Positions 1 to 64,000 of a stretch of 64,000 nucleotides of DNA are shown here, in pieces. Under the pieces are notes generated by a model. The model saw nothing but the letters and a program-made list of their open reading frames with translations. It was not told where the DNA came from and made no database searches. Each line of letters starts with the position of its first letter. Positions within the stretch are counted from its first letter, which is position 1. Origin of the DNA: a candidate division WOR-3 bacterium (GTDB taxonomy: Bacteria > Hydrothermota > Tepidihabitantia > SM23-42 > JAOAFX01); assembly GCA_039802005.1 (NCBI GenBank), contig JBDRVV010000007.1, forward strand, positions 1-64,000, in the 5' to 3' direction. Both the position numbers and the translations under genes were made by a program.

Positions 1-129
1 AGTGGTCAAGCTCGCTTGACAATCCTCTCCCGTAGTGGTTAAGCTCGCTTGACCGATATTTTTGCAGAGCAAGCTCTGCCACTACAATTTTTATTGCATA
101 CCACCCTGCAGAGTAAACTCTGCTACTAC
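1..129. repeat. Cluster of four REP-like palindromes with GTAG feet
   Basis: Four short hairpins lie in tandem. Unit 1 (5-20) has arms GTCAAGC/GCTTGAC. Unit 2 (32-57) reads GTAGTGG, then a hairpin, then CGAT. Units 3 (64-85) and 4 (108-129) are inverted and carry arms GCAGAGC/GCTCTGC and GCAGAGT/ACTCTGC with CACTAC or TACTAC at the outer foot, which is GTAGTG or GTAGTA on the other strand. The GTAG tetranucleotide at the 5' foot of a palindrome and the paired, opposed arrangement are hallmarks of REP/BIME elements moved by RAYT (TnpA-REP) transposases. No RAYT gene is in the window. The left edge of the window truncates the foot of unit 1. Confidence 0.7.
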
Positions 130-142
130 AAATGATATTAAT

Positions 143-175
143 CTCCCCCTTTGGAAAAGGGGAACTAAGGGGGAT
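143..175. repeat. Dispersed C5T3/A4G4 palindromic repeat
   Basis: A CTCCCCCTTT run faces AAAAGGGG and then AAGGGGGAT, so the stretch can fold back on itself. Similar elements recur at 2081-2128, 35116-35160, 40961-41000 and 41025-41060, always between genes. It is a multicopy intergenic repeat of unknown origin. The rest of 176-271 shows nothing recognisable. Confidence 0.6.
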
Positions 176-271
176 TTTAGTTAACAACGAAGTATATTTG
201 TATTTTATCCAAAGAAGATTACCTGCTATTAAATACCACTTTCCTTAAACCTTATTAGTATAAGAACTTTA

Positions 272-1762
272 CTACTTGACTTTTACTACGCGTAAGAATT
301 GCTCATTAACACTGACAAAATATACGCCAGGGTTCAGGTCCGCCCCAATTTTTTCCGTTGAATATGTTCTTATCTTTCTACCGCTTATATCATAAACCGT
401 GCAATTTTGATTTTTACTACCTTCTAATATTGCAAAATGCGAAAATGGATTGGGAATGATAACTGGATTATTTATTATTTTTTGTTGTTTTCTATTATCT
501 GTAACCCCACCCGCAACATATTCATAAGCACCGATATCCCAGCGCAATCCCTGAGGACGGGAGACGCCAATAATATCATAAAGAACTTCAAGGAGTGAGT
601 CACCATGGTCAATTGCTGGTGAATTAGGCTGGAGTTGGAAATCGTTGTGTATTGAGTCAACAAATAATGGGTCCTGATTCAAGATATCGTGTGGTCCAAC
701 CACAGTTGGTGGGCTGGCACCAAAGATAAGATTATAATCACCAGTTGCCGTAGCAGTATCCGCCCACCAGTAACTCGTGTTGGTGTTGAAAAAGATATTG
801 TTTCTTACATCTTCATTCTGGGCATATTGCCCTTCAAATCCGACTCCATGCCATCTGATATAGGCAAAGGTGTTATTATAGACTTTCACATTACCGATAT
901 TTTTGACACAGAGTCCCCATGCACCACCACGAGCAAAGATGTTATTCTTAAAAATTATATCATGGGAATTATGATAGTAATTTGCTTCACCCATAAAAGC
1001 CTGGTGAAAATCAAAACCACGATTCCCATCAATCGTTACATAACAGGCATGCTCACCATTATTATCAAATGTCTGGAAACAATCTACATGGGCACTGCCC
1101 ACGGAATCAAAGTCAGTCCCGTGGAAGTAATTATTTTTGAATAAAATGCTATCACCAAAGAATCTTGTATAATCACAATCGCCAGGTCGGTAATAGAAAA
1201 GTTTTTCTATCTCATTGTTTTCAATTGTCCAGTTCGTGCCCTGGACACCTATCCCCATCTGACAATGGAAGATTTTATTGTTTGCAATATAAATATCCCT
1301 TCGCCAGGGCTGTGACCAGTTGCCCTGGATTGCAGTCTTACGAAAATTGGCAATGTAGTTATCAACTATTTCAACATTGTTGCTATTAATGAAAATGCCA
1401 AAATCACGCCAACTTGTTAGAGATGTATCCCATTCAATATTAAAACCTTCAATCCGTGTATAACTTCCATAGGTTGGTGAATTGGTATCAAAACCCCAGG
1501 TCGTGGCGGTTCTTCTTGGATCGGATTTGAAGACAATCTTTTGAGCGGGATTGCCCGAGCGTCTGAATAATACCCTTTCAGCATAAAAACCAGGAAGTAC
1601 CAGGACAGTATCACCGGCAACGACCGTAGAACACGCACGATTGATATGGCGCCAGGCAGAATCAGGACTGGTCCCGGACCAATTATCATTTCCATTGACT
1701 GAAACATAATATGTTGTCCCATAAGCACAGATTAACAAGCACACATACATTAATATTCTCAT
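272..1762 (-). CDS. Secreted right-handed beta-helix protein with T9SS-type sorting domain
   Basis: The 496-residue protein begins with a signal peptide (MRILMYVCLLICAYG). It continues with the 'YYVSVNGNDNWSGTSPDSAW' start typical of DUF1565/pectate-lyase-like parallel beta-helices. The centre repeats 'N-N-x-I/F-x-x-x' rungs such as IVDNYIANF, IYIANNKIF, WTIENNEIE and VKVYNNTFAY. The last ~70 residues match a type A C-terminal sorting domain (PNPFSHFAIL, TVYDISGRKI, NPGVYFVSV). Family knowledge suggests an extracellular or surface protein, perhaps carbohydrate-active. No catalytic residues can be assigned, so the substrate is unknown. The ATG at 1762 is preceded by a GGGGGT Shine-Dalgarno and its own promoter (1781-1808). 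It is transcribed alone, leftward. Confidence 0.8.
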   Translation of the reverse strand: MRILMYVCLLICAYGTTYYVSVNGNDNWSGTSPDSAWRHINRACSTVVAGDTVLVLPGFYAERVLFRRSGNPAQKIVFKSDPRRTATTWGFDTNSPTYGSYTRIEGFNIEWDTSLTSWRDFGIFINSNNVEIVDNYIANFRKTAIQGNWSQPWRRDIYIANNKIFHCQMGIGVQGTNWTIENNEIEKLFYYRPGDCDYTRFFGDSILFKNNYFHGTDFDSVGSAHVDCFQTFDNNGEHACYVTIDGNRGFDFHQAFMGEANYYHNSHDIIFKNNIFARGGAWGLCVKNIGNVKVYNNTFAYIRWHGVGFEGQYAQNEDVRNNIFFNTNTSYWWADTATATGDYNLIFGASPPTVVGPHDILNQDPLFVDSIHNDFQLQPNSPAIDHGDSLLEVLYDIIGVSRPQGLRWDIGAYEYVAGGVTDNRKQQKIINNPVIIPNPFSHFAILEGSKNQNCTVYDISGRKIRTYSTEKIGADLNPGVYFVSVNEQFLRVVKVK

Positions 1763-1780
1763 CCTGACCCCCAGTAATTG

Positions 1781-1808
1781 ATTTTATCCATAATATGAAA
1801 GGAGTCAA
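1781..1808 (-). promoter_or_regulatory. Promoter of the beta-helix gene
   Basis: TTGACT (1808-1803), a 16-bp spacer and TAAAAT (1786-1781) on the minus strand. About 18 nt including GGGGGT separate the -10 box from the ATG, so this mRNA has a short leader with an SD. Confidence 0.75.
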
Positions 1809-2208
1809 CAAGGTTATACGGTTTACGGTATCGTTAATCAAATCTCAAATCCCAAGCACCAAATCCCAAACAATAATTAAATCCCAATTTTTTTAAAAAA
1901 CGGAATGGAAATTATGAATTTAACGAATGAGATTGCTTTGCCCCAACGGGACTCGCAATGACAATTCGGATTTCGAATTGCGAATTGAACAGCGCATTAG
2001 CAATCTAATGCACTCCAAAAAATCGGCTATCGTTTTACGGTTTCGCCGCTCCTATCGTCAAATGGTTTCGTCTATCAGCCTAATCCCCCTATTTCCCCCC
2101 CCTTAGAAAAGGGGGATTAAGGGGATTTGAAAAAGGAAGACTAAAGACAACACTAAAAAATAGAAATCAGTATCCAACCTCCTAACCCACTTCCTCACCT
2201 AACTTCCA
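1809..2208. repeat. Intergenic patchwork of dispersed simple repeats
   Basis: No gene is visible. The stretch contains a 'caaatcccaagcacc...' repeat (1845-1870) that is identical over 26 bases to 59296-59321 inside a coding region. It also holds a 'gattgctttgcccc...cgcaatgac' element (about 1930-1962), ggatttcgaattgcgaatt motifs (about 1967-1987), and a C5/G5 palindrome (2081-2128). These look like multicopy repeat fragments of this genome. Confidence 0.6.
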
Positions 2209-4776
2209 TCATCTCAAAAGAATCGCCTTCTCACCCTGCTTATAATCACCTGCCTCTAACCGCACAAAATAGACACCCGCAGGAAGACGGCGACCCAAAT
2301 CATCATTACCAGACCAGATGATACCTGATGTATGATTCAGGATACAGGATTCAGGATTAAAGGATTGTACAACACGACCTGAAACGTCATAGATCTTTAA
2401 AGAAATTTCGGATTTCGGATTTCGGATTGCGGATTTGTTTTGGATTTGGAATTTAATCAAGCAATGGTTTTTGAATGGATTTGGAGAAACGATAAGGGCG
2501 ATTTTGTGGCTAATTTTTTCTACCTCCATAATTTCCTGTCCATCGGGCCATTCAATTATCTTGCAATAAACATCAAACCAGTGGGCGGGTATGCGGGTAT
2601 CGTTCCATACGATATAAATGCGATTGTTTGCTGAGAAACAACTGGCATATGATTGTTCAGCATTGGTTGTATCATTATCAACCCGGAAATTATCACCAAT
2701 CTTGTTGCCTTGCGAATCAAAAAATTGTCCAAAAAGGTCAGCATTGCCATTAGGCTGATCATCCCATAGGACAAAGAATTTCCCATCGCTGTTGGAAACA
2801 ACCGAATAAAAGTTTTTATAAGCAATTGTATCGTCACTAATGATAAAATTATTGCCAATTTTCTGGAGCGTGCTGTCCAGAAACTGACCGATCATTTTTG
2901 TTTGATTTGCGTTAAGCCAGACAAATAAGTAGCGGTCAATGCCCCTTGCTCCACAGATAGGATAATACGATGCCGGTTCGTCATTAAGAATTATTGATGA
3001 AGATACTGGAATGCCGTTGTAGTCAAATTCCTGAATGGCGATAATGACTGAATCACCAGTGTTGCATGAAATAGGCACAACAAACTTTCCATTACCTTCG
3101 TCCACTGCGGACCAACCCAAATTATATCCCGAAGAATCAACATAGGGATTGAATTGATTACCATAGGGGATGCCCATAGTATCCAAAATCATTCCGTAGA
3201 TTTTATCAATGGTTGCGATATTCTCATGCCAAATCACTACGAAACGACCATTGGACAGGGTGGTTATTCTCGGGAATGATAGTTGATCTATTCCTGAAGA
3301 AATGCTAATTTGATAATTTTCACCAATGGGGTTGCCATCATAATCAAATCTCTGGGCATAAATCTGATGATTTGAATCGGGTAAAGTTCTTGCCCAGACA
3401 ACAAGATAGATATTTGAATTTATCCCGATTGTTGAATAATCAGCATTCGCATAGGTGTTGATTCTAAAATCATCACCATAGGGATTGGCATAGGCATTAT
3501 AGCGTCTGCCGTAACAATTTGGGAGGTTAAAATAATCCGGATAACGCCGCCAGTCAGTCCAGACGATAAAGAAGTTACCATTATTATCTGCCACGATGCC
3601 AGGCAAGATTTGGGCTTCACCACCTTTGTCATCAGTAATTACATAATTGTTTCCGATAAGATTACCATCAAATGAGACCTTTTGGCACAAAATATCATAT
3701 ATATTTCCACTCAAACATCTTGCCCAGGTTATGATAAAGTATTGGGAGGTTAAATCTATTTTGGGATTCATATTACGTGTGCCTACGGGTTCACTTATGC
3801 GGATATTATTTCCGATTAGCTCTCCATTACACTTAATTCGCTGTAAATAGACGGCGCTAATTCCATTTTGAAATGCGACAAAAAAGATTGAATCCTTGAC
3901 GGCTATAGCCTGATACCGAGCAGTATCAATACCAACCTCATCAATTTTAATTATCCCCGTGATCGGCGTGAGTGTTGAATCAAATATCTGACAGTTTATA
4001 TCACCCTGTCCACCAACACTTGCCATCCAGGATACAAAAAGATTGCCCTGTTCATCAAATTTTAATTTCGGATAACTTTCGCTTGTACTCGCTGTATCAT
4101 TTATGAGTTTGAAATTTTCACCAATTCTATTGCCCACCGAGTCAAATATCTGTGCCCAGATTTCGTTATTGAAAGACCAGGATACAATAAAATTACCATT
4201 ATCTTTTATGCCGACACCAGGAATTTGATAACTGTAGGCAACTGCTGAATCCGAGACCAAGAAATTTGTGCCAACCGGATTCCCATTTGCATCGAAAATC
4301 TGTCCATATATTCTATTTTCATAATTTTTTAACCAGACAATAACAGATCTGCCGCTTTTTGAAACCGCAATTGCCGGATATGAACAACCCGAAACTGAAT
4401 TTACTACAAAAGAAAGACCATAGGGAATGCCGTTCTTATTAAATCTTCGGGAGAGCACATTTTGACGCTGGATATAAACAATTACGAAATTGCCACTTGT
4501 GTCACCATCAATGGAAGGTTGACTCATACAGCCAGCTGTTGTATCATCGTTCAAACAGAAATTTGTGTTTATTGTATCACCAAAGGCATTTATTAAAGTT
4601 CCGAATACTCTCATTCCGTTGGTAGGAGTGCGCAAGTCATACCAGATTATTGCTCCGCCTGAATCATAACATGTAATTGATGGATATAACTGCGGCGAAT
4701 GACCCGGATAATCTTCGCTATTCACCTGGAAATCAGTAATAATAGTTTGACCGAGTAAAAACAGCACGATTAACAT
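2209..4776 (-). CDS. Large secreted repeat protein with T9SS-type sorting domain
   Basis: I choose the ATG at 4776 (855 residues, MLIVLFLLGQTIITD signal peptide) rather than the TTG at 4821, because that TTG is the start of the -35 box TTGACA of the gene's own promoter. The body is a long series of beta-propeller-like units. Each pairs a 'GNFVVSW/GRFVVIW' strand with a 'D.xGNxIGxNFxI' strand, and about a dozen copies are visible. The C-terminal ~90 residues form a type A sorting domain (SPNPFKNHCLIKFQ, LKIYDVSGRVV, LPAGVYFVRLEAGDY). The loop after LIKFQ is lengthened by translated dispersed repeats (see findings). It is probably a secreted or surface protein. No enzymatic motif is visible and its function is unknown. 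Confidence 0.75.
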   Translation of the reverse strand: MLIVLFLLGQTIITDFQVNSEDYPGHSPQLYPSITCYDSGGAIIWYDLRTPTNGMRVFGTLINAFGDTINTNFCLNDDTTAGCMSQPSIDGDTSGNFVIVYIQRQNVLSRRFNKNGIPYGLSFVVNSVSGCSYPAIAVSKSGRSVIVWLKNYENRIYGQIFDANGNPVGTNFLVSDSAVAYSYQIPGVGIKDNGNFIVSWSFNNEIWAQIFDSVGNRIGENFKLINDTASTSESYPKLKFDEQGNLFVSWMASVGGQGDINCQIFDSTLTPITGIIKIDEVGIDTARYQAIAVKDSIFFVAFQNGISAVYLQRIKCNGELIGNNIRISEPVGTRNMNPKIDLTSQYFIITWARCLSGNIYDILCQKVSFDGNLIGNNYVITDDKGGEAQILPGIVADNNGNFFIVWTDWRRYPDYFNLPNCYGRRYNAYANPYGDDFRINTYANADYSTIGINSNIYLVVWARTLPDSNHQIYAQRFDYDGNPIGENYQISISSGIDQLSFPRITTLSNGRFVVIWHENIATIDKIYGMILDTMGIPYGNQFNPYVDSSGYNLGWSAVDEGNGKFVVPISCNTGDSVIIAIQEFDYNGIPVSSSIILNDEPASYYPICGARGIDRYLFVWLNANQTKMIGQFLDSTLQKIGNNFIISDDTIAYKNFYSVVSNSDGKFFVLWDDQPNGNADLFGQFFDSQGNKIGDNFRVDNDTTNAEQSYASCFSANNRIYIVWNDTRIPAHWFDVYCKIIEWPDGQEIMEVEKISHKIALIVSPNPFKNHCLIKFQIQNKSAIRNPKSEISLKIYDVSGRVVQSFNPESCILNHTSGIIWSGNDDLGRRLPAGVYFVRLEAGDYKQGEKAILLR

Positions 4777-4793
4777 AATTCTCTCTTTGTAAA

Positions 4794-4821
4794 ATTTTAC
4801 ATAAAAATTTTTAGGTGTCAA
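4794..4821 (-). promoter_or_regulatory. Promoter of the large repeat protein
   Basis: TTGACA (4821-4816), a 16-bp spacer and TAAAAT (4799-4794) on the minus strand. A 17-nt gap containing AGAGAG leads to the ATG at 4776. The -35 box overlaps the false TTG start of the long reading frame. Confidence 0.7.
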
Positions 4822-4847
4822 TGAGTAAGTCGTTTTTTATATCCATA

Positions 4848-4875
4848 TTGACTTTATTATTTTTTTTTATAAAAT
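4848..4875 (+). promoter_or_regulatory. Leaderless promoter of nnr
   Basis: TTGACT (4848-4853), 16 bp, TAAAAT (4870-4875), then only 6 nt to the ATG at 4882 and no Shine-Dalgarno. It is divergent from the promoter at 4794-4821. Confidence 0.65.
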
Positions 4876-4881
4876 TAAATT

Positions 4882-6444
4882 ATGCGGCTGGTAAATAATC
4901 GGGAAATGCAAGAGATAGATAAATGGGCACAGGAATTTTTAAAAATCTCGGGCACAGTTTTAATGGAAAATGCGGGAAGGGGAAGCGTGGAGGTGCTGAG
5001 GGAATATTTTGAACTTGAAGGCTTGAATGTTTTGGTCGTCTGTGGCAAGGGGAATAATGGTGGTGATGGATTTGTTATTGCTCGTCATTTAAAAAATCAT
5101 GGTAGTAATGTTCGGATTGTCTTGCTTGGCAGGGGGGATGAGCTCAAAGGCGATGCCCTGCTGAATTATCAGATAGCCAGAAAGGCAAAATTTGAAGTCA
5201 TTGAAATTAACTCAGTACAAAAATTGAGAAAGGTTTTTCAGAACTACAAATATGATTGTATCATTGATGCAATCTTTGGAACTGGGTTTAAAGGAAAACC
5301 TGAAGGAATTTTTCTTGAGGCGATAAGACTGATTAATAATAGTGATGCCTTTGTCTTTTCAGTGGATATCCCTTCTGGAATCAACGGCGATACCGGAAGA
5401 TTTGAAGAGTCCTGCGTCATTGCTGATGCCACAGCGGTGATGTGTTTGCCCAAACGAGGAAATTTTCTCTATCCAGGAAGGGCATTCTGCGGTGATATTT
5501 ATCTCGTTGATATTGGTGTGCCCTATGAATTGATTGATAAAGGATTTCCGCACATTTTGGAGTATGACGATATTTATGACATTCTACCTTTCCGCGACCC
5601 TGCCGGCAACAAGGGGACATTCGGGCAGGTTTTGATAATTGCCGGTGCCAGGGGATTTTCCGGAGCAGCGGCAATGGCTTCAATTTCTTGTTTACGTATG
5701 GGTGCGGGTTTAGTCCGACTTGCAGCACCTGAAGGGATTATGGATAGCCTTGAGGCAAAATTACTTGAAGTGGTAAAAGTTCCACTCAAGCAAACTAACG
5801 AAGAGACCATAAGTGCCAGGGCAGTTGATACAATTATTCCTTTACTGGATAAGACCGATGTGGTGATAATCGGTCCGGGATTAACAACTAATAAAGAAAC
5901 TGCTGAGTTTGTTACAAATTTATTACCACAATTAAAGATTCCAACTATCATTGATGCTGATGCACTCAATATCATCAGTCAGGATGTGAAGATATTTAAG
6001 AAAATAAAAACCGATTTTATTCTAACACCCCATCCTGGAGAATTATCAAGATTGACTGGATTACCGATTCCAAGAATCAATGAAGAAAGGATAGATCTGG
6101 CATTGAAATATGCGAAAGAGTTTGGGGGAATTTTGATCCTTAAAGGAGCGCCGACAGTGATTGCCTCACCAGAGGGTGAATTATATGTAAATTCCACGGG
6201 AAACTCTGGCCTGGCAACCGCGGGAAGTGGTGATGTTCTTGTTGGAATGATCGGTGGTTTGCTTGCCCAGGGTTTGACAACTATCTCTTCAGCAATCGGT
6301 GGTGTATTTCTTCATGGTCTTTGTGCTGACCTATATGTAAAAGAACATAACGAATATTCGCTCATCGCTGGCGATTTGATTGATTACATACCAAAGAGTT
6401 TGAATTTTATTATAAATAAAGAGTATGAAAAAGAACAAATGTGA
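4882..6444 (+). CDS. nnr: Bifunctional NAD(P)HX epimerase / ADP-dependent dehydratase
   Basis: The 520-residue protein repairs hydrated NAD(P)H. Residues ~1-215 are the YjeF_N epimerase domain (VCGKGNNGGDGFVIARHL, IIDAIFGTGFKG, VDIPSGINGDTG). Residues ~230-510 are the ribokinase-like dehydratase domain (GTFGQVLIIAGARGFSGAA, VIIGPGL, ADALNI, LTPHPGELSRL, TAGSGDVLVGMIGGLLAQG). The length and domain order match bacterial Nnr. It is the first gene of an operon with the propeller protein and tatC, and starts from a leaderless promoter. The stop codon overlaps the next ATG (TGATG). Confidence 0.95.
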   Translation: MRLVNNREMQEIDKWAQEFLKISGTVLMENAGRGSVEVLREYFELEGLNVLVVCGKGNNGGDGFVIARHLKNHGSNVRIVLLGRGDELKGDALLNYQIARKAKFEVIEINSVQKLRKVFQNYKYDCIIDAIFGTGFKGKPEGIFLEAIRLINNSDAFVFSVDIPSGINGDTGRFEESCVIADATAVMCLPKRGNFLYPGRAFCGDIYLVDIGVPYELIDKGFPHILEYDDIYDILPFRDPAGNKGTFGQVLIIAGARGFSGAAAMASISCLRMGAGLVRLAAPEGIMDSLEAKLLEVVKVPLKQTNEETISARAVDTIIPLLDKTDVVIIGPGLTTNKETAEFVTNLLPQLKIPTIIDADALNIISQDVKIFKKIKTDFILTPHPGELSRLTGLPIPRINEERIDLALKYAKEFGGILILKGAPTVIASPEGELYVNSTGNSGLATAGSGDVLVGMIGGLLAQGLTTISSAIGGVFLHGLCADLYVKEHNEYSLIAGDLIDYIPKSLNFIINKEYEKEQM

Positions 6445-7925
6445 TGAATAAAAAAAATTGGATTATAATTTTATTAGTCATTTTTCTTAAATTATATGCA
6501 ATTGAGATATATCCCCAGAATATATTTTTAGACCACTATGAGATAATTCCACCGCTGGGGAAGATAAAATCCATTGCTACATCAATGAATAAAATTTTTG
6601 CAATAAGTGATAATTATCTTTTGTTTTTTGATAAAAATACATTGGAACTTATAAGGACGACATATTTTAGTCAGGATATTTCACTCGTTGCCTATGACCC
6701 ATTTTATGACGAACTCTGGATTTCAAGTGTCAATTCAATCGTTCGTTATAACATAAGTTCGGGTAGTATAAGGGAATATCATTTCAATAACTTTGTGAAA
6801 AGTATTGGTCTGACATCGGATAAGGTTTATATCCTCTCTCAGAAAAAAATTGCGCTTGACCGTATAACTGGAAAATTTGAGATAGTATCTGAATTCCCTG
6901 AAAATACGGTATGGTACAATATTTTTGAGAAAAAATTACTGGACAATTACAGATTTCTTTCTCCATTTTTCTATCAGGATTATTTAAATGAAACGAACGA
7001 CCCATTTTATCAATATGAAATCACTGCCCTCTATCAGGATGGGATATATTTGTATGTCGGCACTAACAAGTATGGAATATTGAGATACAACACGGTGTCG
7101 CTGGTGAGAGACCGCATTATATACGGACCCCTGAGCACCTACAATATAAAACTTAAAAAGTTTAACGACAAATATTATTTTATTTCTGAGGCAGGGATTT
7201 CAAGTTTGTCATCTGACGGCAAAAATCTGTGGAGCTATTTCAGGCTATCAAAGAAACCCGGTGATTTTTTGTTTATCGGGAATGAATACATTATATCTTT
7301 TGGCAGCCAACTTACGAAAATCAGTGGTGCAGTATCACTGCCGATTACTCAATTTGGTAATAATATTATAACACTCAATTTTGACCAAACAAGTATTTAT
7401 GTGGGCACTGTTGATGGTATGTATAAGATTCTAAGGGAAACAAGAGAACCTATTGAATTTGGTCCAGACCGTTATCCGGTATATGTAATTTACCCGTCTA
7501 ATGAACAAATATTTGTCGGTGGAGAATTTGCTACTTACAGATTTGACCAGAGACTCAACCAATGGTTTCAGATAATGCCCTGGGGAGCAAAGGATATATG
7601 TGAAGTGAAATCAAATTTTTACTTTCTTACAGTTGATAACCAGTTGATAAGATACAAACCTTTTGGAGATTCAATTCTAATAGATAGTGATACGAATGTA
7701 ATTCTTTTACCTTATTTCAATATTTATGATATAGATTCGGATGGTAAGATATTATATTGTGCTACTGGTTCTGGAATTAACTACTTTGACCCCGAGACAC
7801 AATTATACAATCCTATATACAATCTTCCGCGTATAAAATATAATAATGTGGCAGTTGTTAACGAAGATATTATCGCCATTTCTGATAATTGTATCTATCG
7901 CCTGCCGATAAAATACCGCGATTGA
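6444..7925 (+). CDS. Exported beta-propeller-like protein of unknown function
   Basis: The protein is 493 residues long from the ATG at 6444, which overlaps the nnr stop (TGATG). A GTG at 6441 would add one residue. An N-terminal hydrophobic segment (WIIILLVIFLKLYA) suggests export. The remainder repeats short beta-rich units of the type 'I/VxxIxxxxxxxYVGTxxGIxxYN', as in two-component-regulator or WD-like propellers (e.g. YLYVGTNKYGILRYN, SIYVGTVDGMYKI, LYCATGSGINYFDP). No catalytic motif is visible. Its place between nnr and tatC does not reveal a role. It could be a periplasmic or cell-surface scaffold. Confidence 0.65.
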   Translation: MNKKNWIIILLVIFLKLYAIEIYPQNIFLDHYEIIPPLGKIKSIATSMNKIFAISDNYLLFFDKNTLELIRTTYFSQDISLVAYDPFYDELWISSVNSIVRYNISSGSIREYHFNNFVKSIGLTSDKVYILSQKKIALDRITGKFEIVSEFPENTVWYNIFEKKLLDNYRFLSPFFYQDYLNETNDPFYQYEITALYQDGIYLYVGTNKYGILRYNTVSLVRDRIIYGPLSTYNIKLKKFNDKYYFISEAGISSLSSDGKNLWSYFRLSKKPGDFLFIGNEYIISFGSQLTKISGAVSLPITQFGNNIITLNFDQTSIYVGTVDGMYKILRETREPIEFGPDRYPVYVIYPSNEQIFVGGEFATYRFDQRLNQWFQIMPWGAKDICEVKSNFYFLTVDNQLIRYKPFGDSILIDSDTNVILLPYFNIYDIDSDGKILYCATGSGINYFDPETQLYNPIYNLPRIKYNNVAVVNEDIIAISDNCIYRLPIKYRD

Positions 7926-7926
7926 G

Positions 7927-8643
7927 GTGTTCCTGAAGGAAAAACAGGCATCATTTATTGAACATCTTGAAGAATTAAGAAAAAGGATATTAATCTCAAT
8001 TGGTTTTGTTTTAGTTTTTTCGGTGATCTGTTTTTTCTTCTCTCGCAAAATTCTGCACTTTATTATTGAATGGATAAATATTGAGACCGCTTATTTCTTT
8101 TCACCAACTGAGGCATTTATAGTTAATATCAAGGTTGCGATATTTGCGGGTATTTTTCTTTCATTTCCGATAATACTCTATCAGATATGGGCATTTATTG
8201 GTCCGGGATTGACTAAAAGAGAACAGCAGGTTTCTTTGCCTTTTTTGATTTCCGGGATGATATTATTTTTTATCGGACTTGCCTTCGCATATTTTATTTT
8301 GATTCCACTGGGCTTGAAATTTTTCTTTTCTTTTGGCACAGAGAATATTAAACCAATAATGAATATCAATAAAATCCTTGAATTTATCTTCTGGTGTGCT
8401 ATTGGTAGCGGTTTTTTATTTCAATTACCTTTGATTATTTTCTTTTTGATTAAACTCGGCATTATGGATGCGCGAACAATAACCCGACATCGTGCCGAAT
8501 TCATTGTCGGAGTCCTTATAATTGCAGCAATAATAACACCGACCGGTGATATGTTTACTCTTTTGTTGATATCTATCCCTTTAATACTCCTTATTGAAAT
8601 AGGAATTTTGTTCGCAAAAATTACGGGCGGTAAGAAAAAATAA
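7927..8643 (+). CDS. tatC: Sec-independent protein translocase subunit TatC
   Basis: The 238-residue integral membrane protein is the receptor subunit of the twin-arginine translocase, which exports folded proteins. The N-terminus FIEHLEELRKRILIS is the canonical TatC cytoplasmic motif. The first periplasmic loop carries 'FFSPTEAFIVNIKVA' followed by 'FPIILYQIWAFIGPGL', and six hydrophobic segments are visible. The start is GTG at 7927, one base after the preceding stop. tatA/B are not in the window. A likely Tat substrate, the radical SAM enzyme at 23569, is. Confidence 0.95.
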   Translation: MFLKEKQASFIEHLEELRKRILISIGFVLVFSVICFFFSRKILHFIIEWINIETAYFFSPTEAFIVNIKVAIFAGIFLSFPIILYQIWAFIGPGLTKREQQVSLPFLISGMILFFIGLAFAYFILIPLGLKFFFSFGTENIKPIMNINKILEFIFWCAIGSGFLFQLPLIIFFLIKLGIMDARTITRHRAEFIVGVLIIAAIITPTGDMFTLLLISIPLILLIEIGILFAKITGGKKK

Positions 8644-8663
8644 TCGGGTTTATATACCTTAAA

Positions 8664-8735
8664 AGGCGGCAGCCGGATTTGCACCGGCGAATAGCGGTTT
8701 TGCAGACCGCCGCCTTGCTGCTTGGCTATGCCGCC
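8664..8735 (-). tRNA. tRNA-Cys (anticodon GCA)
   Basis: On the minus strand the acceptor GGCGGCA (8735-8729) pairs with TGCCGCC (8671-8665). The anticodon arm is GCGGT-CTGCAAA-ACCGC with anticodon GCA. The T arm is GCCGG-TGCAAAT-CCGGC. The discriminator base at 8664 is U, as expected for tRNA-Cys. CCA is not encoded (TTT follows). The D arm has a short GCC/GGC stem. Confidence 0.95.
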
Positions 8736-8745
8736 TGATTACTGA

Positions 8746-8773
8746 AGTATATTTAAAAAAAGAATAAAGTCAA
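8746..8773 (-). promoter_or_regulatory. Promoter of tRNA-Cys
   Basis: TTGACT (8773-8768), 16 bp, TATACT (8751-8746) on the minus strand, 10 nt before the mature tRNA 5' end. It is divergent from the murA promoter 12 bp away. Confidence 0.75.
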
Positions 8774-8785
8774 GCGTTGTTCTTA

Positions 8786-8813
8786 TTGACATTTTTATAA
8801 AAATAACTATAAT
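8786..8813 (+). promoter_or_regulatory. Leaderless promoter of murA
   Basis: TTGACA (8786-8791), 16 bp, TATAAT (8808-8813), then CTTTTTT and the ATG at 8821. Transcription would start at or next to the ATG. There is no Shine-Dalgarno. Confidence 0.8.
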
Positions 8814-8820
8814 CTTTTTT

Positions 8821-10083
8821 ATGGATAGATTTGTAATAGAAGGCGGAAAGAGATTAACGGGTGTGGTAGAAATTTCAGGTGCAAAGAATTCAGCATTGCC
8901 AATAATCGCTGCATCGCTCCTGACCGACAAAAGAGTCATTATTGAAAATGTCCCTGATGTTATGGATGTGCATACAATGATTCAACTTGTTGAGTATCTT
9001 GGTGCTAATGTAAAGTTTAAAAAAAATATCCTTGAGATTTATACACCGAAAATAAAACGCATCATTGCCCCCTACAATATTGTTAGAAAAATGAGGGCAT
9101 CTTATTATGTACTCGGTTCTTTGATTGCACGTGAGAAAAAAGCGAGAGTTTCTCTCCCGGGTGGATGTGCAATCGGGCCAAGACCGGTTGATTTACATAT
9201 CAAAGGGATAAAAACACTTGGTTGTAATGTGGATATTGAACAGGGCTATATTGTGGCTGAATGCAAAAATTTAAAAGGGACAGAGATAAATCTTCAAGGT
9301 GCAAAGGGAACTTCGGTAGGGGCTACCATAAATGTTATGCTTGCTGCTACCGGCGCTCACGGTACAACCACTATAAATTTTGCTGCCTGTGAACCTGAAG
9401 TTGTTGATGTGGCAAATTTTTTGAGGACTTTGGGTGTGAATATAAAAGGTGCGGGAACAAATCAAATTACAATCAGGGGAAACTGGTGTCCGGTTGAAGT
9501 GCGATACAGAATCATCCCTGACCGTATTGAGGCCGGCACTTTTGCTGTAGCATCATCAATAACCAATGGTGATGTTACAATAAAGAATTGTAAACACGAA
9601 CATCTAACCGCAGTGATTGATAAACTCAGGGAGATAGGGGCTGACATTCAGGTTGGGGATAATGAAATAATTGTTAAGGGCAATAGGCCAATAAAACCGG
9701 CCGATATATTTGTGGCGCCTTACCCCGGTTTTCCCACTGATATGCAGGCCCAATTTATGGCATTGCTCTCCTTGGGGTCCGGAACGAGTACCATTAAGGA
9801 GACAATCTTTGAGAATAGATTTATGCAGGCAGTGGAATTGTCCAGAATGGGTGCTAATATCACGCTTGAAGGTGATACTGCAGTGATAAAAGGCGTAAAG
9901 AATTTGAGTGGCACCTATGTGATGGCATCTGATTTACGTGCTTCAGCCTGTCTTGTTCTGGCGGGGCTTGCGGCAAAGGGGAAGACCTATGTGCGCCGCA
10001 TTTATCATCTTGATCGGGGTTATGAAAAATTTGAAAAAAAATTGAGGATGCTTGGTGCACGGATAAAGCGAGAAAAGGAATGA
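8821..10083 (+). CDS. murA: UDP-N-acetylglucosamine 1-carboxyvinyltransferase MurA
   Basis: The 420-residue protein catalyses the first committed step of peptidoglycan synthesis, enolpyruvyl transfer from PEP to UDP-GlcNAc. The N-terminal 'GGKRLTGVVEISGAKNSALP' and the active loop 'SLPGGCAIGPRPVDLH' are diagnostic. The catalytic Cys is present (fosfomycin-sensitive type). Other family motifs are PDRIEAGTF, PYPGFPTDMQAQF and DLRASACLVLAGL. It is the first gene of an operon with ispG, overlapping it by 4 nt (ATGA). The start is set by the leaderless promoter. Confidence 0.97.
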   Translation: MDRFVIEGGKRLTGVVEISGAKNSALPIIAASLLTDKRVIIENVPDVMDVHTMIQLVEYLGANVKFKKNILEIYTPKIKRIIAPYNIVRKMRASYYVLGSLIAREKKARVSLPGGCAIGPRPVDLHIKGIKTLGCNVDIEQGYIVAECKNLKGTEINLQGAKGTSVGATINVMLAATGAHGTTTINFAACEPEVVDVANFLRTLGVNIKGAGTNQITIRGNWCPVEVRYRIIPDRIEAGTFAVASSITNGDVTIKNCKHEHLTAVIDKLREIGADIQVGDNEIIVKGNRPIKPADIFVAPYPGFPTDMQAQFMALLSLGSGTSTIKETIFENRFMQAVELSRMGANITLEGDTAVIKGVKNLSGTYVMASDLRASACLVLAGLAAKGKTYVRRIYHLDRGYEKFEKKLRMLGARIKREKE

Positions 10084-11135
10084 GAAAACAAAAGAAAGCC
10101 GTAAAGGTTGGGAACATATTTATCGGTGGTAAAAATCCTGTGGTTGTGCAATCAATGACAAAAACCAAAACTTCTGATATAAAAAAAACCGTTAATCAAA
10201 TCAAAAGACTTGAAAAATCAGGCTGTGAAATTGTTCGGCTTGCAGTTATGAACAGGATTGATGCCGAGGCATTAAAGGATATTAAAAGGCAAGTTAAAAT
10301 CCCATTGGTCGCTGATATCCATTTTGATTACCGACTGGCATTGAAATCAATAGACGCAGGTGTGGATAAGATTCGTATAAATCCCGGCAACATTGGCGAA
10401 GAGTGGAAGATAACCGAGATAATAAAAAAGGCATCGGAACATTCAATACCAATCAGAATCGGGATAAATTCTGGTTCATTACCGAAAGAGATTTTACACC
10501 GATATAAACATCCAACTACCGAAGCAATAATTGAAACACTTAATGAGACACTTGAGATTTTTTATAAACATAATTTTTCTAATATTGTAATTTCAGCGAA
10601 ATGCCCGGATGTATTAAAAACGGTTGAAGTATATGAGGCGATTGATAATAAATTTGATTTCCCATTGCATATCGGGGTTACCGAATCAGGGCTTTTGTTT
10701 TCTGGAAGTATCCGGAGTGCAATTGGTATAGGTATTTTGTTATACAAAGGGATCGGTGATACGATAAGGGTATCACTTGCTGATGACCCGGTAAAAGAGG
10801 TTGTTGCGGGATACGAAATTTTACAGGCATTGAATTTGAGAGAATACGTCCCAAGGTTGATTGTATGTCCTACCTGTGGCAGATGTGAGGTGGATTTATT
10901 AAAGATTGCTCATCAGGTAGAGAAGAGACTTAATAAGATAAAAAAACCACTTAACATTGCGGTAATGGGTTGTGTTGTAAATGGACCGGGTGAGGCAAAA
11001 GAAGCTGATTTTGGTATTGCCTGTGGAAAAGGGCTCGGTGCGGTATTTGCAAAAGGTAATGAGATAAAAAGGGTAAAAGAAAATAAATTGGTAGATACAT
11101 TATTTGAGGTGATATATGAGAACATTAATAATTGA
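10080..11135 (+). CDS. ispG: 4-hydroxy-3-methylbut-2-enyl-diphosphate synthase IspG
   Basis: The 351-residue [4Fe-4S] enzyme of the MEP isoprenoid pathway converts MEcPP to HMBPP. Motifs are VGGKNPVVVQSMTKTKT near the N-terminus, PLVADIHFDYRLA, IRINPGNIG, and the cluster ligands CPTCGRCEVDL plus VMGCVVNGPGEA. The length matches the short bacterial form without the plant/Chlamydia insert. The start overlaps murA (ATGA), and its 3' end overlaps the GATase gene by 20 nt. It implies that isoprenoid (undecaprenyl carrier) supply is co-expressed with peptidoglycan synthesis. Confidence 0.96.
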   Translation: MRKQKKAVKVGNIFIGGKNPVVVQSMTKTKTSDIKKTVNQIKRLEKSGCEIVRLAVMNRIDAEALKDIKRQVKIPLVADIHFDYRLALKSIDAGVDKIRINPGNIGEEWKITEIIKKASEHSIPIRIGINSGSLPKEILHRYKHPTTEAIIETLNETLEIFYKHNFSNIVISAKCPDVLKTVEVYEAIDNKFDFPLHIGVTESGLLFSGSIRSAIGIGILLYKGIGDTIRVSLADDPVKEVVAGYEILQALNLREYVPRLIVCPTCGRCEVDLLKIAHQVEKRLNKIKKPLNIAVMGCVVNGPGEAKEADFGIACGKGLGAVFAKGNEIKRVKENKLVDTLFEVIYENINN

Positions 11136-11721
11136 TTGTTATCTTCCAAACTCACCACAGATTGAGCATCTTTATAAGGTGATAAGTGATATCACCACTG
11201 ATGTCGTAGAAATAAAAGATGCTTCAGTTATAGGTGTTGAAGAAGATGTTAGACTTTACAACGCAATAATCATTTCAGGTTCCCAGAGAAAGCTTGCAGA
11301 GATTGGAACTTATGAACTTTATGCCAATGTGGGGGAGATGATAAAAAGATGTGAAAAACCAATATTGGGTATATGTTTTGGACATCAATTGATATCAATG
11401 GCGTTCTACGAAGATGTTGTGCCAATGGGTCAGAAGATTGAGGGGTATTATATGGTGAAAAGGGTAAATCATGACGAACTATTTGAAGGACTACCGGAAA
11501 AATTTTTGGTGATGGAAGGGCATGAAGAAATGGTGAAGAATCTCCCTTATGAATTTGTTTTGCTTGCAGAATCACCAAACTGCCCTATAGAGGCAATGAA
11601 GCATAGAACTTTACCCATTTATGGAGTTCAATTCCACCCTGAGAGATATGATGATAAACATCCAGCAGGTGGTATAATACTTGAAAACTTTTTTAAGGTT
11701 GCAAGTTTTTTCATAAAATAA
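11116..11721 (+). CDS. Class I glutamine amidotransferase-like protein
   Basis: The 201-residue stand-alone GATase domain has the nucleophile elbow 'LGICFGHQLISMAF' (Cys) and the 'GVQFHPERYDD' motif (His, Glu). The triad is therefore complete and amidohydrolase activity is plausible. It resembles the GuaA/PabA/TrpG family. The true GMP synthase is encoded at 41566, so this is a paralogue of unknown acceptor, possibly a GMP-synthase-like GATase. The start lies inside the ispG 3' end, indicating translational coupling. Confidence 0.8.
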   Translation: MRTLIIDCYLPNSPQIEHLYKVISDITTDVVEIKDASVIGVEEDVRLYNAIIISGSQRKLAEIGTYELYANVGEMIKRCEKPILGICFGHQLISMAFYEDVVPMGQKIEGYYMVKRVNHDELFEGLPEKFLVMEGHEEMVKNLPYEFVLLAESPNCPIEAMKHRTLPIYGVQFHPERYDDKHPAGGIILENFFKVASFFIK

Positions 11722-11755
11722 AAAATGGAGTAAAAAAATGAAGAGGAGATAAAAA

Positions 11756-12976
11756 ATGAAAAAAGACATTGATTATTTTATGAAAGAAAATGATGTTAGC
11801 GCTATTATTGGAATCGGTAGTCCGCATAATGATGCGGTAATGTATTATCTTTTGAATGGTGTCAATGTAAATGGTTGGTATATTAAAAAATACAAGTCGC
11901 CCGCCTATGTGCTACATTCTGAAATTGAACGCGAAGAGGCACTAAAAACAGGATTGAAGACGATAAGTTTCAACAGATACAATCTGAACGAGATATATAA
12001 CAAATATAAAGATAGGGTTAAAGCGAATGCCGTATTTCTTTATACTGTACTAAAAGACCTCAAAATAAAAGGCAGGATTGCTTTCTATGGTAATGCACCG
12101 CTCGGTTATGGTTACAATTTTTTGAAACAGTTAAAAAGGCTTGATAAAAATCTGGAAATTTTATATGAACCAGAAAAAACAATGATAATGAGATTGAGAA
12201 TGACAAAAGGCGAGGATGAGATAGAGCGGATAAAAAAGGTTAGGAAGGGTGTTGTAAATGCATTTTCAAAGACGATTGAATGGGTGCGAAAGATGAAGGT
12301 GAAGGATGGTTTTATTTATAAAGAAAAAAATGACAAATTGCTCATAAGGGATTTAAAAAAGAATATTTCTAATGAATTATTCAAAGAAGGCTATATTAAC
12401 TCAAGCGGTATGATACTGGCGCAGGGTAGGGATGCTGGTGTTCCGCATAATGCAGGTAAAGATAATGAGCCAATAAAATTAGGAAAGACGATCGTATTTG
12501 ATATATTCCCTCAGGAAATTGGTGGGGGATATTTTTTTGATTTTACAAGGACGGTCTGCTTTGGTTATGCACCAGATTACACAAAAAAGGATTTTGAACT
12601 TGTAAAAGAGGCGCAGGATGTTGCGTTTGAAAATCTAAAAGTAGGTAAGAGAACAAGGGATGTTGAAAAAAAGGTCTGCGAATATTTTGAAAAACATAAC
12701 CATCCGACTTTTTTATCCAATCCCAAAACCCAGGTCGGTTATTGTCATTCATTAGGCCATGGACTGGGATTGAATGTCCATGAGAGCCCTTCTTTTGGAT
12801 TATTAAAGACAAATCAGGATAGACTCGAAAAGGGAATGGTATTCACAATTGAACCAGGATTGTATTATCCGGATAAAGGGTATGGGATCAGGCTTGAGGA
12901 TGTGATTTATATTGATAAGAAAGGGCAAATTGTTAACCTTACCAAATATCCCAGAGAACTTGTGGTTGAGATTTAG
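11756..12976 (+). CDS. M24 family aminopeptidase (Xaa-Pro peptidase-like)
   Basis: The 406-residue protein has an N-terminal creatinase-like domain (~1-150) and a C-terminal pita-bread domain. Metal ligands are visible: Asp in TIVFDIFPQE, Asp in FDFTRTVCF, His in HSLGHGLGLNVHESP, and Glu in FTIEPGLYYPDKGYG and IRLEDVIYI. It is probably a cytoplasmic dinuclear-metal Xaa-Pro dipeptidase or aminopeptidase; exact specificity cannot be read from sequence. A GAGGAG Shine-Dalgarno lies 8 nt before the ATG. It is the last gene of the murA operon. Confidence 0.85.
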   Translation: MKKDIDYFMKENDVSAIIGIGSPHNDAVMYYLLNGVNVNGWYIKKYKSPAYVLHSEIEREEALKTGLKTISFNRYNLNEIYNKYKDRVKANAVFLYTVLKDLKIKGRIAFYGNAPLGYGYNFLKQLKRLDKNLEILYEPEKTMIMRLRMTKGEDEIERIKKVRKGVVNAFSKTIEWVRKMKVKDGFIYKEKNDKLLIRDLKKNISNELFKEGYINSSGMILAQGRDAGVPHNAGKDNEPIKLGKTIVFDIFPQEIGGGYFFDFTRTVCFGYAPDYTKKDFELVKEAQDVAFENLKVGKRTRDVEKKVCEYFEKHNHPTFLSNPKTQVGYCHSLGHGLGLNVHESPSFGLLKTNQDRLEKGMVFTIEPGLYYPDKGYGIRLEDVIYIDKKGQIVNLTKYPRELVVEI

Positions 12977-12980
12977 GGTA

Positions 12981-13008
12981 TTGACTTTTTTGAAATTCTG
13001 GATATAAT
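12981..13008 (+). promoter_or_regulatory. Strong promoter without a downstream gene
   Basis: TTGACT (12981-12986), 16 bp, TATAAT (13003-13008), immediately after the M24 peptidase stop. No start codon or open reading frame follows before a GC-rich hairpin, so it probably drives the small RNA described next. Confidence 0.7.
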
Positions 13009-13014
13009 AAACCA

Positions 13015-13100
13015 TAAACTAATTTCGGTTGTCAAATAAAGTAGATCATCTTTCCCCTCCCGGTCGTGGCCCTCGGGCTGCGGCCGGAGGGGTTTAATAT
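13015..13100 (+). ncRNA. Putative small RNA of about 85 nt ending in an intrinsic terminator
   Basis: The segment lies between a consensus promoter (12981-13008) and a very stable hairpin at 13054-13092. The outer stem is CCCCTCC(c)GGTCG with CGGCCGGAGGGG, the inner stem GGCCC/GGGCT. It is followed by TTTAATATTTT. The hairpin has 33 G/C of 39 bases in an AT-rich genome. There is no ORF. The transcript would run convergently into the 3' end of recO. Alternatives are a bare terminator of the murA operon, or an unrecognised structured RNA family. The exact ends are inferred. Confidence 0.45.
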
Positions 13101-13834
13101 TTTATAAACCTCAAGGTATTCAAGGTAGTGCCGTTCAGATGATAAAAAATATAACTTTCTAATAGATTTTTCAATAATGGGAACACAGCAGGGTTTATTT
13201 CTAATGGGGATATGTTATCCTTGGCATTTATGATTGTTTTTATCACTTCTTTGTCCATTTTAATAACTGATTCGTCAAAATGTTCTTCACAGACAATACC
13301 ACCCGCAAATACGCTGAAATTTAATATTGTTTTATCAAAAATTGGTTTATGGCATCGGACGCAATCATTTAAATGAGGTTCCACACCCGCAAATTTGAGT
13401 AGTCTAAAGAGCATTAACAGAGCCCCCCAACCTGCTATTTTATCTTCAGTCGTGGATATTTTTTTAAAAAATCCAAGTATTTCTTCATAAAGTTGCCTAT
13501 TAGGTTCTTCCAATACAGCTGTTTTATCAACGAATTCACATATGGCTTCGCAGACAGTGAATTTCGATTGTGAAATTTTTATTCTGGAAAAGTCATCAAT
13601 GACTACCGCGTCGGATAATGTATATATATCTTTTGCTTCCCTTTTATAAAAGATTATTTCCGAAAGGGTCAATGGTTCAAGGGTGCCGCATAGTTTACTC
13701 TTTGGTCTGCGTGCACCCTTGGCAATGAGTTTTAACTTACCAAATCTTTCTGTGAAGATTGAGCAGAATAGGCTTGATTCTTTAAAAGGGAAAGTGCGGA
13801 GCACAATACCCCGGGTTTTTAAGATATTAGACAT
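13094..13834 (-). CDS. recO: DNA repair protein RecO
   Basis: The 246-residue protein mediates RecF-pathway loading of RecA on SSB-coated DNA. The N-terminal OB-fold 'TRGIVLRTFPFKESSLF...RFGKLKLIAKGARRPKS' is typical. The C-terminal domain holds a zinc-type set CVRCHKPIF plus GGIVCEEH. It is the last gene of the HD-glyQ-glyS-aspS-recO operon, 13 nt after the aspS stop. Confidence 0.92.
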   Translation of the reverse strand: MSNILKTRGIVLRTFPFKESSLFCSIFTERFGKLKLIAKGARRPKSKLCGTLEPLTLSEIIFYKREAKDIYTLSDAVVIDDFSRIKISQSKFTVCEAICEFVDKTAVLEEPNRQLYEEILGFFKKISTTEDKIAGWGALLMLFRLLKFAGVEPHLNDCVRCHKPIFDKTILNFSVFAGGIVCEEHFDESVIKMDKEVIKTIINAKDNISPLEINPAVFPLLKNLLESYIFYHLNGTTLNTLRFIKY

Positions 13835-13847
13835 CTAATTAATTTAA

Positions 13848-15554
13848 TTATTCAATCTTTAAATGAAGTTCTTTTAGTTGTTCGGGTTCAACAAAGTCAG
13901 GGATGTTTTCAAGAAGTCCTTGTGCCTGGGTAGTCTTAGGAAATGCAATTACATCCCTTATTGATTTTACACCCGCAAGGAGCATCACAATCCTTTCTAT
14001 ACCCGGTGCAATGCCGCCATGGGGCGGTGCGCCATAATCAAGGGCTTCAAGTAAAAGACCAAATTTCTCTGCGGCAGTTTTTTTGTCAACACCAAGAATC
14101 TCAAATATTCTTTCCTGCAACTCTCTATTGTGATTTCTGATACTCCCTGATGCGAGTTCGTTTCCATTTAAGACAAGGTCATACTGTCTACCTCTGACCT
14201 TTAATGGCTCGCTATCCAGATGTTTTAAATCTTCGGGTTTTGGTTGGGTAAATGGGTGGTGGCAGGGATTTATTTTACCCGTTTTTTCATCTATCTCAAA
14301 GAGTGGAAAATCATAGACCCAGAGAAAATGGAAACCTTTACCACGGAGATTTAATGTATCACCTATCTGATTTCTTAATTCACCCAGGAAATAGTAAATC
14401 TTTTTATCACCGGCAGTCGTTATCAAAAGGTCGCCATCATTAAGTCCGATCTTATTGAGAAGATTCTCTTCAATATATTTTGAAAGGGTACCACTGATAC
14501 TTCCTTCCTTTCTTAACCAGTAAATTCCACCCAGTCCTCTATTTTTCGCTTCCTCACTGAAACTATCAAGCATCTTCCTTGATATTGATTTTGCCTGCGG
14601 GATTTTAATTCCGCAAATTTTTTCTTTGTCTGCGAATGGTGGGAAATTTACTTTTTTGAAATCTTCTGTGAAATCGCTAATCTCTAAACCGAAACTGATA
14701 TCAGGTTTATCAGTGCCATATTTTGTGATAGCCTGTTCAAATGTAAATCTCTGAAATGGGATTTTTAAATCTTGATTCAATACTTTTTTAAAGATATACT
14801 GGAATAATCCTTCAATAAGAACATAAATATCTTCTTCATTTACAAATGACATTTCAAGGTCTAATTGAGTGAATTCGGGCTGACGGTCATGCCTCGGATC
14901 TTCATCGCGCATACACCGTGCGATCTGGTAATATCTTTCAAAACCTGCAACCATCAGCAATTGTTTATACATCTGGGGTGATTGGGCGAGGGCATAGAAT
15001 TTCCCAGGATATAAGCGAGATGGAACGAGATAATCCCTTGCACCCTCAGGCATACTTCTGGTAAGGATCGGTGTTTCAATTTCAATAAAATCCTTACTAT
15101 TTAAATATTCCCTTATTGCATTTACAATCTGATGGCGCATTATTATAATTCTTTGCATCGTCAGCCGTCTCAGGTCAAGGTACCTGTATTTTAAGCGTAA
15201 TTCTTCGCTTGCTTTAAGTTGTTCTTCAACAACGAAGGGTGGTGTTTTTGATTTTGAAAGGATTGTAAGTTCCATTACTGCCAGTTCAACATCGCCGGTT
15301 GGAATATCCGGGTTTTTCTGGTTTTCAGGTCTTTCCTGGACGATACCTTTTATGGCAATGCAATCTTGAAGATTTAGTTCGTTTGCTGATGGAATTTTTT
15401 TGGGATCGATTACAAGTTGTAATATTCCGGTGCGGTCTTTTAGGTCCACAAAAACAAGACCGCCGAGATTTCTTATTTTGAATATCCATCCTGCAATTTG
15501 AATGTTTTTACCTATATAGGTCTTATTTATTTGAGAATTGAAAAGTTCTTTAAT
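13848..15554 (-). CDS. aspS: Aspartyl-tRNA synthetase, apparent ATT start
   Basis: This class II synthetase has an N-terminal OB fold (GWIFKIRNLGGLVFVDLKDR), motif 2 'RDEDPRHDRQPEFTQLD', a GAD insert, and motif 3 'GIAPGIERIVMLLAG'. The only ATG/GTG/TTG in frame after the glyS stop is GTG at 15449. That GTG would delete the first 35 residues, including the conserved GW...GGLxFxDLRDR strand. Reading upstream keeps homology up to an ATT at 15554. A strong AGGAGG lies 4 nt before it, 12 nt after the TAG of glyS in the same frame. With ATT as start the product is 568 residues, near the normal ~590. Bacterial-type (GAD-containing) AspRS may be discriminating or not; this cannot be decided here. Confidence 0.9.
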   Translation of the reverse strand: MKELFNSQINKTYIGKNIQIAGWIFKIRNLGGLVFVDLKDRTGILQLVIDPKKIPSANELNLQDCIAIKGIVQERPENQKNPDIPTGDVELAVMELTILSKSKTPPFVVEEQLKASEELRLKYRYLDLRRLTMQRIIIMRHQIVNAIREYLNSKDFIEIETPILTRSMPEGARDYLVPSRLYPGKFYALAQSPQMYKQLLMVAGFERYYQIARCMRDEDPRHDRQPEFTQLDLEMSFVNEEDIYVLIEGLFQYIFKKVLNQDLKIPFQRFTFEQAITKYGTDKPDISFGLEISDFTEDFKKVNFPPFADKEKICGIKIPQAKSISRKMLDSFSEEAKNRGLGGIYWLRKEGSISGTLSKYIEENLLNKIGLNDGDLLITTAGDKKIYYFLGELRNQIGDTLNLRGKGFHFLWVYDFPLFEIDEKTGKINPCHHPFTQPKPEDLKHLDSEPLKVRGRQYDLVLNGNELASGSIRNHNRELQERIFEILGVDKKTAAEKFGLLLEALDYGAPPHGGIAPGIERIVMLLAGVKSIRDVIAFPKTTQAQGLLENIPDFVEPEQLKELHLKIE

Positions 15555-15566
15555 TTTTCCTCCTGG

Positions 15567-17630
15567 CTATGCCTTTTGTTTTTCTTTTTCGCCTTCTATG
15601 ACAATCCTTGATAGGTCAGCAAATTTCAAGAATAATTGATTGATATAATTTACAAGTGCGAGTCTGTTCCGCTGAAGGTTCTTATCTTCGCACATAACGA
15701 GAACTGCATCAAAAAATTTATCAATATCTTTGCGCAGACTGAGCAACAATTTCATTATATCGGTGTAATTTTTCTCAGGGAAAAGGGGGAGCATCTTTTC
15801 TTCAACTTCTTTTCCCTTTTGGAACAGATTTTTTTCTTCAGGTTTTTCAAATAGGGCTTCATCAATATCACCGGGTTCTTTTACATTCTTCAGAATGTTG
15901 CGGACTCTTTTCTGTCCAATCACAAGTTTAAGAAAATCCTCTTTGCCACGGAAATTTTTCAATGCTTCAGTTCTGAGTTTAGTATCATAAAGATTTAGAT
16001 TTGTATTATAAATAGCGGCATCAACCTCATCATATCTATAACCGAGTTCTTCAAGATATCTTTCAGCCCTTTCAATGAGGAAGTCTCTAATAAGAGCTTT
16101 TTCAATATTAGTTTTGTATAATTTAAGGTGTTCCCAGAAGATAGGTAATAGTTCAATGTCAAGATTATGTTTATCAATAATATTAAAGATACCATAGGCA
16201 TTTCTTCTCACACCAAGCGGGTCATAAGAGCCGGTTGGTCTCTGTCCGGAAAGGAATGCACCAATGATGTTATCGATCTTGTCAATAATGGATAATACCG
16301 CCCCTTCTTTTGATTCGGGTATTTTGTCTCCGCTGAACGAAGGTAGATAATGTTCTTTAATTGCAATGGCAACATCTTCTTTTTCACCGGCAGATTTTGC
16401 ATAGTAGTAGCCCATGATTCCCTGCAAGGAAGTGAACTCTTTTTCTCTGACCATATTTGAACAAAGGTCTGCCTTACATAGTTCCGCAGCCTTTTTTAGT
16501 GCTTCTACGTTCAAACCATTTATTGATTCAAAATTCTTTGTTGATTTTACCAGACGCATTGTTTTGTCATAGACTGTGCCCAACCCTTCTAACCAGACCA
16601 TTTCTTTTGTTGCTTCTTGCATTTTTTCAATCCCCAGTTTAAGGTCGTTCTGATAATAAAAGAGTGCATCCTGTAATCTTGATTTTAATACCCTCGCATA
16701 ACCCTGCGCGACATTTTCGGCTGCCTTTCTCCTGCCGTTGAATACACAGATGAAATTATTAGTGTCTTTTACCCAGATAAGATTGCCCAGTGCCCTGAGG
16801 GTAGTTTTGAGAACCTCTTCAGGAAGTTTTAAAAACTCTGGTTCAAATGTTCCGCTCACTGAATCAGGATATTCCACGGTGCAGTTTATTTCTTCAATCA
16901 TATTGTCGTCATAAACAGGTTCGCCTTTTAATTCTTTTGCCTTTTCATCTATCCGTGTTTTTATTATCTTGCGTCTTTCGTTCGGGTCAACAATGACTCC
17001 ACCATGCCTTAAAAAATTCATATATTCACGCGGTTTTTCCATTCTAATTGGTTCAAATGAGAAATGGAAATTGGGCATACTGTATCTCTCCGCTTCAAGC
17101 CCTGCATACTTGAACCTCAATGGTTTCCTATCAAGTAATCCTACAATCCAACGAATTGGTCTTGGGAATCTAATCTTATCTCCATTCCAGACCATGGTTC
17201 TTGGAAATTCTAAACTCGCAATTATTTTGGGAATTTCATAGTATAAAATGTCATCTGTATCCTTTGCTGGGACTTCTTTTGTAGCCGATACATATTCACC
17301 TTTTTCTGTTTTTACAATCTTAATGTCGCTTATTTTTAAATTTTGGGCATTGAGGAATCCTTCAAGCGTCTTCGTTGGTTTGCCATTTTCATCATAGGCA
17401 AATTTTTTGGGCGGACCTTGAATTTCTACTGTCTGTGGTTTTTGTTTTTTTGCTACGCCAAGAACGAGCACACCGATTCTTCTGCTTGTATAAATTTTAC
17501 GCATTGTTCTATAAAAAATTCTTTCTCGTTTGAATAGTGCCTCTATTTTTTGCAGAAGTTCGGTTGCGGTCTTGTTGAGATAACTCGGCGGGAACTCTTC
17601 AAATCCAATTTCAAGAAGGAAGTCAATCAT
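15567..17630 (-). CDS. glyS: Glycyl-tRNA synthetase beta subunit
   Basis: The 687-residue protein is the tRNA-binding subunit of the bacterial alpha2beta2 GlyRS. Family landmarks are [15 protein letters not shown] at the N-terminus, [56 protein letters not shown], and a C-terminal anticodon-binding-like helical domain. The ATG lies 8 nt inside the glyQ 3' end. Its TAG stop sits directly before the aspS Shine-Dalgarno and is in the same frame as aspS. Confidence 0.96.
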
Positions 17631-18498
17631 TACTCTTTTCTCCTGTTATCTTTTCTAAATACAATCGCGCTGCCTCAGATGTGAGATTTCTCACCCGTGC
17701 AATCATTTTTGCCCTCTCTGATACACTTATCGCACCTCTTGCCTCAATGAGATTGAATATGTGGGAACATTTTATTGCATAGTCATATCCGGGGAATACG
17801 AGCCCTTTTTTCAGAAGTTCTTTTGATTCTGATTCAAATTCATTAAATAATAATAAAAGTCTTTTGGGGTCTGATTCTTCAAAATTGTACCTTGAAAACT
17901 CCTTTTCATTTTCTAAATATATATCACCCCAGGTTATTTCTTCATTCCATTTTATATCAAATATTGATGAGACGCCTTGAATGTTCATACATATTCTTTC
18001 CAACCCATAGGTGATTTCTACAGGGATGACTTCTAAGTCAATGCCGCCCGCCTGCTGGAAATAAGTAAACTGGGTAATTTCAAGACCATCAAGCCAGACC
18101 TCCCAGCCAATTCCCCAGGCACCGAGTGTAGGGCTCTCCCAATCGTCTTCAACAAATTTCACTTCGTGCTCACCAAGTTTAAATCCGAGTGCCTCAAGAG
18201 ATTCTAAATAGATTCTCTGTATATCTGCTGGTGCGGGTTTCATTATCACCTGGAATTGATAATATTGCTGGACACGATTAGGATTTTCGCCGTATCTGCC
18301 ATCCCTTGGTCTTCTACAGGGTTCAACATAGGCGACATTCCATGGTTTCTTGCCGAGTATTCTTAAAAATGTGGCAGGATTAAATGTGCCCGCACCCACT
18401 TCAGAATTATATGGTTCAAATATGAGGCATCCCTTTTCCTGCCAGTAGTTTTTTAATTTGAAAATTAGATTTTCAAATGTGAATATCTTTTTGCTCAT
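17623..18498 (-). CDS. glyQ: Glycyl-tRNA synthetase alpha subunit
   Basis: The 291-residue catalytic subunit of heterotetrameric GlyRS has '[22 protein letters not shown]', '[18 protein letters not shown]' and '[12 protein letters not shown]', which match the alpha subunit closely and contain the class II active-site motifs. The ATG overlaps the preceding HD gene (ATGA). The presence of the alpha/beta type rather than the single-chain type is typical of most bacteria. Confidence 0.97.
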
Positions 18499-19040
18499 AA
18501 ACCAAGGTCGCTACTTATGGACTTCATTCCCTTCAGGCATATTTCAATAAACTGGTCAAGTTCAAGACCGAGATTTTTGCAGGCAAGAATCTGCTCACGG
18601 TTTGCACCCGCTGCAAATCTTTTTTCTTTAAATCTTCTCAGAACAAAATCGGTATCAAGCGAGGCAAGTTTTTTATCAGGATGCATGAGTGCAGAAGCAA
18701 CGATCAAACCGGTCAAAGGGTCAGTGGCAAATAATGCCCAATCCAGACGTGATTTTGGTGCTAAGTGACCGGCGTGAACCTTAATCGCATAAACAATTTC
18801 AGATGAAACACCCTGTTTTTCCAGAAGTTCACCACCGATTATCCCATGGCGTGAAGGATCATTTAGGGTTTCTTCATAATCAATGTCGTGCAATAAACCC
18901 GCGAGTCCCCAAAATTCTTCATTTTCACCAAAATGGCGTGCGAGTTCTTTTAAACAGGCTTCTGCTGCCAGACAATGCTTCACAAGATTTTTGTTTTTAA
19001 GTTTTTGTGATATTAAATTTAAGGCTTCAGTTCTATTCAT
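18495..19040 (-). CDS. HD-domain (HDIG type) hydrolase
   Basis: The protein is 181 residues when started at the ATG at 19040. The upstream ATG (19058) sits on the -10 box, so it cannot be on the mRNA. The metal-binding HD motif is '[12 protein letters not shown]', with an upstream His in [10 protein letters not shown] and a later 'HAGHLAP'. Such small HDIG proteins are phosphohydrolases of unknown substrate. It leads the glyQ-glyS-aspS-recO operon. The link with aminoacyl-tRNA synthetase genes could suggest a nucleotide or tRNA-related substrate, but this is only inference. Confidence 0.8.
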
Positions 19041-19049
19041 AAGTAAAAT

Positions 19050-19077
19050 ATTATCCATATTTTTTTAAAAAAGTCAA
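19050..19077 (-). promoter_or_regulatory. Promoter of the HD-glyQS-aspS-recO operon
   Basis: TTGACT (19077-19072), 16 bp, GATAAT (19055-19050) on the minus strand, 9 nt before the ATG at 19040. It gives a leader of only a few bases. Confidence 0.65.
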
Positions 19078-19095
19078 GGGATAATTACTTTTTGT

Positions 19096-19122
19096 AAAAA
19101 AAGAGCCACCTTTCGGTGGCTC
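19096..19122 (-). terminator. Intrinsic terminator of the lactate operon
   Basis: On the minus strand the perfect hairpin GAGCCACC-GAAA-GGTGGCTC (19122-19103) is followed by TTTTTTT. It lies 25 nt after the glcDF stop. Confidence 0.93.
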
Positions 19123-19147
19123 CTGTTCAGATTTTCATTCTTTGTGG

Positions 19148-21643
19148 TTAAAGAGCCTTCCAGACCATTTCCTGTAAGCCCATTACATTGATTTTGCCAC
19201 CGCCTTTTTCTGCTACGGCAGTTGCTGCATTCTTTAATACCTGTTCACAGGTAGCACTGGCAGTAACGAGTGTATCAACCTTTGTATTCAATGCTTCTTT
19301 AATCCTTGTTTCAGCGATCTTTGTAGAGAGCGGATTATCAGAGACAAGTATGCCACCACCGCCACCACAGCAACGGGATGTATCCTGTTTAAATTTCATC
19401 TCCACAAGTTCCAAGCCAAGTGCCTTAATGATTTCCCTCGGTTCCTTCACAATCTTTGCACCCCTTGATAAATCACAGGGGTCATGATAGGTTACCTTAC
19501 CGCTTAATTTCTTTATATTTGCATTGGGCAATTTTTCCGCAATAACCTGTAATGCATGTTTTGCATCTATTTTATACGCCTCGCGTAGATAGACCGTGCA
19601 GGTGGGGCAGAGGGTGATAGCATTCTTGAAGGGGAATGCCTTTAAGAATTTTTCCTTATGCTCTTCGAAATCTTTTACGAATCCTAATGCTTCCATTGGA
19701 TAACCACAGCATACCTCTTTGACCACCTTTGGCTTTAAGCCGAGTTTTTCAAACAATTTCAAATACTGCTTTGTCTTATTGGGCCTTGCCAGGAATTGAC
19801 AGCCGACAAATACCGTGACCTCTCCTTCTTGAATCGGCGGAGTTGATTCTGTGTCACCCCAGATATTTCCTGTCTTCTTTATCTTATCAATGAAATCAAT
19901 ATGTGCGGGATAGGCAAATCCTTTTTCTACTAAATCCGCCCTTGCTGCCCGCACAACATCCGGGACCTTTACCTTGCTCGGACAACGGCGATTGCAATCC
20001 CGGCATAGTGTGCACTGGAATATCGCCTTTACCACTGAATCGTCAATCTCAAGTTCTTTTTCAAGGATACCATAGGAAAGCTGCATTCTACCACGGCCTG
20101 AAGGTGGGTCCCAGAGCAGGTTGACAAAGGTTGGACAGACATTCTTACAATATCCGCACATCGTGCAGGTCATCATCTCGTTTTCCCATTTTGCCAGATG
20201 CCCTTCAAGTTTTCTATTCTGATCGAGTGGATAGCGTAAGTCATACATAAATCCTTTATCCCAGTCAATCATCTTTTTGGGATTCATTATATTGTTCGGG
20301 TCCAGAGCTCTTTTAATCGCCTTCATTGCCGGAACCAGGTCACCCTTCTCTTTGTGGAATTCTTCAGCCTTGGTTATGCCTATACCATGTTCTCCAGTCG
20401 TTGTCCCGCCGAGGTCACGAATCAATTGATAAATCTCGGCTACAGCCTTCTTTGCCTGTTCCCAGTGTTTCGGGTCGGTCGGAATCATCAATACCTTGGT
20501 ATGGAGATTTCCATCACCTGCATGACCATAAGGTGGGATTATGATATCATATTTCTGTGAGATTTCCCATATTCCAGCAACTGCCTTTGGAATCTTTGAT
20601 ACTGGAACCGCCATATCGTCTGCAAGCATTGTCGTCGCATACTCTTCTTTTAATATACTCAAAGAAGGAATCATCTGTTTTCTTGCCTTCCAGATTTCTG
20701 TGATTTTAGCTTCATCTTCGGTAAATTCCATAGAAACCGCACCAGTCTCCTTGCAGATCTTTGCTACGGTCTCCACATCCTGTTTTATCGTCTCGGGCCT
20801 GCCATCAATTTCAATTAAGAGAATCCCTTCTACCTCAGGTAGATTCATCTTGGCTGCTTTATTGACCGCCTTGATACATGGGGCGGACATTATTTCCAAT
20901 TGTGATGGGATTATGGGATGGGCAATGATATTGGCAACGCATTGACCTGCCTTTTCAAGGTCGTCAAATGCAGCAATACATCCGGCAATCTTTGGTGGCA
21001 ATGGAGTGATCTTCATTACAATCTCAGTAATGATGCCGAGCATTCCTTCAGAACCACACATCAGCCTTTCTAATTGATATCCGGTGGAATGTTTTATCGT
21101 ATGTGTTCCCATTCTTACGATTTCGCCCGTAGGTAGCACAACCTCAAGCCCTAAAACATAATCCCTTGTTGCCCCATATTTTACTGCCTTTTCTCCTGAG
21201 GCATTCATTGCCACCATACCACCGATCGTGGCTACTTCACTTGATGCCGGTCCAGGAATAAAATATTTATAAGGTTTTATTGCTGCGTTAAAATTATCGC
21301 AAACAACACCGGGTTCACAGATCACAAACATATCGCCGATTCGGATATCCTTTATCTTGTTCATTTTCTGCATATCCACCGTAATTCCACCCATAATCGG
21401 AACGCTATGTCCACACAATGCTGAACCCGCTCCCCTTGGTACTACCGGTATCTTATACTTATTTGCCAACTGGACTATCTTTTGAACCTGCTGGGCATTC
21501 TGGGGTTGGACAACAACATCTGGTTTATGGCGATGTATTCCACCGTCGAATGCATAGGCATAAATCTCGGCATTGCTGGTTTTACAATATTCTGTTCCAA
21601 CAATGTCTTCTAATTGTTTTATTATATCCTTGCTCAATGGCAT
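19148..21643 (-). CDS. GlcD-GlcF fusion: FAD-linked D-lactate/glycolate dehydrogenase with Fe-S domain
   Basis: The 831-residue protein fuses two parts. Residues ~1-465 are an FAD_binding_4 plus FAD-oxidase C domain (VVPRGAGSALCGHSVP, PGPASSEVATIGGMVAMNASG, YGHAGDGNLHTKVLM, GTTTGEHGIGITKAEE). Residues ~490-830 are GlcF-like, with two 4Fe-4S motifs (CTMCGYCKNVCP, CTLCRDCNRRCP) and two CCG domains (VCCGYPMEA, CCGGGGGILVSD). It probably oxidises D-lactate or another 2-hydroxyacid and passes electrons to a quinone or other carrier. It is the last gene of an operon with larA and a GcvH-like protein. An AGGAG lies before the ATG, 25 nt after larA. Confidence 0.88.
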   Translation of the reverse strand: MPLSKDIIKQLEDIVGTEYCKTSNAEIYAYAFDGGIHRHKPDVVVQPQNAQQVQKIVQLANKYKIPVVPRGAGSALCGHSVPIMGGITVDMQKMNKIKDIRIGDMFVICEPGVVCDNFNAAIKPYKYFIPGPASSEVATIGGMVAMNASGEKAVKYGATRDYVLGLEVVLPTGEIVRMGTHTIKHSTGYQLERLMCGSEGMLGIITEIVMKITPLPPKIAGCIAAFDDLEKAGQCVANIIAHPIIPSQLEIMSAPCIKAVNKAAKMNLPEVEGILLIEIDGRPETIKQDVETVAKICKETGAVSMEFTEDEAKITEIWKARKQMIPSLSILKEEYATTMLADDMAVPVSKIPKAVAGIWEISQKYDIIIPPYGHAGDGNLHTKVLMIPTDPKHWEQAKKAVAEIYQLIRDLGGTTTGEHGIGITKAEEFHKEKGDLVPAMKAIKRALDPNNIMNPKKMIDWDKGFMYDLRYPLDQNRKLEGHLAKWENEMMTCTMCGYCKNVCPTFVNLLWDPPSGRGRMQLSYGILEKELEIDDSVVKAIFQCTLCRDCNRRCPSKVKVPDVVRAARADLVEKGFAYPAHIDFIDKIKKTGNIWGDTESTPPIQEGEVTVFVGCQFLARPNKTKQYLKLFEKLGLKPKVVKEVCCGYPMEALGFVKDFEEHKEKFLKAFPFKNAITLCPTCTVYLREAYKIDAKHALQVIAEKLPNANIKKLSGKVTYHDPCDLSRGAKIVKEPREIIKALGLELVEMKFKQDTSRCCGGGGGILVSDNPLSTKIAETRIKEALNTKVDTLVTASATCEQVLKNAATAVAEKGGGKINVMGLQEMVWKAL

Positions 21644-21668
21644 ATTTTTCTCCTTTCAAATTTTAAAT

Positions 21669-22919
21669 TTAAGCACTCACCATCGGGACTGTGATACTGC
21701 CGTCCATTAAAAATATTATCTTGGCATCCTTCCCTTTTTTCTCTATTGCCTTATCAATTGCCTCCTGGAGATTATGGAATGGTTTTATAAATACCGCCTC
21801 CATATCTTTATCTTCTAAATCTGTTACTCCCCACATCTCAGCCCATGTTCCAATCTCAGCCATCTTTGAAGCCTTGTGATAGCCGAGTTTGTAACCTTTG
21901 GCAATTGTATCAAGGGCATCCTGTGGAGATTTACAGGATGATAGCAATTCAAAGAATGCAGGTTCGCCAATACCGGTTCGGCACTTTGAAACCATTATCA
22001 GAATGCCGCCTTCCTTCAATGCAAGTTTGCCATTATCAAGTGCCTTCTGGGACTGATAGAGGTCAATGTCCATAGGGTATGGAGCAATGCTTACTACAAT
22101 ATCTGCCTTTTCAGGAATCTTTACACAGAAGACCTCTTTTGCCTTATCAATCGCCGCATAAAAAGAATCATGGATATGCCCACTGGTGACTGCATAGAGA
22201 TTCCTTTCACCATCAAGCACGGTCTGGATAGAAAATATCTCTTTGTCCGCAATCGTTTTTAATGCATCAATCATATCTTCATGTACTGGATTCCCATCAA
22301 GGACCAATGCCTGGGCTGATAGTTTTAAGGCATGCTTGTGATTCTGTTCTATGGTTTTTCTCGATGCAATCCCTGGTAAGAATGATTTTCTGCCGCCAGT
22401 ATATCCACCAAAGTAGTGCGGTTCTACTGAGCCGATGATGACAATCTTGTGCGCCTCCATGCCAAGACGATTTACATACATCTCGGTGCCATTTTTTGAT
22501 GTGCCGATAAAGACCATATCTTCATCTTTTTTGCAGTCGTGGACATAGATCCGTTCTTTGAAGATATTATAATACTTTCCAAAGATAAAATCAAATTCTT
22601 CCTGGGTTGGTGCGCGGTGGACACCGGTTGCAATAATAAATTTTATATTTTTATCTTTGATCTGGTCATAGATAATATCAAGAACCTTTGCAGTAGGGGT
22701 TGGTCTTGTGCCGTCATTTACAATAAATAATACATCTTTCGCATCAGATAAAAATTCCTTAAATTTTTTCGAATTTATTGGATTCTCAACAGCCTTTAGC
22801 AGGATTTCCGATTCATTTTGCTTTTGTACTTCATTGGGATAGACCACCTTGAGTACATTCTTGTCCGCAATACGGACATTTAGTTTTTCATCTTTTCCAT
22901 AAGGGACCTGGAGTTCCAT
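21669..22919 (-). CDS. larA: Nickel-pincer lactate racemase family protein (LarA)
   Basis: The protein is 416 residues from the ATG at 22919. The ATG at 22931 overlaps the GGGGGG that serves as Shine-Dalgarno. LarA-type residues are visible: His in IATGVHRAPT, His in 'EPHYFGGYTGGRKSFLPG' (whose Lys is the cofactor-linking position), and His in EQNHKHAL. LarA interconverts D- and L-2-hydroxyacids using the nickel-pincer nucleotide made by LarB/C/E, none of which are in the window. Beside a D-lactate-type dehydrogenase it would let both lactate isomers be used. Other LarA homologues act on malate or other hydroxyacids, so the substrate is tentative. Confidence 0.82.
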   Translation of the reverse strand: MELQVPYGKDEKLNVRIADKNVLKVVYPNEVQKQNESEILLKAVENPINSKKFKEFLSDAKDVLFIVNDGTRPTPTAKVLDIIYDQIKDKNIKFIIATGVHRAPTQEEFDFIFGKYYNIFKERIYVHDCKKDEDMVFIGTSKNGTEMYVNRLGMEAHKIVIIGSVEPHYFGGYTGGRKSFLPGIASRKTIEQNHKHALKLSAQALVLDGNPVHEDMIDALKTIADKEIFSIQTVLDGERNLYAVTSGHIHDSFYAAIDKAKEVFCVKIPEKADIVVSIAPYPMDIDLYQSQKALDNGKLALKEGGILIMVSKCRTGIGEPAFFELLSSCKSPQDALDTIAKGYKLGYHKASKMAEIGTWAEMWGVTDLEDKDMEAVFIKPFHNLQEAIDKAIEKKGKDAKIIFLMDGSITVPMVSA

Positions 22920-23021
22920 AAAACCCCCCATTTATAAAAATTCCTGAACGCCTGAATTCCTAAATACCTAAAAATCAAATTTAGGTAGTTTTGGTATGTT
23001 GGATATTTAGGCATTTGCTAC

Positions 23022-23453
23022 TTATCCTCCCTTTTGTGCCTTTGCCAGGTGGTCGTCAATGAATTTCTGGATTGCCTCAGGACCATGGGCGAGATTTTTT
23101 AATTCTGCTTCCAGATTTGAAGGTTTAACTTTAATTATCCATCCCGCACCATAGGGGTCTTTGTTTATCAATCGGCAGTCGTTTTCAAGTTCACTATTGA
23201 CGGCAATTATTTCTCCCGAGATTGGTGCGACGAACTTACCTACCCATTTTGAAGACTGGATTTTTCCGCAGGTTTCACCCTGGGTTATGGTGTCCCCTTC
23301 AAATGGCAAATCCACATAGGTGGTATCTCCTGCCTGTTTTTGATAGAAGTCATCCATACCTATTGTTACTGTTCCGTCGCTTTCAACCCTAACCCAGGCA
23401 TCTTCTTCGTGATAATATAAATCTTCAGGCATGTTATAGCCTTTAATCTCCAT
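23022..23453 (-). CDS. GcvH-like lipoyl-carrier protein
   Basis: The 143-residue protein has the glycine cleavage H-protein fold: YYHEEDAWVRVESDGTVTIGM, then TYVDLPFEGDTITQGE. The lipoylation hairpin is 'GKIQSSKWVGKFVAPISGEI', in which Lys occupies the lipoyl position (QSSK instead of the usual ESVK). gcvT and gcvP are absent nearby. The gene is first in an operon with larA and the GlcD-GlcF fusion, so it may carry lipoyl-bound electrons or acyl groups for that pathway, as H-like proteins do in sHdr systems. That is inference. An ordinary GcvH of a split glycine cleavage system is the alternative. AGGAGG precedes the ATG. Confidence 0.82.
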   Translation of the reverse strand: MEIKGYNMPEDLYYHEEDAWVRVESDGTVTIGMDDFYQKQAGDTTYVDLPFEGDTITQGETCGKIQSSKWVGKFVAPISGEIIAVNSELENDCRLINKDPYGAGWIIKVKPSNLEAELKNLAHGPEAIQKFIDDHLAKAQKGG

Positions 23454-23485
23454 TATATACCTCCTTTTTATTTATTAAGGAATTA

Positions 23486-23513
23486 ATTATAATTGATTTT
23501 TTCAAAAAATCAA
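23486..23513 (-). promoter_or_regulatory. Promoter of the gcvH-larA-glcDF operon
   Basis: TTGATT (23513-23508), 16 bp, TATAAT (23491-23486) on the minus strand. A ~32-nt leader with AGGAGG leads to the ATG at 23453. It is divergent from the promoter at 23536. Confidence 0.75.
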
Positions 23514-23535
23514 GTAAAAAATACGGCGTTTATTG

Positions 23536-23563
23536 TTGACTTTTCTTTTTTGGTTATTATAAT
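23536..23563 (+). promoter_or_regulatory. Leaderless promoter of the radical SAM gene
   Basis: TTGACT (23536-23541), 16 bp, TATAAT (23558-23563), then CTTAT and the ATG at 23569. Confidence 0.8.
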
Positions 23564-23568
23564 CTTAT

Positions 23569-24720
23569 ATGCTTTTTTTTGAGGAAGTTATTACACGAAG
23601 GAACTTCTTAAAAATTCTTGGAACTATTACATTCACCGGGTCCTTTTTCAAGGATGTAATAAAAAACCTTACTGCCAAAGAATTCGATAGAAAAATTGGT
23701 TTGATTATATCTAAACCCGCATTGTATTACGAAAAATTGCCAAATAGAGTGGTTAAATGCCTTTTATGTCCGAGGATGTGTGTTGTTCCCAATGGTAAAA
23801 AAGGATTCTGTCGGGCAAGGAAGAATATAAATGGTGAATATTACACACTCGTCCATTCCAATCCCTGCGCAGTCAATAATATAGATCCCATTGAAAAAAA
23901 ACCATTGTTCCATTTTTTACCCGGGACGACGGTACTTTCTTTAGCAACTGCTGGCTGCAATTTTAACTGTAAAAATTGCCAGAACTGGGATATTTCGCAG
24001 GCGAGCCCTGAAGATACAGATAACATAGAGGTTTCGCCCGAGCAGATGGTGAAACTTGCACTGGAGTACAAAAAACCCGCAATAGCATATACCTATACCG
24101 AGCCCTCTATCTTTTACGAATATATGCTTGATATTGCAAAAATCGCACATAAGAATGGAGTGCTTAATATATACCATTCTAATGGATATTTAAATCAAGA
24201 ACCGCTTAAAGAATTGGTAAAATATCTTGATGGTGCAAATGTTGATTTGAAGGGTTTTAGTGAGGATTTCTATGAAGATATAACAGGTGGCACACTCCAA
24301 CCAGTGCTTGATACATTAAAAACACTCAAAAAGAATGGAGTTTGGCTCGAGATTACCAATTTGATCATTCCCACCAAGAATGATGATGAAAAGATGATAA
24401 AGCGAATGTGCGAATGGATAAGGGATGAACTGGGAATGGAAGTTCCAATCCATTTCTCAAGATTTTATCCACATTATAAATTACAAAATCTCCCCCCTAC
24501 ACCGATTGAAACCTTACAGAAGGCGGCAAAGATTGCAAAAAAAACAGGATTGTTATTCGTTTATATTGGTAATGTCCCTGGTATAAAAGAAGAGAGTTCA
24601 TTCTGCCCGAAGTGTAAGAAGGTTATTATAGAAAGGAAGGGTTATAGCATCCTCCAGATGAATATAAAAAATGGCAAATGTAAGTTCTGTAAGACCGAAA
24701 TCCCGGGTAGATGGTCGTGA
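23569..24720 (+). CDS. AmrS-like radical SAM protein with Tat signal
   Basis: The 383-residue protein belongs to the AmmeMemoRadiSam/PflA-like radical SAM group. It has an N-terminal cysteine motif CLLCPRMC, the SAM cluster motif 'AGCNFNCKNCQNWDIS' (CxxxCxxC), 'AYTYTEPSIFYEYMLD', 'HSNGYLNQEPL' and 'NVDLKGFSEDFYEDI'. A C-terminal zinc-ribbon-like region carries CPKCKK and CKFC. Residues 9-15 TRRNFLK followed by the hydrophobic ILGTITFTGSFF form a twin-arginine signal, without a clear cleavage site. Most AmrS proteins are cytoplasmic, so possible export or membrane anchoring is notable. No AmmeMemoRadiSam partners (amrA, amrB) are adjacent. It is monocistronic. Confidence 0.82.
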   Translation: MLFFEEVITRRNFLKILGTITFTGSFFKDVIKNLTAKEFDRKIGLIISKPALYYEKLPNRVVKCLLCPRMCVVPNGKKGFCRARKNINGEYYTLVHSNPCAVNNIDPIEKKPLFHFLPGTTVLSLATAGCNFNCKNCQNWDISQASPEDTDNIEVSPEQMVKLALEYKKPAIAYTYTEPSIFYEYMLDIAKIAHKNGVLNIYHSNGYLNQEPLKELVKYLDGANVDLKGFSEDFYEDITGGTLQPVLDTLKTLKKNGVWLEITNLIIPTKNDDEKMIKRMCEWIRDELGMEVPIHFSRFYPHYKLQNLPPTPIETLQKAAKIAKKTGLLFVYIGNVPGIKEESSFCPKCKKVIIERKGYSILQMNIKNGKCKFCKTEIPGRWS

Positions 24721-24787
24721 ATGGATACAAATAGTATTTTAAGCTTAATCTAAAGTGTATTCTTAAATTATAAGGCCGAGATTATTC

Positions 24788-24815
24788 TTGACTTTCGGAG
24801 AAAATAAGTTAAAAT
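24788..24815 (+). promoter_or_regulatory. Promoter of the xer gene
   Basis: TTGACT (24788-24793), 16 bp, TAAAAT (24810-24815), 10 nt before the ATG at 24826. No Shine-Dalgarno. The leader would be a few bases at most. Confidence 0.65.
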
Positions 24816-24825
24816 AATTTGTATT

Positions 24826-25701
24826 ATGGAAATAGAATATCTTTCAAACAAAATTTTAAATTTTATAGATTACCTCAAAAAAGAAAAGAATTATTCGGTA
24901 CACACATTGAGGAATTATCAGAAGGACCTGGAGCAGTTTTTCGGTTATCTCCAGGAACAGGGGATTGAAAGATTTGACAAGAATGCAGCTTCCCAGTATG
25001 TTGCTTTTTTATTAAAATATGGTTTTGATTCACGGACCGCAGCAAGGAGATTATCAGCGATAAAAACTTATTTTAAGACATTGAAAAAATTGGGATTGAT
25101 TGAGAGCAATCCGGTTGTCGGAATAAAGACGCCGAAGATAAAAAGGCATTTACCTGGACTTCTTACCTATGAACAAATAAAAAAGGGATTTGAGATTGAT
25201 AACCGACGAGACAAGGCAATTATGGAGTTATTGTATTCCTGTGGCCTGCGGGCGAGTGAACTTGTCGGATTGAATCTTGAAGATATAGATTTTAACAGAG
25301 AAGAAGTGAGGGTAAGGGGAAAAGGTAAAAAGGAGAGGATAGTCCCGCTCGGCAGGGTCGCAAAGACAGCGATCTTGAAATATCTCGGGGAACGTAGTGA
25401 AATCAAAAAACCATCAAGCCCACCTGCACTCTTTTTAAATTACCGGGGCGGACGCCTGACCACCCGTTCTTTGCAGAGGATAGTTAACAGATATCTAAAA
25501 AGAATTGCGGATGCCTCAGGGACAAATCCACATATCCTGCGTCATACATTCGCCACACATTTATTGGAAAATGGCGCGGATTTGAGGGCAGTTCAGGAAC
25601 TGCTCGGACATTCTTCTTTATCTACGGTTCAGATCTATACACATCTCACTACTGAACATCTTAAAAAAGTTTATAAACTAAAACATCCGAGGGCAGAGTG
25701 A
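24826..25701 (+). CDS. Tyrosine recombinase XerC/XerD type
   Basis: The 291-residue site-specific recombinase probably resolves chromosome dimers at dif. It has an N-terminal SAM-like core-binding domain (NYSVHTLRNYQKDLEQFFGYL) and a C-terminal catalytic domain. Catalytic residues are Arg in CGLRASELVGL, a Lys in the GKGKKERIVPLG hairpin, HxxR in 'NPHILRHTFATHLL', His in LLGHSSLSTVQ and the nucleophile Tyr in IYTHLT. The length is typical of XerC/XerD. It could be the only Xer in this genome. The stop overlaps the next ATG. Confidence 0.9.
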   Translation: MEIEYLSNKILNFIDYLKKEKNYSVHTLRNYQKDLEQFFGYLQEQGIERFDKNAASQYVAFLLKYGFDSRTAARRLSAIKTYFKTLKKLGLIESNPVVGIKTPKIKRHLPGLLTYEQIKKGFEIDNRRDKAIMELLYSCGLRASELVGLNLEDIDFNREEVRVRGKGKKERIVPLGRVAKTAILKYLGERSEIKKPSSPPALFLNYRGGRLTTRSLQRIVNRYLKRIADASGTNPHILRHTFATHLLENGADLRAVQELLGHSSLSTVQIYTHLTTEHLKKVYKLKHPRAE

Positions 25702-26153
25702 TGTTAAATTACAAATGTCAAATTTCAAAGATCAAAATTTATTTTGTGCTTTTATTTTGTTTGCTTGTGCTTTTATGCCATCATTCAGATATCTGGCATA
25801 AAATAAGGCAGGGGAATTTTGAGTGGGTTGAAAAGGGGGATTACAGGGGAACGCTCATTTATATGCCCCACCCTGGTAAATATGAGAAATTGGTCGAGAG
25901 ATATCGTGGTGAAATAGAAAAAAATATTGAACTACTGCCCTGGATAACAAAGCAATTCTTTGAACTTAAAGAAGACCTTATTTATCAATACAAATTTACC
26001 TGGCTTGATGACGCAAATAAATTTCTGGTACTCCGTTATTTCGCCCATATTTATAAAGACCCTATTTATGCAGGGTATCAGATTTTATTTGTATATGATA
26101 CAAAATGTCATAGACTTATAAAGATTCTTGTTTCTGATGTTCCACTTGAATAG
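25701..26153 (+). CDS. Small membrane-anchored or exported protein, unknown
   Basis: The 150-residue protein starts at the ATG overlapping the xer stop (GTGATG). Its first ~14 codons are a copy of a dispersed 'ttacaaatgtcaaatttcaaagatcaaaat' type repeat, giving a lysine-rich n-region. A hydrophobic segment (YFVLLFCLLVLLC) then follows. The rest is charged and aromatic, with no motif I recognise. Its position between xer and a TPR protein, and its 17-nt overlap with the latter, suggest co-expression. Confidence 0.55.
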   Translation: MLNYKCQISKIKIYFVLLFCLLVLLCHHSDIWHKIRQGNFEWVEKGDYRGTLIYMPHPGKYEKLVERYRGEIEKNIELLPWITKQFFELKEDLIYQYKFTWLDDANKFLVLRYFAHIYKDPIYAGYQILFVYDTKCHRLIKILVSDVPLE

Positions 26154-27462
26154 TTTTGTTTTTTCTTATTTTCTCTGTCAGCAACTATTAATCGTTGATG
26201 ATTCTTTGCTATTTTATGAAGCCTACACTGCCTATACGAATTATGATTTTGAAGAGGCAGAATCATTATTAATTCAACATAATAAATTATTTCCATCGTC
26301 AATCCATAATCATAATGCGCTATATTTGCTTGGTGAAATTAACTTCAAAAAACAGAATTATGAAAAAGCGATTGACTTCTGGCAACAATTAAATACAATC
26401 CATCCGAATTCTGAGTTTAAAGTGTCTGCTCTGAAGGGAATTGCAGAGGCATACCTTGCACAGCAAAAATATAATTCGGCACTTAAGGTTTATCAAAAGA
26501 TTGAGAATTTGGAACTACCGTTGGAATTAATGTTAGAAATCAAATTAAGGGTCAATGAGATTAACTACCATCTTGGCAAGTATCCTAAACTTATCGATGC
26601 ATTGCAGAATTTTGTTGATACATATGCTGATTCTATCAAATCTGATCGTATAGTTGCTCAGACAATGTTAAGAATAGCACAATTGCATACTGAGAACAAA
26701 GAGTATTATGCAGCACTTACTATGCTTTACAGGTTGGAAATTACCTATCCTGAGTCACCGCTTCTAAGTGATGTATTATTCCAAGAGATAAAGATTTATA
26801 AAATCATTGGTGATGTGCAAAATTATAAGAAAAAATTATACTCAATAGTTTTAAATAAGAACCTGCAAAATTTGTATCCTTACGCACTTATGGAACTCGG
26901 GAATCAGTACAGGGATGAAGAAAGGTATGATTCTTCCCTTTATTTCTGGACAAGATTAAATGACTGTGATGCATATAAAGATTTGGCTTTAAAAGAAATT
27001 GCTGGTATATATTACAAAATTGGGTTTATTGACGAGGCACTCGTCGTATTACAAACTCTTATAAAGGATTTTCCTGATTCAAAATTTGTTAAAGATGCTT
27101 ATCTGCTCTGGATAGAGATACTAAAGAAACAGGGTGATTTACAAAAGGCAAAAGATATATTGGGTGGATTAATTAAAAAACAACCTCATCAACCCGAGAT
27201 TCTTGTTGAGCTCGGAAACATTTCTTTTGGTTTGAAAGAATATTCTCGGGCATTGAAATGCTATCTTCAGGCGAGTGAAGAATTTGGAGACCGCCGGGAT
27301 GAATCAGCAAAGGCATTGATTTTGGCTGGTGATGTTGCACTTGTGATGGGTGATACCTTAAGCGCACGACGATATTATCAAAATGCAGGATTTATTGCAA
27401 ACTCAGAAGAGGTTAAAAATTCATCAAAAATTAAGTTGTTACAAATTCGTCCTTCAAAATAG
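26137..27462 (+). CDS. Exported TPR-repeat protein
   Basis: The protein is 441 residues from the ATG at 26137 (a TTG at 26128 is an alternative). A hydrophobic N-terminus (SFVFSYFLCQQLLI) suggests export. About ten tetratricopeptide units follow, e.g. ALYLLGEINFKKQNYEKAIDFW, ALKGIAEAYLAQQKYNSALKVY and ILVELGNISFGLKEYSRALKCY. The pattern is like YbgF/BamD-type periplasmic TPR proteins, but no specific partner can be inferred. It converges with phoU, only 18 nt away, with no obvious terminator. Confidence 0.75.
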   Translation: MFHLNSFVFSYFLCQQLLIVDDSLLFYEAYTAYTNYDFEEAESLLIQHNKLFPSSIHNHNALYLLGEINFKKQNYEKAIDFWQQLNTIHPNSEFKVSALKGIAEAYLAQQKYNSALKVYQKIENLELPLELMLEIKLRVNEINYHLGKYPKLIDALQNFVDTYADSIKSDRIVAQTMLRIAQLHTENKEYYAALTMLYRLEITYPESPLLSDVLFQEIKIYKIIGDVQNYKKKLYSIVLNKNLQNLYPYALMELGNQYRDEERYDSSLYFWTRLNDCDAYKDLALKEIAGIYYKIGFIDEALVVLQTLIKDFPDSKFVKDAYLLWIEILKKQGDLQKAKDILGGLIKKQPHQPEILVELGNISFGLKEYSRALKCYLQASEEFGDRRDESAKALILAGDVALVMGDTLSARRYYQNAGFIANSEEVKNSSKIKLLQIRPSK

Positions 27463-27480
27463 AAAAACAAATTACCACTA

Positions 27481-28152
27481 TCATTTTTTTTGTTCTTCTT
27501 CAATATGGTGTTTGATTATTCTCGCCTGGCTTATGTAAATCGTATCCTCACAGATATTTGTTGAAAGGTCAGCAATCCTTTCCAGATTCTTCGCAACGAG
27601 AAAATATTGAATCGCCGAACCAATCTTTTCCGGCTCTTCAAGCATATATGTCAACATTATTCTGATAATTTCATTCCGCATTTCATCAACCGTGCTATCC
27701 CTTTCACAAACTTTTTGTGCTCTAACCGCATCATTTGTGACAAAACTCTCAACGCTCTCCTTGAGCATATCATTAACAATCCTTGCCATTGTCCAGATAT
27801 TGGATACGGGTTTTATCCTTGGTTGGTCAACGAGAAAAACAACACAATCAGCAATATTCACAGCGTGATCTCCCATCCTTTCAAGGTCATTATTCATTTT
27901 TATAACTCCTATGAGAAACCTTAGATCAGAACCCACTGGTTGGTGTCGGGCAATAAGTTCTATACACTTCTCTTCAATTGTTATTTCCATTTTATCAATC
28001 TTTTTATCAATATCCCTTATTTCACGGGCGAGTTTTATGTCCCTTTTTTTGAGTGCCTCCAGGGATTTAGTGATTGATTCTTCAACGAGTGTTGCCATTG
28101 TAAGGACTTCATTCTTCAAATTTTTCAATTCTTCATCAAAATAACCTGGCAT
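27481..28152 (-). CDS. phoU: Phosphate transport regulator PhoU
   Basis: The 223-residue protein has two PhoU three-helix repeats. Both carry the metal-cluster motif type E/DxxxD (IDKKIDKMEITIEEKCIEL and CERDSTVDEMRNEI), plus LIGVIKMNNDLERMGDHAVNIADCV and FLVAKNLERIADLSTNICEDTI. PhoU restrains the Pst transporter and the PhoR kinase when phosphate is plentiful. It is the last gene of the pst operon. phoB/phoR are not in the window. Confidence 0.95.
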   Translation of the reverse strand: MPGYFDEELKNLKNEVLTMATLVEESITKSLEALKKRDIKLAREIRDIDKKIDKMEITIEEKCIELIARHQPVGSDLRFLIGVIKMNNDLERMGDHAVNIADCVVFLVDQPRIKPVSNIWTMARIVNDMLKESVESFVTNDAVRAQKVCERDSTVDEMRNEIIRIMLTYMLEEPEKIGSAIQYFLVAKNLERIADLSTNICEDTIYISQARIIKHHIEEEQKK

Positions 28153-28166
28153 TGTGCCTCCTGTTT

Positions 28167-28916
28167 TTAACCAAATCTTCCGCTGATGTAGTTAAAAGTT
28201 CTCTCATCAGACGGATTTGTAAAAATCTTTTTTGCCTTATCAAATTCAATCAATTCACCAAGTAGCATAAATCCAACATCATCCGCAATCCTTGCAGCTT
28301 GCTGCATATTGTGGGTAACGATAACGATTGTATAATTTTTCTTCAATTCTATTAATAATTCCTCAATCCGAGCCGTAGCAATCGGGTCAAGGGCAGAACA
28401 GGGTTCATCCATTAATAAAATTTCTGGTTCCACTGCGAGTAAACGGGCAATACAGAGTCTCTGCTGGCGTTCTGGAGAAAGTGTGAGTGCTGATTTTTTC
28501 AGAATATCCTTTACTTCATCAAACATACCTACTGCTTTCAAAGAACGTTCTACGATTTCTTCAAGAACTTTTTTATTTGTAATATTCCAGACCCTTGGAC
28601 CGTATGCTACATTATCAAAAATAGAAAGGGGAAAGGCATTGGGGCGTTGAAATACCATTCCAACCTTTTTCCTTAAAAATATCAAATCACACAATGGAGA
28701 ATAGATATCCTCATTATCAATTATGACACTCCCAGTTATTTTAACATTAGGAATTAAGTCATTCATTCTATTGAATACCCGCAAGAGTGTTGATTTACCA
28801 CAGCCAGATGGACCAATCAATGCAGTAATGAGATTTTCTTTTATTTCAAGATTGATATTCTTAAGCGCCTGAAACTTATTATAAAAAAGGTTGAGATTCG
28901 TGGTTTTGATAATCAT
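28167..28916 (-). CDS. pstB: Phosphate ABC transporter ATPase PstB, degenerate signature motif
   Basis: The 249-residue ATPase has an intact Walker A (GPSGCGKST, 35-43), Q-loop (VFQRP, Q90), Walker B ([13 protein letters not shown]) and switch His (VTHN, H202). The ABC signature reads LSPER (146-150) instead of LSGGQ. It is preceded, with a 4-nt overlap, by a second PstB with the opposite pattern of defects. The two are 249 residues each and align without gaps at these motifs. They likely form a heterodimer under PstA/PstC with one consensus and one degenerate ATP site (see findings). Confidence 0.93.
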
Positions 28917-29662
28917 CCAAACCGTCCTATAATATAGTCATTTGTCCGTTTATCCTTTGGTACAGTAAATATCTGCTCGGTTGGTCCTATCTCAATGAGT
29001 TCACCATTTAAAAAGAATGCGGTCCTTGTGCTTACCCTTGCTGCCTGTTTTGTATTATTGGTAACAAGAATAAATGTAAATTTTTCTTTTAATGCAAGCA
29101 TTGTTTTTTCAATCTTAGTAGTGGAGATCGGGTCAAGTCCTGAGCAGGGCTCATCCATCATTATCACTTCGGGTTTGAGTGCGATTGTTCGTGCAATACA
29201 GAGCCTCTGCTGCTGACCACCAGAAAGACAGGATGCCGAGTCCCATAATCTGTCTTTGACTTCGTCCCAGAGCCCAGCCGAGGACAAAGAAAAATAAACG
29301 AGTTCATCAAGTTCTTTCTTTGTATATCTGTTGTGCATCTTAGGTCCATAGACAATATTTTTGTAGATAGTGCCTGGCAATACCACAGGTGTGGCAAAGA
29401 TCATCCCCACCTTTCTTCTCAATTCATTGATCGGTATCTCAGTTATATTAACTCCATCAAGTTTTATTTCCCCATCAGTTTTAGCACCATCCAATTCCGC
29501 GAGGCGGTTGAGTGTGCGGAGAAAAGAACTCTTCCCGGAATTTGCTGGTCCTATAATTGCTAATATCTCATTTGGATATATATCCAGGTTTATATTTTTC
29601 AAAGCATGAATGTCATCATAAAAAAGATTTAATCCCTTTATTGATATTTTAGGTGTAGCCAT
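28913..29662 (-). CDS. pstB: Second phosphate ABC transporter ATPase PstB, lacks Q-loop Gln and switch His
   Basis: The 249-residue ATPase has an acceptable Walker A (GPANSGKSS, 38-46), a canonical signature LSGGQ (146-150) and Walker B ([13 protein letters not shown]). The Q-loop reads MIFATP, with Ala at position 90 instead of Gln. The H-loop reads VTNN, with Asn at 202 instead of His; the codon is AAT. On its own it should hydrolyse ATP poorly, but it supplies an intact LSGGQ to its partner. It lies directly after pstA (2 nt) and overlaps the other pstB by 4 nt. Confidence 0.92.
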
Positions 29663-29664
29663 AT

Positions 29665-30507
29665 TTAATAATAACGGGCAATAAACCTGTGCATCAATCT
29701 ATAGGCAACGAAATTGATGATTAAGATGCTGATGATCAGGACGGTTGCAGTACCATATGCCTTGGACATTGATATTCCTTCGCGGGCAAGTATATAAAAA
29801 TGAACCGCAAGGGTGCGGGTTGATGAGAAAAGGTCAGTGGGCATATTCAAAGACGAACCTGCAGTAAATATAACAGCGGCAGTTTCGCTAACAGCCCTAC
29901 CAATGCCAAGGATTATGCCGGTAGCGATTCCCGGAAATGCCGTGGGTAAGACAATCTTGAGTATTGTATCAATCTTGCCAACACCTAAAGAATAACTTAT
30001 CTCACGATATGCACTAGGTACTGCCTTTATCGCCTCCTCTGATGTTCTAATGATTGTGGGCAGAATCATTACTGCAAGCGTAAAGCCACCGGAAAGTATG
30101 CTCCAGCCTAATTTTAATGTAATCACAAAAAAGATAAATCCGAACAGTCCGAATATGATAGAAGGGACACCAGCAAGACAATCTGCACCAAAACTGATGA
30201 TCCTTCTTACCCACCCACCTTTTGTATATTCGGTTAAATAAAGGGCTGTGCCGATACCCAAGGGAGTGGCAATTATGATTGCAACCAATGTTACCAGTAA
30301 TGTTCCAATTATTGAAGGGAATATACCTCCTTCTCTACCCATTGCCTTTGTGGGCTGGGTGAGGAATTCCCAGGTTATTGAAGAAAAACCGTTTTTAAAA
30401 ACAAAAATGATGACAAAGAAAAGGATAGATATTACAAAGATTGTGCATATCAATAAGCCAATATAGGCAATTATTTGACTTGTTCTTGGTCCGATTCTAA
30501 ATGTCAT
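29665..30507 (-). CDS. pstA: Phosphate ABC transporter permease PstA
   Basis: The 280-residue inner-membrane permease has six hydrophobic segments. The typical PstA stretches are 'GREGGIFPSIIGTLLVTL', 'GVPSIIFGLFGFIFFV', 'LPTIIRTSEEAIKAVPSAY' and the EAA-like 'GVGKIDTILKIVLPTAFPGI' that contacts the ATPase. It overlaps pstC by 4 nt. With PstC it forms the channel for phosphate. Confidence 0.95.
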   Translation of the reverse strand: MTFRIGPRTSQIIAYIGLLICTIFVISILFFVIIFVFKNGFSSITWEFLTQPTKAMGREGGIFPSIIGTLLVTLVAIIIATPLGIGTALYLTEYTKGGWVRRIISFGADCLAGVPSIIFGLFGFIFFVITLKLGWSILSGGFTLAVMILPTIIRTSEEAIKAVPSAYREISYSLGVGKIDTILKIVLPTAFPGIATGIILGIGRAVSETAAVIFTAGSSLNMPTDLFSSTRTLAVHFYILAREGISMSKAYGTATVLIISILIINFVAYRLMHRFIARYY

Positions 30508-31337
30508 TCTCTCCGTGCAATCCTTATTGCAAGAATATTTAAAATAATGATGATAATAAAGAGTATTGAACCACAGGCGAAGAGTGCAAGGCGGTGATCA
30601 CCAGTTGAATAACCAAGTTCTAATGCAATCGTTGAGGTGATTGTTCTTACCGAATCAAGGATTGAATGGGGAATTTTTAACGCATTTCCAGCAATCATGA
30701 TTACTGCCATTGTCTCACCTATCGCCCTGCCCATTCCCAGTATTATTGAAGCGATTATGCCGGAACGGGCGGCAGGGAATAAAACCATTAAGACAGTTTG
30801 CCATTTTGTTGCGCCAAGTGCAAAAGAACCTTCACGATATGTTTGGGGAACTGCAACGAGGGAATCATATGAAATGCTCACGATTGTTGGTAAAATCATA
30901 ATACCAAGGACAAGGCTTGAGGTAAGGATTGAGAAGCCAGAACCACCGAATGTTTCCCTTACCAGTGGAACAAGAATGACAATACCAATGAATCCATAGA
31001 CAACCGAAGGAATGCCGGCAAGTAATTCAATTATCGGTTTTAGTGTTTTCTGGACTGGGGGTGGAGAGAATTCTGCAAGGAATATTGCACATGCTAACCC
31101 AAGGGGGACGCCAACAATGAGTGCTCCAAATGTAACGAATAAAGAGCCGATTATCATTGAGGTGATGCCGAAATGTCCTTTTGTTGGTGCCCAGTGTGTT
31201 GAGAAGAAATTTTTGAATCCTGCCTTAAAAATAAGGGGTAGCCCCTGGGCAAAGATGAAGATTGTAATCAATAATAGCGATACTATCGCAGAGAAAGAGA
31301 TTATTAATAAAAGATTTTCCGACACTTTTTCTTTCAT
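30504..31337 (-). CDS. pstC: Phosphate ABC transporter permease PstC
   Basis: The 277-residue permease pairs with PstA. Typical segments are 'FGITSMIIGSLFVTFGALIV', 'GIPSVVYGFIGIVILVPL', 'ILPTIVSISYDSLVAVP' and the coupling loop 'GATKWQTVLMVLFPAARSGI'. The start overlaps the pstS 3' end by 4 nt. Confidence 0.95.
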   Translation of the reverse strand: MKEKVSENLLLIISFSAIVSLLLITIFIFAQGLPLIFKAGFKNFFSTHWAPTKGHFGITSMIIGSLFVTFGALIVGVPLGLACAIFLAEFSPPPVQKTLKPIIELLAGIPSVVYGFIGIVILVPLVRETFGGSGFSILTSSLVLGIMILPTIVSISYDSLVAVPQTYREGSFALGATKWQTVLMVLFPAARSGIIASIILGMGRAIGETMAVIMIAGNALKIPHSILDSVRTITSTIALELGYSTGDHRLALFACGSILFIIIIILNILAIRIARRE

Positions 31338-32125
31338 TTTTGAAATATGTTTGCCGGTATCAAACCTTCATGCATTAAAATTTCCTGGGCTTCGTCTGAC
31401 AGAACATAGTCAATAAATGATTTTATTGTGCCTTTTGGTTCTTCAAGGGTCAAAAGTAAAAATGGTCTTAAGAATTTATAACTGCTGTTTTTATAATTTT
31501 CGAGCGTCGGTGCAACACTATCTATTGATAATGCCTTTACCCTGTTATCAACGAGTCCTGCTGAGATATATCCTATCGCCTGTGGAGTATTTGCGACTAT
31601 TTCCCGTATCGCACCATTAGAATCCTGGACCAGGCAAGCATCACTTATCGCAGTCCCGTGCATTATCAATTCTTCAAATGCCCCCCTTGTTCCGGAGCCT
31701 TCTTCTCTTGTAACCGCATATATTTTTTTATCCGGTCCACCAACTTCTTTCCAGTTGGTGATTTTACCAGCAAATATGTCTTTTAATTCATCATGGGTTA
31801 AATTTTTGATAGGATTTGATGGATGCACAACGATTGCGATACCATCAATAGCCATTATGAATGAATGTAACCCCTGTTCTTCTGTATGGAGATTCCTTGA
31901 TGAAGTTCCAATTGCGCAGGTCTTATTAAATACTGCCTGGATGCCAGCAGTTGAACCACCACCCTGGACATTGATCTTGATATTTTTATTTTTTATCATA
32001 TATTCTTCAGCAAGTTTTTCTATAAAAGGCTGGACCGAAGTAGAACCAGCGATAACTAAATCACCGGTTCTTTTAGAACAGAATGTGAAAAGTATTAATG
32101 TTAACAATAATAGGTATCGGTGCAC
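31334..32125 (-). CDS. pstS: Phosphate-binding lipoprotein PstS
   Basis: The 263-residue solute-binding protein has a lipobox ending at Cys16 (ILFTFC). Phosphate-binding residues lie in IAGSTSVQPF, NVQGGGSTAGIQAVF and 'VTREEGSGTRGAFEEL' (Ser-Gly-Thr-Arg). The start is GTG at 32125, only 5 nt after its TAAAAT -10 box, so the whole operon begins with a leaderless GTG-initiated message. I see no obvious PhoB box in the ~70 bp upstream. Confidence 0.95.
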   Translation of the reverse strand: MHRYLLLLTLILFTFCSKRTGDLVIAGSTSVQPFIEKLAEEYMIKNKNIKINVQGGGSTAGIQAVFNKTCAIGTSSRNLHTEEQGLHSFIMAIDGIAIVVHPSNPIKNLTHDELKDIFAGKITNWKEVGGPDKKIYAVTREEGSGTRGAFEELIMHGTAISDACLVQDSNGAIREIVANTPQAIGYISAGLVDNRVKALSIDSVAPTLENYKNSSYKFLRPFLLLTLEEPKGTIKSFIDYVLSDEAQEILMHEGLIPANIFQK

Positions 32126-32130
32126 GGGTT

Positions 32131-32158
32131 ATTTTACATAAAGTAAGAAGATTGTCAA
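32131..32158 (-). promoter_or_regulatory. Leaderless promoter of the pst operon
   Basis: TTGACA (32158-32153), 16 bp, TAAAAT (32136-32131) on the minus strand, followed by AACCC and the GTG of pstS. Confidence 0.75.
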
Positions 32159-32202
32159 TAAATTCAGTATTAGCTGGTGACCATTAAAATATTAAACTGC
32201 CG

Positions 32203-33498
32203 TTATAATGCCCGTTTATTTGATAAGAGTCTTTTAATTTTTGAGTATATCTCTGATTTTTTATTTTGATAATACCATGTATAAAAATGGTTATTGTGAA
32301 ATAATGGATCTGTTTCAGGGGTCAGTTCTGATTTTGAGTATTCGTCAGTGAAAGGTATAGGTGAAAATTCGCAGAGATGTGGATTGACACCGAGACGATG
32401 GCAGAGTTTTATACCTTCAATAATTTCTTCATAATCCTGCCCGGGCATTCCGTATAAAAGATAAACATGGATCTGATTTGGCGTAAAACCTACCTGTCTT
32501 AGAATCTCAACTGCCTTAAGGAATTCAGCAGTGTTTACTTTATTTCCGGTTTTCTTTTGGACCTCAGGATTTGTTGTTTCAAGACTTAAATACATTGTCT
32601 TGAAATTTGCTTTATACATAAGTTGCGCAATTTTTTTATCAATGAATCTGCAATGGAGACCGTTTGAACTATGGAGATTCAATCTCCAATTTTCTGCTAT
32701 TATTTTTTCAAGAAGGTCGGGGAATTTTGGATTACATAAAAGGGCATCGTCAAAGAACGCAATGTTATCTGTTTTTTTAGATAAATTATGAATTTGTTGA
32801 AGTATCAGTTTATTATCATAATAATAGAAATCAGGTGATAATATCTTTGTCGCACAATAAGAACATCTAAATGGGCATCCCCTTGATGTGATTATAACAC
32901 CATAATTCAATGAATTGTAAAGAGAAAAATCAGGAAATGTAGATTCTCTATCAAGCTTATTTTTTAGATAGCCTTTTTCGTTTAAAAATTTTATTAAGCA
33001 ATCTTCAGCATTGCCGGGTATTATATAATCAGCACCTGAATACTTTTCTGCATGTTCTTTACACAGCGTTGCATACAATCCACCAAGTATTACCGGTATT
33101 TCTGAAAAATGATTTTTTATTATTCTTATTGCATTTAATACACCGAGATACCAGTAGGTCATTGAGGAGGTGATGAAAATGAGGTCGGGTTTTTTAATTT
33201 TTTTTAATGCAGAGATGAATACTTCTTCAGGGATGCCATATCGTTTGAACCTTCTTGGTATATTTTTAAATATTTGTGGTTTTTCAACAATTTCATAATG
33301 ATATTTGCCTCGTCCGTAAATATCCGTCTTTGTTTCGGTTTTAAAATAAGGGCTCAATCTGTCCATACAATCAATAAAATCAATCTCCCATCCTGATTTT
33401 TTTAGAATGTCTGCAACTATGAGCAACCCCAGAGGTTTATTCCAGAAATCAAATGCCTTAAAATCGTATATCCAGGGATTTGCCAATAAAGCGCGCAT
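32203..33498 (-). CDS. B12-binding-domain radical SAM protein
   Basis: The 431-residue protein has an N-terminal cobalamin-binding-like Rossmann region (PLGLLIVADILKKSGWEIDF, LIFITSSMTYWYLGVLNAI, IPVILGGLYATLCKEHAEKY). A radical SAM domain with 'ITSRGCPFRCSYCATKIL' (CxxxCxxC) and 'NIAFFDDALLCNP' follows. The fold resembles methylthiotransferase or methyltransferase-like class B/BchE proteins. The substrate is unknown. It lies 10 nt after the DUF4832-like lipoprotein gene and is probably co-transcribed with it. Confidence 0.82.
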   Translation of the reverse strand: MRALLANPWIYDFKAFDFWNKPLGLLIVADILKKSGWEIDFIDCMDRLSPYFKTETKTDIYGRGKYHYEIVEKPQIFKNIPRRFKRYGIPEEVFISALKKIKKPDLIFITSSMTYWYLGVLNAIRIIKNHFSEIPVILGGLYATLCKEHAEKYSGADYIIPGNAEDCLIKFLNEKGYLKNKLDRESTFPDFSLYNSLNYGVIITSRGCPFRCSYCATKILSPDFYYYDNKLILQQIHNLSKKTDNIAFFDDALLCNPKFPDLLEKIIAENWRLNLHSSNGLHCRFIDKKIAQLMYKANFKTMYLSLETTNPEVQKKTGNKVNTAEFLKAVEILRQVGFTPNQIHVYLLYGMPGQDYEEIIEGIKLCHRLGVNPHLCEFSPIPFTDEYSKSELTPETDPLFHNNHFYTWYYQNKKSEIYSKIKRLLSNKRAL

Positions 33499-33508
33499 TA
33501 AGTAATTA

Positions 33509-34990
33509 TTATTTCACTTCTATTGTGCTTAATAAATACCAACCCTCTGAATCCGCGGTATTCTGGATTGCGAGTTTAATGTATTTTAAGTTGGGATGGG
33601 TATGTTCTGCAAATGGACTGAATAGCCCAAGGTACAATTCATATTCACCTACGGGTATTTCATCGGGTAGGGTTATTTCAACCTTTTCATTATGTATCCC
33701 TGGAAGCCAATATTTGATCGATAGTAAAGACGGTGAATCCCATTTTATAAAAACATTGTCTTTTTCTCTTTTTAATCTCAGATGCAAGTAATAATCAAAA
33801 TAAGGTGGTGCTGAACCAGTATTTTCCCAGAGCATATTTATTTCAAAAGGCAAATTTTTATAGACATATTCGGGAACTTGAATCTCGCGAAGAACCAGCC
33901 GATAGCCAATTTTCTTCAAGGCATTTTTAACTTTTGGTATCCAGTCCGCGGGTATAACCCCGCTCTTATTCTGGATATATGTTGCATGGTGGTCAATCGC
34001 CCATTGTAAAATATAATCAATATCCCAGCCCTGCGATTGCCAGTACTCCATATTCCAGCCTGGTTCTAATGCCACCGGTCCATTTCTCCAGGCTTCGGTA
34101 GCACTGGTTTTTTGTAATTGTTGGTCATAGAAATAGGGCATATGCCAATTCATATCGCCCCAGGAATCAGCACGCCAGCCAGTTCTTAGATTGTTTGTAG
34201 CATAATACATACCAAGAGAATCACCGATTAGCATTACTTTGGGTAGAGATGGAAAGGATTGATTCCAGAGATCAATTATTTTTTTCCGGACAGTTTCCGA
34301 ATACATCGGTATTCTACCTCCAATCGTTCCACCAGTTGGTGGGTTACCAATTATCTGTTTTATTTTTGTGGCATAAAAATGCCATTCACCCCACAGACCT
34401 ACTGAACCAATATCAATTATGTCCATATAAGGATTTGCGTAATACCTTCGCGCAAATTCTTGAACAAGGCGGTTATGGTAATATTCAGCGAGGGAATCAG
34501 CCAAATCAGGTGTCCAGATATCTGGTTCATTAGGGTCTTGCTGATTATTGCCGTTTCCATCGTAGTAATAAATCCAGCCACTGACTCCTTCATCCATCAA
34601 CCATAGGGGCGCATAGCCCAATAAGGGTGTTGAAGAGGAGAGGCTGACCGCCGCAATCATCAAACGCCAGGCTAATCTCTGTCCATTACTCTTTGCCCTG
34701 TTTAGCCAGTCTTCAAAGAGTGCAAAATTGAAATTTCCTGGGGTGGGTTCTAATTCATACCAGCTGAACCTGCGGTAAATTGTGGTGGTGGGCAGTCCAG
34801 CGAGGTTCGGGTCATTATTGGCGGCTCGGTAAAATGTCTGCCAGCCCATTCCGGGATTGGCAAATATTGAGTCGGTATTTTCCTCTAATTTTACTGTTTT
34901 GACTGGACCATGTTCATTTTTTTTACTGCAAAATGTCAAAATAACTATAACATAAAAAAGTAGTATAAAATTTATTCTCATAAACTTCAT
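33509..34990 (-). CDS. DUF4832/DUF4874-like lipoprotein, glycoside-hydrolase-like
   Basis: The 493-residue protein has a lipobox ending at Cys21 (VIVILTFC). The mature start 'SIFANPGMGWQTFYRA' resembles the NPGxGW motif of DUF4874/DUF4832 proteins. A TIM-barrel-like stretch follows (YRRFSWYELEPTPGNFNF, WLNRAKSNGQRLAWRLM, DIGSVGLWGEWHFYATK), and then a C-terminal beta-sandwich (NMLWENTGSAPPYFDYYL). The tryptophan- and glutamate-rich barrel suggests a surface glycosidase, but catalytic acids cannot be named with confidence. It is the first gene of a two-gene leftward unit. Confidence 0.65.
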   Translation of the reverse strand: MKFMRINFILLFYVIVILTFCSKKNEHGPVKTVKLEENTDSIFANPGMGWQTFYRAANNDPNLAGLPTTTIYRRFSWYELEPTPGNFNFALFEDWLNRAKSNGQRLAWRLMIAAVSLSSSTPLLGYAPLWLMDEGVSGWIYYYDGNGNNQQDPNEPDIWTPDLADSLAEYYHNRLVQEFARRYYANPYMDIIDIGSVGLWGEWHFYATKIKQIIGNPPTGGTIGGRIPMYSETVRKKIIDLWNQSFPSLPKVMLIGDSLGMYYATNNLRTGWRADSWGDMNWHMPYFYDQQLQKTSATEAWRNGPVALEPGWNMEYWQSQGWDIDYILQWAIDHHATYIQNKSGVIPADWIPKVKNALKKIGYRLVLREIQVPEYVYKNLPFEINMLWENTGSAPPYFDYYLHLRLKREKDNVFIKWDSPSLLSIKYWLPGIHNEKVEITLPDEIPVGEYELYLGLFSPFAEHTHPNLKYIKLAIQNTADSEGWYLLSTIEVK

Positions 34991-34995
34991 AATTA

Positions 34996-35024
34996 ATTAT
35001 ACTTTAAAATTAAAATAAAGTCAA
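34996..35024 (-). promoter_or_regulatory. Leaderless promoter of the DUF4832-like lipoprotein
   Basis: TTGACT (35024-35019), 17 bp, TATAAT (35001-34996) on the minus strand, 5 nt before the ATG at 34990. It is the only promoter found here with a 17-bp spacer. Confidence 0.65.
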
Positions 35025-35115
35025 TAATTTTTACTGCTGACCCATTTCCACATTTTTCAATATTAAGAGTCAGTTACTGAGTTTTTTAAATATCAGAAGT
35101 TTTGGTTTTCATTTA

Positions 35116-35160
35116 ATAATCCCCCATTATCCCCATTTATAAAAGAGGGAAAGAGGGGAT
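35116..35160. repeat. Dispersed CCCCC/GGGG repeat
   Basis: AATCCCCCATTATCCCC is followed by AAAAGAGGGAAAGAGGGGAT. It is the same family as 143-175, here between two divergent genes. Confidence 0.5.
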
Positions 35161-35195
35161 TGAAATTTTGCTCCTATAATAATTGAGAAACTTTA

Positions 35196-35223
35196 TTGAC
35201 TTTTTACCCATACTAAATATATT
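35196..35223 (+). promoter_or_regulatory. Promoter of the TPR gene pair
   Basis: TTGACT (35196-35201), 16 bp, TATATT (35218-35223), 11 nt before the ATG at 35235, with no Shine-Dalgarno. Confidence 0.6.
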
Positions 35224-35234
35224 TATAACACCTT

Positions 35235-36785
35235 ATGGAAAATGGGTATAAAAGAAAACAAATAAAATATTCTAATAAAATTTCATTATCACTTCTTATC
35301 AGGGCATTATTGGGAAGGGCATCGGTTTTGAACATAATCGGAAAGAACACAACTGGTATAAAAGATATTCTGTATGGCATTAAGGCTGCCGAAAAAATTA
35401 AAGACTATAAGTTACTTGCGGACTGTTTTTTACAATTGAGTTATATTTATCATTCATTAAATAGTTATGAAGATATGTTTAAAACATCAGCGCGGGCGAT
35501 TCGTTTTTATAAGAAATGCAAAAATTATGAAGGGGTCGCAAATTGCTATAATATTATTGGACTTGTCTATTATGCGAAAGATAAATATTCGAAATCACTA
35601 ACATATCATAATAAATCCCTTAAGATAAACGAGAAAATTCATTATAATGAAGGCATAGCAACAAATTTTGTTAATATCGCAATTGTATATGATGCGCTCG
35701 GAGATTATAAAAAGGCATTGAAATTTTATAAAATTGGTTTGCGATTATTTGGTAAGGATAATGTTCGTGTTGGGTTTGCTTATGTTCTTAATAATATGGG
35801 AACGATTTATCATTCTTTGGGAAAGAATGATAAAGCATTGGAATACTACAAAAAAGCTTTGAAAATCAGAGAAGAGATTTGTGATAATGAAGGCATCGCC
35901 GAAAGTTATAATAATGTTGGTGTTATTTATTATGCTTATGGATTATATGATAAAGCAGTAGAGTATTTTTATAGGTCATTGTTGATAAAGAAGAAAATAG
36001 GGGCACTAAAAGGTCAGGCTACGGCGTATAATAATATAGGAAGTGTGTATATTGCTATGGGGAATTACAAAAAGGCGATTAAAAGTTTTGAAAAGGCAAT
36101 AATACTCTGGGAAAAAATTGGTAATTTAAGCGGACAGGGAACAATCTATAACAATCTGGGTTATATATATCTGGTATTAGGCGATTATAACAGGGCACTT
36201 TGCTACCTGAAAAAGTCACTTAAAATCAATAGCAAAATTCAGGACCTTAACAGTGTTGTTGTTTGTTTGATCCATTTGGCCAATGTTAACATAATGTTAC
36301 AAAATTTTGGGCGCGTCTTTAAATTATTGCAAAGGGCTGAAAAAATAGCCAATGAAATCGAAAAAAAGGATAGTTTAATGCGAATATATATTGCCTACTG
36401 CGAATTAATGGTTATAAAAAAGAAATTTATATGTGCAATGGAATATTGCAAGAAAGTACATAGATTAGCCAGTGAGACAAGTTCAAAAAAGGGGATGGGC
36501 GAGGCGATTTTTTTAAAGGCGAGAATTTATTCGGCACAGAACGGAGAAGATAGAAAAAGAATGGCAGAAAAAAAATTCATAGAGGCGATTAAGATTTTTG
36601 AATCTTTAGGACAACAGTTTGAACTGGCAAAAACTTACTACTATTTTGGTGAAATGCTTAAGGATCAAGATAAATACGAAGCAAATGAATGTTTGAATAG
36701 GTCAGCAAATATCTTTAAAAAGATTGGTTCTGAAGTATGGTTAAGAAAAACGCAGTCTCTTCTTAGTGCAGAAGGTAATCAATAA
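35235..36785 (+). CDS. Tetratricopeptide-repeat protein (LGN/TPR_12 type)
   Basis: The 516-residue protein has no signal peptide. It consists almost entirely of about ten 40-residue TPR units of the LGN/Rapsyn type, e.g. VANCYNIIGLVYYAKDKYSKSL, VLNNMGTIYHSLGKNDKALEYY and AYNNIGSVYIAMGNYKKAIKSF. Such arrays often form the sensory or scaffold part of cyclases, kinases and transcription regulators, but no effector domain is attached here. It is followed 1 nt later by a second TPR gene, with which it probably works. Confidence 0.8.
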   Translation: MENGYKRKQIKYSNKISLSLLIRALLGRASVLNIIGKNTTGIKDILYGIKAAEKIKDYKLLADCFLQLSYIYHSLNSYEDMFKTSARAIRFYKKCKNYEGVANCYNIIGLVYYAKDKYSKSLTYHNKSLKINEKIHYNEGIATNFVNIAIVYDALGDYKKALKFYKIGLRLFGKDNVRVGFAYVLNNMGTIYHSLGKNDKALEYYKKALKIREEICDNEGIAESYNNVGVIYYAYGLYDKAVEYFYRSLLIKKKIGALKGQATAYNNIGSVYIAMGNYKKAIKSFEKAIILWEKIGNLSGQGTIYNNLGYIYLVLGDYNRALCYLKKSLKINSKIQDLNSVVVCLIHLANVNIMLQNFGRVFKLLQRAEKIANEIEKKDSLMRIYIAYCELMVIKKKFICAMEYCKKVHRLASETSSKKGMGEAIFLKARIYSAQNGEDRKRMAEKKFIEAIKIFESLGQQFELAKTYYYFGEMLKDQDKYEANECLNRSANIFKKIGSEVWLRKTQSLLSAEGNQ

Positions 36786-36786
36786 A

Positions 36787-37824
36787 ATGGATAAAGATAA
36801 GAGGAAGGAACTTTTGATTAATGCGGTTACAAATAGGGCAGAAATATATGGGTTAATTGGGAAGTATGAAAAGGCGATTGAAGAGTATGATAAAATTCTC
36901 AGAATTTTCAAAAAACTTGATCGATCAATCAGAGTAGATATTATCCTTCGCATTTCTGGATTGTTAATTACGGGGAGATTGGATTTGAAAAATGCCCGCA
37001 GGTTTATATATAAATTACAAAAATTTCCGGGAATAAAAAAATATCCTCATTTTGAAGCAAGAATTTTTAATCTACTGGGGGTAATCTGCCGGCGTGAACT
37101 CAATTATGCTCAAGCAGAAAAATATTTTCAAAAAGCATTGAATATATACAAAAAATTAAAAGATGATTATGGGATGAACGGGGTTTTGAGTAATATTGCC
37201 CTGCTTGCTTTTAACCGGGATGAGTATGATAACGCCCTGCACTACTATAATAAATGTCTTCTTTTGGATAAGAAGATTAATGATAAGTTGGGGATGGCAA
37301 CGACATTTAATAATATTGGACTTGTTTATCAAGAAATAGGCGATTATAAAAAAGCAATACAATATTATAATAAAGCTTTAATCGCAGCGGAAAAAACCGG
37401 ATATAGAATGGGTGTAGGTTCAGCATTGGGTAATTGTGGTGCAGTTTTTGAAAAACAGGGTGATTATCCAAAAGCGATAGAATATTACAAAAAGAACTTC
37501 CAAATCGCAAAAGAACTCGGATTTCGGAGACAGCTCGGTATTTCTTCGGGCCTGCTCGGCAAGGTTTTTATTATTAATGGTGAATATACCCAGGCACTCA
37601 AATTTTTGAAAATTGCATTTGCCATATTCCAGGAATTAAACGATATTAGTAGAATGACCCTGGCACAAATCCATCTGGGCATTACTTATACAAAATTACG
37701 ACAATATGCTAAGGCAGGTGTTCATCTTTACAGGGCAGAGCAGAATGCAATGAAAATGAATGATAAAAAGTTGCTTTCTTTGGTCAAGTCTGCTATAGTT
37801 GATTTAGAAAAAAACAAAAAATAG
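36787..37824 (+). CDS. Second tetratricopeptide-repeat protein
   Basis: The protein is 345 residues from the ATG at 36787; a GTG at 36766 inside the previous gene is less likely. It holds about seven TPR units (FNLLGVICRRELNYAQAEKYF, ATTFNNIGLVYQEIGDYKKAIQYY, ALGNCGAVFEKQGDYPKAIEYY). It is similar in style to the preceding TPR protein and separated from it by one base. The two might be halves of one ancestral protein split by a stop, or a duplicated pair. No catalytic domain is visible. Confidence 0.78.
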   Translation: MDKDKRKELLINAVTNRAEIYGLIGKYEKAIEEYDKILRIFKKLDRSIRVDIILRISGLLITGRLDLKNARRFIYKLQKFPGIKKYPHFEARIFNLLGVICRRELNYAQAEKYFQKALNIYKKLKDDYGMNGVLSNIALLAFNRDEYDNALHYYNKCLLLDKKINDKLGMATTFNNIGLVYQEIGDYKKAIQYYNKALIAAEKTGYRMGVGSALGNCGAVFEKQGDYPKAIEYYKKNFQIAKELGFRRQLGISSGLLGKVFIINGEYTQALKFLKIAFAIFQELNDISRMTLAQIHLGITYTKLRQYAKAGVHLYRAEQNAMKMNDKKLLSLVKSAIVDLEKNKK

Positions 37825-37830
37825 GTTTTC

Positions 37831-37858
37831 TTGACTTTTGTAAATTTTTCGCTATAAT
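37831..37858 (+). promoter_or_regulatory. Promoter of the P5C dehydrogenase - glutamine synthetase operon
   Basis: TTGACT (37831-37836), 16 bp, TATAAT (37853-37858). The AAGGAGG Shine-Dalgarno (37865-37871) begins where transcription should start, and the ATG is at 37880. Confidence 0.8.
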
Positions 37859-37879
37859 TGGTTGAAGGAGGTTATTATT

Positions 37880-39445
37880 ATGAAACCATTTAGGAATGAG
37901 AAATATACTGATTTTACAATCGCAGAAAACAGAAAAAAGATGGAAAAAGCCCTTGCTGAGGTTGAGGCACAATTTGGCAGGGAATATGATATCATCATCG
38001 GTGGTAAAAGGGTTAAGACAAATAATAAATTGATTTCATATAATCCATCAAAAAAAGACCAGGTCGTAGGTGTTTTCCAGAAGGCAGATGAAAAGATTGC
38101 GGAACAGGCAATGGCTGCGGCATTGGAGACATTCAAGACCTGGCAATATACGCCTGCAAAGGTCAGGGCAAATTATCTATTTAAAATGGCAAATATTATG
38201 CGTAAGAGAAGACTGGAACTCGACTCCTGGCTTGTTTTTGAGGCAGGGAAAAACTGGAATGAGGCAGATGCAGATATTGCTGAGGCAATAGATTTTTGTG
38301 AATACTATGGCAGGGAAGCATTAAGATATGATAAGGGTCCAAAACTCCTTCAATATCCAGGTGAAAAGGATGTGCAGGTTTATATCCCATTAGGTGTAGG
38401 AATTGTTATCCCACCCTGGAACTTCCCGATGGCAATTTTGACCGGTATGACGACCGCAGCATTTGTAAGCGGAAACACGGTAATTTTGAAACCCTCAAGT
38501 GATACACCAACAATTGCCTATAAATTTATGGAAGTGGTGGAAGAAGCGGGTGTTCCATCCGGGGTTGTAAATTTTATGACTGGTTCAGGTGCACTTGCCG
38601 GTGATTATCTTGTGCGTCATCCAAAGACAAGATTTATCGCCTTCACTGGCTCAAAAGAAGTTGGTCTGCGGATCGTTGAACAGGCGGCAAAGACCCAGCC
38701 CGGACAGATATGGATAAAAAGGGTAGTTGCTGAAATGGGTGGTAAAGATGCAATTATAGTGGATTCTGAGGCAGATATTGATAGTGCAGTCAACGGTGTC
38801 CTTGTTTCTGCCTTTGGTTATCAGGGGCAGAAATGTTCTGCCTGCTCAAGGCTTATCCTTGATGATAAGATTTATGAAAAATTTATGGAGAAGTTTGTTC
38901 CCAGGGTTGAGGCCATTAAAGTTGGACCAGTAAAGTATTTTGAAAATTATATGGGACCGGTAATAAGCCAGAGTGCCTACAACTCAATAATGGAATACAT
39001 AAAGATTGGAAAATCCGAAGGCAGACTCGTTTGTGGTGGTGAGCCGGCAGGTGATGAGGGATGGTTTATCAGACCTACCGTGATTGAGATTGATAGTCCG
39101 AAGGCGAGGATATTCCAGGAAGAGATATTTGGACCTGTCCTTGCTGTGATAAGGGCTCGTAATTATGACCATGCAATAGAACTTGCCAATGATTCTGAAT
39201 ATGGTCTCACCGGTGCAGTATATACAAAGAATCGCAAGAAGATTGAAAGGGCAAAGAAGGAATTCTTTGTTGGCAATCTTTATATAAATCGGAAATGCAC
39301 GGGCGCACTCGTTGGTGTCCATCCATTCGGTGGTTTCAATATGTCAGGAACCGATTCCAAGGCAGGAGGTCCTGATTATTTACTATTATTCACCCAGGCA
39401 AAATCAATCGCTGAGTATGTAGGAATCAAGAAGAGGAAAAAATGA
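37880..39445 (+). CDS. pruA: L-glutamate gamma-semialdehyde (P5C) dehydrogenase
   Basis: The 521-residue NAD(P)-dependent aldehyde dehydrogenase oxidises glutamate semialdehyde to glutamate. Motifs are 'GVGIVIPPWNFPMAILTGM', 'TVILKPSSDTPTIAYK', 'FIAFTGSKEVGLRI', the catalytic Glu in 'VAEMGGKDAIIVDSEAD' and the nucleophile Cys in 'YQGQKCSACSRLIL'. The start is the ATG at 37880 after AAGGAGG, not the upstream TTG. The 3' end overlaps glnA (ATGA). The RocA/PruA2 type is distinguished by the N-terminal extension. No proline dehydrogenase is nearby. Confidence 0.92.
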   Translation: MKPFRNEKYTDFTIAENRKKMEKALAEVEAQFGREYDIIIGGKRVKTNNKLISYNPSKKDQVVGVFQKADEKIAEQAMAAALETFKTWQYTPAKVRANYLFKMANIMRKRRLELDSWLVFEAGKNWNEADADIAEAIDFCEYYGREALRYDKGPKLLQYPGEKDVQVYIPLGVGIVIPPWNFPMAILTGMTTAAFVSGNTVILKPSSDTPTIAYKFMEVVEEAGVPSGVVNFMTGSGALAGDYLVRHPKTRFIAFTGSKEVGLRIVEQAAKTQPGQIWIKRVVAEMGGKDAIIVDSEADIDSAVNGVLVSAFGYQGQKCSACSRLILDDKIYEKFMEKFVPRVEAIKVGPVKYFENYMGPVISQSAYNSIMEYIKIGKSEGRLVCGGEPAGDEGWFIRPTVIEIDSPKARIFQEEIFGPVLAVIRARNYDHAIELANDSEYGLTGAVYTKNRKKIERAKKEFFVGNLYINRKCTGALVGVHPFGGFNMSGTDSKAGGPDYLLLFTQAKSIAEYVGIKKRKK

Positions 39446-40761
39446 CTGAAAACGAAATAATTAAAGAGATAAAAAAGAATGATATAAAATTCATTGACCT
39501 CTGGTTTTCAGATATCCTCGGGTCAATAAAGAATGTAACGATTACAATTGTAGAATTACAAAAGGCACTAAGAGATGGGATATGGTTTGATGGCTCGTCA
39601 GTGGAAGGGTTCGGCAGGATATGTGAAAGTGATATGTTCTTAAGGCCTGACCTTGATACATTCCGGATAATACCATGGAATGCAGAAAAGACTGCAAGAT
39701 TTATCTGTGATGTATATGGTCCTGACCACAAGCCTTCAGTGGTTGACCCGCGTGGCTTACTCAAAAAGGTCCTTTCAAATCTTAAAAAAGATGGTATGGA
39801 ATTTAATGTCGGTGCGGAACTTGAATTTTACTTATTCCAGCGTGATGGTTCAAGGATTACACCTTTACTACATGACCAGGTTGGATACTTTGACTTAGGT
39901 GGTGATTTAGCATTACGGGTACGTAAACAGATGTGTGAAAAACTATCGGAATTCGGTATCGTGGTTGAAGCAGGCCACCATGAAGTAGGGAAGAGCCAGC
40001 ACGAGATTGACTTAAGATATACTGATGCACTACAACTTGCAGATAATATTCTGACGGCAAAGATGGTGATAAAACGTATTGCCGAAGAACACAATCTCTA
40101 TGCGACATTTATGCCTAAGCCATTGTTCGGAATGGCAGGTTGCGGAATGCATACCCATCAGAGTATATTCAAGAATGGGAAAAATATATTTGCGGACCCG
40201 AAGGATGATTATGGTCTTTCTGAGACAGCCTACCATTACCTTGCAGGTCTTTTAGCTCACATAAAAGAGATTTCCGCGGTGATTTCACCCATAGTAAATT
40301 CTTATAAGAGGCTGGTATCTGGTTTTGAGGCACCGGTCTATATCTGCTGGGGAAGGATGAATCGCTCAGCACTGGTGCGTGTTCCTCAGATCACGAAGAA
40401 TAGATTGAATAGTACCCGTCTTGAGCTCCGTTCAGTTGACCCCTGCACAAATCCCTATCTTGCATTCAGTGTTATCCTTGAGGCTGGTATTGATGGTGTG
40501 AAGAGAAAATTGAAACCACCAAAACCGGTTGAAGAAGATGTTTATCATCTTGAGAGTATGGATTTACAATCCAAGGGTATTGATGTTCTTCCAAGGTCAT
40601 TATGGGAGGCATTGCAATATTACCATAAGAGTAATCTTGTAAAAAGGACATTTGGTGAGACACTCTTTGAAAAATACTACGAGATAAAAACGCGGGAATG
40701 GAATGAATACTCAATCCAGGTCTCAAAATGGGAGGTTGATAAGTATTTGGAGATATATTAA
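39442..40761 (+). CDS. glnA: Glutamine synthetase type I
   Basis: The 439-residue protein makes glutamine from glutamate and ammonia. Motifs are 'FDGSSVEGFGRICESDMFL', 'NVGAELEFYLF', 'GCGMHTHQSIF' (ATP/ammonia site), 'VSGFEAPVYICWGRMNRSAL' and 'LELRSVDPCTNPYLAFS'. The length suits the GSI-alpha subtype without the ~25-residue insert. A Tyr in EEDVYHLES lies near the adenylylation position, but regulation by it is unproven. Translational coupling (ATGA) to P5C dehydrogenase links glutamate production directly to glutamine synthesis. Confidence 0.95.
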   Translation: MTENEIIKEIKKNDIKFIDLWFSDILGSIKNVTITIVELQKALRDGIWFDGSSVEGFGRICESDMFLRPDLDTFRIIPWNAEKTARFICDVYGPDHKPSVVDPRGLLKKVLSNLKKDGMEFNVGAELEFYLFQRDGSRITPLLHDQVGYFDLGGDLALRVRKQMCEKLSEFGIVVEAGHHEVGKSQHEIDLRYTDALQLADNILTAKMVIKRIAEEHNLYATFMPKPLFGMAGCGMHTHQSIFKNGKNIFADPKDDYGLSETAYHYLAGLLAHIKEISAVISPIVNSYKRLVSGFEAPVYICWGRMNRSALVRVPQITKNRLNSTRLELRSVDPCTNPYLAFSVILEAGIDGVKRKLKPPKPVEEDVYHLESMDLQSKGIDVLPRSLWEALQYYHKSNLVKRTFGETLFEKYYEIKTREWNEYSIQVSKWEVDKYLEIY

Positions 40762-40850
40762 ATAGAGGGCTAAAGAGGGATAAAGAAGGCTAAAGAGGGC
40801 GGTAGAAGGCGATACAGGGCAGTAAAGGGCAATAGAGGGCGAAAAAAGGC
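40761..40850 (+). repeat. Degenerate 10-bp tandem repeat, nine copies, purine-rich
   Basis: Nine consecutive decamers of the form NNNANAGGGC follow the glnA stop without indels (aatagagggc, taaagaggga, taaagaaggc, taaagagggc, ggtagaaggc, gatacagggc, agtaaagggc, aatagagggc, gaaaaaaggc). The strand is almost all purine. Its function is unknown. Confidence 0.85.
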
Positions 40851-41216
40851 AAGCGATTCTTGTATTAGAATTATGTTTCCAATTTGGAATTTGATCTCAC
40901 CCTCCATACATCAAATCCCTCACCCTTGTGGGAGTCCCCTTTCTAAGATTCCTCTTTTCTCTCTCCCCCTTTCTTAAAGGGGGATAAGGTATTTAGGGGC
41001 AATAAGACGCAATTGGTTGAGATCCTCTCCCCCTTCCTTAAAGGGGGATAAAGGGGGATTGGACGATAAGCAAAACCCTATTACGAAACGGGCTGCGAAA
41101 CCGTTCAATGAAAGACAAAAACTAAATTTTTTAATTTGGTGTTTGGAATTTGGGATTTATTCCTGTGTGGGCGCTCGGGGCAAATCTAAACATTATAACA
41201 AGTGGCTAAAATAAAT
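40851..41216. repeat. Intergenic region with dispersed CCCCC/GGGGG repeats
   Basis: No credible gene is visible. Two palindromic C5/G5 elements lie at 40961-41000 and 41025-41060, related to 143-175 and 2081-2128. Around 41090-41160 there are 'gggatttattcctgtg' and 'tttggtgtttggaatttggg' simple-repeat fragments. Confidence 0.55.
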
Positions 41217-41217
41217 C

Positions 41218-41273
41218 TGTAGGAGCCGCTTCCCAGCAGCGATATAATGTCGTGGTTGGAAACAGCTCCTACA
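41218..41273. repeat. REP-like inverted repeat with GTAG foot
   Basis: A 56-bp imperfect inverted repeat starts TGTAGGAGC and ends GCTCCTACA. The inner arms TTCCCAGCAGCGA and TCGTGGTTGGAA are largely complementary. The left half (GTAGGAGC, hairpin, CGAT) shares the GTAG...CGAT frame with units at 32-57 and 59348-59373. Confidence 0.65.
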
Positions 41274-41455
41274 ATATTCCTGTTTGACCGTTTGACAATT
41301 GCATTATTGTCCTGTAACCATTTTTATTTAGGTTTTTCTCCAAAAAGTTGGGAGATTTGCTGGATAAAAATGTTTGAAATGCAAAATTTTCAGGTTAGGG
41401 GTAGATTGGAGTTAATTCGTAAGAATTTTATTCCATTTTCAACCGACACTTATTA

Positions 41456-41487
41456 TTATTCCACAATTTTAGAATTATGGAATAATG
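41456..41487. promoter_or_regulatory. 32-bp palindrome upstream of guaA
   Basis: The arms ATTATTCCAcAATT and AATTaTGGAATAAT flank a TTAG loop. That is 14-bp arms with a single mismatch. It lies 46 bp before the guaA -35 box. It could be a repressor operator for the purine operon or an RNA hairpin. No matching family is recognised. Confidence 0.45.
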
Positions 41488-41532
41488 GAATGGTGAAGAA
41501 ATGTTAAAATAAGGTGATTTGATAAAATATCA

Positions 41533-41560
41533 TTGATTTTTATGAAAATCTGGATATCAT
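41533..41560 (+). promoter_or_regulatory. Leaderless promoter of guaA
   Basis: TTGATT (41533-41538), 16 bp, TATCAT (41555-41560), then TATTT and the ATG at 41566. The long open frame beginning at 41533 overlaps the promoter and is therefore not the true start. Confidence 0.65.
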
Positions 41561-41565
41561 TATTT

Positions 41566-43068
41566 ATGATAGCAGTAATCGATTTTGGCTCCCAGTATAC
41601 CCAGTTGATTGCCCGCAGGGTAAGGGAATGTGGGGTATTTTCAGAGATCTTCAGTTGTTTTATTGATAGATTAAAGACCGAAAATCTTGAAGGTATCATT
41701 CTCTCCGGTGGTCCGGGTAGCGTCTATGAGTCTGATATTAAAGTATTTAAACAATTCTTTGAATACAATGTCCCGGTTTTAGGGATATGTTATGGCCTGC
41801 AATTGACAGCTCAAATGTTCGGCGGTAAGGTCCAACACACAAAATGCCGTGAATATGGACCTGCGGAGATTAAAATTAGGAATAACCTTTTGTTTGAAGG
41901 CCTACCGGTTAGATTTAAAGTCTGGATGAGCCACGGCGATTCAGTAGTTACATTGCCCCCGCGAGCAAAGGTAATCGCATCAACCGATACTACACCGATT
42001 GCCGGTCTCCAGTTGAGAAACTTTTATGGTGTCCAGTTTCATCCGGAAGTTAGACATACGCAATATGGTATGAAAATAATAAATAATTTTCTATTTAGAA
42101 TCTGCAAGGCAAAGAAGACCTGGTCAATGGGAAAGTTTATAAACGAAAAGATAAAAGAGATAAGAGAAACCGTTGGTGATAAAAAGGCAATCTGCGCAAT
42201 AAGTGGGGGAATTGATTCTACCGTAGCCGGTGTTCTGACATCCAGGGCGATCGGGAGCAAATTTGTGGGCATATTTGTTGATAATGGTTTGTTAAGATAT
42301 AATGAACGAGAAGAGGTTGAAAGGAATTTGAAAAATAGAATGCATTTGATAGTTGTTGATGCGAGGAAGAGATTTTTGAACAAATTAAGTGGGATAAAAG
42401 AACCGGAACAGAAACGTAAAATTATTGGCAACGAATTTATTAAAATTTTTGAAGAAGAAGCGAGCAAGATAAAAGGTGTGGAATATTTAATCCAGGGGAC
42501 ATTGTATCCTGATGTCATAGAATCCGGAAAGGGTATCGGACCTTCAGCAGTGATCAAGAGCCATCACAATGTCGGAGGATTGCCTGAAAAAATGCACCTG
42601 AAGATTATTGAGCCATTGAGGATGCTTTTTAAAGACGAGGTTCGGGAAATAGCAAGAAGATTGAGGATGCCAGAGACATTTATCCAGAGAAAACCATTCC
42701 CGGGACCGGGTCTTGCCGTGCGCATTGTCGGGGAGATTAATGAACAAAAACTTGAAACATTAAGACAGGCAGATAGAATCTTACAGGAAGAGGCACAAAA
42801 ATTAAAGAATTATAAAGATATATGGCAGATTTTTGCCGTGCTTTTGCCTTTAGGGAGTGTGGGTGTAATGGGTGATAAAAGGACCTATGAGAATGTGTGT
42901 GCAATAAGGGCGGTCTATAGTGAGGATGGGATGACAGCAGACTGGGTTAAATTACCGGACTATTTTTTGCGACAGGTTTCAAGCCGCATTACCAATGAAG
43001 TAAAGGGTATAAACCGGGTTGTTTACGATATTACATCTAAACCACCCGCAACAATAGAATGGGAGTGA
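41566..43068 (+). CDS. guaA: GMP synthase (glutamine-hydrolysing)
   Basis: The 500-residue protein starts at MIAVIDFGSQYTQLIARR, matching the usual GuaA N-terminus. The GATase domain has Cys in LGICYGLQLTAQ and His/Glu in VQFHPEVRHT. The ATP-pyrophosphatase domain has the PP-loop 'AISGGIDSTVAG'. The C-terminal dimerisation domain ends in 'NRVVYDITSKPPATIEWE', which is diagnostic. It converts XMP to GMP in the cytoplasm. It is followed after one base by purF, forming a purine operon. Confidence 0.96.
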   Translation: MIAVIDFGSQYTQLIARRVRECGVFSEIFSCFIDRLKTENLEGIILSGGPGSVYESDIKVFKQFFEYNVPVLGICYGLQLTAQMFGGKVQHTKCREYGPAEIKIRNNLLFEGLPVRFKVWMSHGDSVVTLPPRAKVIASTDTTPIAGLQLRNFYGVQFHPEVRHTQYGMKIINNFLFRICKAKKTWSMGKFINEKIKEIRETVGDKKAICAISGGIDSTVAGVLTSRAIGSKFVGIFVDNGLLRYNEREEVERNLKNRMHLIVVDARKRFLNKLSGIKEPEQKRKIIGNEFIKIFEEEASKIKGVEYLIQGTLYPDVIESGKGIGPSAVIKSHHNVGGLPEKMHLKIIEPLRMLFKDEVREIARRLRMPETFIQRKPFPGPGLAVRIVGEINEQKLETLRQADRILQEEAQKLKNYKDIWQIFAVLLPLGSVGVMGDKRTYENVCAIRAVYSEDGMTADWVKLPDYFLRQVSSRITNEVKGINRVVYDITSKPPATIEWE

Positions 43069-43069
43069 T

Positions 43070-44494
43070 ATGTGTGGTATAATCGGGATAATTGGTAAAG
43101 GAAGGGCGATTGATTATATTTATCCCGGTTTGATTGCATTACAACACCGGGGACAGGATGCAGCCGGCGCGGTGACATACGAACAAACTTTCCACTTGAA
43201 AAAAGGGCAGGGGCTGGTTACAAATGTTTTTAATTCGAAGAACATTGCCCGCCTTGATGGTGATATCGGCATCGGTCATGTGCGCTATCCTACAGTGGGA
43301 CCCGGTGGCATTGAAGATGCCCAGCCATTTGTGTTGACTGTACCTTACGGTATCGCCCTTGCGCACAATGGTAATTTGGTCAATTATTTTGATTTAAAGA
43401 AAGAAATAATTGAAAAGGATTTAAGATATCTGAATTCAAATTGTGATGCGGAAATTATATTGAATATTCTTTCAATTGAACTTTCAAAAATGGATTTGAG
43501 TAAATTTAATGCCGATTTATTATTCCAGGCACTCAAACGAGTATATGATAAATTGATTGGTAGTTTTGCAGTGGTCTGTATTATCGCAGGAAAGGGTCTA
43601 CTTGCCTTCAGGGATAAGAATGGAATAAAACCCCTTGTCTATGCACCAAATGGTGAAGGTTACACCTTTGCCTCAGAGAGTGTAGCACTTGATATGCTTG
43701 GATGTTCAGAATTCAAAGATGTAGAACCGGGTGAAGCAATATTTATTGATACACACAATAATGTATTTTCAAAAAAGATTCATAATGGGAAAAAGGCAAC
43801 CTGCATATTTGAATATGTATATTTTGCAAGACCGGATTCGGTTATTGATGGAATAGGTGTTTATGAAGCACGGTTAAGATTGGGCGAAGAACTTGGAAAG
43901 GAATGTCTGAAGGCCGGGATAAAACCTGATGTTGTAGTTCCTGTTCCCGATACTGCCCGGGGATCTGCCCAGATGGTAGCAGAAGTCTTAAAGGTGAAAC
44001 ATCGTGAAGGTTTGATAAAGAATCGTTATATCTACCGAACATTTATTATGCCTACCCAGGAGAAAAGAATTGAATCAGTGCGTATGAAACTGAATGTAAT
44101 AAAATCAGAAATCAAGAATAAAAAAGTTCTACTAATAGATGATTCAATCGTTCGCGGTAATACATCAAAAGAGATAATCGGATTGATACGGAGTGCCGGA
44201 GCGAAAGAGGTTTATTTTGGTGTTTATTCACCACCCCTTAAATATCCCTGCGTCTATGGAATAGATATGCAGACCAGGGGTGAATTTATTGCCCGAAATA
44301 AATCAGTTGAAGAAATAAAAAAGACAATCGGCGCAGACGCTTTGATATATCAATCCGTGGAGGGATTGATAAAAGGTGTAGGAATGGGTACCACAGATTT
44401 TTGCACTGCCTGTTTTGCTGGTGATTATCCTACTGAAATATCAGAAGGATTTTTGGAAAAGATTGAAAGAGATAGAATAAAAAAGGCAAATTAG
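43070..44494 (+). CDS. purF: Amidophosphoribosyltransferase PurF
   Basis: The 474-residue enzyme catalyses the first step of purine biosynthesis. It begins MCGIIGI, with Cys2 as the Ntn nucleophile without a long propeptide. It has 'GIGHVRYPTVGPGG', 'LAHNGNLVNYFDLK', the PRPP loop 'VLLIDDSIVRGNTSKEI' and 'ARPDSVIDG'. Cysteines in ATCIFEY, YPCVYGI and FCTACF match the four ligands of the Bacillus-type 4Fe-4S cluster. It is the last gene of the guaA operon. Confidence 0.96.
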   Translation: MCGIIGIIGKGRAIDYIYPGLIALQHRGQDAAGAVTYEQTFHLKKGQGLVTNVFNSKNIARLDGDIGIGHVRYPTVGPGGIEDAQPFVLTVPYGIALAHNGNLVNYFDLKKEIIEKDLRYLNSNCDAEIILNILSIELSKMDLSKFNADLLFQALKRVYDKLIGSFAVVCIIAGKGLLAFRDKNGIKPLVYAPNGEGYTFASESVALDMLGCSEFKDVEPGEAIFIDTHNNVFSKKIHNGKKATCIFEYVYFARPDSVIDGIGVYEARLRLGEELGKECLKAGIKPDVVVPVPDTARGSAQMVAEVLKVKHREGLIKNRYIYRTFIMPTQEKRIESVRMKLNVIKSEIKNKKVLLIDDSIVRGNTSKEIIGLIRSAGAKEVYFGVYSPPLKYPCVYGIDMQTRGEFIARNKSVEEIKKTIGADALIYQSVEGLIKGVGMGTTDFCTACFAGDYPTEISEGFLEKIERDRIKKAN

Positions 44495-44618
44495 GGCAAT
44501 TAATGACAAAAAGAAAGGCTAAAATTGTGAACCCGAAGATTTACTTTACATTTGTAGATTTAGAATTAGATGTGCAACACCTTTTGTGAGGGATTAGTAA
44601 ACTAAAAATATTTTACTC

Positions 44619-44646
44619 TTGATTTTTCGGACGGGATATTTATAAT
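44619..44646 (+). promoter_or_regulatory. Promoter of the VCBS-repeat secreted protein
   Basis: TTGATT (44619-44624), 16 bp, TATAAT (44641-44646), then a short leader with GGGAGGAG before the ATG at 44666. The rest of 44495-44618 shows nothing recognisable. Confidence 0.75.
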
Positions 44647-44665
44647 AATTTTAAGGGAGGAGATT

Positions 44666-46465
44666 ATGAAAAAGATTTTGTATCTGCTTCTCGTATTTCT
44701 TGTGTGCTATTCACTTCTTTATGCACTGAGTTATATAGAATCTTCACAGGGGTTAGAAAATCCTGCAATGGAGGGAGGTAGAACTGAAATGGAGATGGTT
44801 GACATCAATAATGATGGAAATATTGACATACTATCAATCGGTGACCACGGCTCACCGTATGTGAATACCCAGGAACACGGTGTGATGGTCTGGTTTGGCA
44901 ATGGTCAGGGTGTCTGGAATGTATATCAGAATGGTGATTTTGGATACGGTGGAATTGCTATCGGTGATGTTAATAATGATGGTCTTCTTGATATTGGTTA
45001 TGGGATGCACCACAACTACTCAAATAATGATTTTGGTGATTCAATTATGGAAGTTGCCCTTGGCGACGGCACCGGTCAAAACTGGACGCCCTGGGATGAT
45101 GGGATTTCTATCGGCGATCCTAATTACTGGGGTATGTTCTGCACAGACTTTGCAGATATTGATAATGATGGCGATTTAGACCTGGGGGGAAATTCATTCG
45201 GTGCGGATGATGGGATACATATCTTTATCAATCATCTTGATGGAACCTGGCATCAGTCATTCGGTTTTGTTGGTGGAAATTCTACAATGGATTTTATGTT
45301 CGGAGATGTAAATAATGACGGTTATGCTGATTTCTGTGCAGGGCATCAATACGGAAGTATATATATTGGAAATGGTTCGGGCGGTTTCTCAAATGCCGAT
45401 GGCAATTTGCCACCCGGGGGAAGTTCGGGCAGAAGGGGACCATCCCTTGGCGATGTTGATAACGATGGGGATTTAGATTTTGCCTTCTGTAATTCAAGCG
45501 GTGGGGTTGAAGTCTGGACCTGGCAGGGTAATAATAACTGGAGTTCTTATTCAACAGGATTACCCACCACCGGTCCTTATGACCTTACGCAATTATTTGA
45601 TATGAATCTTGATGGATTTGTTGATTTGTGTGCATTTGGTGATAGCACGGTTACAATATGGCGCAACACCGGTACAGGCTGGACACAGGATACAACATTT
45701 AAGACACCCAGTCCTGGGACACCCCGAGCATTCAGGGTAGGCACCGATGCAGATCATAATGGTTATCCAGATATCCTTGTTGTTGGTGATGAAGGTGATT
45801 CCTGGAATTCCCGCAATAGGCCAAGATTTTATAAAGAATCTTCTATACCACAGAATTTATTTATTTATCCAGTCTTCCCAAGGGGTGGACAGAAATTCTA
45901 TCGCGGTTCAGTTCAATTCATAAAATGGACCTGTGGAGTTCCTTCAGGAACTGCAACGATAAAACTTGAACTTTCCACATCCGGTCCAAATGGTCCCTGG
46001 AATCCCATTGCAACTAATTTGAAAAATAATTGTAGATACCAGTGGCGAATACCTTCTAATATTCAGGGTTCTGCTAATTGCTATATCAAATTTACTGCAA
46101 TGACTGTAAATGATACAGTGAGTGCAATTAATCCTTTGCCTTTTACAATACTGCCTATCGTAGGTAAAGAAGAGGTCGTTAGTCAAAATAATACTATAGC
46201 GAATCTGGCGGTATATCCAAATCCGGCAAGGGACAGGGTTTTTATCAAATTCAGCACGGCTGGTGAAAAAACCGAGATAAAGGTATATGATAATGTAGGA
46301 AATCTATTAAAGAGTATATTCAGGACAAAAGGCATTGGAACTTTCACGATTTATTGGGATAGAAAGGACTTAAGGGGCAGGTTGGTTCCTACAGGTACTT
46401 ATTTTATAGAACTGCAGACAAATGAAGGTAAAAAGATAAGACAAAAAATTGCGATAACAAATTGA
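44666..46465 (+). CDS. Secreted FG-GAP/VCBS-repeat protein with T9SS-type sorting domain
   Basis: The 599-residue protein has a signal peptide (ILYLLLVFLVCYSLLYA). Some seven VCBS/FG-GAP repeats follow, with calcium-binding-like DxNxDGxxD loops (DINNDGNIDIL, DVNNDGLLDIG, DIDNDGDLDLG, DVNNDGYADF, DVDNDGDLDFA, DMNLDGFVDLC). A beta-sandwich (VFPRGGQKFYRGSVQFIKW) comes next. The C-terminal sorting domain is VYPNPARDRVFIKF, IKVYDNVGNLL and VPTGTYFIELQ. It is probably exported to the cell surface. The seven-bladed propeller suggests binding rather than catalysis. Confidence 0.85.
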   Translation: MKKILYLLLVFLVCYSLLYALSYIESSQGLENPAMEGGRTEMEMVDINNDGNIDILSIGDHGSPYVNTQEHGVMVWFGNGQGVWNVYQNGDFGYGGIAIGDVNNDGLLDIGYGMHHNYSNNDFGDSIMEVALGDGTGQNWTPWDDGISIGDPNYWGMFCTDFADIDNDGDLDLGGNSFGADDGIHIFINHLDGTWHQSFGFVGGNSTMDFMFGDVNNDGYADFCAGHQYGSIYIGNGSGGFSNADGNLPPGGSSGRRGPSLGDVDNDGDLDFAFCNSSGGVEVWTWQGNNNWSSYSTGLPTTGPYDLTQLFDMNLDGFVDLCAFGDSTVTIWRNTGTGWTQDTTFKTPSPGTPRAFRVGTDADHNGYPDILVVGDEGDSWNSRNRPRFYKESSIPQNLFIYPVFPRGGQKFYRGSVQFIKWTCGVPSGTATIKLELSTSGPNGPWNPIATNLKNNCRYQWRIPSNIQGSANCYIKFTAMTVNDTVSAINPLPFTILPIVGKEEVVSQNNTIANLAVYPNPARDRVFIKFSTAGEKTEIKVYDNVGNLLKSIFRTKGIGTFTIYWDRKDLRGRLVPTGTYFIELQTNEGKKIRQKIAITN

Positions 46466-46491
46466 ATTTGTAATTTTTACACAAATACCCC

Positions 46492-46519
46492 TTGAATTTT
46501 TCTGTTATTTGAGTATTAT
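46492..46519 (+). promoter_or_regulatory. Leaderless promoter of the DUF362 gene
   Basis: TTGAAT (46492-46497), 16 bp, TATTAT (46514-46519), then CTATT and the ATG at 46525. Confidence 0.6.
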
Positions 46520-46524
46520 CTATT

Positions 46525-47535
46525 ATGCAAAATCTATATTTTCTTGATTTCCGTAAAAAACAGAAAGAAAATTACTTGAAAATGCTGGAAAAAATGGTAG
46601 AAATTTCTGGAGGGCTCAAGATAGTAGAAAATAATAAGATTGTTGCGGTAAAAACCCATTTTGGTGAAGATGGTAATCTTACTTTTGTCAATCCCTTGTA
46701 TGTGCGCAAGGTTGTGGATATGATAAAAAATACCGGTGCCCGACCCTTATTGATAGATACTACTACGCTTTATTCGGGGAGAAGATTTAAGGGTGATACC
46801 CATATTGAACTTGCAAAAGAACATGGTTTTGATTTTGCACCGATTATAATTGGCGACGGAATATATGGAGATGAATACTTTGAAATTAATGGTTCAAAGA
46901 TTGCAAGGGCTTTCAAAAACATTGATACGATATTTTGCATCAGTCATTTCAAGGGACATTTATTAACTGGCTTTGGTGGAGCGTTGAAAAACTTAGGAAT
47001 GGGTTTTGCCTCAAAGGGTGGCAAACTTCAATTACATTCTCGTTCCCGTCCTTATGTGGAAAAGGAAAAATGTACTTTCTGTCTTAAGTGTTATGATTAC
47101 TGTGCATATAGTGCCATTGAGAAGAATATGAAAAAAGTCCAGATAAACCATAATAAATGTAGTGGTTGTGCAGGTTGTATGTCTATCTGCCCACAAAGGG
47201 CAATTAGATTTTCCTGGAGTGCAGCCTCTGACGAAGTTCAAAAAGGGATTGCCCAGTATTCAGCAAATCTTGTAAAAAATAAAAAGATTTTCTATTTGAA
47301 TTTTATCATAAACATCACACCTGATTGTGATTGTCTTCACACATCTGAACCACCGATATGCCCCGATGTAGGTATTCTTGCAGGATTTGACCCGGTTGCA
47401 ATTGATTGTGCTTCTTATGATATGGTGAAAAACGATATTGATAAATTGCGTCCGGACATAGATTCGCAGGTCCAATTATATTATGGGGAGAAATTTGGTG
47501 CAGGGGAGCGTAATTATGAAATCAAAAATATATGA
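46525..47535 (+). CDS. DUF362 protein with two 4Fe-4S motifs
   Basis: The 336-residue protein has an N-terminal DUF362 domain (VAVKTHFGEDGNLTFVNP, ISHFKGHLLTGFGGALKNLGMG) interrupted by a bacterial ferredoxin insert with CTFCLKCYDYC and CSGCAGCMSICP. A C-terminal 'PDVGILAGFDPVAIDCASYDMV' completes the DUF362 signature. Such 'Fe-S center' proteins are widespread in anaerobes and their reaction is unknown. Redox or iron-sulphur work in the cytoplasm is plausible. Its 3' end overlaps the HD-GYP gene by 20 nt. Confidence 0.85.
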   Translation: MQNLYFLDFRKKQKENYLKMLEKMVEISGGLKIVENNKIVAVKTHFGEDGNLTFVNPLYVRKVVDMIKNTGARPLLIDTTTLYSGRRFKGDTHIELAKEHGFDFAPIIIGDGIYGDEYFEINGSKIARAFKNIDTIFCISHFKGHLLTGFGGALKNLGMGFASKGGKLQLHSRSRPYVEKEKCTFCLKCYDYCAYSAIEKNMKKVQINHNKCSGCAGCMSICPQRAIRFSWSAASDEVQKGIAQYSANLVKNKKIFYLNFIINITPDCDCLHTSEPPICPDVGILAGFDPVAIDCASYDMVKNDIDKLRPDIDSQVQLYYGEKFGAGERNYEIKNI

Positions 47536-48622
47536 ACTTAAGAAGAAGATTAGAGACCTTGAAACCTTGATTGATGCCTCACTTGTGTTTTCTTCAACCT
47601 TGGATATTGATACCTTAATAAATATCATTTTGCAAAAGGCAGAAGAACTTATGGATGCTGAGGCATCAAGTGTATTCCGAATTGATGAAGAAAAGAATGA
47701 ATTGTATTTTATCACTGCCCGTGGTGAAAAGGGTAAGGAAGTTAAAGAAATTCGCATTCCGATGGGAAAGGGTATTGTCGGGTGGGTTGCCCAACACAAA
47801 AAACCATTGCTCGTTCCTGATGTTACAAAAGACCCCCGCTGGTTCAGTGGTGTTGATAAGAAGACGAAATTTGTGACCCGTTCAATTCTTGCCGTGCCCC
47901 TTATGGTTAAAGGTAAGATAATAGGCGTTGCGGAAGTTTTAAATAAACGGGGTAATAAACAATTTAATGAAGATGATTTAGAAATGTATCTTGCGCTTGC
48001 AAATCAGATTGCTATTGCTATTGAGAATGCATCTTTATATAAGGAGCTTGATGAACTATTTTTATCTTCTATCAGGGCAATCGTTGAGGCAATAGATGCC
48101 AAAGACCCATATACAAAAGGACATTCAGCACGTGTCGTTGAATATGCATTGTTGATTGGTGAGGGTCTTGAGCTTGACAAAGAATCATTAAAGGATCTTG
48201 AATTGTCAGCAGTGCTGCACGATGTAGGGAAGATTGGCATACCGGATAGGATACTTTCTAAACCGGGGCTTCTGAATGAAGAAGAATATTCGTATATGAA
48301 GCGCCATCCTGAATTTGGTGCGGAGATTGTTGAACCAATAAAGAAGCTTAAAAGCCTTGTACCGAATATCCTTCATCACCATGAAAAATACGACGGCACA
48401 GGTTACCCAATGGGATTGAAAGGAGATAAAATTCCGCTGGGTGCAAGAATTATTGCGATTGCTGATTCATTTGATGCTATGACATCAGACCGTCCTTATC
48501 GTCCAAGAATGGAAACGAATGTAGCATTGAGTGAGATAAAAAAGAATCGCAAAACACAGTTTGACCCTAAACTTGCGGAACTTTTTATCAAGACATTTGA
48601 GCGACAATTTAAGAATGAATAG
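47516..48622 (+). CDS. GAF domain HD-GYP phosphodiesterase
   Basis: The protein is 368 residues from the ATG at 47516, which is preceded by AGGGGAG. A short coiled coil precedes a GAF domain (~20-165: LMDAEASSVFRIDEEKNELYF, GIVGWVAQHKKPLLVPD, SILAVPLMVKGKIIGVAEVLN). An HD-GYP domain follows (~175-365) with 'HSARVVEYALLIG', 'LSAVLHDVGKIGIPDRIL' and 'HHEKYDGTGYPMGLKGDKIP'. All metal-ligand motifs look intact, so hydrolysis of cyclic-di-GMP (or cGAMP) is likely. It overlaps DUF362 upstream and the CHASE2-cyclase downstream, pointing to one signalling unit. Confidence 0.9.
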   Translation: MKSKIYELKKKIRDLETLIDASLVFSSTLDIDTLINIILQKAEELMDAEASSVFRIDEEKNELYFITARGEKGKEVKEIRIPMGKGIVGWVAQHKKPLLVPDVTKDPRWFSGVDKKTKFVTRSILAVPLMVKGKIIGVAEVLNKRGNKQFNEDDLEMYLALANQIAIAIENASLYKELDELFLSSIRAIVEAIDAKDPYTKGHSARVVEYALLIGEGLELDKESLKDLELSAVLHDVGKIGIPDRILSKPGLLNEEEYSYMKRHPEFGAEIVEPIKKLKSLVPNILHHHEKYDGTGYPMGLKGDKIPLGARIIAIADSFDAMTSDRPYRPRMETNVALSEIKKNRKTQFDPKLAELFIKTFERQFKNE

Positions 48623-50279
48623 AATTTTGAAAAATCTTTTGATTTCTATTGGTGTTATTGTTGTTGTACATATCATCTGTCTTTACAAACCTCTTTATCA
48701 ACCTTTTGACCAGAAGATTTACGATCTTAAATATCGTATTGCGATATCGGAAAGGCACATAGAAGATATTGTGGTTATTGATATTGATGAGATTAGTTTA
48801 GAAAAATTGGGTCGTTATCAAAACTGGCCCAGGGTGTATTTTGCGGAGGTTATTGAATATTTGAGTTTAGCGAAATTAATCGGGATCGATATATTCTTTG
48901 GTGAACCTGACACACTGCCGGTATATGCAAGAAGATATTATCAAAAGCCAGATTTTGATTCTACCCTTATAAATGCAATATTGAATAATAAAAATGTGGT
49001 TCTTGTTTCTTCATTAAATAAAGAATCCATCTTTAGTTCTATATGCCCGAGCGGTGTTGGAGAGATAATTGCTGATGAAGATGGAGTCGTGCGTAATGGA
49101 TATAAAGAAATAAATCACAAACAGACATTCGCATATACAATTGCACGCCAAATAGGCAAGAATTTTTTTGATAATAAATTTTTAATTCATTATTTTGATT
49201 TAGAATCATTTCGCAGAATATCATTCAGTGATGTGTATTTACAGCGGGTGCCCAAGGAATATTTTACGGATAAAATAGTGCTGATTGGCGGAACTGCATC
49301 CGGTCTATTTGATTATCATGCGGTTCCATTTCGTAGACATTTCCCGGGGATATTGATACAGGCTAATTTAGTTAATGGCTTTATCAAAAATTTGAAAATA
49401 ACACAATTTCCCTATTTTTTTATTTTGTTAATAACAATATTTTTTTCGCTACTTATCGCTATCTTCACAAGTTTTTATCAAACAAGGGTGTATGTGCTTG
49501 TATATTTGATAAGTTTTCTATCAATTTTTATTCTTTCTCTTGTCCTTTTTTATAACAATATAGAATTTCAGAGCGTGCGCATTTATTATTCACTAATCCT
49601 GACGATAATAATTTCGCTTATATACCGCTATCGCTTTGAAGAAAGAGAAAAGCGTAGATTGAAATCTATCTTTTCAAGATATTATTCTAAGGAACTTTTA
49701 GAAAAAATTATCAAAGAACCACCCAGACTTGGTGGAGAAAGGGTTGCCTGCACAATTATTTTTGCGGATATAAGAAACTTCACTCCATATACAGAAAAGT
49801 CAACACCCGAAGAGGTAGCAAATTCTTTAAATAAATTTTTGACGGAAATGGTTATGATTGTATTCAAGTATCAAGGTAGGGTTGATAAATTCATTGGTGA
49901 TTGTGTGATGGCAGTATTTGGCCATCCGGTCAAATTAAAAAATTCGGCATTAAATGCCTGCCTCTGTGCGAAGGAAATGGTCAAGAGGGCTGAACAGCTT
50001 GGATTAAAGATTGGGGTGGGCATAAATTCTGGTGAGGTTGTGAGTGGAAACTTTGGTTCGCCAATGCGGATGGAATACACGGTTATTGGTGATGCAGTTA
50101 ATCTTGCTTCAAGGCTTGAGGGCTTGACCAAAGAATTTGGTGTGAGTGTAATCATTGGTAATGAAACATATAAAATGGTCTCATCACATCCAACAATTGA
50201 ACTTCACTTTAAAGAACTGGGTAAGGTAAAAGTGAAGGGTAAAGAAGAAGAAGTTATGATTTATGAGTTGGTTTTTTAA
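48615..50279 (+). CDS. CHASE2-domain class III adenylate/guanylate cyclase
   Basis: The protein is 554 residues from the ATG at 48615, overlapping the HD-GYP stop by 8 nt. One N-terminal membrane segment (LLISIGVIVVVHIICLY) is followed by an extracytoplasmic CHASE2 sensor (~30-255: VVIDIDEISLEKLGRYQNWPR, LIGGTASGLFDYHAVPF). Three further membrane helices come next, then a cyclase domain from ~375. Metal-binding Asp residues are in IIFADIRNFTPYT and KFIGDCVMAVFG, and the transition-state Asn/Arg lie in GDAVNLASRLEGL. It should make cAMP in response to an envelope signal. Confidence 0.9.
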   Translation: MNRILKNLLISIGVIVVVHIICLYKPLYQPFDQKIYDLKYRIAISERHIEDIVVIDIDEISLEKLGRYQNWPRVYFAEVIEYLSLAKLIGIDIFFGEPDTLPVYARRYYQKPDFDSTLINAILNNKNVVLVSSLNKESIFSSICPSGVGEIIADEDGVVRNGYKEINHKQTFAYTIARQIGKNFFDNKFLIHYFDLESFRRISFSDVYLQRVPKEYFTDKIVLIGGTASGLFDYHAVPFRRHFPGILIQANLVNGFIKNLKITQFPYFFILLITIFFSLLIAIFTSFYQTRVYVLVYLISFLSIFILSLVLFYNNIEFQSVRIYYSLILTIIISLIYRYRFEEREKRRLKSIFSRYYSKELLEKIIKEPPRLGGERVACTIIFADIRNFTPYTEKSTPEEVANSLNKFLTEMVMIVFKYQGRVDKFIGDCVMAVFGHPVKLKNSALNACLCAKEMVKRAEQLGLKIGVGINSGEVVSGNFGSPMRMEYTVIGDAVNLASRLEGLTKEFGVSVIIGNETYKMVSSHPTIELHFKELGKVKVKGKEEEVMIYELVF

Positions 50280-50305
50280 AAATGTAGTAATACACCTCAA
50301 AATCA

Positions 50306-51640
50306 ATGGAGAACGAATTAACTTCTGGTAAAAGGATTTCTGTCATAGAGGGCGTTTTTGCTCAATTCCATATCACCCTGACCGGAGGTATGTTTTTAAC
50401 TTCGTTTGCCCTGTTTTTAAATGCCAATCCATTTCAGATAGGTATTTTGACTGCGATTCCATCAATACTTGCGGGTGTTGGTTTCTTTGCTGCTTATATC
50501 GCAAATATAATTGGAAAGAGGAAATCACCCTGTCTTTTTACTGCATTGATTGGCAGGGGAATTTTTATATTTTTTGTTATTGCACTTGTTTTTAATATCC
50601 GAATCAGCATTAATACTTTTTTTGTTATAATATTTTTGTTTAATCTCCTTTTGAATTTTTCGGGTAATCTCTGGCTTTCCTGGATGAGTGATTTGATACC
50701 AAAAGAAGAGAGGGGAAGATATTTCGGGATTAGAACAACAATAATAAGTGCGGTTGGAATGGTTGTAAATTATCTTGGAGGAAAGGTCCTTGATTTTTTT
50801 GCACCAAATCAGGCGTTTATAATAATCTTTTCCACGGCTGTCTTTTTCTCTACCCTTGCGGGTATTACGCTTTCATTCCAGCCTGAGCCTAAATTTGAAA
50901 AAAAGGTTATACACTTTAAGGATGTATTCTTAAAACCGATGAAGGACCAAAATTTTGTTGCCCTTTTAAAATTTGTATCATTCTGGTATCTATTTGCAGG
51001 CATTGCAGCGCCTTTCTATGTGGTCCATATGATAAAAAATCTAAAAATGGCTTATTCAACGATTGCCATTTATGGAATCATTGCGGGCATTGCGAGTTTA
51101 GTATTTCAAATATTCTGGGGAAAAATGATTGACCGAGTCAGGTCAAAACCTATATTGGCAATAAACTTTGCGGGTACTATATTTTTGCCAATAATATGGC
51201 TTTTTGCCCGTTCGGATTTTATTTTACCGATATGGATTGATGCATTTTTTAGCGGTCTGTTCTGGTGTGGAATCAACCTGAGTCTTTTTAATATTTTATT
51301 GAGTTTGACTGAAGAGAAAGAATTGAAAGAATCATATTTTGCAGTTTTTTCTACAATAACAGGAATATGTGGTTTTTTGTCTTCACTCTTGGGTGGTTTG
51401 ATTGCCCAGTTACTTGAGAATTTCAGGTTTGAATTCATGGGACAGACATTTGTCAATTTTCATATCCTCTTTATAGGAACTTCATTTTTTAGATTTTTAA
51501 GTGTTTTTCTTTTGAAAAAAGTCCGTGAGAAAGAAGCTTATCCTGCTTTTCAGACCTTGCAATTAATTGGAGATTATGCAGTAAGAAGATTGAATGAACA
51601 CAAAGATTTGCTTTTGAATATATTACGATTCACAAAATAA
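50306..51640 (+). CDS. MFS transporter
   Basis: The 444-residue membrane protein has about twelve hydrophobic helices. The early loop 'ANPFQIGILTAIPSILAG' and the cytoplasmic 'LIPKEERGRYFGIRTTI' resemble the MFS motif A region. No substrate is inferable; UMF1/BtlA-like families are possible. It follows the cyclase by 26 nt without a separate promoter, so it may be co-expressed with the signalling genes. No clear Shine-Dalgarno is seen. Confidence 0.8.
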   Translation: MENELTSGKRISVIEGVFAQFHITLTGGMFLTSFALFLNANPFQIGILTAIPSILAGVGFFAAYIANIIGKRKSPCLFTALIGRGIFIFFVIALVFNIRISINTFFVIIFLFNLLLNFSGNLWLSWMSDLIPKEERGRYFGIRTTIISAVGMVVNYLGGKVLDFFAPNQAFIIIFSTAVFFSTLAGITLSFQPEPKFEKKVIHFKDVFLKPMKDQNFVALLKFVSFWYLFAGIAAPFYVVHMIKNLKMAYSTIAIYGIIAGIASLVFQIFWGKMIDRVRSKPILAINFAGTIFLPIIWLFARSDFILPIWIDAFFSGLFWCGINLSLFNILLSLTEEKELKESYFAVFSTITGICGFLSSLLGGLIAQLLENFRFEFMGQTFVNFHILFIGTSFFRFLSVFLLKKVREKEAYPAFQTLQLIGDYAVRRLNEHKDLLLNILRFTK

Positions 51641-51651
51641 AATCTCTTTGC

Positions 51652-51679
51652 TTGACATTTCAATCTTGATGATTAAAAT
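51652..51679 (+). promoter_or_regulatory. Leaderless promoter of scpA
   Basis: TTGACA (51652-51657), 16 bp, TAAAAT (51674-51679), 6 nt before the GTG at 51686. Confidence 0.7.
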
Positions 51680-51685
51680 AAAGGT

Positions 51686-52381
51686 GTGAAGATTGATATT
51701 GGAATTTATTATGGACCAATAGACCTCCTTGTATATCTGGTTCGCAAAAAAGAGGTTGATATATTTGATATCCCAATCGGGCAGGTTGCAGAAGAATATC
51801 TTGATTACATAAGAAAGATTGAACGGCAAGACCTTGAAGATGCAGCGGATTTTCTTTTGATGGCAGCAATTTTAATAAGATTAAAGGTTCGCTCGCTTTT
51901 GCCCAGAACCCCTGAAGACGAAGAAGAGGCAAAACCAATTACATTGATGCAGATTATTGAAGAATACAAAAAATTCAAAGAGATAGCACGGTATTTTGGA
52001 GAAATGGAAACACAGACGAGTAAACAATTCCCCCGTTTTGCAAAGGTAGAACCCACAACGGTGCTTGAAGAAGGAGATCTGACGAGCCTTATCCTTGCAT
52101 TCAAAAGTTTTAAACCCACTGAAAAAGAAGCAGTTTTGATAAAAAGACAATTAATACCGATTGAGAAGGTCATTGAAGATTTGACACAGGTTCTTGAAAA
52201 AAATGAAAAAATCAATTTTTTGAAATTCCTTCAAGAAAAAAGAAATACTTCTATAGCGGTATCATACTTCTTTGGTATGCTACAAATAGTAAAAGAAGGG
52301 CTGGCAAGTGTAGAACAGAATGAAACATTTGGAGAGATTTATTTATATAAAAAACAGATTGATACAAAACCGGGTATTTGA
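51686..52381 (+). CDS. scpA: Segregation and condensation protein ScpA
   Basis: The 231-residue kleisin of the SMC condensin complex bridges the two SMC heads. The N-terminal 'GIYYGPIDLLVYLVRKKEVD' and 'DAADFLLMAAILIRLKVRSLLP' are diagnostic. The C-terminal winged-helix region is present (VSYFFGMLQIVKEGLASVEQNE). The start is GTG, from a leaderless promoter. scpB, usually next, is not here. Instead a putative outer-membrane protein overlaps the stop (TTGA). Confidence 0.93.
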   Translation: MKIDIGIYYGPIDLLVYLVRKKEVDIFDIPIGQVAEEYLDYIRKIERQDLEDAADFLLMAAILIRLKVRSLLPRTPEDEEEAKPITLMQIIEEYKKFKEIARYFGEMETQTSKQFPRFAKVEPTTVLEEGDLTSLILAFKSFKPTEKEAVLIKRQLIPIEKVIEDLTQVLEKNEKINFLKFLQEKRNTSIAVSYFFGMLQIVKEGLASVEQNETFGEIYLYKKQIDTKPGI

Positions 52382-53586
52382 AAAATAACTGTATTTATAT
52401 GGAAATTAAAAATAGCACCTTTGACAGAATTTTTGAACAATTTAAACGAATCAATAATTATTTCTGGTTTCTGACATTTGGTGTTTGTCATTTTGTTTTT
52501 GCCTATGCACCTGAAGACTCAAATTATCAGTATCTTCTTGATAAACAACTTGCCCATTACTTTCAATCCTGGGAAACTGCATTTGATTCAACAAAAAATG
52601 GCATGCGGACAAGTCAGGGTTGTCTTGATTTACTTAACTGGTATATCAATCTTGAACTACGTTATGAAGCATATCTATCAAAAATTCTTGGTATTCGTTA
52701 CCAAAATCGTTATATCGGTGACTATGACATTCATATATCCAATCATTATTTTCAACCGTTTTTTCAATTAAAAGAAAACACCCGATTATTTTTATCAATA
52801 ACAACTCATTATTACAAAGGGGAAGATGAAATTGGAATTGGGTATTTTAGGGGTTATAATTATCTAAATTTTTTTGAATTTTTTTTGCTGGTAGAAAATT
52901 TTGATAGAAATTTTTCTCTCCAGGACATGACAGATGGACCGGATAAAATTATCTATAAGGGATTAAATTATCCGATTAAAATCAAAACAATTTTTAACAA
53001 AAAATGGTCAACGGGTAGGTTTAAAGCAGAGATTGAATTGGGAAGAAGGTATCAACTTGAGTCAACCGATAAACCATCAACATTTAGAGAAGAAGGATAC
53101 AGACATACAGCATTTATTCGTTGCTGGCAAGATGTTGGAATCTTCAGAATCGGGATTTTAAACGAATGCAAAATATATTTTAAAAAGAAAGATAACGCAG
53201 GGTTTGAAATTTCCGAGAAGATTTTTGATGCGATGCCCGAGTTGCAAATTACATATTTAAAGAGTAAAAAATGGATTCCCAATCTTTATCTAACCTATAA
53301 TTACAAGAATGAAATAGATACCCTACATTATGAAAGAAATGTATTTGCCTATCTTTTGGATCTTGAATATCATCCAGGCGGAAATTTCGTCTGGCATTTC
53401 GGGACCCAGAGAAATTTTTATCAAAATAATCAGGGAATTGAAATAAAAGAAAGGAGAATCAATGTAGGATTGGAATATCATTTTAAAAATGTATGGTTTT
53501 ATCTGGTGGAAGCGATGGAAGGCGATTTCCCAACACCTAAATATATGCACAATCATACTTATTTACATTTTATGCTACTTTTTTAA
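52378..53586 (+). CDS. Putative outer-membrane beta-barrel protein, unknown
   Basis: The protein is 402 residues from the TTG overlapping the scpA stop (TTGA); the ATG at 52399 would give 395. A hydrophobic segment (NYFWFLTFGVCHFVFA) may be a signal peptide. The rest is made of alternating amphipathic strands rich in Tyr, Phe and Trp (RLFLSITTHYYKGEDEIGIGYFRGYN, RINVGLEYHFKNVWFYLVEA), ending in aromatic 'YLHFMLLF' like an outer-membrane barrel. No family is recognised. It may belong with the export genes that follow. Confidence 0.5.
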   Translation: MKNNCIYMEIKNSTFDRIFEQFKRINNYFWFLTFGVCHFVFAYAPEDSNYQYLLDKQLAHYFQSWETAFDSTKNGMRTSQGCLDLLNWYINLELRYEAYLSKILGIRYQNRYIGDYDIHISNHYFQPFFQLKENTRLFLSITTHYYKGEDEIGIGYFRGYNYLNFFEFFLLVENFDRNFSLQDMTDGPDKIIYKGLNYPIKIKTIFNKKWSTGRFKAEIELGRRYQLESTDKPSTFREEGYRHTAFIRCWQDVGIFRIGILNECKIYFKKKDNAGFEISEKIFDAMPELQITYLKSKKWIPNLYLTYNYKNEIDTLHYERNVFAYLLDLEYHPGGNFVWHFGTQRNFYQNNQGIEIKERRINVGLEYHFKNVWFYLVEAMEGDFPTPKYMHNHTYLHFMLLF

Positions 53587-53623
53587 AGAATTTTTGGGTA
53601 TATAATGCTGTCGTATTTTTGAC

Positions 53624-53651
53624 TTGACAATTAGGGCTTTTTATATAAAAT
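53624..53651 (+). promoter_or_regulatory. Leaderless promoter of the exopolysaccharide export genes
   Basis: TTGACA (53624-53629), 16 bp, TAAAAT (53646-53651), 6 nt before the ATG at 53658. Confidence 0.7.
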
Positions 53652-53657
53652 AGAATT

Positions 53658-54278
53658 ATGTTTATAAAACTATTGCTATTATTCTGCATTAATGCGGAAT
53701 CTTCTACTTATCGTATTGAACCGGGTGATGTTCTGGAAGTTGTTGTTCTCGGACAGGAGGAATTATCCAGGGATTTGCTGGTAATGCATAACGGCAATAT
53801 CACATTCCCTTTGATCGGTGATATCCGTGTTGCTGGATTTACTACCAATGAAGTCGCTGATACAATTGCCAATCTTTTAAAAAGATATTTCGTTCAGCCA
53901 CTTGTGTCCGTAATTCTTAAAGGTCCCAGCATTTCTACGGTTGCAGTTTATGGTGAAGTGATCAGACCCGGAACAGTTAATTATCAAAGGGGCCTACGGA
54001 TAAGTGATTATGTTGCACTCGCTGGTGGTCCCAGCGACCGGGCTAATCTAAAGAAAGTCAGAATTGTGCGCAACACTGAGTCAGGGGTAAAGGTATATAC
54101 GATTAATCTTGATAATATTTTGAAAAAGGGAAGCGAAAAAGAAAATTTTGAACTGAAGGCAGGGGACTGGGTTTATATTGGTAGAAAGTTTATGATTAAC
54201 TGGGGTACGGTATTACAATTTGCAACGCTGACCCTGACCGCAGTTAACCTTTATGTTACGATTGAAAGGTTAAGATAA
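53658..54278 (+). CDS. Polysaccharide export (Wza-like) protein with SLBB domain
   Basis: The 206-residue protein has a short hydrophobic N-terminus (MFIKLLLLFCINAES). The Poly_export domain (YRIEPGDVLEVVVLGQEELS, NGNITFPLIGDIRVAGFTTNEV) is followed by one SLBB domain (STVAVYGEVIRPGTVNYQRG, VALAGGPSDRANLKKVRIVR). A C-terminal hydrophobic segment (WGTVLQFATLTLTAVNLYV) resembles the outer-membrane helix of Wza-type channels. It probably forms the outer-membrane exit for a capsule or exopolysaccharide. The downstream Wzc-like gene begins 2 nt later. Confidence 0.88.
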   Translation: MFIKLLLLFCINAESSTYRIEPGDVLEVVVLGQEELSRDLLVMHNGNITFPLIGDIRVAGFTTNEVADTIANLLKRYFVQPLVSVILKGPSISTVAVYGEVIRPGTVNYQRGLRISDYVALAGGPSDRANLKKVRIVRNTESGVKVYTINLDNILKKGSEKENFELKAGDWVYIGRKFMINWGTVLQFATLTLTAVNLYVTIERLR

Positions 54279-54280
54279 TT

Positions 54281-56824
54281 ATGAATAATTCTGAATTACC
54301 AGATTATTACCTTGAACAGGAGAAACCATTAAATCTGCAGGACTTATGGGTTAAGTTTTTACGCAGGCGCAGGTTATTCTTTATATTTGCGATACCTGTA
54401 TTTTTAGGTATTCTTATTTTCAGACTTTCCCGACCATACACACCAATCTACTTGTCAAGTTTTGACCTTGGTGTTGCTGAAAATCGTGCTGTAGAAGGAT
54501 TTTTCACTGGTATGTCAGAAACACCGACGGTCCAGATCGGCACGGTGACCCAGCGTCTTATCGCAAATCTTTTGAGTGTTAAAATTGCCGAAAAAGTTGT
54601 TGATACCCTTGGACTTTATGCCTTTTTTAAAAATGGTAATTCAGATATCAGGTTAAATGTTCAGTTAAAATCTAATTTTGAACAACCATTGGGACCGTAT
54701 CAGTTGAAAATAATGGAAAACGGATTCAGTTTAAAACTGGATGGTGAAGTTTTTCAAAAAAATTATGGGGAATATATAAATCTTGGTCCCTTAGAATTTA
54801 CAATTCCTCACGACCAAAATTTGATTAACGGGAAGACTTATTCACTTACATTTTATCCAAGAAGTAAGATGGCGCTTGCCCTTAGAAATTCAATATCGGT
54901 AAAAGTACTTGAGGCGGATAAAGTAGAACGGGCAGGGGACCGTTCTGGTGTTCCAATTTCAGGGGAAGGGGCGGCAAAGAAAATGGTATCCGCGAAAACG
55001 ATATTCCCAGGGATGAATATTATTGGTATTCTTCGGATTGAACTTTACTGGGGTGACAGGGAACAGGCACTACGCATAGCACGGGCATTGTCCGAGATAC
55101 TTGTCAAAGAAAATATTCAAGAAAAAAGCCTCCAATATGTACAATCCAGAGAGTTTATAGAGTCCCAACTTGCGTTCTATCAGAAACGTTTAAATGAACT
55201 TGAGGAGCAGATAAAGAATTTCAAAGAGGTAAAAAAGATTGCTGACTTAAAGGCATCAACCCAGGCTTTGATAAATCAGGTATCTACGCTTGAATCAAGA
55301 AAGAATCAGTTAGAAATAGAAGAAAAGATTTTGACTGATATTAACAAATATCTATTGAGCGATACTCTCAAAGATGTGCCTCTCAATATTGCTACAACGA
55401 TGATTTCAGACCAGGGAATTCAACAGCTATATGCCCAGCTCGTTCAAGCCGATGCAGAATTGAAGGGAATTTTGAAAGAATATTCTACAAAACATCCCAA
55501 ATATGCTGAAATTAAGGCAAAGTATGAAGGTTTTAAAGAACAATTAAAAGATGAGATTGCAAAGCGTGTTTCTACAATAAAAACCGATATCCAGGGTGTC
55601 ACAAGCCAGATACGAAACCTTCAGTTGAAACTTGAAAATATACCATCTGATGAAATAAGTCTGGCAAGATTGGAAAGGGATAGAGAGACTGCCGAAAAAT
55701 TGTATACTTTTTTCTCAGAAAAACTTGAAGAGACGAGGGTCCAGGAAGCAGGTGTTACTTCTGATATAAAACTTATTAATCCGCCTTTTGTCTCAGGTAG
55801 TCCGGTGAATCCGCGCCGTGCATTACTTAGTTTATTTTTATCTGTATTTTTTGCCTTTCTTGTTGGAACCGCAGTGGTGTTTATTGCAGAATATTTTGAT
55901 AATACGGTAAAAGAGCCGGATACAATTAAAGAGAAACTTAATCTTTCAGTCTATGGAACGATACCGGGAATTTTGGAGAGCGATGATAAAAGAGCAAAGC
56001 CCGGTTTTAATATTGAATATTTAAAAAATGCAATACAAGCTTTTCTGGGGTTTAATAATTCGGGTCATAGAACCAGCAAGTTAAAAATTGTTTCTAACCG
56101 TTCCAGTGCTGAATTTGAGGCTTTCCGTAAACTTACTGTACATCTTGAATTTGCCCATCCTGAAAAGGAGTATAAAACAATTTACATAACCTCATCCGGA
56201 CCTGAGGAGGGAAAGACATTTGTAACTTTGAATCTTGGCTATGTTTTTGCTACAAAGGGTAAGAAGGTTCTATTAATTGACACAGACTTCCGCAAGAAAA
56301 GGGGTAATCTTACCCATATTACAAGATTGAAAAAAGAAAGAGGAATATTTGATGTGCTAAAGGAAGAGGTAGAATTGGAAAATGTGATTGTACCTTTTAG
56401 TGATATAGCGCAATCAAACGGCGAAGATACAAAGACACAATTTGAATCAAAGGACAGTTTAACTCTGTTTTTATTGCCAATCGGGGATGTGCCTGCTAAT
56501 CCTTTTATCTTTTTGGAGTCAGAAAAAATGCGCCAGCTACTTGAAAAATTAAAGACCCAATATGATTATATACTTGTTGATGGTCTGCCTATTCTTTTAT
56601 TTGCGGATGCAACATATCTTGCGCGGTATTGTGATGGAGTTTTATTGACCACAATGTATAATAAAACTAACTTAAAAGAATTAGAAAACAGCAAAGAGAT
56701 TTTGATTTCGGCGCGTGCTGATATAGTTGGAGTTGTTATCAACGGTGCGCCATTAAAATCTGGGAGTTATTATTACCATTACTATTATAAATATTATTCT
56801 AAATACTATAAAGACAGTAAATAA
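54281..56824 (+). CDS. Wzc-like polysaccharide co-polymerase / BY-kinase
   Basis: The 847-residue inner-membrane protein has an N-terminal Wzz domain with two flanking helices (LFFIFAIPVFLGILIF near 40 and LLSLFLSVFFAFLVGTAVVF near 520) and a long periplasmic coiled coil between. The cytoplasmic tyrosine-kinase domain has Walker A 'SSGPEEGKTFVTLNLG', Walker A' 'VLLIDTDFRKKRG' and Walker B 'YDYILVDGLPI'. The C-terminus is a Tyr cluster (about ten Tyr in the last 18 residues), the usual autophosphorylation site. It regulates chain length and export together with the Wza-like protein. No glycosyltransferases are nearby. Confidence 0.92.
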   Translation: MNNSELPDYYLEQEKPLNLQDLWVKFLRRRRLFFIFAIPVFLGILIFRLSRPYTPIYLSSFDLGVAENRAVEGFFTGMSETPTVQIGTVTQRLIANLLSVKIAEKVVDTLGLYAFFKNGNSDIRLNVQLKSNFEQPLGPYQLKIMENGFSLKLDGEVFQKNYGEYINLGPLEFTIPHDQNLINGKTYSLTFYPRSKMALALRNSISVKVLEADKVERAGDRSGVPISGEGAAKKMVSAKTIFPGMNIIGILRIELYWGDREQALRIARALSEILVKENIQEKSLQYVQSREFIESQLAFYQKRLNELEEQIKNFKEVKKIADLKASTQALINQVSTLESRKNQLEIEEKILTDINKYLLSDTLKDVPLNIATTMISDQGIQQLYAQLVQADAELKGILKEYSTKHPKYAEIKAKYEGFKEQLKDEIAKRVSTIKTDIQGVTSQIRNLQLKLENIPSDEISLARLERDRETAEKLYTFFSEKLEETRVQEAGVTSDIKLINPPFVSGSPVNPRRALLSLFLSVFFAFLVGTAVVFIAEYFDNTVKEPDTIKEKLNLSVYGTIPGILESDDKRAKPGFNIEYLKNAIQAFLGFNNSGHRTSKLKIVSNRSSAEFEAFRKLTVHLEFAHPEKEYKTIYITSSGPEEGKTFVTLNLGYVFATKGKKVLLIDTDFRKKRGNLTHITRLKKERGIFDVLKEEVELENVIVPFSDIAQSNGEDTKTQFESKDSLTLFLLPIGDVPANPFIFLESEKMRQLLEKLKTQYDYILVDGLPILLFADATYLARYCDGVLLTTMYNKTNLKELENSKEILISARADIVGVVINGAPLKSGSYYYHYYYKYYSKYYKDSK

Positions 56825-56904
56825 ACAATTGGATATATGGTGATTTTATAACTTAGAAAAATTTGTTTGTAAAAAGTTTAAATAGAGAATAAAAAGGAGG
56901 AGTT

Positions 56905-57843
56905 ATGTTTCGTATATCGGTCTTATTTTTAGTCTTAATTTTTTGTTTTTTTGTTTCTTGCGCCTTTTTTACTTCTTCAGGATTGGTGGAAGTCGGTTCT
57001 ATTTTTGGGTTTGTTAATGATGAAGAATATGAACCGCTTGAAGGGGTTGAGGTTTCGGTGGCAGGAGAGGGGGGAATGACTGTATATACAAATTCTGCAG
57101 GTTATTATATACTACAGGATTTACCCCCTGGCGATTTAAATCTGATATTTACCCGTCCGGGATTTGAATCAAAGACGATTTCGTGTAAGGTAGAGGCAGG
57201 AAAAAAGATAGAACTTGATCAGATTCTAAAAAGGATTGGTACAAAAACCGGTAGTATCAAGGGGATAATTGCCGATTATTTGACAAACGAGCCCCTTGTC
57301 GCTGAAGTGACAATAATGGAATTGAATCGCACAACATCCTCAGATAAGAATGGCTTTTTTGAGTTTGAAAATGTCCCTGCGGGATTTTATTTATTAAAGG
57401 TGCAGGCATTAAATTATGTTACATCCCAGACTGATATCAAGGTTGAACCGGGAAAATCTACAGACCAGATGATAAGAATATTTCGTGAAGGTTCAAGCAT
57501 TATTCTGCACGGTGTTGAATTTGAATTCAATAGTGCAAAATTAAAACCAGAGTCATATCCTGTGCTTGATGATGCAGCGAGAATACTAACGATGCATCCG
57601 GAAATTGATGTTGAAATTCAAGGGCATACAGATGATATTGGTTCAGATGCATATAATTTGAAATTATCTCAAAAAAGGGCAGAGGCGGTTCGGGATTATT
57701 TGATTGATAAACATATGATTGAACCGGTTCGTTTAATCCCTGTTGGATATGGTGAAAGAAGACCGATCGCCGATAATTCAACTGAAGAAGGGAGACAGAA
57801 AAACCGCCGGGTAGAATTTTTAATATTAAAAGAAAAAGAATGA
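56905..57843 (+). CDS. OmpA-family lipoprotein with two carboxypeptidase-regulatory-like domains
   Basis: The 312-residue protein has a lipobox ending at Cys19 (CFFVSC). Two CarboxypepD_reg-like beta-sandwich repeats follow (SIFGFVNDEEYEPLEGVEVSV and SIKGIIADYLTNEPLVAEVTI, each with 'GYYxLxDLPPG' or 'GFFEFENVPAG'). A C-terminal OmpA peptidoglycan-binding domain follows (VEFEFNSAKLKPESYPVL, IQGHTDDIGSDAYNLKLSQKRA, GYGERRPIADNSTEEGRQKNRR), with the Asp/Arg pair for diaminopimelate. It probably tethers the envelope to peptidoglycan. AAGGAGGAG lies before the ATG. It is co-transcribed with the next gene. Confidence 0.9.
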   Translation: MFRISVLFLVLIFCFFVSCAFFTSSGLVEVGSIFGFVNDEEYEPLEGVEVSVAGEGGMTVYTNSAGYYILQDLPPGDLNLIFTRPGFESKTISCKVEAGKKIELDQILKRIGTKTGSIKGIIADYLTNEPLVAEVTIMELNRTTSSDKNGFFEFENVPAGFYLLKVQALNYVTSQTDIKVEPGKSTDQMIRIFREGSSIILHGVEFEFNSAKLKPESYPVLDDAARILTMHPEIDVEIQGHTDDIGSDAYNLKLSQKRAEAVRDYLIDKHMIEPVRLIPVGYGERRPIADNSTEEGRQKNRRVEFLILKEKE

Positions 57844-57856
57844 ATATGGAGGTATT

Positions 57857-59554
57857 ATGAAAAATTTAATCTTAATGTTTCTACCAATTATGTTGTCAGC
57901 CCAGGTTGACACTGTGTGGGCAAGAAAATGGTCAAGTGCTGGAACATTATCAGACTGGGCTTATGCGATTGCAATTGATGATTCTGGTTTTATCTATGTC
58001 ACCGGGACAACTGAAAATTCAGGAACGGGTAATGACTGGACAACAATAAAATACACACCATCCGGAGATACATTATGGGTGAGAAATTTTGTGAGCCCTG
58101 GTTCATATAATGAACGGGCAAGTTGCATTGCCCTTGGCACATCGGGCAATATTTATCTAACAGGTTATACAATGAGTTCAGGTGCAGGTGATTATCTTAC
58201 CATAAAATACCGACCAAATGGTGATACCGCCTGGGTAAGAAGATACAATGGCACCGGGAATGGATATGATTTTGCCCATTGGATTTGCGTTGATAATCAG
58301 GAGAATGTCTATGTTACTGGCTACAGCAGGGGAGCATCTTATCAGGATGATATTGCTACCGTAAAATATGATTCAAACGGTAATCAGTTATGGGTTTCAA
58401 GAATTAATGGTTCTGGTAATTATAACGATAAAGGTCATAAGGTGATTGCTGATAATAATGGTTATGTCTATGTTGTCGGATATGTAAATCCATTTTCAAG
58501 TGGTACACGATATGATTATGCTACAATTAAATTGAATGCCCAGACTGGTGATACTGTCTGGGTAAGGACCTATAATGGACCAGCTGATAGTTCGGATATC
58601 GCCCGGGATATTGCAGTTGATTCTGCAGGTAATGTTTATGTTACGGGTTCGGTAAGATGGCTCGGCACATCAACTGATATATTAACAATAAAGTATGATA
58701 ATTCAGGGAATTTGTTATGGACTGCCCGTTATAACAACCCTGATACAAGTGGTGCAGATGGTGGATATGGTATCAGGGTTGATAATGCAGGTAATGTATA
58801 TGTTGTGGGGCAGAGTCAGGGATTGGGAACAGGTAGTGATGTTGTTTTGATAAAATATGATTCCGAAGGCAATGAATTATGGGCAAGAAGATATGATGGA
58901 CCTGCCCATAATTATGATACACCTTCTGATGAAGTGGGTGGCAAGTGTATTGCAATGGACCAATTGGGCAACATATTCATTGGTGGCACAAGCAGGAGTT
59001 TGACAGAATATAATGATTATGTAGCAATTATGTACGACTCTGATGGAAATCAAAGATGGGCAGCAATGTATGATTTTTCCGATTCATTGGACTATTGCCT
59101 TGCTATTGCTGTTCATCCGAATTCAGGGGATGTGGTAGTCACCGGAAGGACATTGAGTGCACCAAGTTATTATGACTGGGGCACGGTAAAATTTAAAAAT
59201 CTTGTGGGAGTAAAAGAATATAAAATTAATCAAAAATCCATGGTGGCTTTTGAAGTTGCACCTAATCCGTTCAGAAACTGCCTTGTAATTAAATTTCAAA
59301 TCCCAAGCACCAAATCCCAAATAGCCCCCAATTTCCTAATTTCAAACGTAGGGCAAGGCTTTAGCCTTGCGATATACGATGTGACCGGTCGAATGGTTAA
59401 AGATTTCTCTCGGTTAACGGTAAAAGGTGAGCGGTCAACGGTTGTTTGGGAGGCTAAAGACGGCTCGGGTCGTAAACTTCCTGTGGGTGTTTATTTCGTA
59501 CGATTGCAATACGGCGAATACAGGCTGGTTGAAAAAGTTGTGTTACTTAAGTAG
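57857..59554 (+). CDS. Secreted SBBP-repeat beta-propeller protein with T9SS-type sorting domain
   Basis: The 565-residue protein has a signal peptide (NLILMFLPIMLSAQ). About nine SBBP-type repeats follow, of the form 'AIAIDDSGFIYVTGTTxxSGTGxDWTTIKYxPxGDTLWVRxY'. The C-terminal sorting domain reads VAPNPFRNCLVIKFQ ... LAIYDVTGRMV ... LPVGVYFVRLQYGEYRL. Residues ~480-506 between these strands are encoded by dispersed repeats, including a REP palindrome (see findings). It is probably displayed at the surface. It follows the OmpA lipoprotein by 13 nt with a GGAGG. Confidence 0.85.
   Translation: MKNLILMFLPIMLSAQVDTVWARKWSSAGTLSDWAYAIAIDDSGFIYVTGTTENSGTGNDWTTIKYTPSGDTLWVRNFVSPGSYNERASCIALGTSGNIYLTGYTMSSGAGDYLTIKYRPNGDTAWVRRYNGTGNGYDFAHWICVDNQENVYVTGYSRGASYQDDIATVKYDSNGNQLWVSRINGSGNYNDKGHKVIADNNGYVYVVGYVNPFSSGTRYDYATIKLNAQTGDTVWVRTYNGPADSSDIARDIAVDSAGNVYVTGSVRWLGTSTDILTIKYDNSGNLLWTARYNNPDTSGADGGYGIRVDNAGNVYVVGQSQGLGTGSDVVLIKYDSEGNELWARRYDGPAHNYDTPSDEVGGKCIAMDQLGNIFIGGTSRSLTEYNDYVAIMYDSDGNQRWAAMYDFSDSLDYCLAIAVHPNSGDVVVTGRTLSAPSYYDWGTVKFKNLVGVKEYKINQKSMVAFEVAPNPFRNCLVIKFQIPSTKSQIAPNFLISNVGQGFSLAIYDVTGRMVKDFSRLTVKGERSTVVWEAKDGSGRKLPVGVYFVRLQYGEYRLVEKVVLLK
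59348..59373 (+). repeat. REP-like palindrome inside a coding region
   Basis: GTAGG, then the perfect hairpin GCAAGGCT-TT-AGCCTTGC, then GAT. It has the same GTAG-hairpin-CGAT frame as at 32-57 and 41219-41244. It is read in frame as VGQGFSLAI in the sorting domain. Confidence 0.7.
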
Positions 59555-59575
59555 CGACTTAGACCAGATATTAAT

Positions 59576-60076
59576 ATGAAATGTCCAAAATGCAGAAGAC
59601 AGATTACAGAAAAAATCCAGTACTGTCCATATTGTAATTTTAAGTTAACCCAGAACTCTGTTGAAAAAACTGGCTTTGAATGGAAATCAGATTTTGAAAT
59701 TTTGGGTATTCCTTTGATCCATATCGCAGTCGGTAGAGATGAGAATGGGAAAATAAGAATCGCAAAAGGTATCATTGCGATCGGACAGTTTGCTATTGGC
59801 TTGATTACAATTGCGCAATTCGGTATTGGCATTCTTTTCGGCATAGGACAATTTATGTTTGGTATTGCTACAATTGCCCAGTTTGCGCTGGGCATTCTTT
59901 TTGGTCTCGGACAATTCGCAACAGGTTATATTGTCATTGGTCAATTTGTATATGGCTGGTATGCACTATGTCAGTTTGGCTTTGCTAAGTATATGTGGTC
60001 ACCAAAAATAAAAAATCCAGAGGCAATTGAATTTTTCAAAAATTTGTGGGAAAGGATTGCACATTTACGCCCTTGA
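59576..60076 (+). CDS. Zinc-ribbon protein with tandem hydrophobic QF repeats
   Basis: The 166-residue protein has an N-terminal zinc ribbon (MKCPKCRRQI ... CPYCNFKL). Residues ~65-140 hold seven consecutive 10-11-residue units with the pattern IxIxQFxxG (e.g. IIAIGQFAIG, LITIAQFGIG, IATIAQFALG, YIVIGQFVYG). The spacing and invariant Gln-Phe and Gly suggest a small repeat solenoid or a membrane-embedded repeat stack. I do not recognise a named family. No Shine-Dalgarno is evident. It starts 22 nt after the SBBP gene. Confidence 0.65.
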   Translation: MKCPKCRRQITEKIQYCPYCNFKLTQNSVEKTGFEWKSDFEILGIPLIHIAVGRDENGKIRIAKGIIAIGQFAIGLITIAQFGIGILFGIGQFMFGIATIAQFALGILFGLGQFATGYIVIGQFVYGWYALCQFGFAKYMWSPKIKNPEAIEFFKNLWERIAHLRP

Positions 60077-60100
60077 CTTTTGTGAAATTCATAATATACT
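60073..60100 (+). promoter_or_regulatory. Leaderless promoter of the small conserved gene
   Basis: TTGACT (60073-60078), 16 bp, TATACT (60095-60100), then AAAGT and the ATG at 60106. The -35 box overlaps the stop of the preceding gene. Confidence 0.75.
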
Positions 60101-60105
60101 AAAGT

Positions 60106-60531
60106 ATGGAGCAAAAAACTGAAGCCAATCGAGTTGTTTTGCATTATAAAAATGGTAATGTAATAAAGGGAATGACACATGATTTTGTGCCAGAAAAGCC
60201 AAAATTTCATCTTGTTCATCAGGATGGGCATATAGAAGAGATACAAACCGAATTGTTAAAGGCAGTTTTCTTTGTGAAATCATACGAGGGTAATAAAGAT
60301 TATCAAGAAGTAAGAGGATTCAGCAAAATTGATCCAGTCACATTCCGTGGTATGAAAATTAAAGTGACATTTCATGATAATGAAGTAATATATGGTGCGA
60401 CGCTTGGTTACAATAAAACTCGCAAAGGATTCTTTGTCCTTCCTGCTGATCCAGATAGCAATAATATCAGAATCTATGTTGTTGCCAGTGCCGTAAAGGA
60501 TGTTAAACTCGGGAGTCAGGCAGAGGCATAG
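60106..60531 (+). CDS. Small conserved protein, PilZ-like beta-barrel style, unknown
   Basis: The 141-residue cytoplasmic protein has no signal peptide. It has two similar beta-rich halves: 'RVVLHYKNGNVIKGMTHDF ... LLKAVFFVKSYEGN' and 'KIKVTFHDNEVIYGATLGY ... GFFVLPADPDSNNIRIYVV'. The pattern matches small uncharacterised proteins that I recall from Deltaproteobacteria and related groups, sometimes associated with PilZ domains, but I cannot name the family with certainty. It sits upstream of the alpha-2-macroglobulin gene. Confidence 0.6.
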   Translation: MEQKTEANRVVLHYKNGNVIKGMTHDFVPEKPKFHLVHQDGHIEEIQTELLKAVFFVKSYEGNKDYQEVRGFSKIDPVTFRGMKIKVTFHDNEVIYGATLGYNKTRKGFFVLPADPDSNNIRIYVVASAVKDVKLGSQAEA

Positions 60532-60575
60532 AATCCATATTTATTGAGGGGAGTTGATACATTCAAGGGGGTTTG

Positions 60576-63500
60576 ATGAGGAGATTTTTTATTTTTTCAA
60601 TTATATTTTCTGCGATTCTATTTGTTTCATGTCCAAAAAAAGAAAAGAGGGTTATTGACATTACAACCCAGCAGATTCTTCAAGGTGAAAAGATTCCATT
60701 GAAGGTTACGCATATCTCACCAATCGGCTCGGTTGAAGGGCAACTTGAGACCTTTAAGATTCTTGTTGGGTTTAATCAGGCAATGACGCCCATTCAGGCA
60801 ATACCAAGGGAAGAAACATCCGGACCACTTGAATTCAATCCACCGATAAAGGGTAAATATCGCTGGCTCGGTTCAAGAACTTTAGCATTTATACCTTCAG
60901 ATACCTTGCAACCTGCAACAGAATTCACTGTTACGCTAAAAAAAGATAAGATTCAATCCCTAACCGGGATGCGTCTTGAACGAGATACCTCCTGGAAATT
61001 TGAGAGTGTGAGACCAACATTGCTCAGCTCTAAGCCATATGATGGTTCAAATTTTATTGATTTAAAATCCCCGATTTACCTTTATTTCAATCTTGAAATG
61101 GCACCAGAAAAGGTACGGGATAAGATAAAGATATTTGTTACATATGGGCAACCTTCTTATGTCTATTGTGGTGGCAAGGAACCCAAAGATGCACCGTACA
61201 AGGAAGAGATTCCATTCAGCATAAGAAAACTGCAGGATAAGGAAAAAACAGATTGGCCATTAAAGGATTGGGATAACAATAAAACACTGGTCCTTGTGCC
61301 TACAAGGGCTTTTCCCCGGGAGGCATTGATTGAAGTCAATATTTTCCCGGGTCTGCTTGCAAAAGTTGGTAATCTCGGCACAACCCTTGAACGCACCTTA
61401 ACATTCAATACCTATAATTATCTTTCACTTGTTAACTATGTAGAATATATTTCCGGGGGCTATCCTTTAAGTTTGTGTTTTTCCAATCCGGTTACCCATA
61501 GCGAGGTGATAAAAAATATTTCTTTTAATCCGCCCCTTGATTCAATACCAGAGCATTACACACAGGAGACATACCCTGAAACCCGTATTTATCTTTATCT
61601 GCCATTTAAGTTAAATTCAACATATCGCATTAAGATATCAAAGAATTTGAAGGATAAATTTGGGAATAATCTGGATAAGGATTATGAATTTACACTGAAA
61701 GTCGGTGATTATATTCCATTTGCTGAAATACCTGAAGGAATAAATATTGTTGAGAAATACAGTGATTTGAAATTTCCGGCAACATTTGTTAATGTTGATA
61801 GTGTTTATCTGGAAATGGGGCAAGTGAGCCTTGAGCGTGCAATTCCATTCTTGAATGAAAGGAGAAACTTTAACGCCTATGAAAAATTAACTACGCCTGG
61901 TCTATTTAATGTCTCAAAACTATGGCGGGTTGATTCTTATAAAAACTATCGTAATAAAAAGATAAGATTCCCGATAGAATTAAAAGAGGCGCTTGGTGAA
62001 AAGAATGGTGGATTGGTCTTTATTCAGTTTGATAATTTTGGACAGTATGGAGATAATCCAGGGTATCGTTACCTCAAGGCGTTCTGTGAAGTCAATGACC
62101 TGGGCGTCACCTGGAAATATTCACCAGAGAATAATCTTGTCTGGATAACTTCTTTGAATAATACTGCACCTTTGGCAAATGCCCTGGTTCAGTTCCGTAA
62201 TGACAAAAATCAAGTTTTAACACAGGGTTATACCGATGCAAAAGGATTTGTGGAGCTGCCGGGCTGGGCTGAATTAAAAATACCCCAGGAAAGACAGACC
62301 TATGAATACGAAAGTGAATATGAAATGGAATCATATACAACTTATTATGAACCGAAGTTCTGGCTCACGGTTTCAAGAGGAGAAGACCTTGCGGTATATT
62401 CAAATCAATGGAATTTTGGCATTGACCCCTGGCGTTTTGATATTTCATATGTTTGGAGCATCAGGTCTGAAGAATATGGTTGCTATATCTTCACAGAAAA
62501 GGGATTATACAAGAATGGTGAGACCGTTCATATCAAGGGAATTCTGCGCAAGAAAAAGAGGGGTGAGTGGATACTTCCGTATATAAGCGAAGTTGGATTT
62601 GTCGTAAAAAATTCAAGGGATGAGACGATTGTAGATGATACAATTAATGTCAATCAATATGGTTCATTCTTCAAGGACCTTTATATACCTGATGATGCAC
62701 CTACTGGCTATTACTCTATCAGTGTTTATCTGCCAAAAAAAGATTACAGTTTTTATCATTCATTCCGGGTTGAGGCATTCAGACCTGCAGAATTTGAGGT
62801 CAAGACATATGCGGAAAGGGATACTTTTATCGCTGGCGACCAATTCAAAGGCAATGTGGAAGGAAGATATCTCTTTGGTATGCCAATGACGAATGCGGAA
62901 GTGGAATGGGTTTTATACAAAGACTATTATTATTTCTCACTACCCCATTACAAAGGTTACAATTTCAGTACGGGCTATGATTATGATATTCGTGGTGTTC
63001 TTGGTTCAGGCAGGGGGAGACTTGATAATCAGGGGAAATTTTCAGTCGTTGCTAAACTTCAACCAAAAGACATCAAAACCCCTTCTATGATTACTCTTGA
63101 AGGGACTGTGGTCGCACCAAATAAACAGACCCTTTCTGGAAGACAGAACTGGCTTGTATTTCCGGCAAATTTGCTTATAGGTATTAAGAAGGCAAAATAT
63201 TTATATACAATCAACGAGCCGGTTGAGTTGAGTTTGATAACAATTAGACCATCGGGTGAAAAAGTTAGTAATAAAAAGGTGGAGCTTAAATTCGTAAAGG
63301 CAGAGTGGAAATCAATTAAAAAGGCAAGACTCGGTGGTAGATATGAATGGGTTTCTGAATATGTTGAAACTGAGATAAAAAAAGAACAGATTACAACCCA
63401 GATTGATTCCAATGTAATAAGATTCAAACCAGATAAGCCAGGTTATTATTATGTGGAGGCGATTGCCAAAGATGAAAAAGGAAGGCAATCTTATAATAAA

Positions 63501-64000
63501 GCCTATTTTTATGTGGCGGGACCGGGTTATGCTGGCTGGCAAATGCGTGATGATGATATGATTGAACTGGTTGCCGACAAAGATATGTATCAGGTTGGTG
63601 ATACCGCAAGGATTTTAGTAAAGTCACCTTATGATTCAGCAAATGCCCTGATAACAGTTGAAAGAGAATTGATATTGCGTAAGTGGACAAAGAAAATAAG
63701 GGGAAATGCGGATTATATTGAGGTTCCAATTAAATCCATTGACTTACCCAATATTTATGTATGCGTAATGCTATTGCGTGGCAGGGTTGAGGATTTATCC
63801 TGGGATGAAGAGAAACAGGAAGATCTGGGCAAACCCCAGTTCAAGATTGGTTATGTGAATCTGAAGGTTGATACAAAGGAGAAACATCTTGTTGTAAAAG
63901 CACATTCAGACAAAACAGAATATCGTCCACGGGACAGTGTTACCGTATTTTATGAAGTAAAAGACTATTTGAATAGGCCGGTAAAGAATTGTGAACTAAG
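60576..64000 (+). CDS. Alpha-2-macroglobulin family lipoprotein (truncated by window end)
   Basis: The reading frame is open from the ATG at 60576 to the window edge (1141 codons) and continues beyond. The N-terminus MRRFFIFSIIFSAILFVSC ends in a lipobox Cys19. An Ig-like domain (VGFNQAMTPIQAI, LEFNPPIKGKYRWLGSRTLAF) and repeated macroglobulin domains follow, e.g. FSIKGILRKKKR-like and 'DMYQVGDTARILVKSPYDSA', as in bacterial YfaS/MagD-type proteins. These inhibit attacking proteases in the periplasm, often with a PBP1C partner. The bait region and thioester (CxEQ) would lie past the edge. AAGGGGG precedes the ATG. Confidence 0.85.
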   Translation, partial: MRRFFIFSIIFSAILFVSCPKKEKRVIDITTQQILQGEKIPLKVTHISPIGSVEGQLETFKILVGFNQAMTPIQAIPREETSGPLEFNPPIKGKYRWLGSRTLAFIPSDTLQPATEFTVTLKKDKIQSLTGMRLERDTSWKFESVRPTLLSSKPYDGSNFIDLKSPIYLYFNLEMAPEKVRDKIKIFVTYGQPSYVYCGGKEPKDAPYKEEIPFSIRKLQDKEKTDWPLKDWDNNKTLVLVPTRAFPREALIEVNIFPGLLAKVGNLGTTLERTLTFNTYNYLSLVNYVEYISGGYPLSLCFSNPVTHSEVIKNISFNPPLDSIPEHYTQETYPETRIYLYLPFKLNSTYRIKISKNLKDKFGNNLDKDYEFTLKVGDYIPFAEIPEGINIVEKYSDLKFPATFVNVDSVYLEMGQVSLERAIPFLNERRNFNAYEKLTTPGLFNVSKLWRVDSYKNYRNKKIRFPIELKEALGEKNGGLVFIQFDNFGQYGDNPGYRYLKAFCEVNDLGVTWKYSPENNLVWITSLNNTAPLANALVQFRNDKNQVLTQGYTDAKGFVELPGWAELKIPQERQTYEYESEYEMESYTTYYEPKFWLTVSRGEDLAVYSNQWNFGIDPWRFDISYVWSIRSEEYGCYIFTEKGLYKNGETVHIKGILRKKKRGEWILPYISEVGFVVKNSRDETIVDDTINVNQYGSFFKDLYIPDDAPTGYYSISVYLPKKDYSFYHSFRVEAFRPAEFEVKTYAERDTFIAGDQFKGNVEGRYLFGMPMTNAEVEWVLYKDYYYFSLPHYKGYNFSTGYDYDIRGVLGSGRGRLDNQGKFSVVAKLQPKDIKTPSMITLEGTVVAPNKQTLSGRQNWLVFPANLLIGIKKAKYLYTINEPVELSLITIRPSGEKVSNKKVELKFVKAEWKSIKKARLGGRYEWVSEYVETEIKKEQITTQIDSNVIRFKPDKPGYYYVEAIAKDEKGRQSYNKAYFYVAGPGYAGWQMRDDDMIELVADKDMYQVGDTARILVKSPYDSANALITVERELILRKWTKKIRGNADYIEVPIKSIDLPNIYVCVMLLRGRVEDLSWDEEKQEDLGKPQFKIGYVNLKVDTKEKHLVVKAHSDKTEYRPRDSVTVFYEVKDYLNRPVKNCEL

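Follow-up and report, generated by a model that had tools for sequence, protein, structure and literature searches.

Two adjacent PstB ATPases with reciprocal motif losses predict a heterodimeric Pst phosphate importer with one consensus and one degenerate ATP site

Analysis of a 64,000-nucleotide stretch of a candidate division WOR-3 bacterium (hereafter the window; contig JBDRVV010000007.1 of assembly GCA_039802005.1, positions 1 to 64,000), combined with surveys of related and distant genomes, points to a Pst importer that very probably operates via an obligate head-to-tail heterodimer of two distinct ATPases, PstB-A and PstB-B, having one hydrolyzing site and a degenerate opposite site. 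Pst is a textbook importer, and its ATPase is treated as a symmetric homodimer. In the system described here, the two PstB subunits carry reciprocal motif losses, and from this pattern we infer both heterodimerization and one-site hydrolysis. A preceding sequence-only reading of the window had predicted an obligate heterodimer of this kind (one consensus and one degenerate site), and the prediction is now supported, with corrections, by the conservation of the motif pattern and by the existence of genomes that encode no PstB besides the pair. The need of importers for two hydrolyzing sites is an open question, and the pair apparently represents a natural test case, as its two subunits can build no more than a single complete site. 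It may also provide a natural, separable motor/non-motor system for addressing one-site vs. two-site models, as well as the question of which half talks to PhoU.

The pair resides in an operon of the order pstS-pstC-pstA-pstB(A)-pstB(B)-phoU, encoded entirely on the minus strand (Table 1); pstS, pstC, pstA and phoU are each recognized by the respective NCBIfam model. The two 249-residue PstB reading frames recognized previously both exist where they had been placed, on the minus strand; they are arranged head to tail with PstB-A upstream and overlap by 4 bp (28913-28916). PstB-B passes the cut-off of the PstB equivalog model TIGR00972 (380 vs. 343.2 bits). PstB-A of the source locus scores just below the same cut-off (322 vs. 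343.2 bits) and calls for an annotation correction: TIGR00972 is still its best model, and it is nearest to PstB both in the tree and by fold. By family, the system is a Pst phosphate importer, for which phosphate import is predicted. Among the 80 related loci, many of which are cut by contig ends, PstA is present in 76, PstC in 72 and PstS in 70, and phoU adjoins the pair in 54 of the 61 related loci with room for it.

Table 1. Genes of the pst operon and diagnostic motif residues of the two PstB subunits in the window
Feature	Coordinates	Strand	Remark
pstS phosphate-binding protein	31334..32125	-	TIGR02136, 244.1 bits
pstC permease	30504..31337	-	TIGR02138, 296.3 bits
pstA permease	29665..30507	-	TIGR00974, 282.5 bits
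pstB-A	28913..29662	-	Degenerate nucleotide side (N41, A90, N202), signature LSGGQ intact
pstB-A N41 codon	29540..29542	-	Position 4 of Walker A, where canonical PstB has Gly
pstB-A A90 codon	29393..29395	-	Q-loop Gln lost
pstB-A signature LSGGQ, residues 146-150	29213..29227	-	Intact
pstB-A N202 codon	29057..29059	-	H-loop His lost
pstB-B	28167..28916	-	Walker A/Q/H motifs intact, signature LSPER degenerate
pstB-B Gln90 codon	28647..28649	-	Q-loop intact
pstB-B signature LSPER, residues 146-150	28467..28481	-	Degenerate; Glu149 at 28470-28472
pstB-B His202 codon	28311..28313	-	H-loop intact
phoU	27481..28152	-	TIGR02135, 229.4 bits

In ABC transporters, ATP sites are shared: one NBD contributes the Walker A/B motifs and the Q- and H-loops, and its partner contributes the signature (PMC7756269). 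The residues on which the heterodimer had been proposed (A90 and N202 next to LSGGQ in PstB-A, Q90 and H202 next to LSPER in PstB-B) are all right, as checked at the level of codon coordinates. The proposed list of changes was nevertheless incomplete, having missed N41, which stands in place of the fourth-position Gly in the Walker A motif of PstB-A (GPANSGKSS). The Walker A Lys, the Walker B Asp-Glu and the D-loop Asp are intact in both subunits. A complete hydrolyzing site would thus combine Walker A/B, Gln90 and His202 of PstB-B with LSGGQ of PstB-A, and the opposite site would combine Walker A (with N41), A90 and N202 of PstB-A with the LSxE signature of PstB-B. Judged by these motifs, one composite site is fully consensus and the opposite site is degenerate, with changes in both contributing subunits.

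A motif tally was obtained for 140 PstB-A, 134 PstB-B and 51 canonical PstB proteins (after removal of identical sequences), whose counts do not represent independent events, as each lineage seems to have arisen once; the classes were sorted by the motifs themselves, and the independent part of the evidence lies in the order and adjacency of the genes and in the partner's motifs. At the consensus composite site, PstB-B retains the Walker A Lys, Q, H, Walker B D and E, and D-loop D (each in 134/134), and PstB-A retains the signature SGGQ (140/140). At the opposite site, the Q-loop Gln is found in none of the 140 PstB-A proteins (Ala at position 90 in 138) and the H-loop His in a single one (Asn at position 202 in 139), while the fourth position of Walker A is occupied by N in 126, H in 10, S in 2 and G in 2 of them; the Walker B Glu and the Walker A Lys of PstB-A are each preserved in 139/140. 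The facing PstB-B signature has kept its first Gly in 6/134 and its second Gly in 1/134 proteins, the latter being replaced by Glu in the remaining 133. The conserved feature of this signature is, therefore, the Glu at the second Gly and not the Pro seen at the source locus. Canonical PstB proteins have every motif intact (51/51), and PstB-A precedes PstB-B in all 124 distinct loci with both genes full-length. Chance or a local oddity is ruled out by the surveys of relatives and of other phyla, since the reciprocal pattern recurs across these 124 distinct loci and the changes occur in 0/51 canonical PstBs.

A search of 61 genomes revealed the pair throughout the family and order, as well as in one other family of the class, with the same reciprocal motif set in every locus where both genes are present and the motifs were read. 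A phylum-wide profile search, which separated PstB-A (at least 390 bits) from other PstBs (at most 341 bits) with the exception of one 163-aa contig-end fragment, detected PstB-A in 36 genomes of the WOR-3 phylum, and the reciprocal partner is adjacent in 35/35 of the genomes whose PstB-A was read at the sequence level. A wide scan of 84,980 species genomes, with the Walker A to Q-loop region of PstB-A as a query, matched at least 584 stretches. The best 80 of the matched loci, nearly all of which show the reciprocal pattern, come from about 15 phyla judging by record title, an approximate number because such labels are not always correct for metagenome bins (WOR-3/Stahlbacteria, Omnitrophota, Planctomycetota, Elusimicrobiota, Bacteroidota, Ignavibacteriota, Aminicenantes, Spirochaetes, Armatimonadota (Zipacnadia), Hydrogenedentota, Firestonebacteria, Auribacterota, Desantisbacteria, WOR-1, Microgenomates and Chloroflexi). 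A survey of 117 Omnitrophota genomes, based on whole-protein PstB-B and PstB-A profiles and less tied to the motif query, identified PstB-A in 45 genomes, 44 of which have an adjacent reciprocal PstB-B, whereas in the 45th the signature is cut off by the end of the contig; those single canonical PstBs of this phylum that were read keep every motif. The co-occurrence of the two change sets in relatives, suggested earlier as a check of the heterodimer, is thereby confirmed in both phyla, and the search for genomes with only one of the two PstBs changed found none.

The sequence-only reading had also named a third, fully canonical pstB as potential counter-evidence. One such gene is indeed present in the source genome (2.54-Mb assembly), at C37:15516-16253, as part of another pst operon with phoU and a response regulator gene downstream, and its product could in principle mix with either subunit. 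This finding does not refute the heterodimer, given that the intact pair is the only PstB in 12 relatives (four of them single-contig assemblies: G009, G011, G016 and G018) and that in 28 Omnitrophota genomes no PstB beyond the pair is detected at E 1e-80. In the 61-genome search, 14 genomes yielded only two PstB matches, corresponding to the pair, with PstB-B partial in two of them. Rescue of the system by a third canonical PstB was rejected, as many genomes are without one. With no other PstB available in the 12 relatives and the 28 Omnitrophota genomes, neither homodimer is a likely engine; as the operon is intact, import could be expected to be powered only by the mixed dimer of the two subunits.

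In a tree computed with motif columns removed, PstB-A forms one clade (support 100/99), and the data are compatible with a single PstB-B clade as well (AU p 0.45; 97 SH-aLRT in a quick tree, likewise with motif columns removed). Between-genome distances of A and B correlate (r 0.57, Mantel p 0.0005). The tree length amounts to ~16 substitutions per site per group, with A90, N202 and E149 near-invariant throughout, and the PstB pair is apparently old. Both genes are under purifying selection, with dN/dS of 0.03-0.12 in comparisons with estimable dS (dS >=0.1). In the trees of PstA and PstC, the asymmetric systems did not separate cleanly into one clade (2 changes, several long branches), and for this reason co-inheritance of the permeases is not claimed.

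Several alternative interpretations of the reciprocal losses were considered. Relaxed selection or decay following duplication would be compatible with motif losses as such, and is rendered scarcely credible by the low dN/dS values and by the near-invariance of A90, N202 and E149 across about 15 phyla, in line with the original argument against decay. A general tendency of tandem pstB genes to drift toward degenerate motifs was likewise rejected, as both copies of the Listeria tandem pair, which served to control for the effect of tandem duplication itself, are canonical. The existence of two separate homodimers, A:A and B:B, with different jobs could be envisioned by analogy with E. faecalis, where tandem pstB copies play unequal, non-overlapping roles (PMC12096839). 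We consider it very improbable: both sites of an A:A dimer would lack Q and H, and both sites of a B:B dimer would lack the signature, only A:B having a complete site, yet these proteins are the sole PstBs in the pair-only genomes mentioned above, and the E. faecalis analogy is weak because Firmicutes pairs keep their motifs. In E. coli, the Q160K substitution in the PstB signature motif abolishes Pst-dependent Pi uptake (PMC5775613), so that a B:B dimer, in which the signature is altered, would not be expected to support transport.

A heterodimer in which both sites hydrolyze ATP and the changed residues only tune the rate would agree with the retention of the Walker B Glu and the Walker A Lys in nearly all PstB-A proteins. 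Nevertheless, a single site combines the loss of the Q, the H and the fourth Gly of Walker A with that of the facing signature, an accumulation to be expected only at a site no longer under selection for hydrolysis, whereas the partner site is essentially without loss; we regard this possibility as improbable.

The preferred model, a heterodimer with a single hydrolyzing site, is consistent with structural predictions. PstB-A and PstB-B are predicted as intact NBD folds (pLDDT 94.1 and 93.7, respectively), and the best PDB matches of PstB-A are to the E. coli PstSCAB ATPase (9k3x and 9k3s, TM 0.89-0.94). In the proposed mechanism, a single ATP consumed at the PstB-B site in each cycle would drive the PstC/PstA gate, and PstB-A would be a structural or regulatory half. 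Given the retention of Lys44, Asp170 and Glu171, the opposite site would probably bind ATP or stay partly closed, and it would hydrolyze poorly or not at all. PstA of the source locus has Ser173 in the EAA-type stretch taken as the coupling helix; 89% of asymmetric systems have Ser at this position, 19/20 canonical PstA proteins have Ala, and no comparable change passed the same threshold in the corresponding stretch of PstC; docking of PstA on PstB-A is weakly suggested. A more speculative elaboration, which we consider possible although rather unlikely, is that the degenerate site is a dedicated regulatory/sensing site, with one PstB as the motor and the other as the sensor. Ala90, Asn202 and the facing Glu149 would then maintain a bound nucleotide, or an empty and partly closed state, which sets how the transporter reports phosphate to PhoU/PhoR, with PstA docked on PstB-A.

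A comparison with known systems revealed partial similarities to each of them, as well as distinct differences. The described system resembles E. coli PstSCAB in operon organization (pstS-pstC-pstA-pstB-phoU), family models, predicted fold (TM up to 0.94) and the PstC/PstA heterodimer, and differs from it in having two PstBs with reciprocal losses, whereas entries 9k3x and 9k3s each list one PstB sequence with two chains. The tandem pstB1/pstB2 genes of Firmicutes (E. faecalis, PMC12096839; Listeria) share the adjacency and the pst-phoU operon context, but both copies keep Walker A, the signature and the H-loop, without a degenerate site. The parallel with heterodimeric exporters (TAP, TM287/288, TmrAB and ABCC7/CFTR; PMC7756269), drawn already for all but TmrAB in the sequence-only reading, holds for the layout of different NBDs with a consensus and a degenerate site and for changes in the signature and H-loop. 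It does not extend to the loss of the Walker B Glu, which is usual (not universal; ABCG5/G8 differs) in the degenerate half of such exporters (PMC7756269): PstB-A keeps this residue, and the losses here affect the Walker A Gly, the Q-loop, the H-loop and the signature. In addition, the membrane part consists of separate PstA/PstC importer permeases and not of exporter-type membrane domains. RbsA and NupO of B. subtilis (PMC11466899) are also importer components with one degenerate ATP site, but their NBDs are fused in one polypeptide, belong to another family and have lost the Walker A Lys. Overall, degenerate-site heterodimers are known mainly from exporters and degenerate importer sites from fused NBDs (PMC11466899). 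No description of reciprocal PstB motif loss was found in a search of the open-access literature.

A number of loci depart from the standard arrangement. Most PstB-A genes lacking a neighboring partner, when followed individually, have PstB-B elsewhere in the genome or at a contig edge. In Endomicrobia (Endomicrobium and relatives) the pair is split with both members kept, being separated by an inserted gene in L122 and located on different contigs in L128, L130 and L132; both genes are present, on different contigs, in Endomicrobium genomes G148, G150 and G151, and PstB-B lies near contig edges in G149 and G154. No PstB-B partner was detected in three drafts with PstB-A, namely G152 (with PstB-A itself interrupted at the end of a contig), G153 (draft size 0.7 Mb) and G275 (PstB-A followed by an unrelated gene). 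In two single-contig WOR-3 assemblies (L079/G005 and L057/G021), PstB-B is a partial match, with the N-terminal part missing in one and the C-terminal part in the other, perhaps due to assembly indels. A Chloroflexi bin (L114/G147) contains a divergent PstB-A (GPAHSGRST, DAPTSG, VPHS) with an LDSGQ partner ~4 kb away on the opposite strand and a canonical PstB elsewhere in the genome, possibly representing a decaying or rearranged version of the system. Finally, five Omnitrophota loci (L222, L224, L225, L226 and L228) reveal a further PstB-like group located away from the pair and characterized by an LS[LIVT]GQ signature and an xQ[RK]PxxLPMS Q-loop; the two members of this group placed in the tree cluster together.
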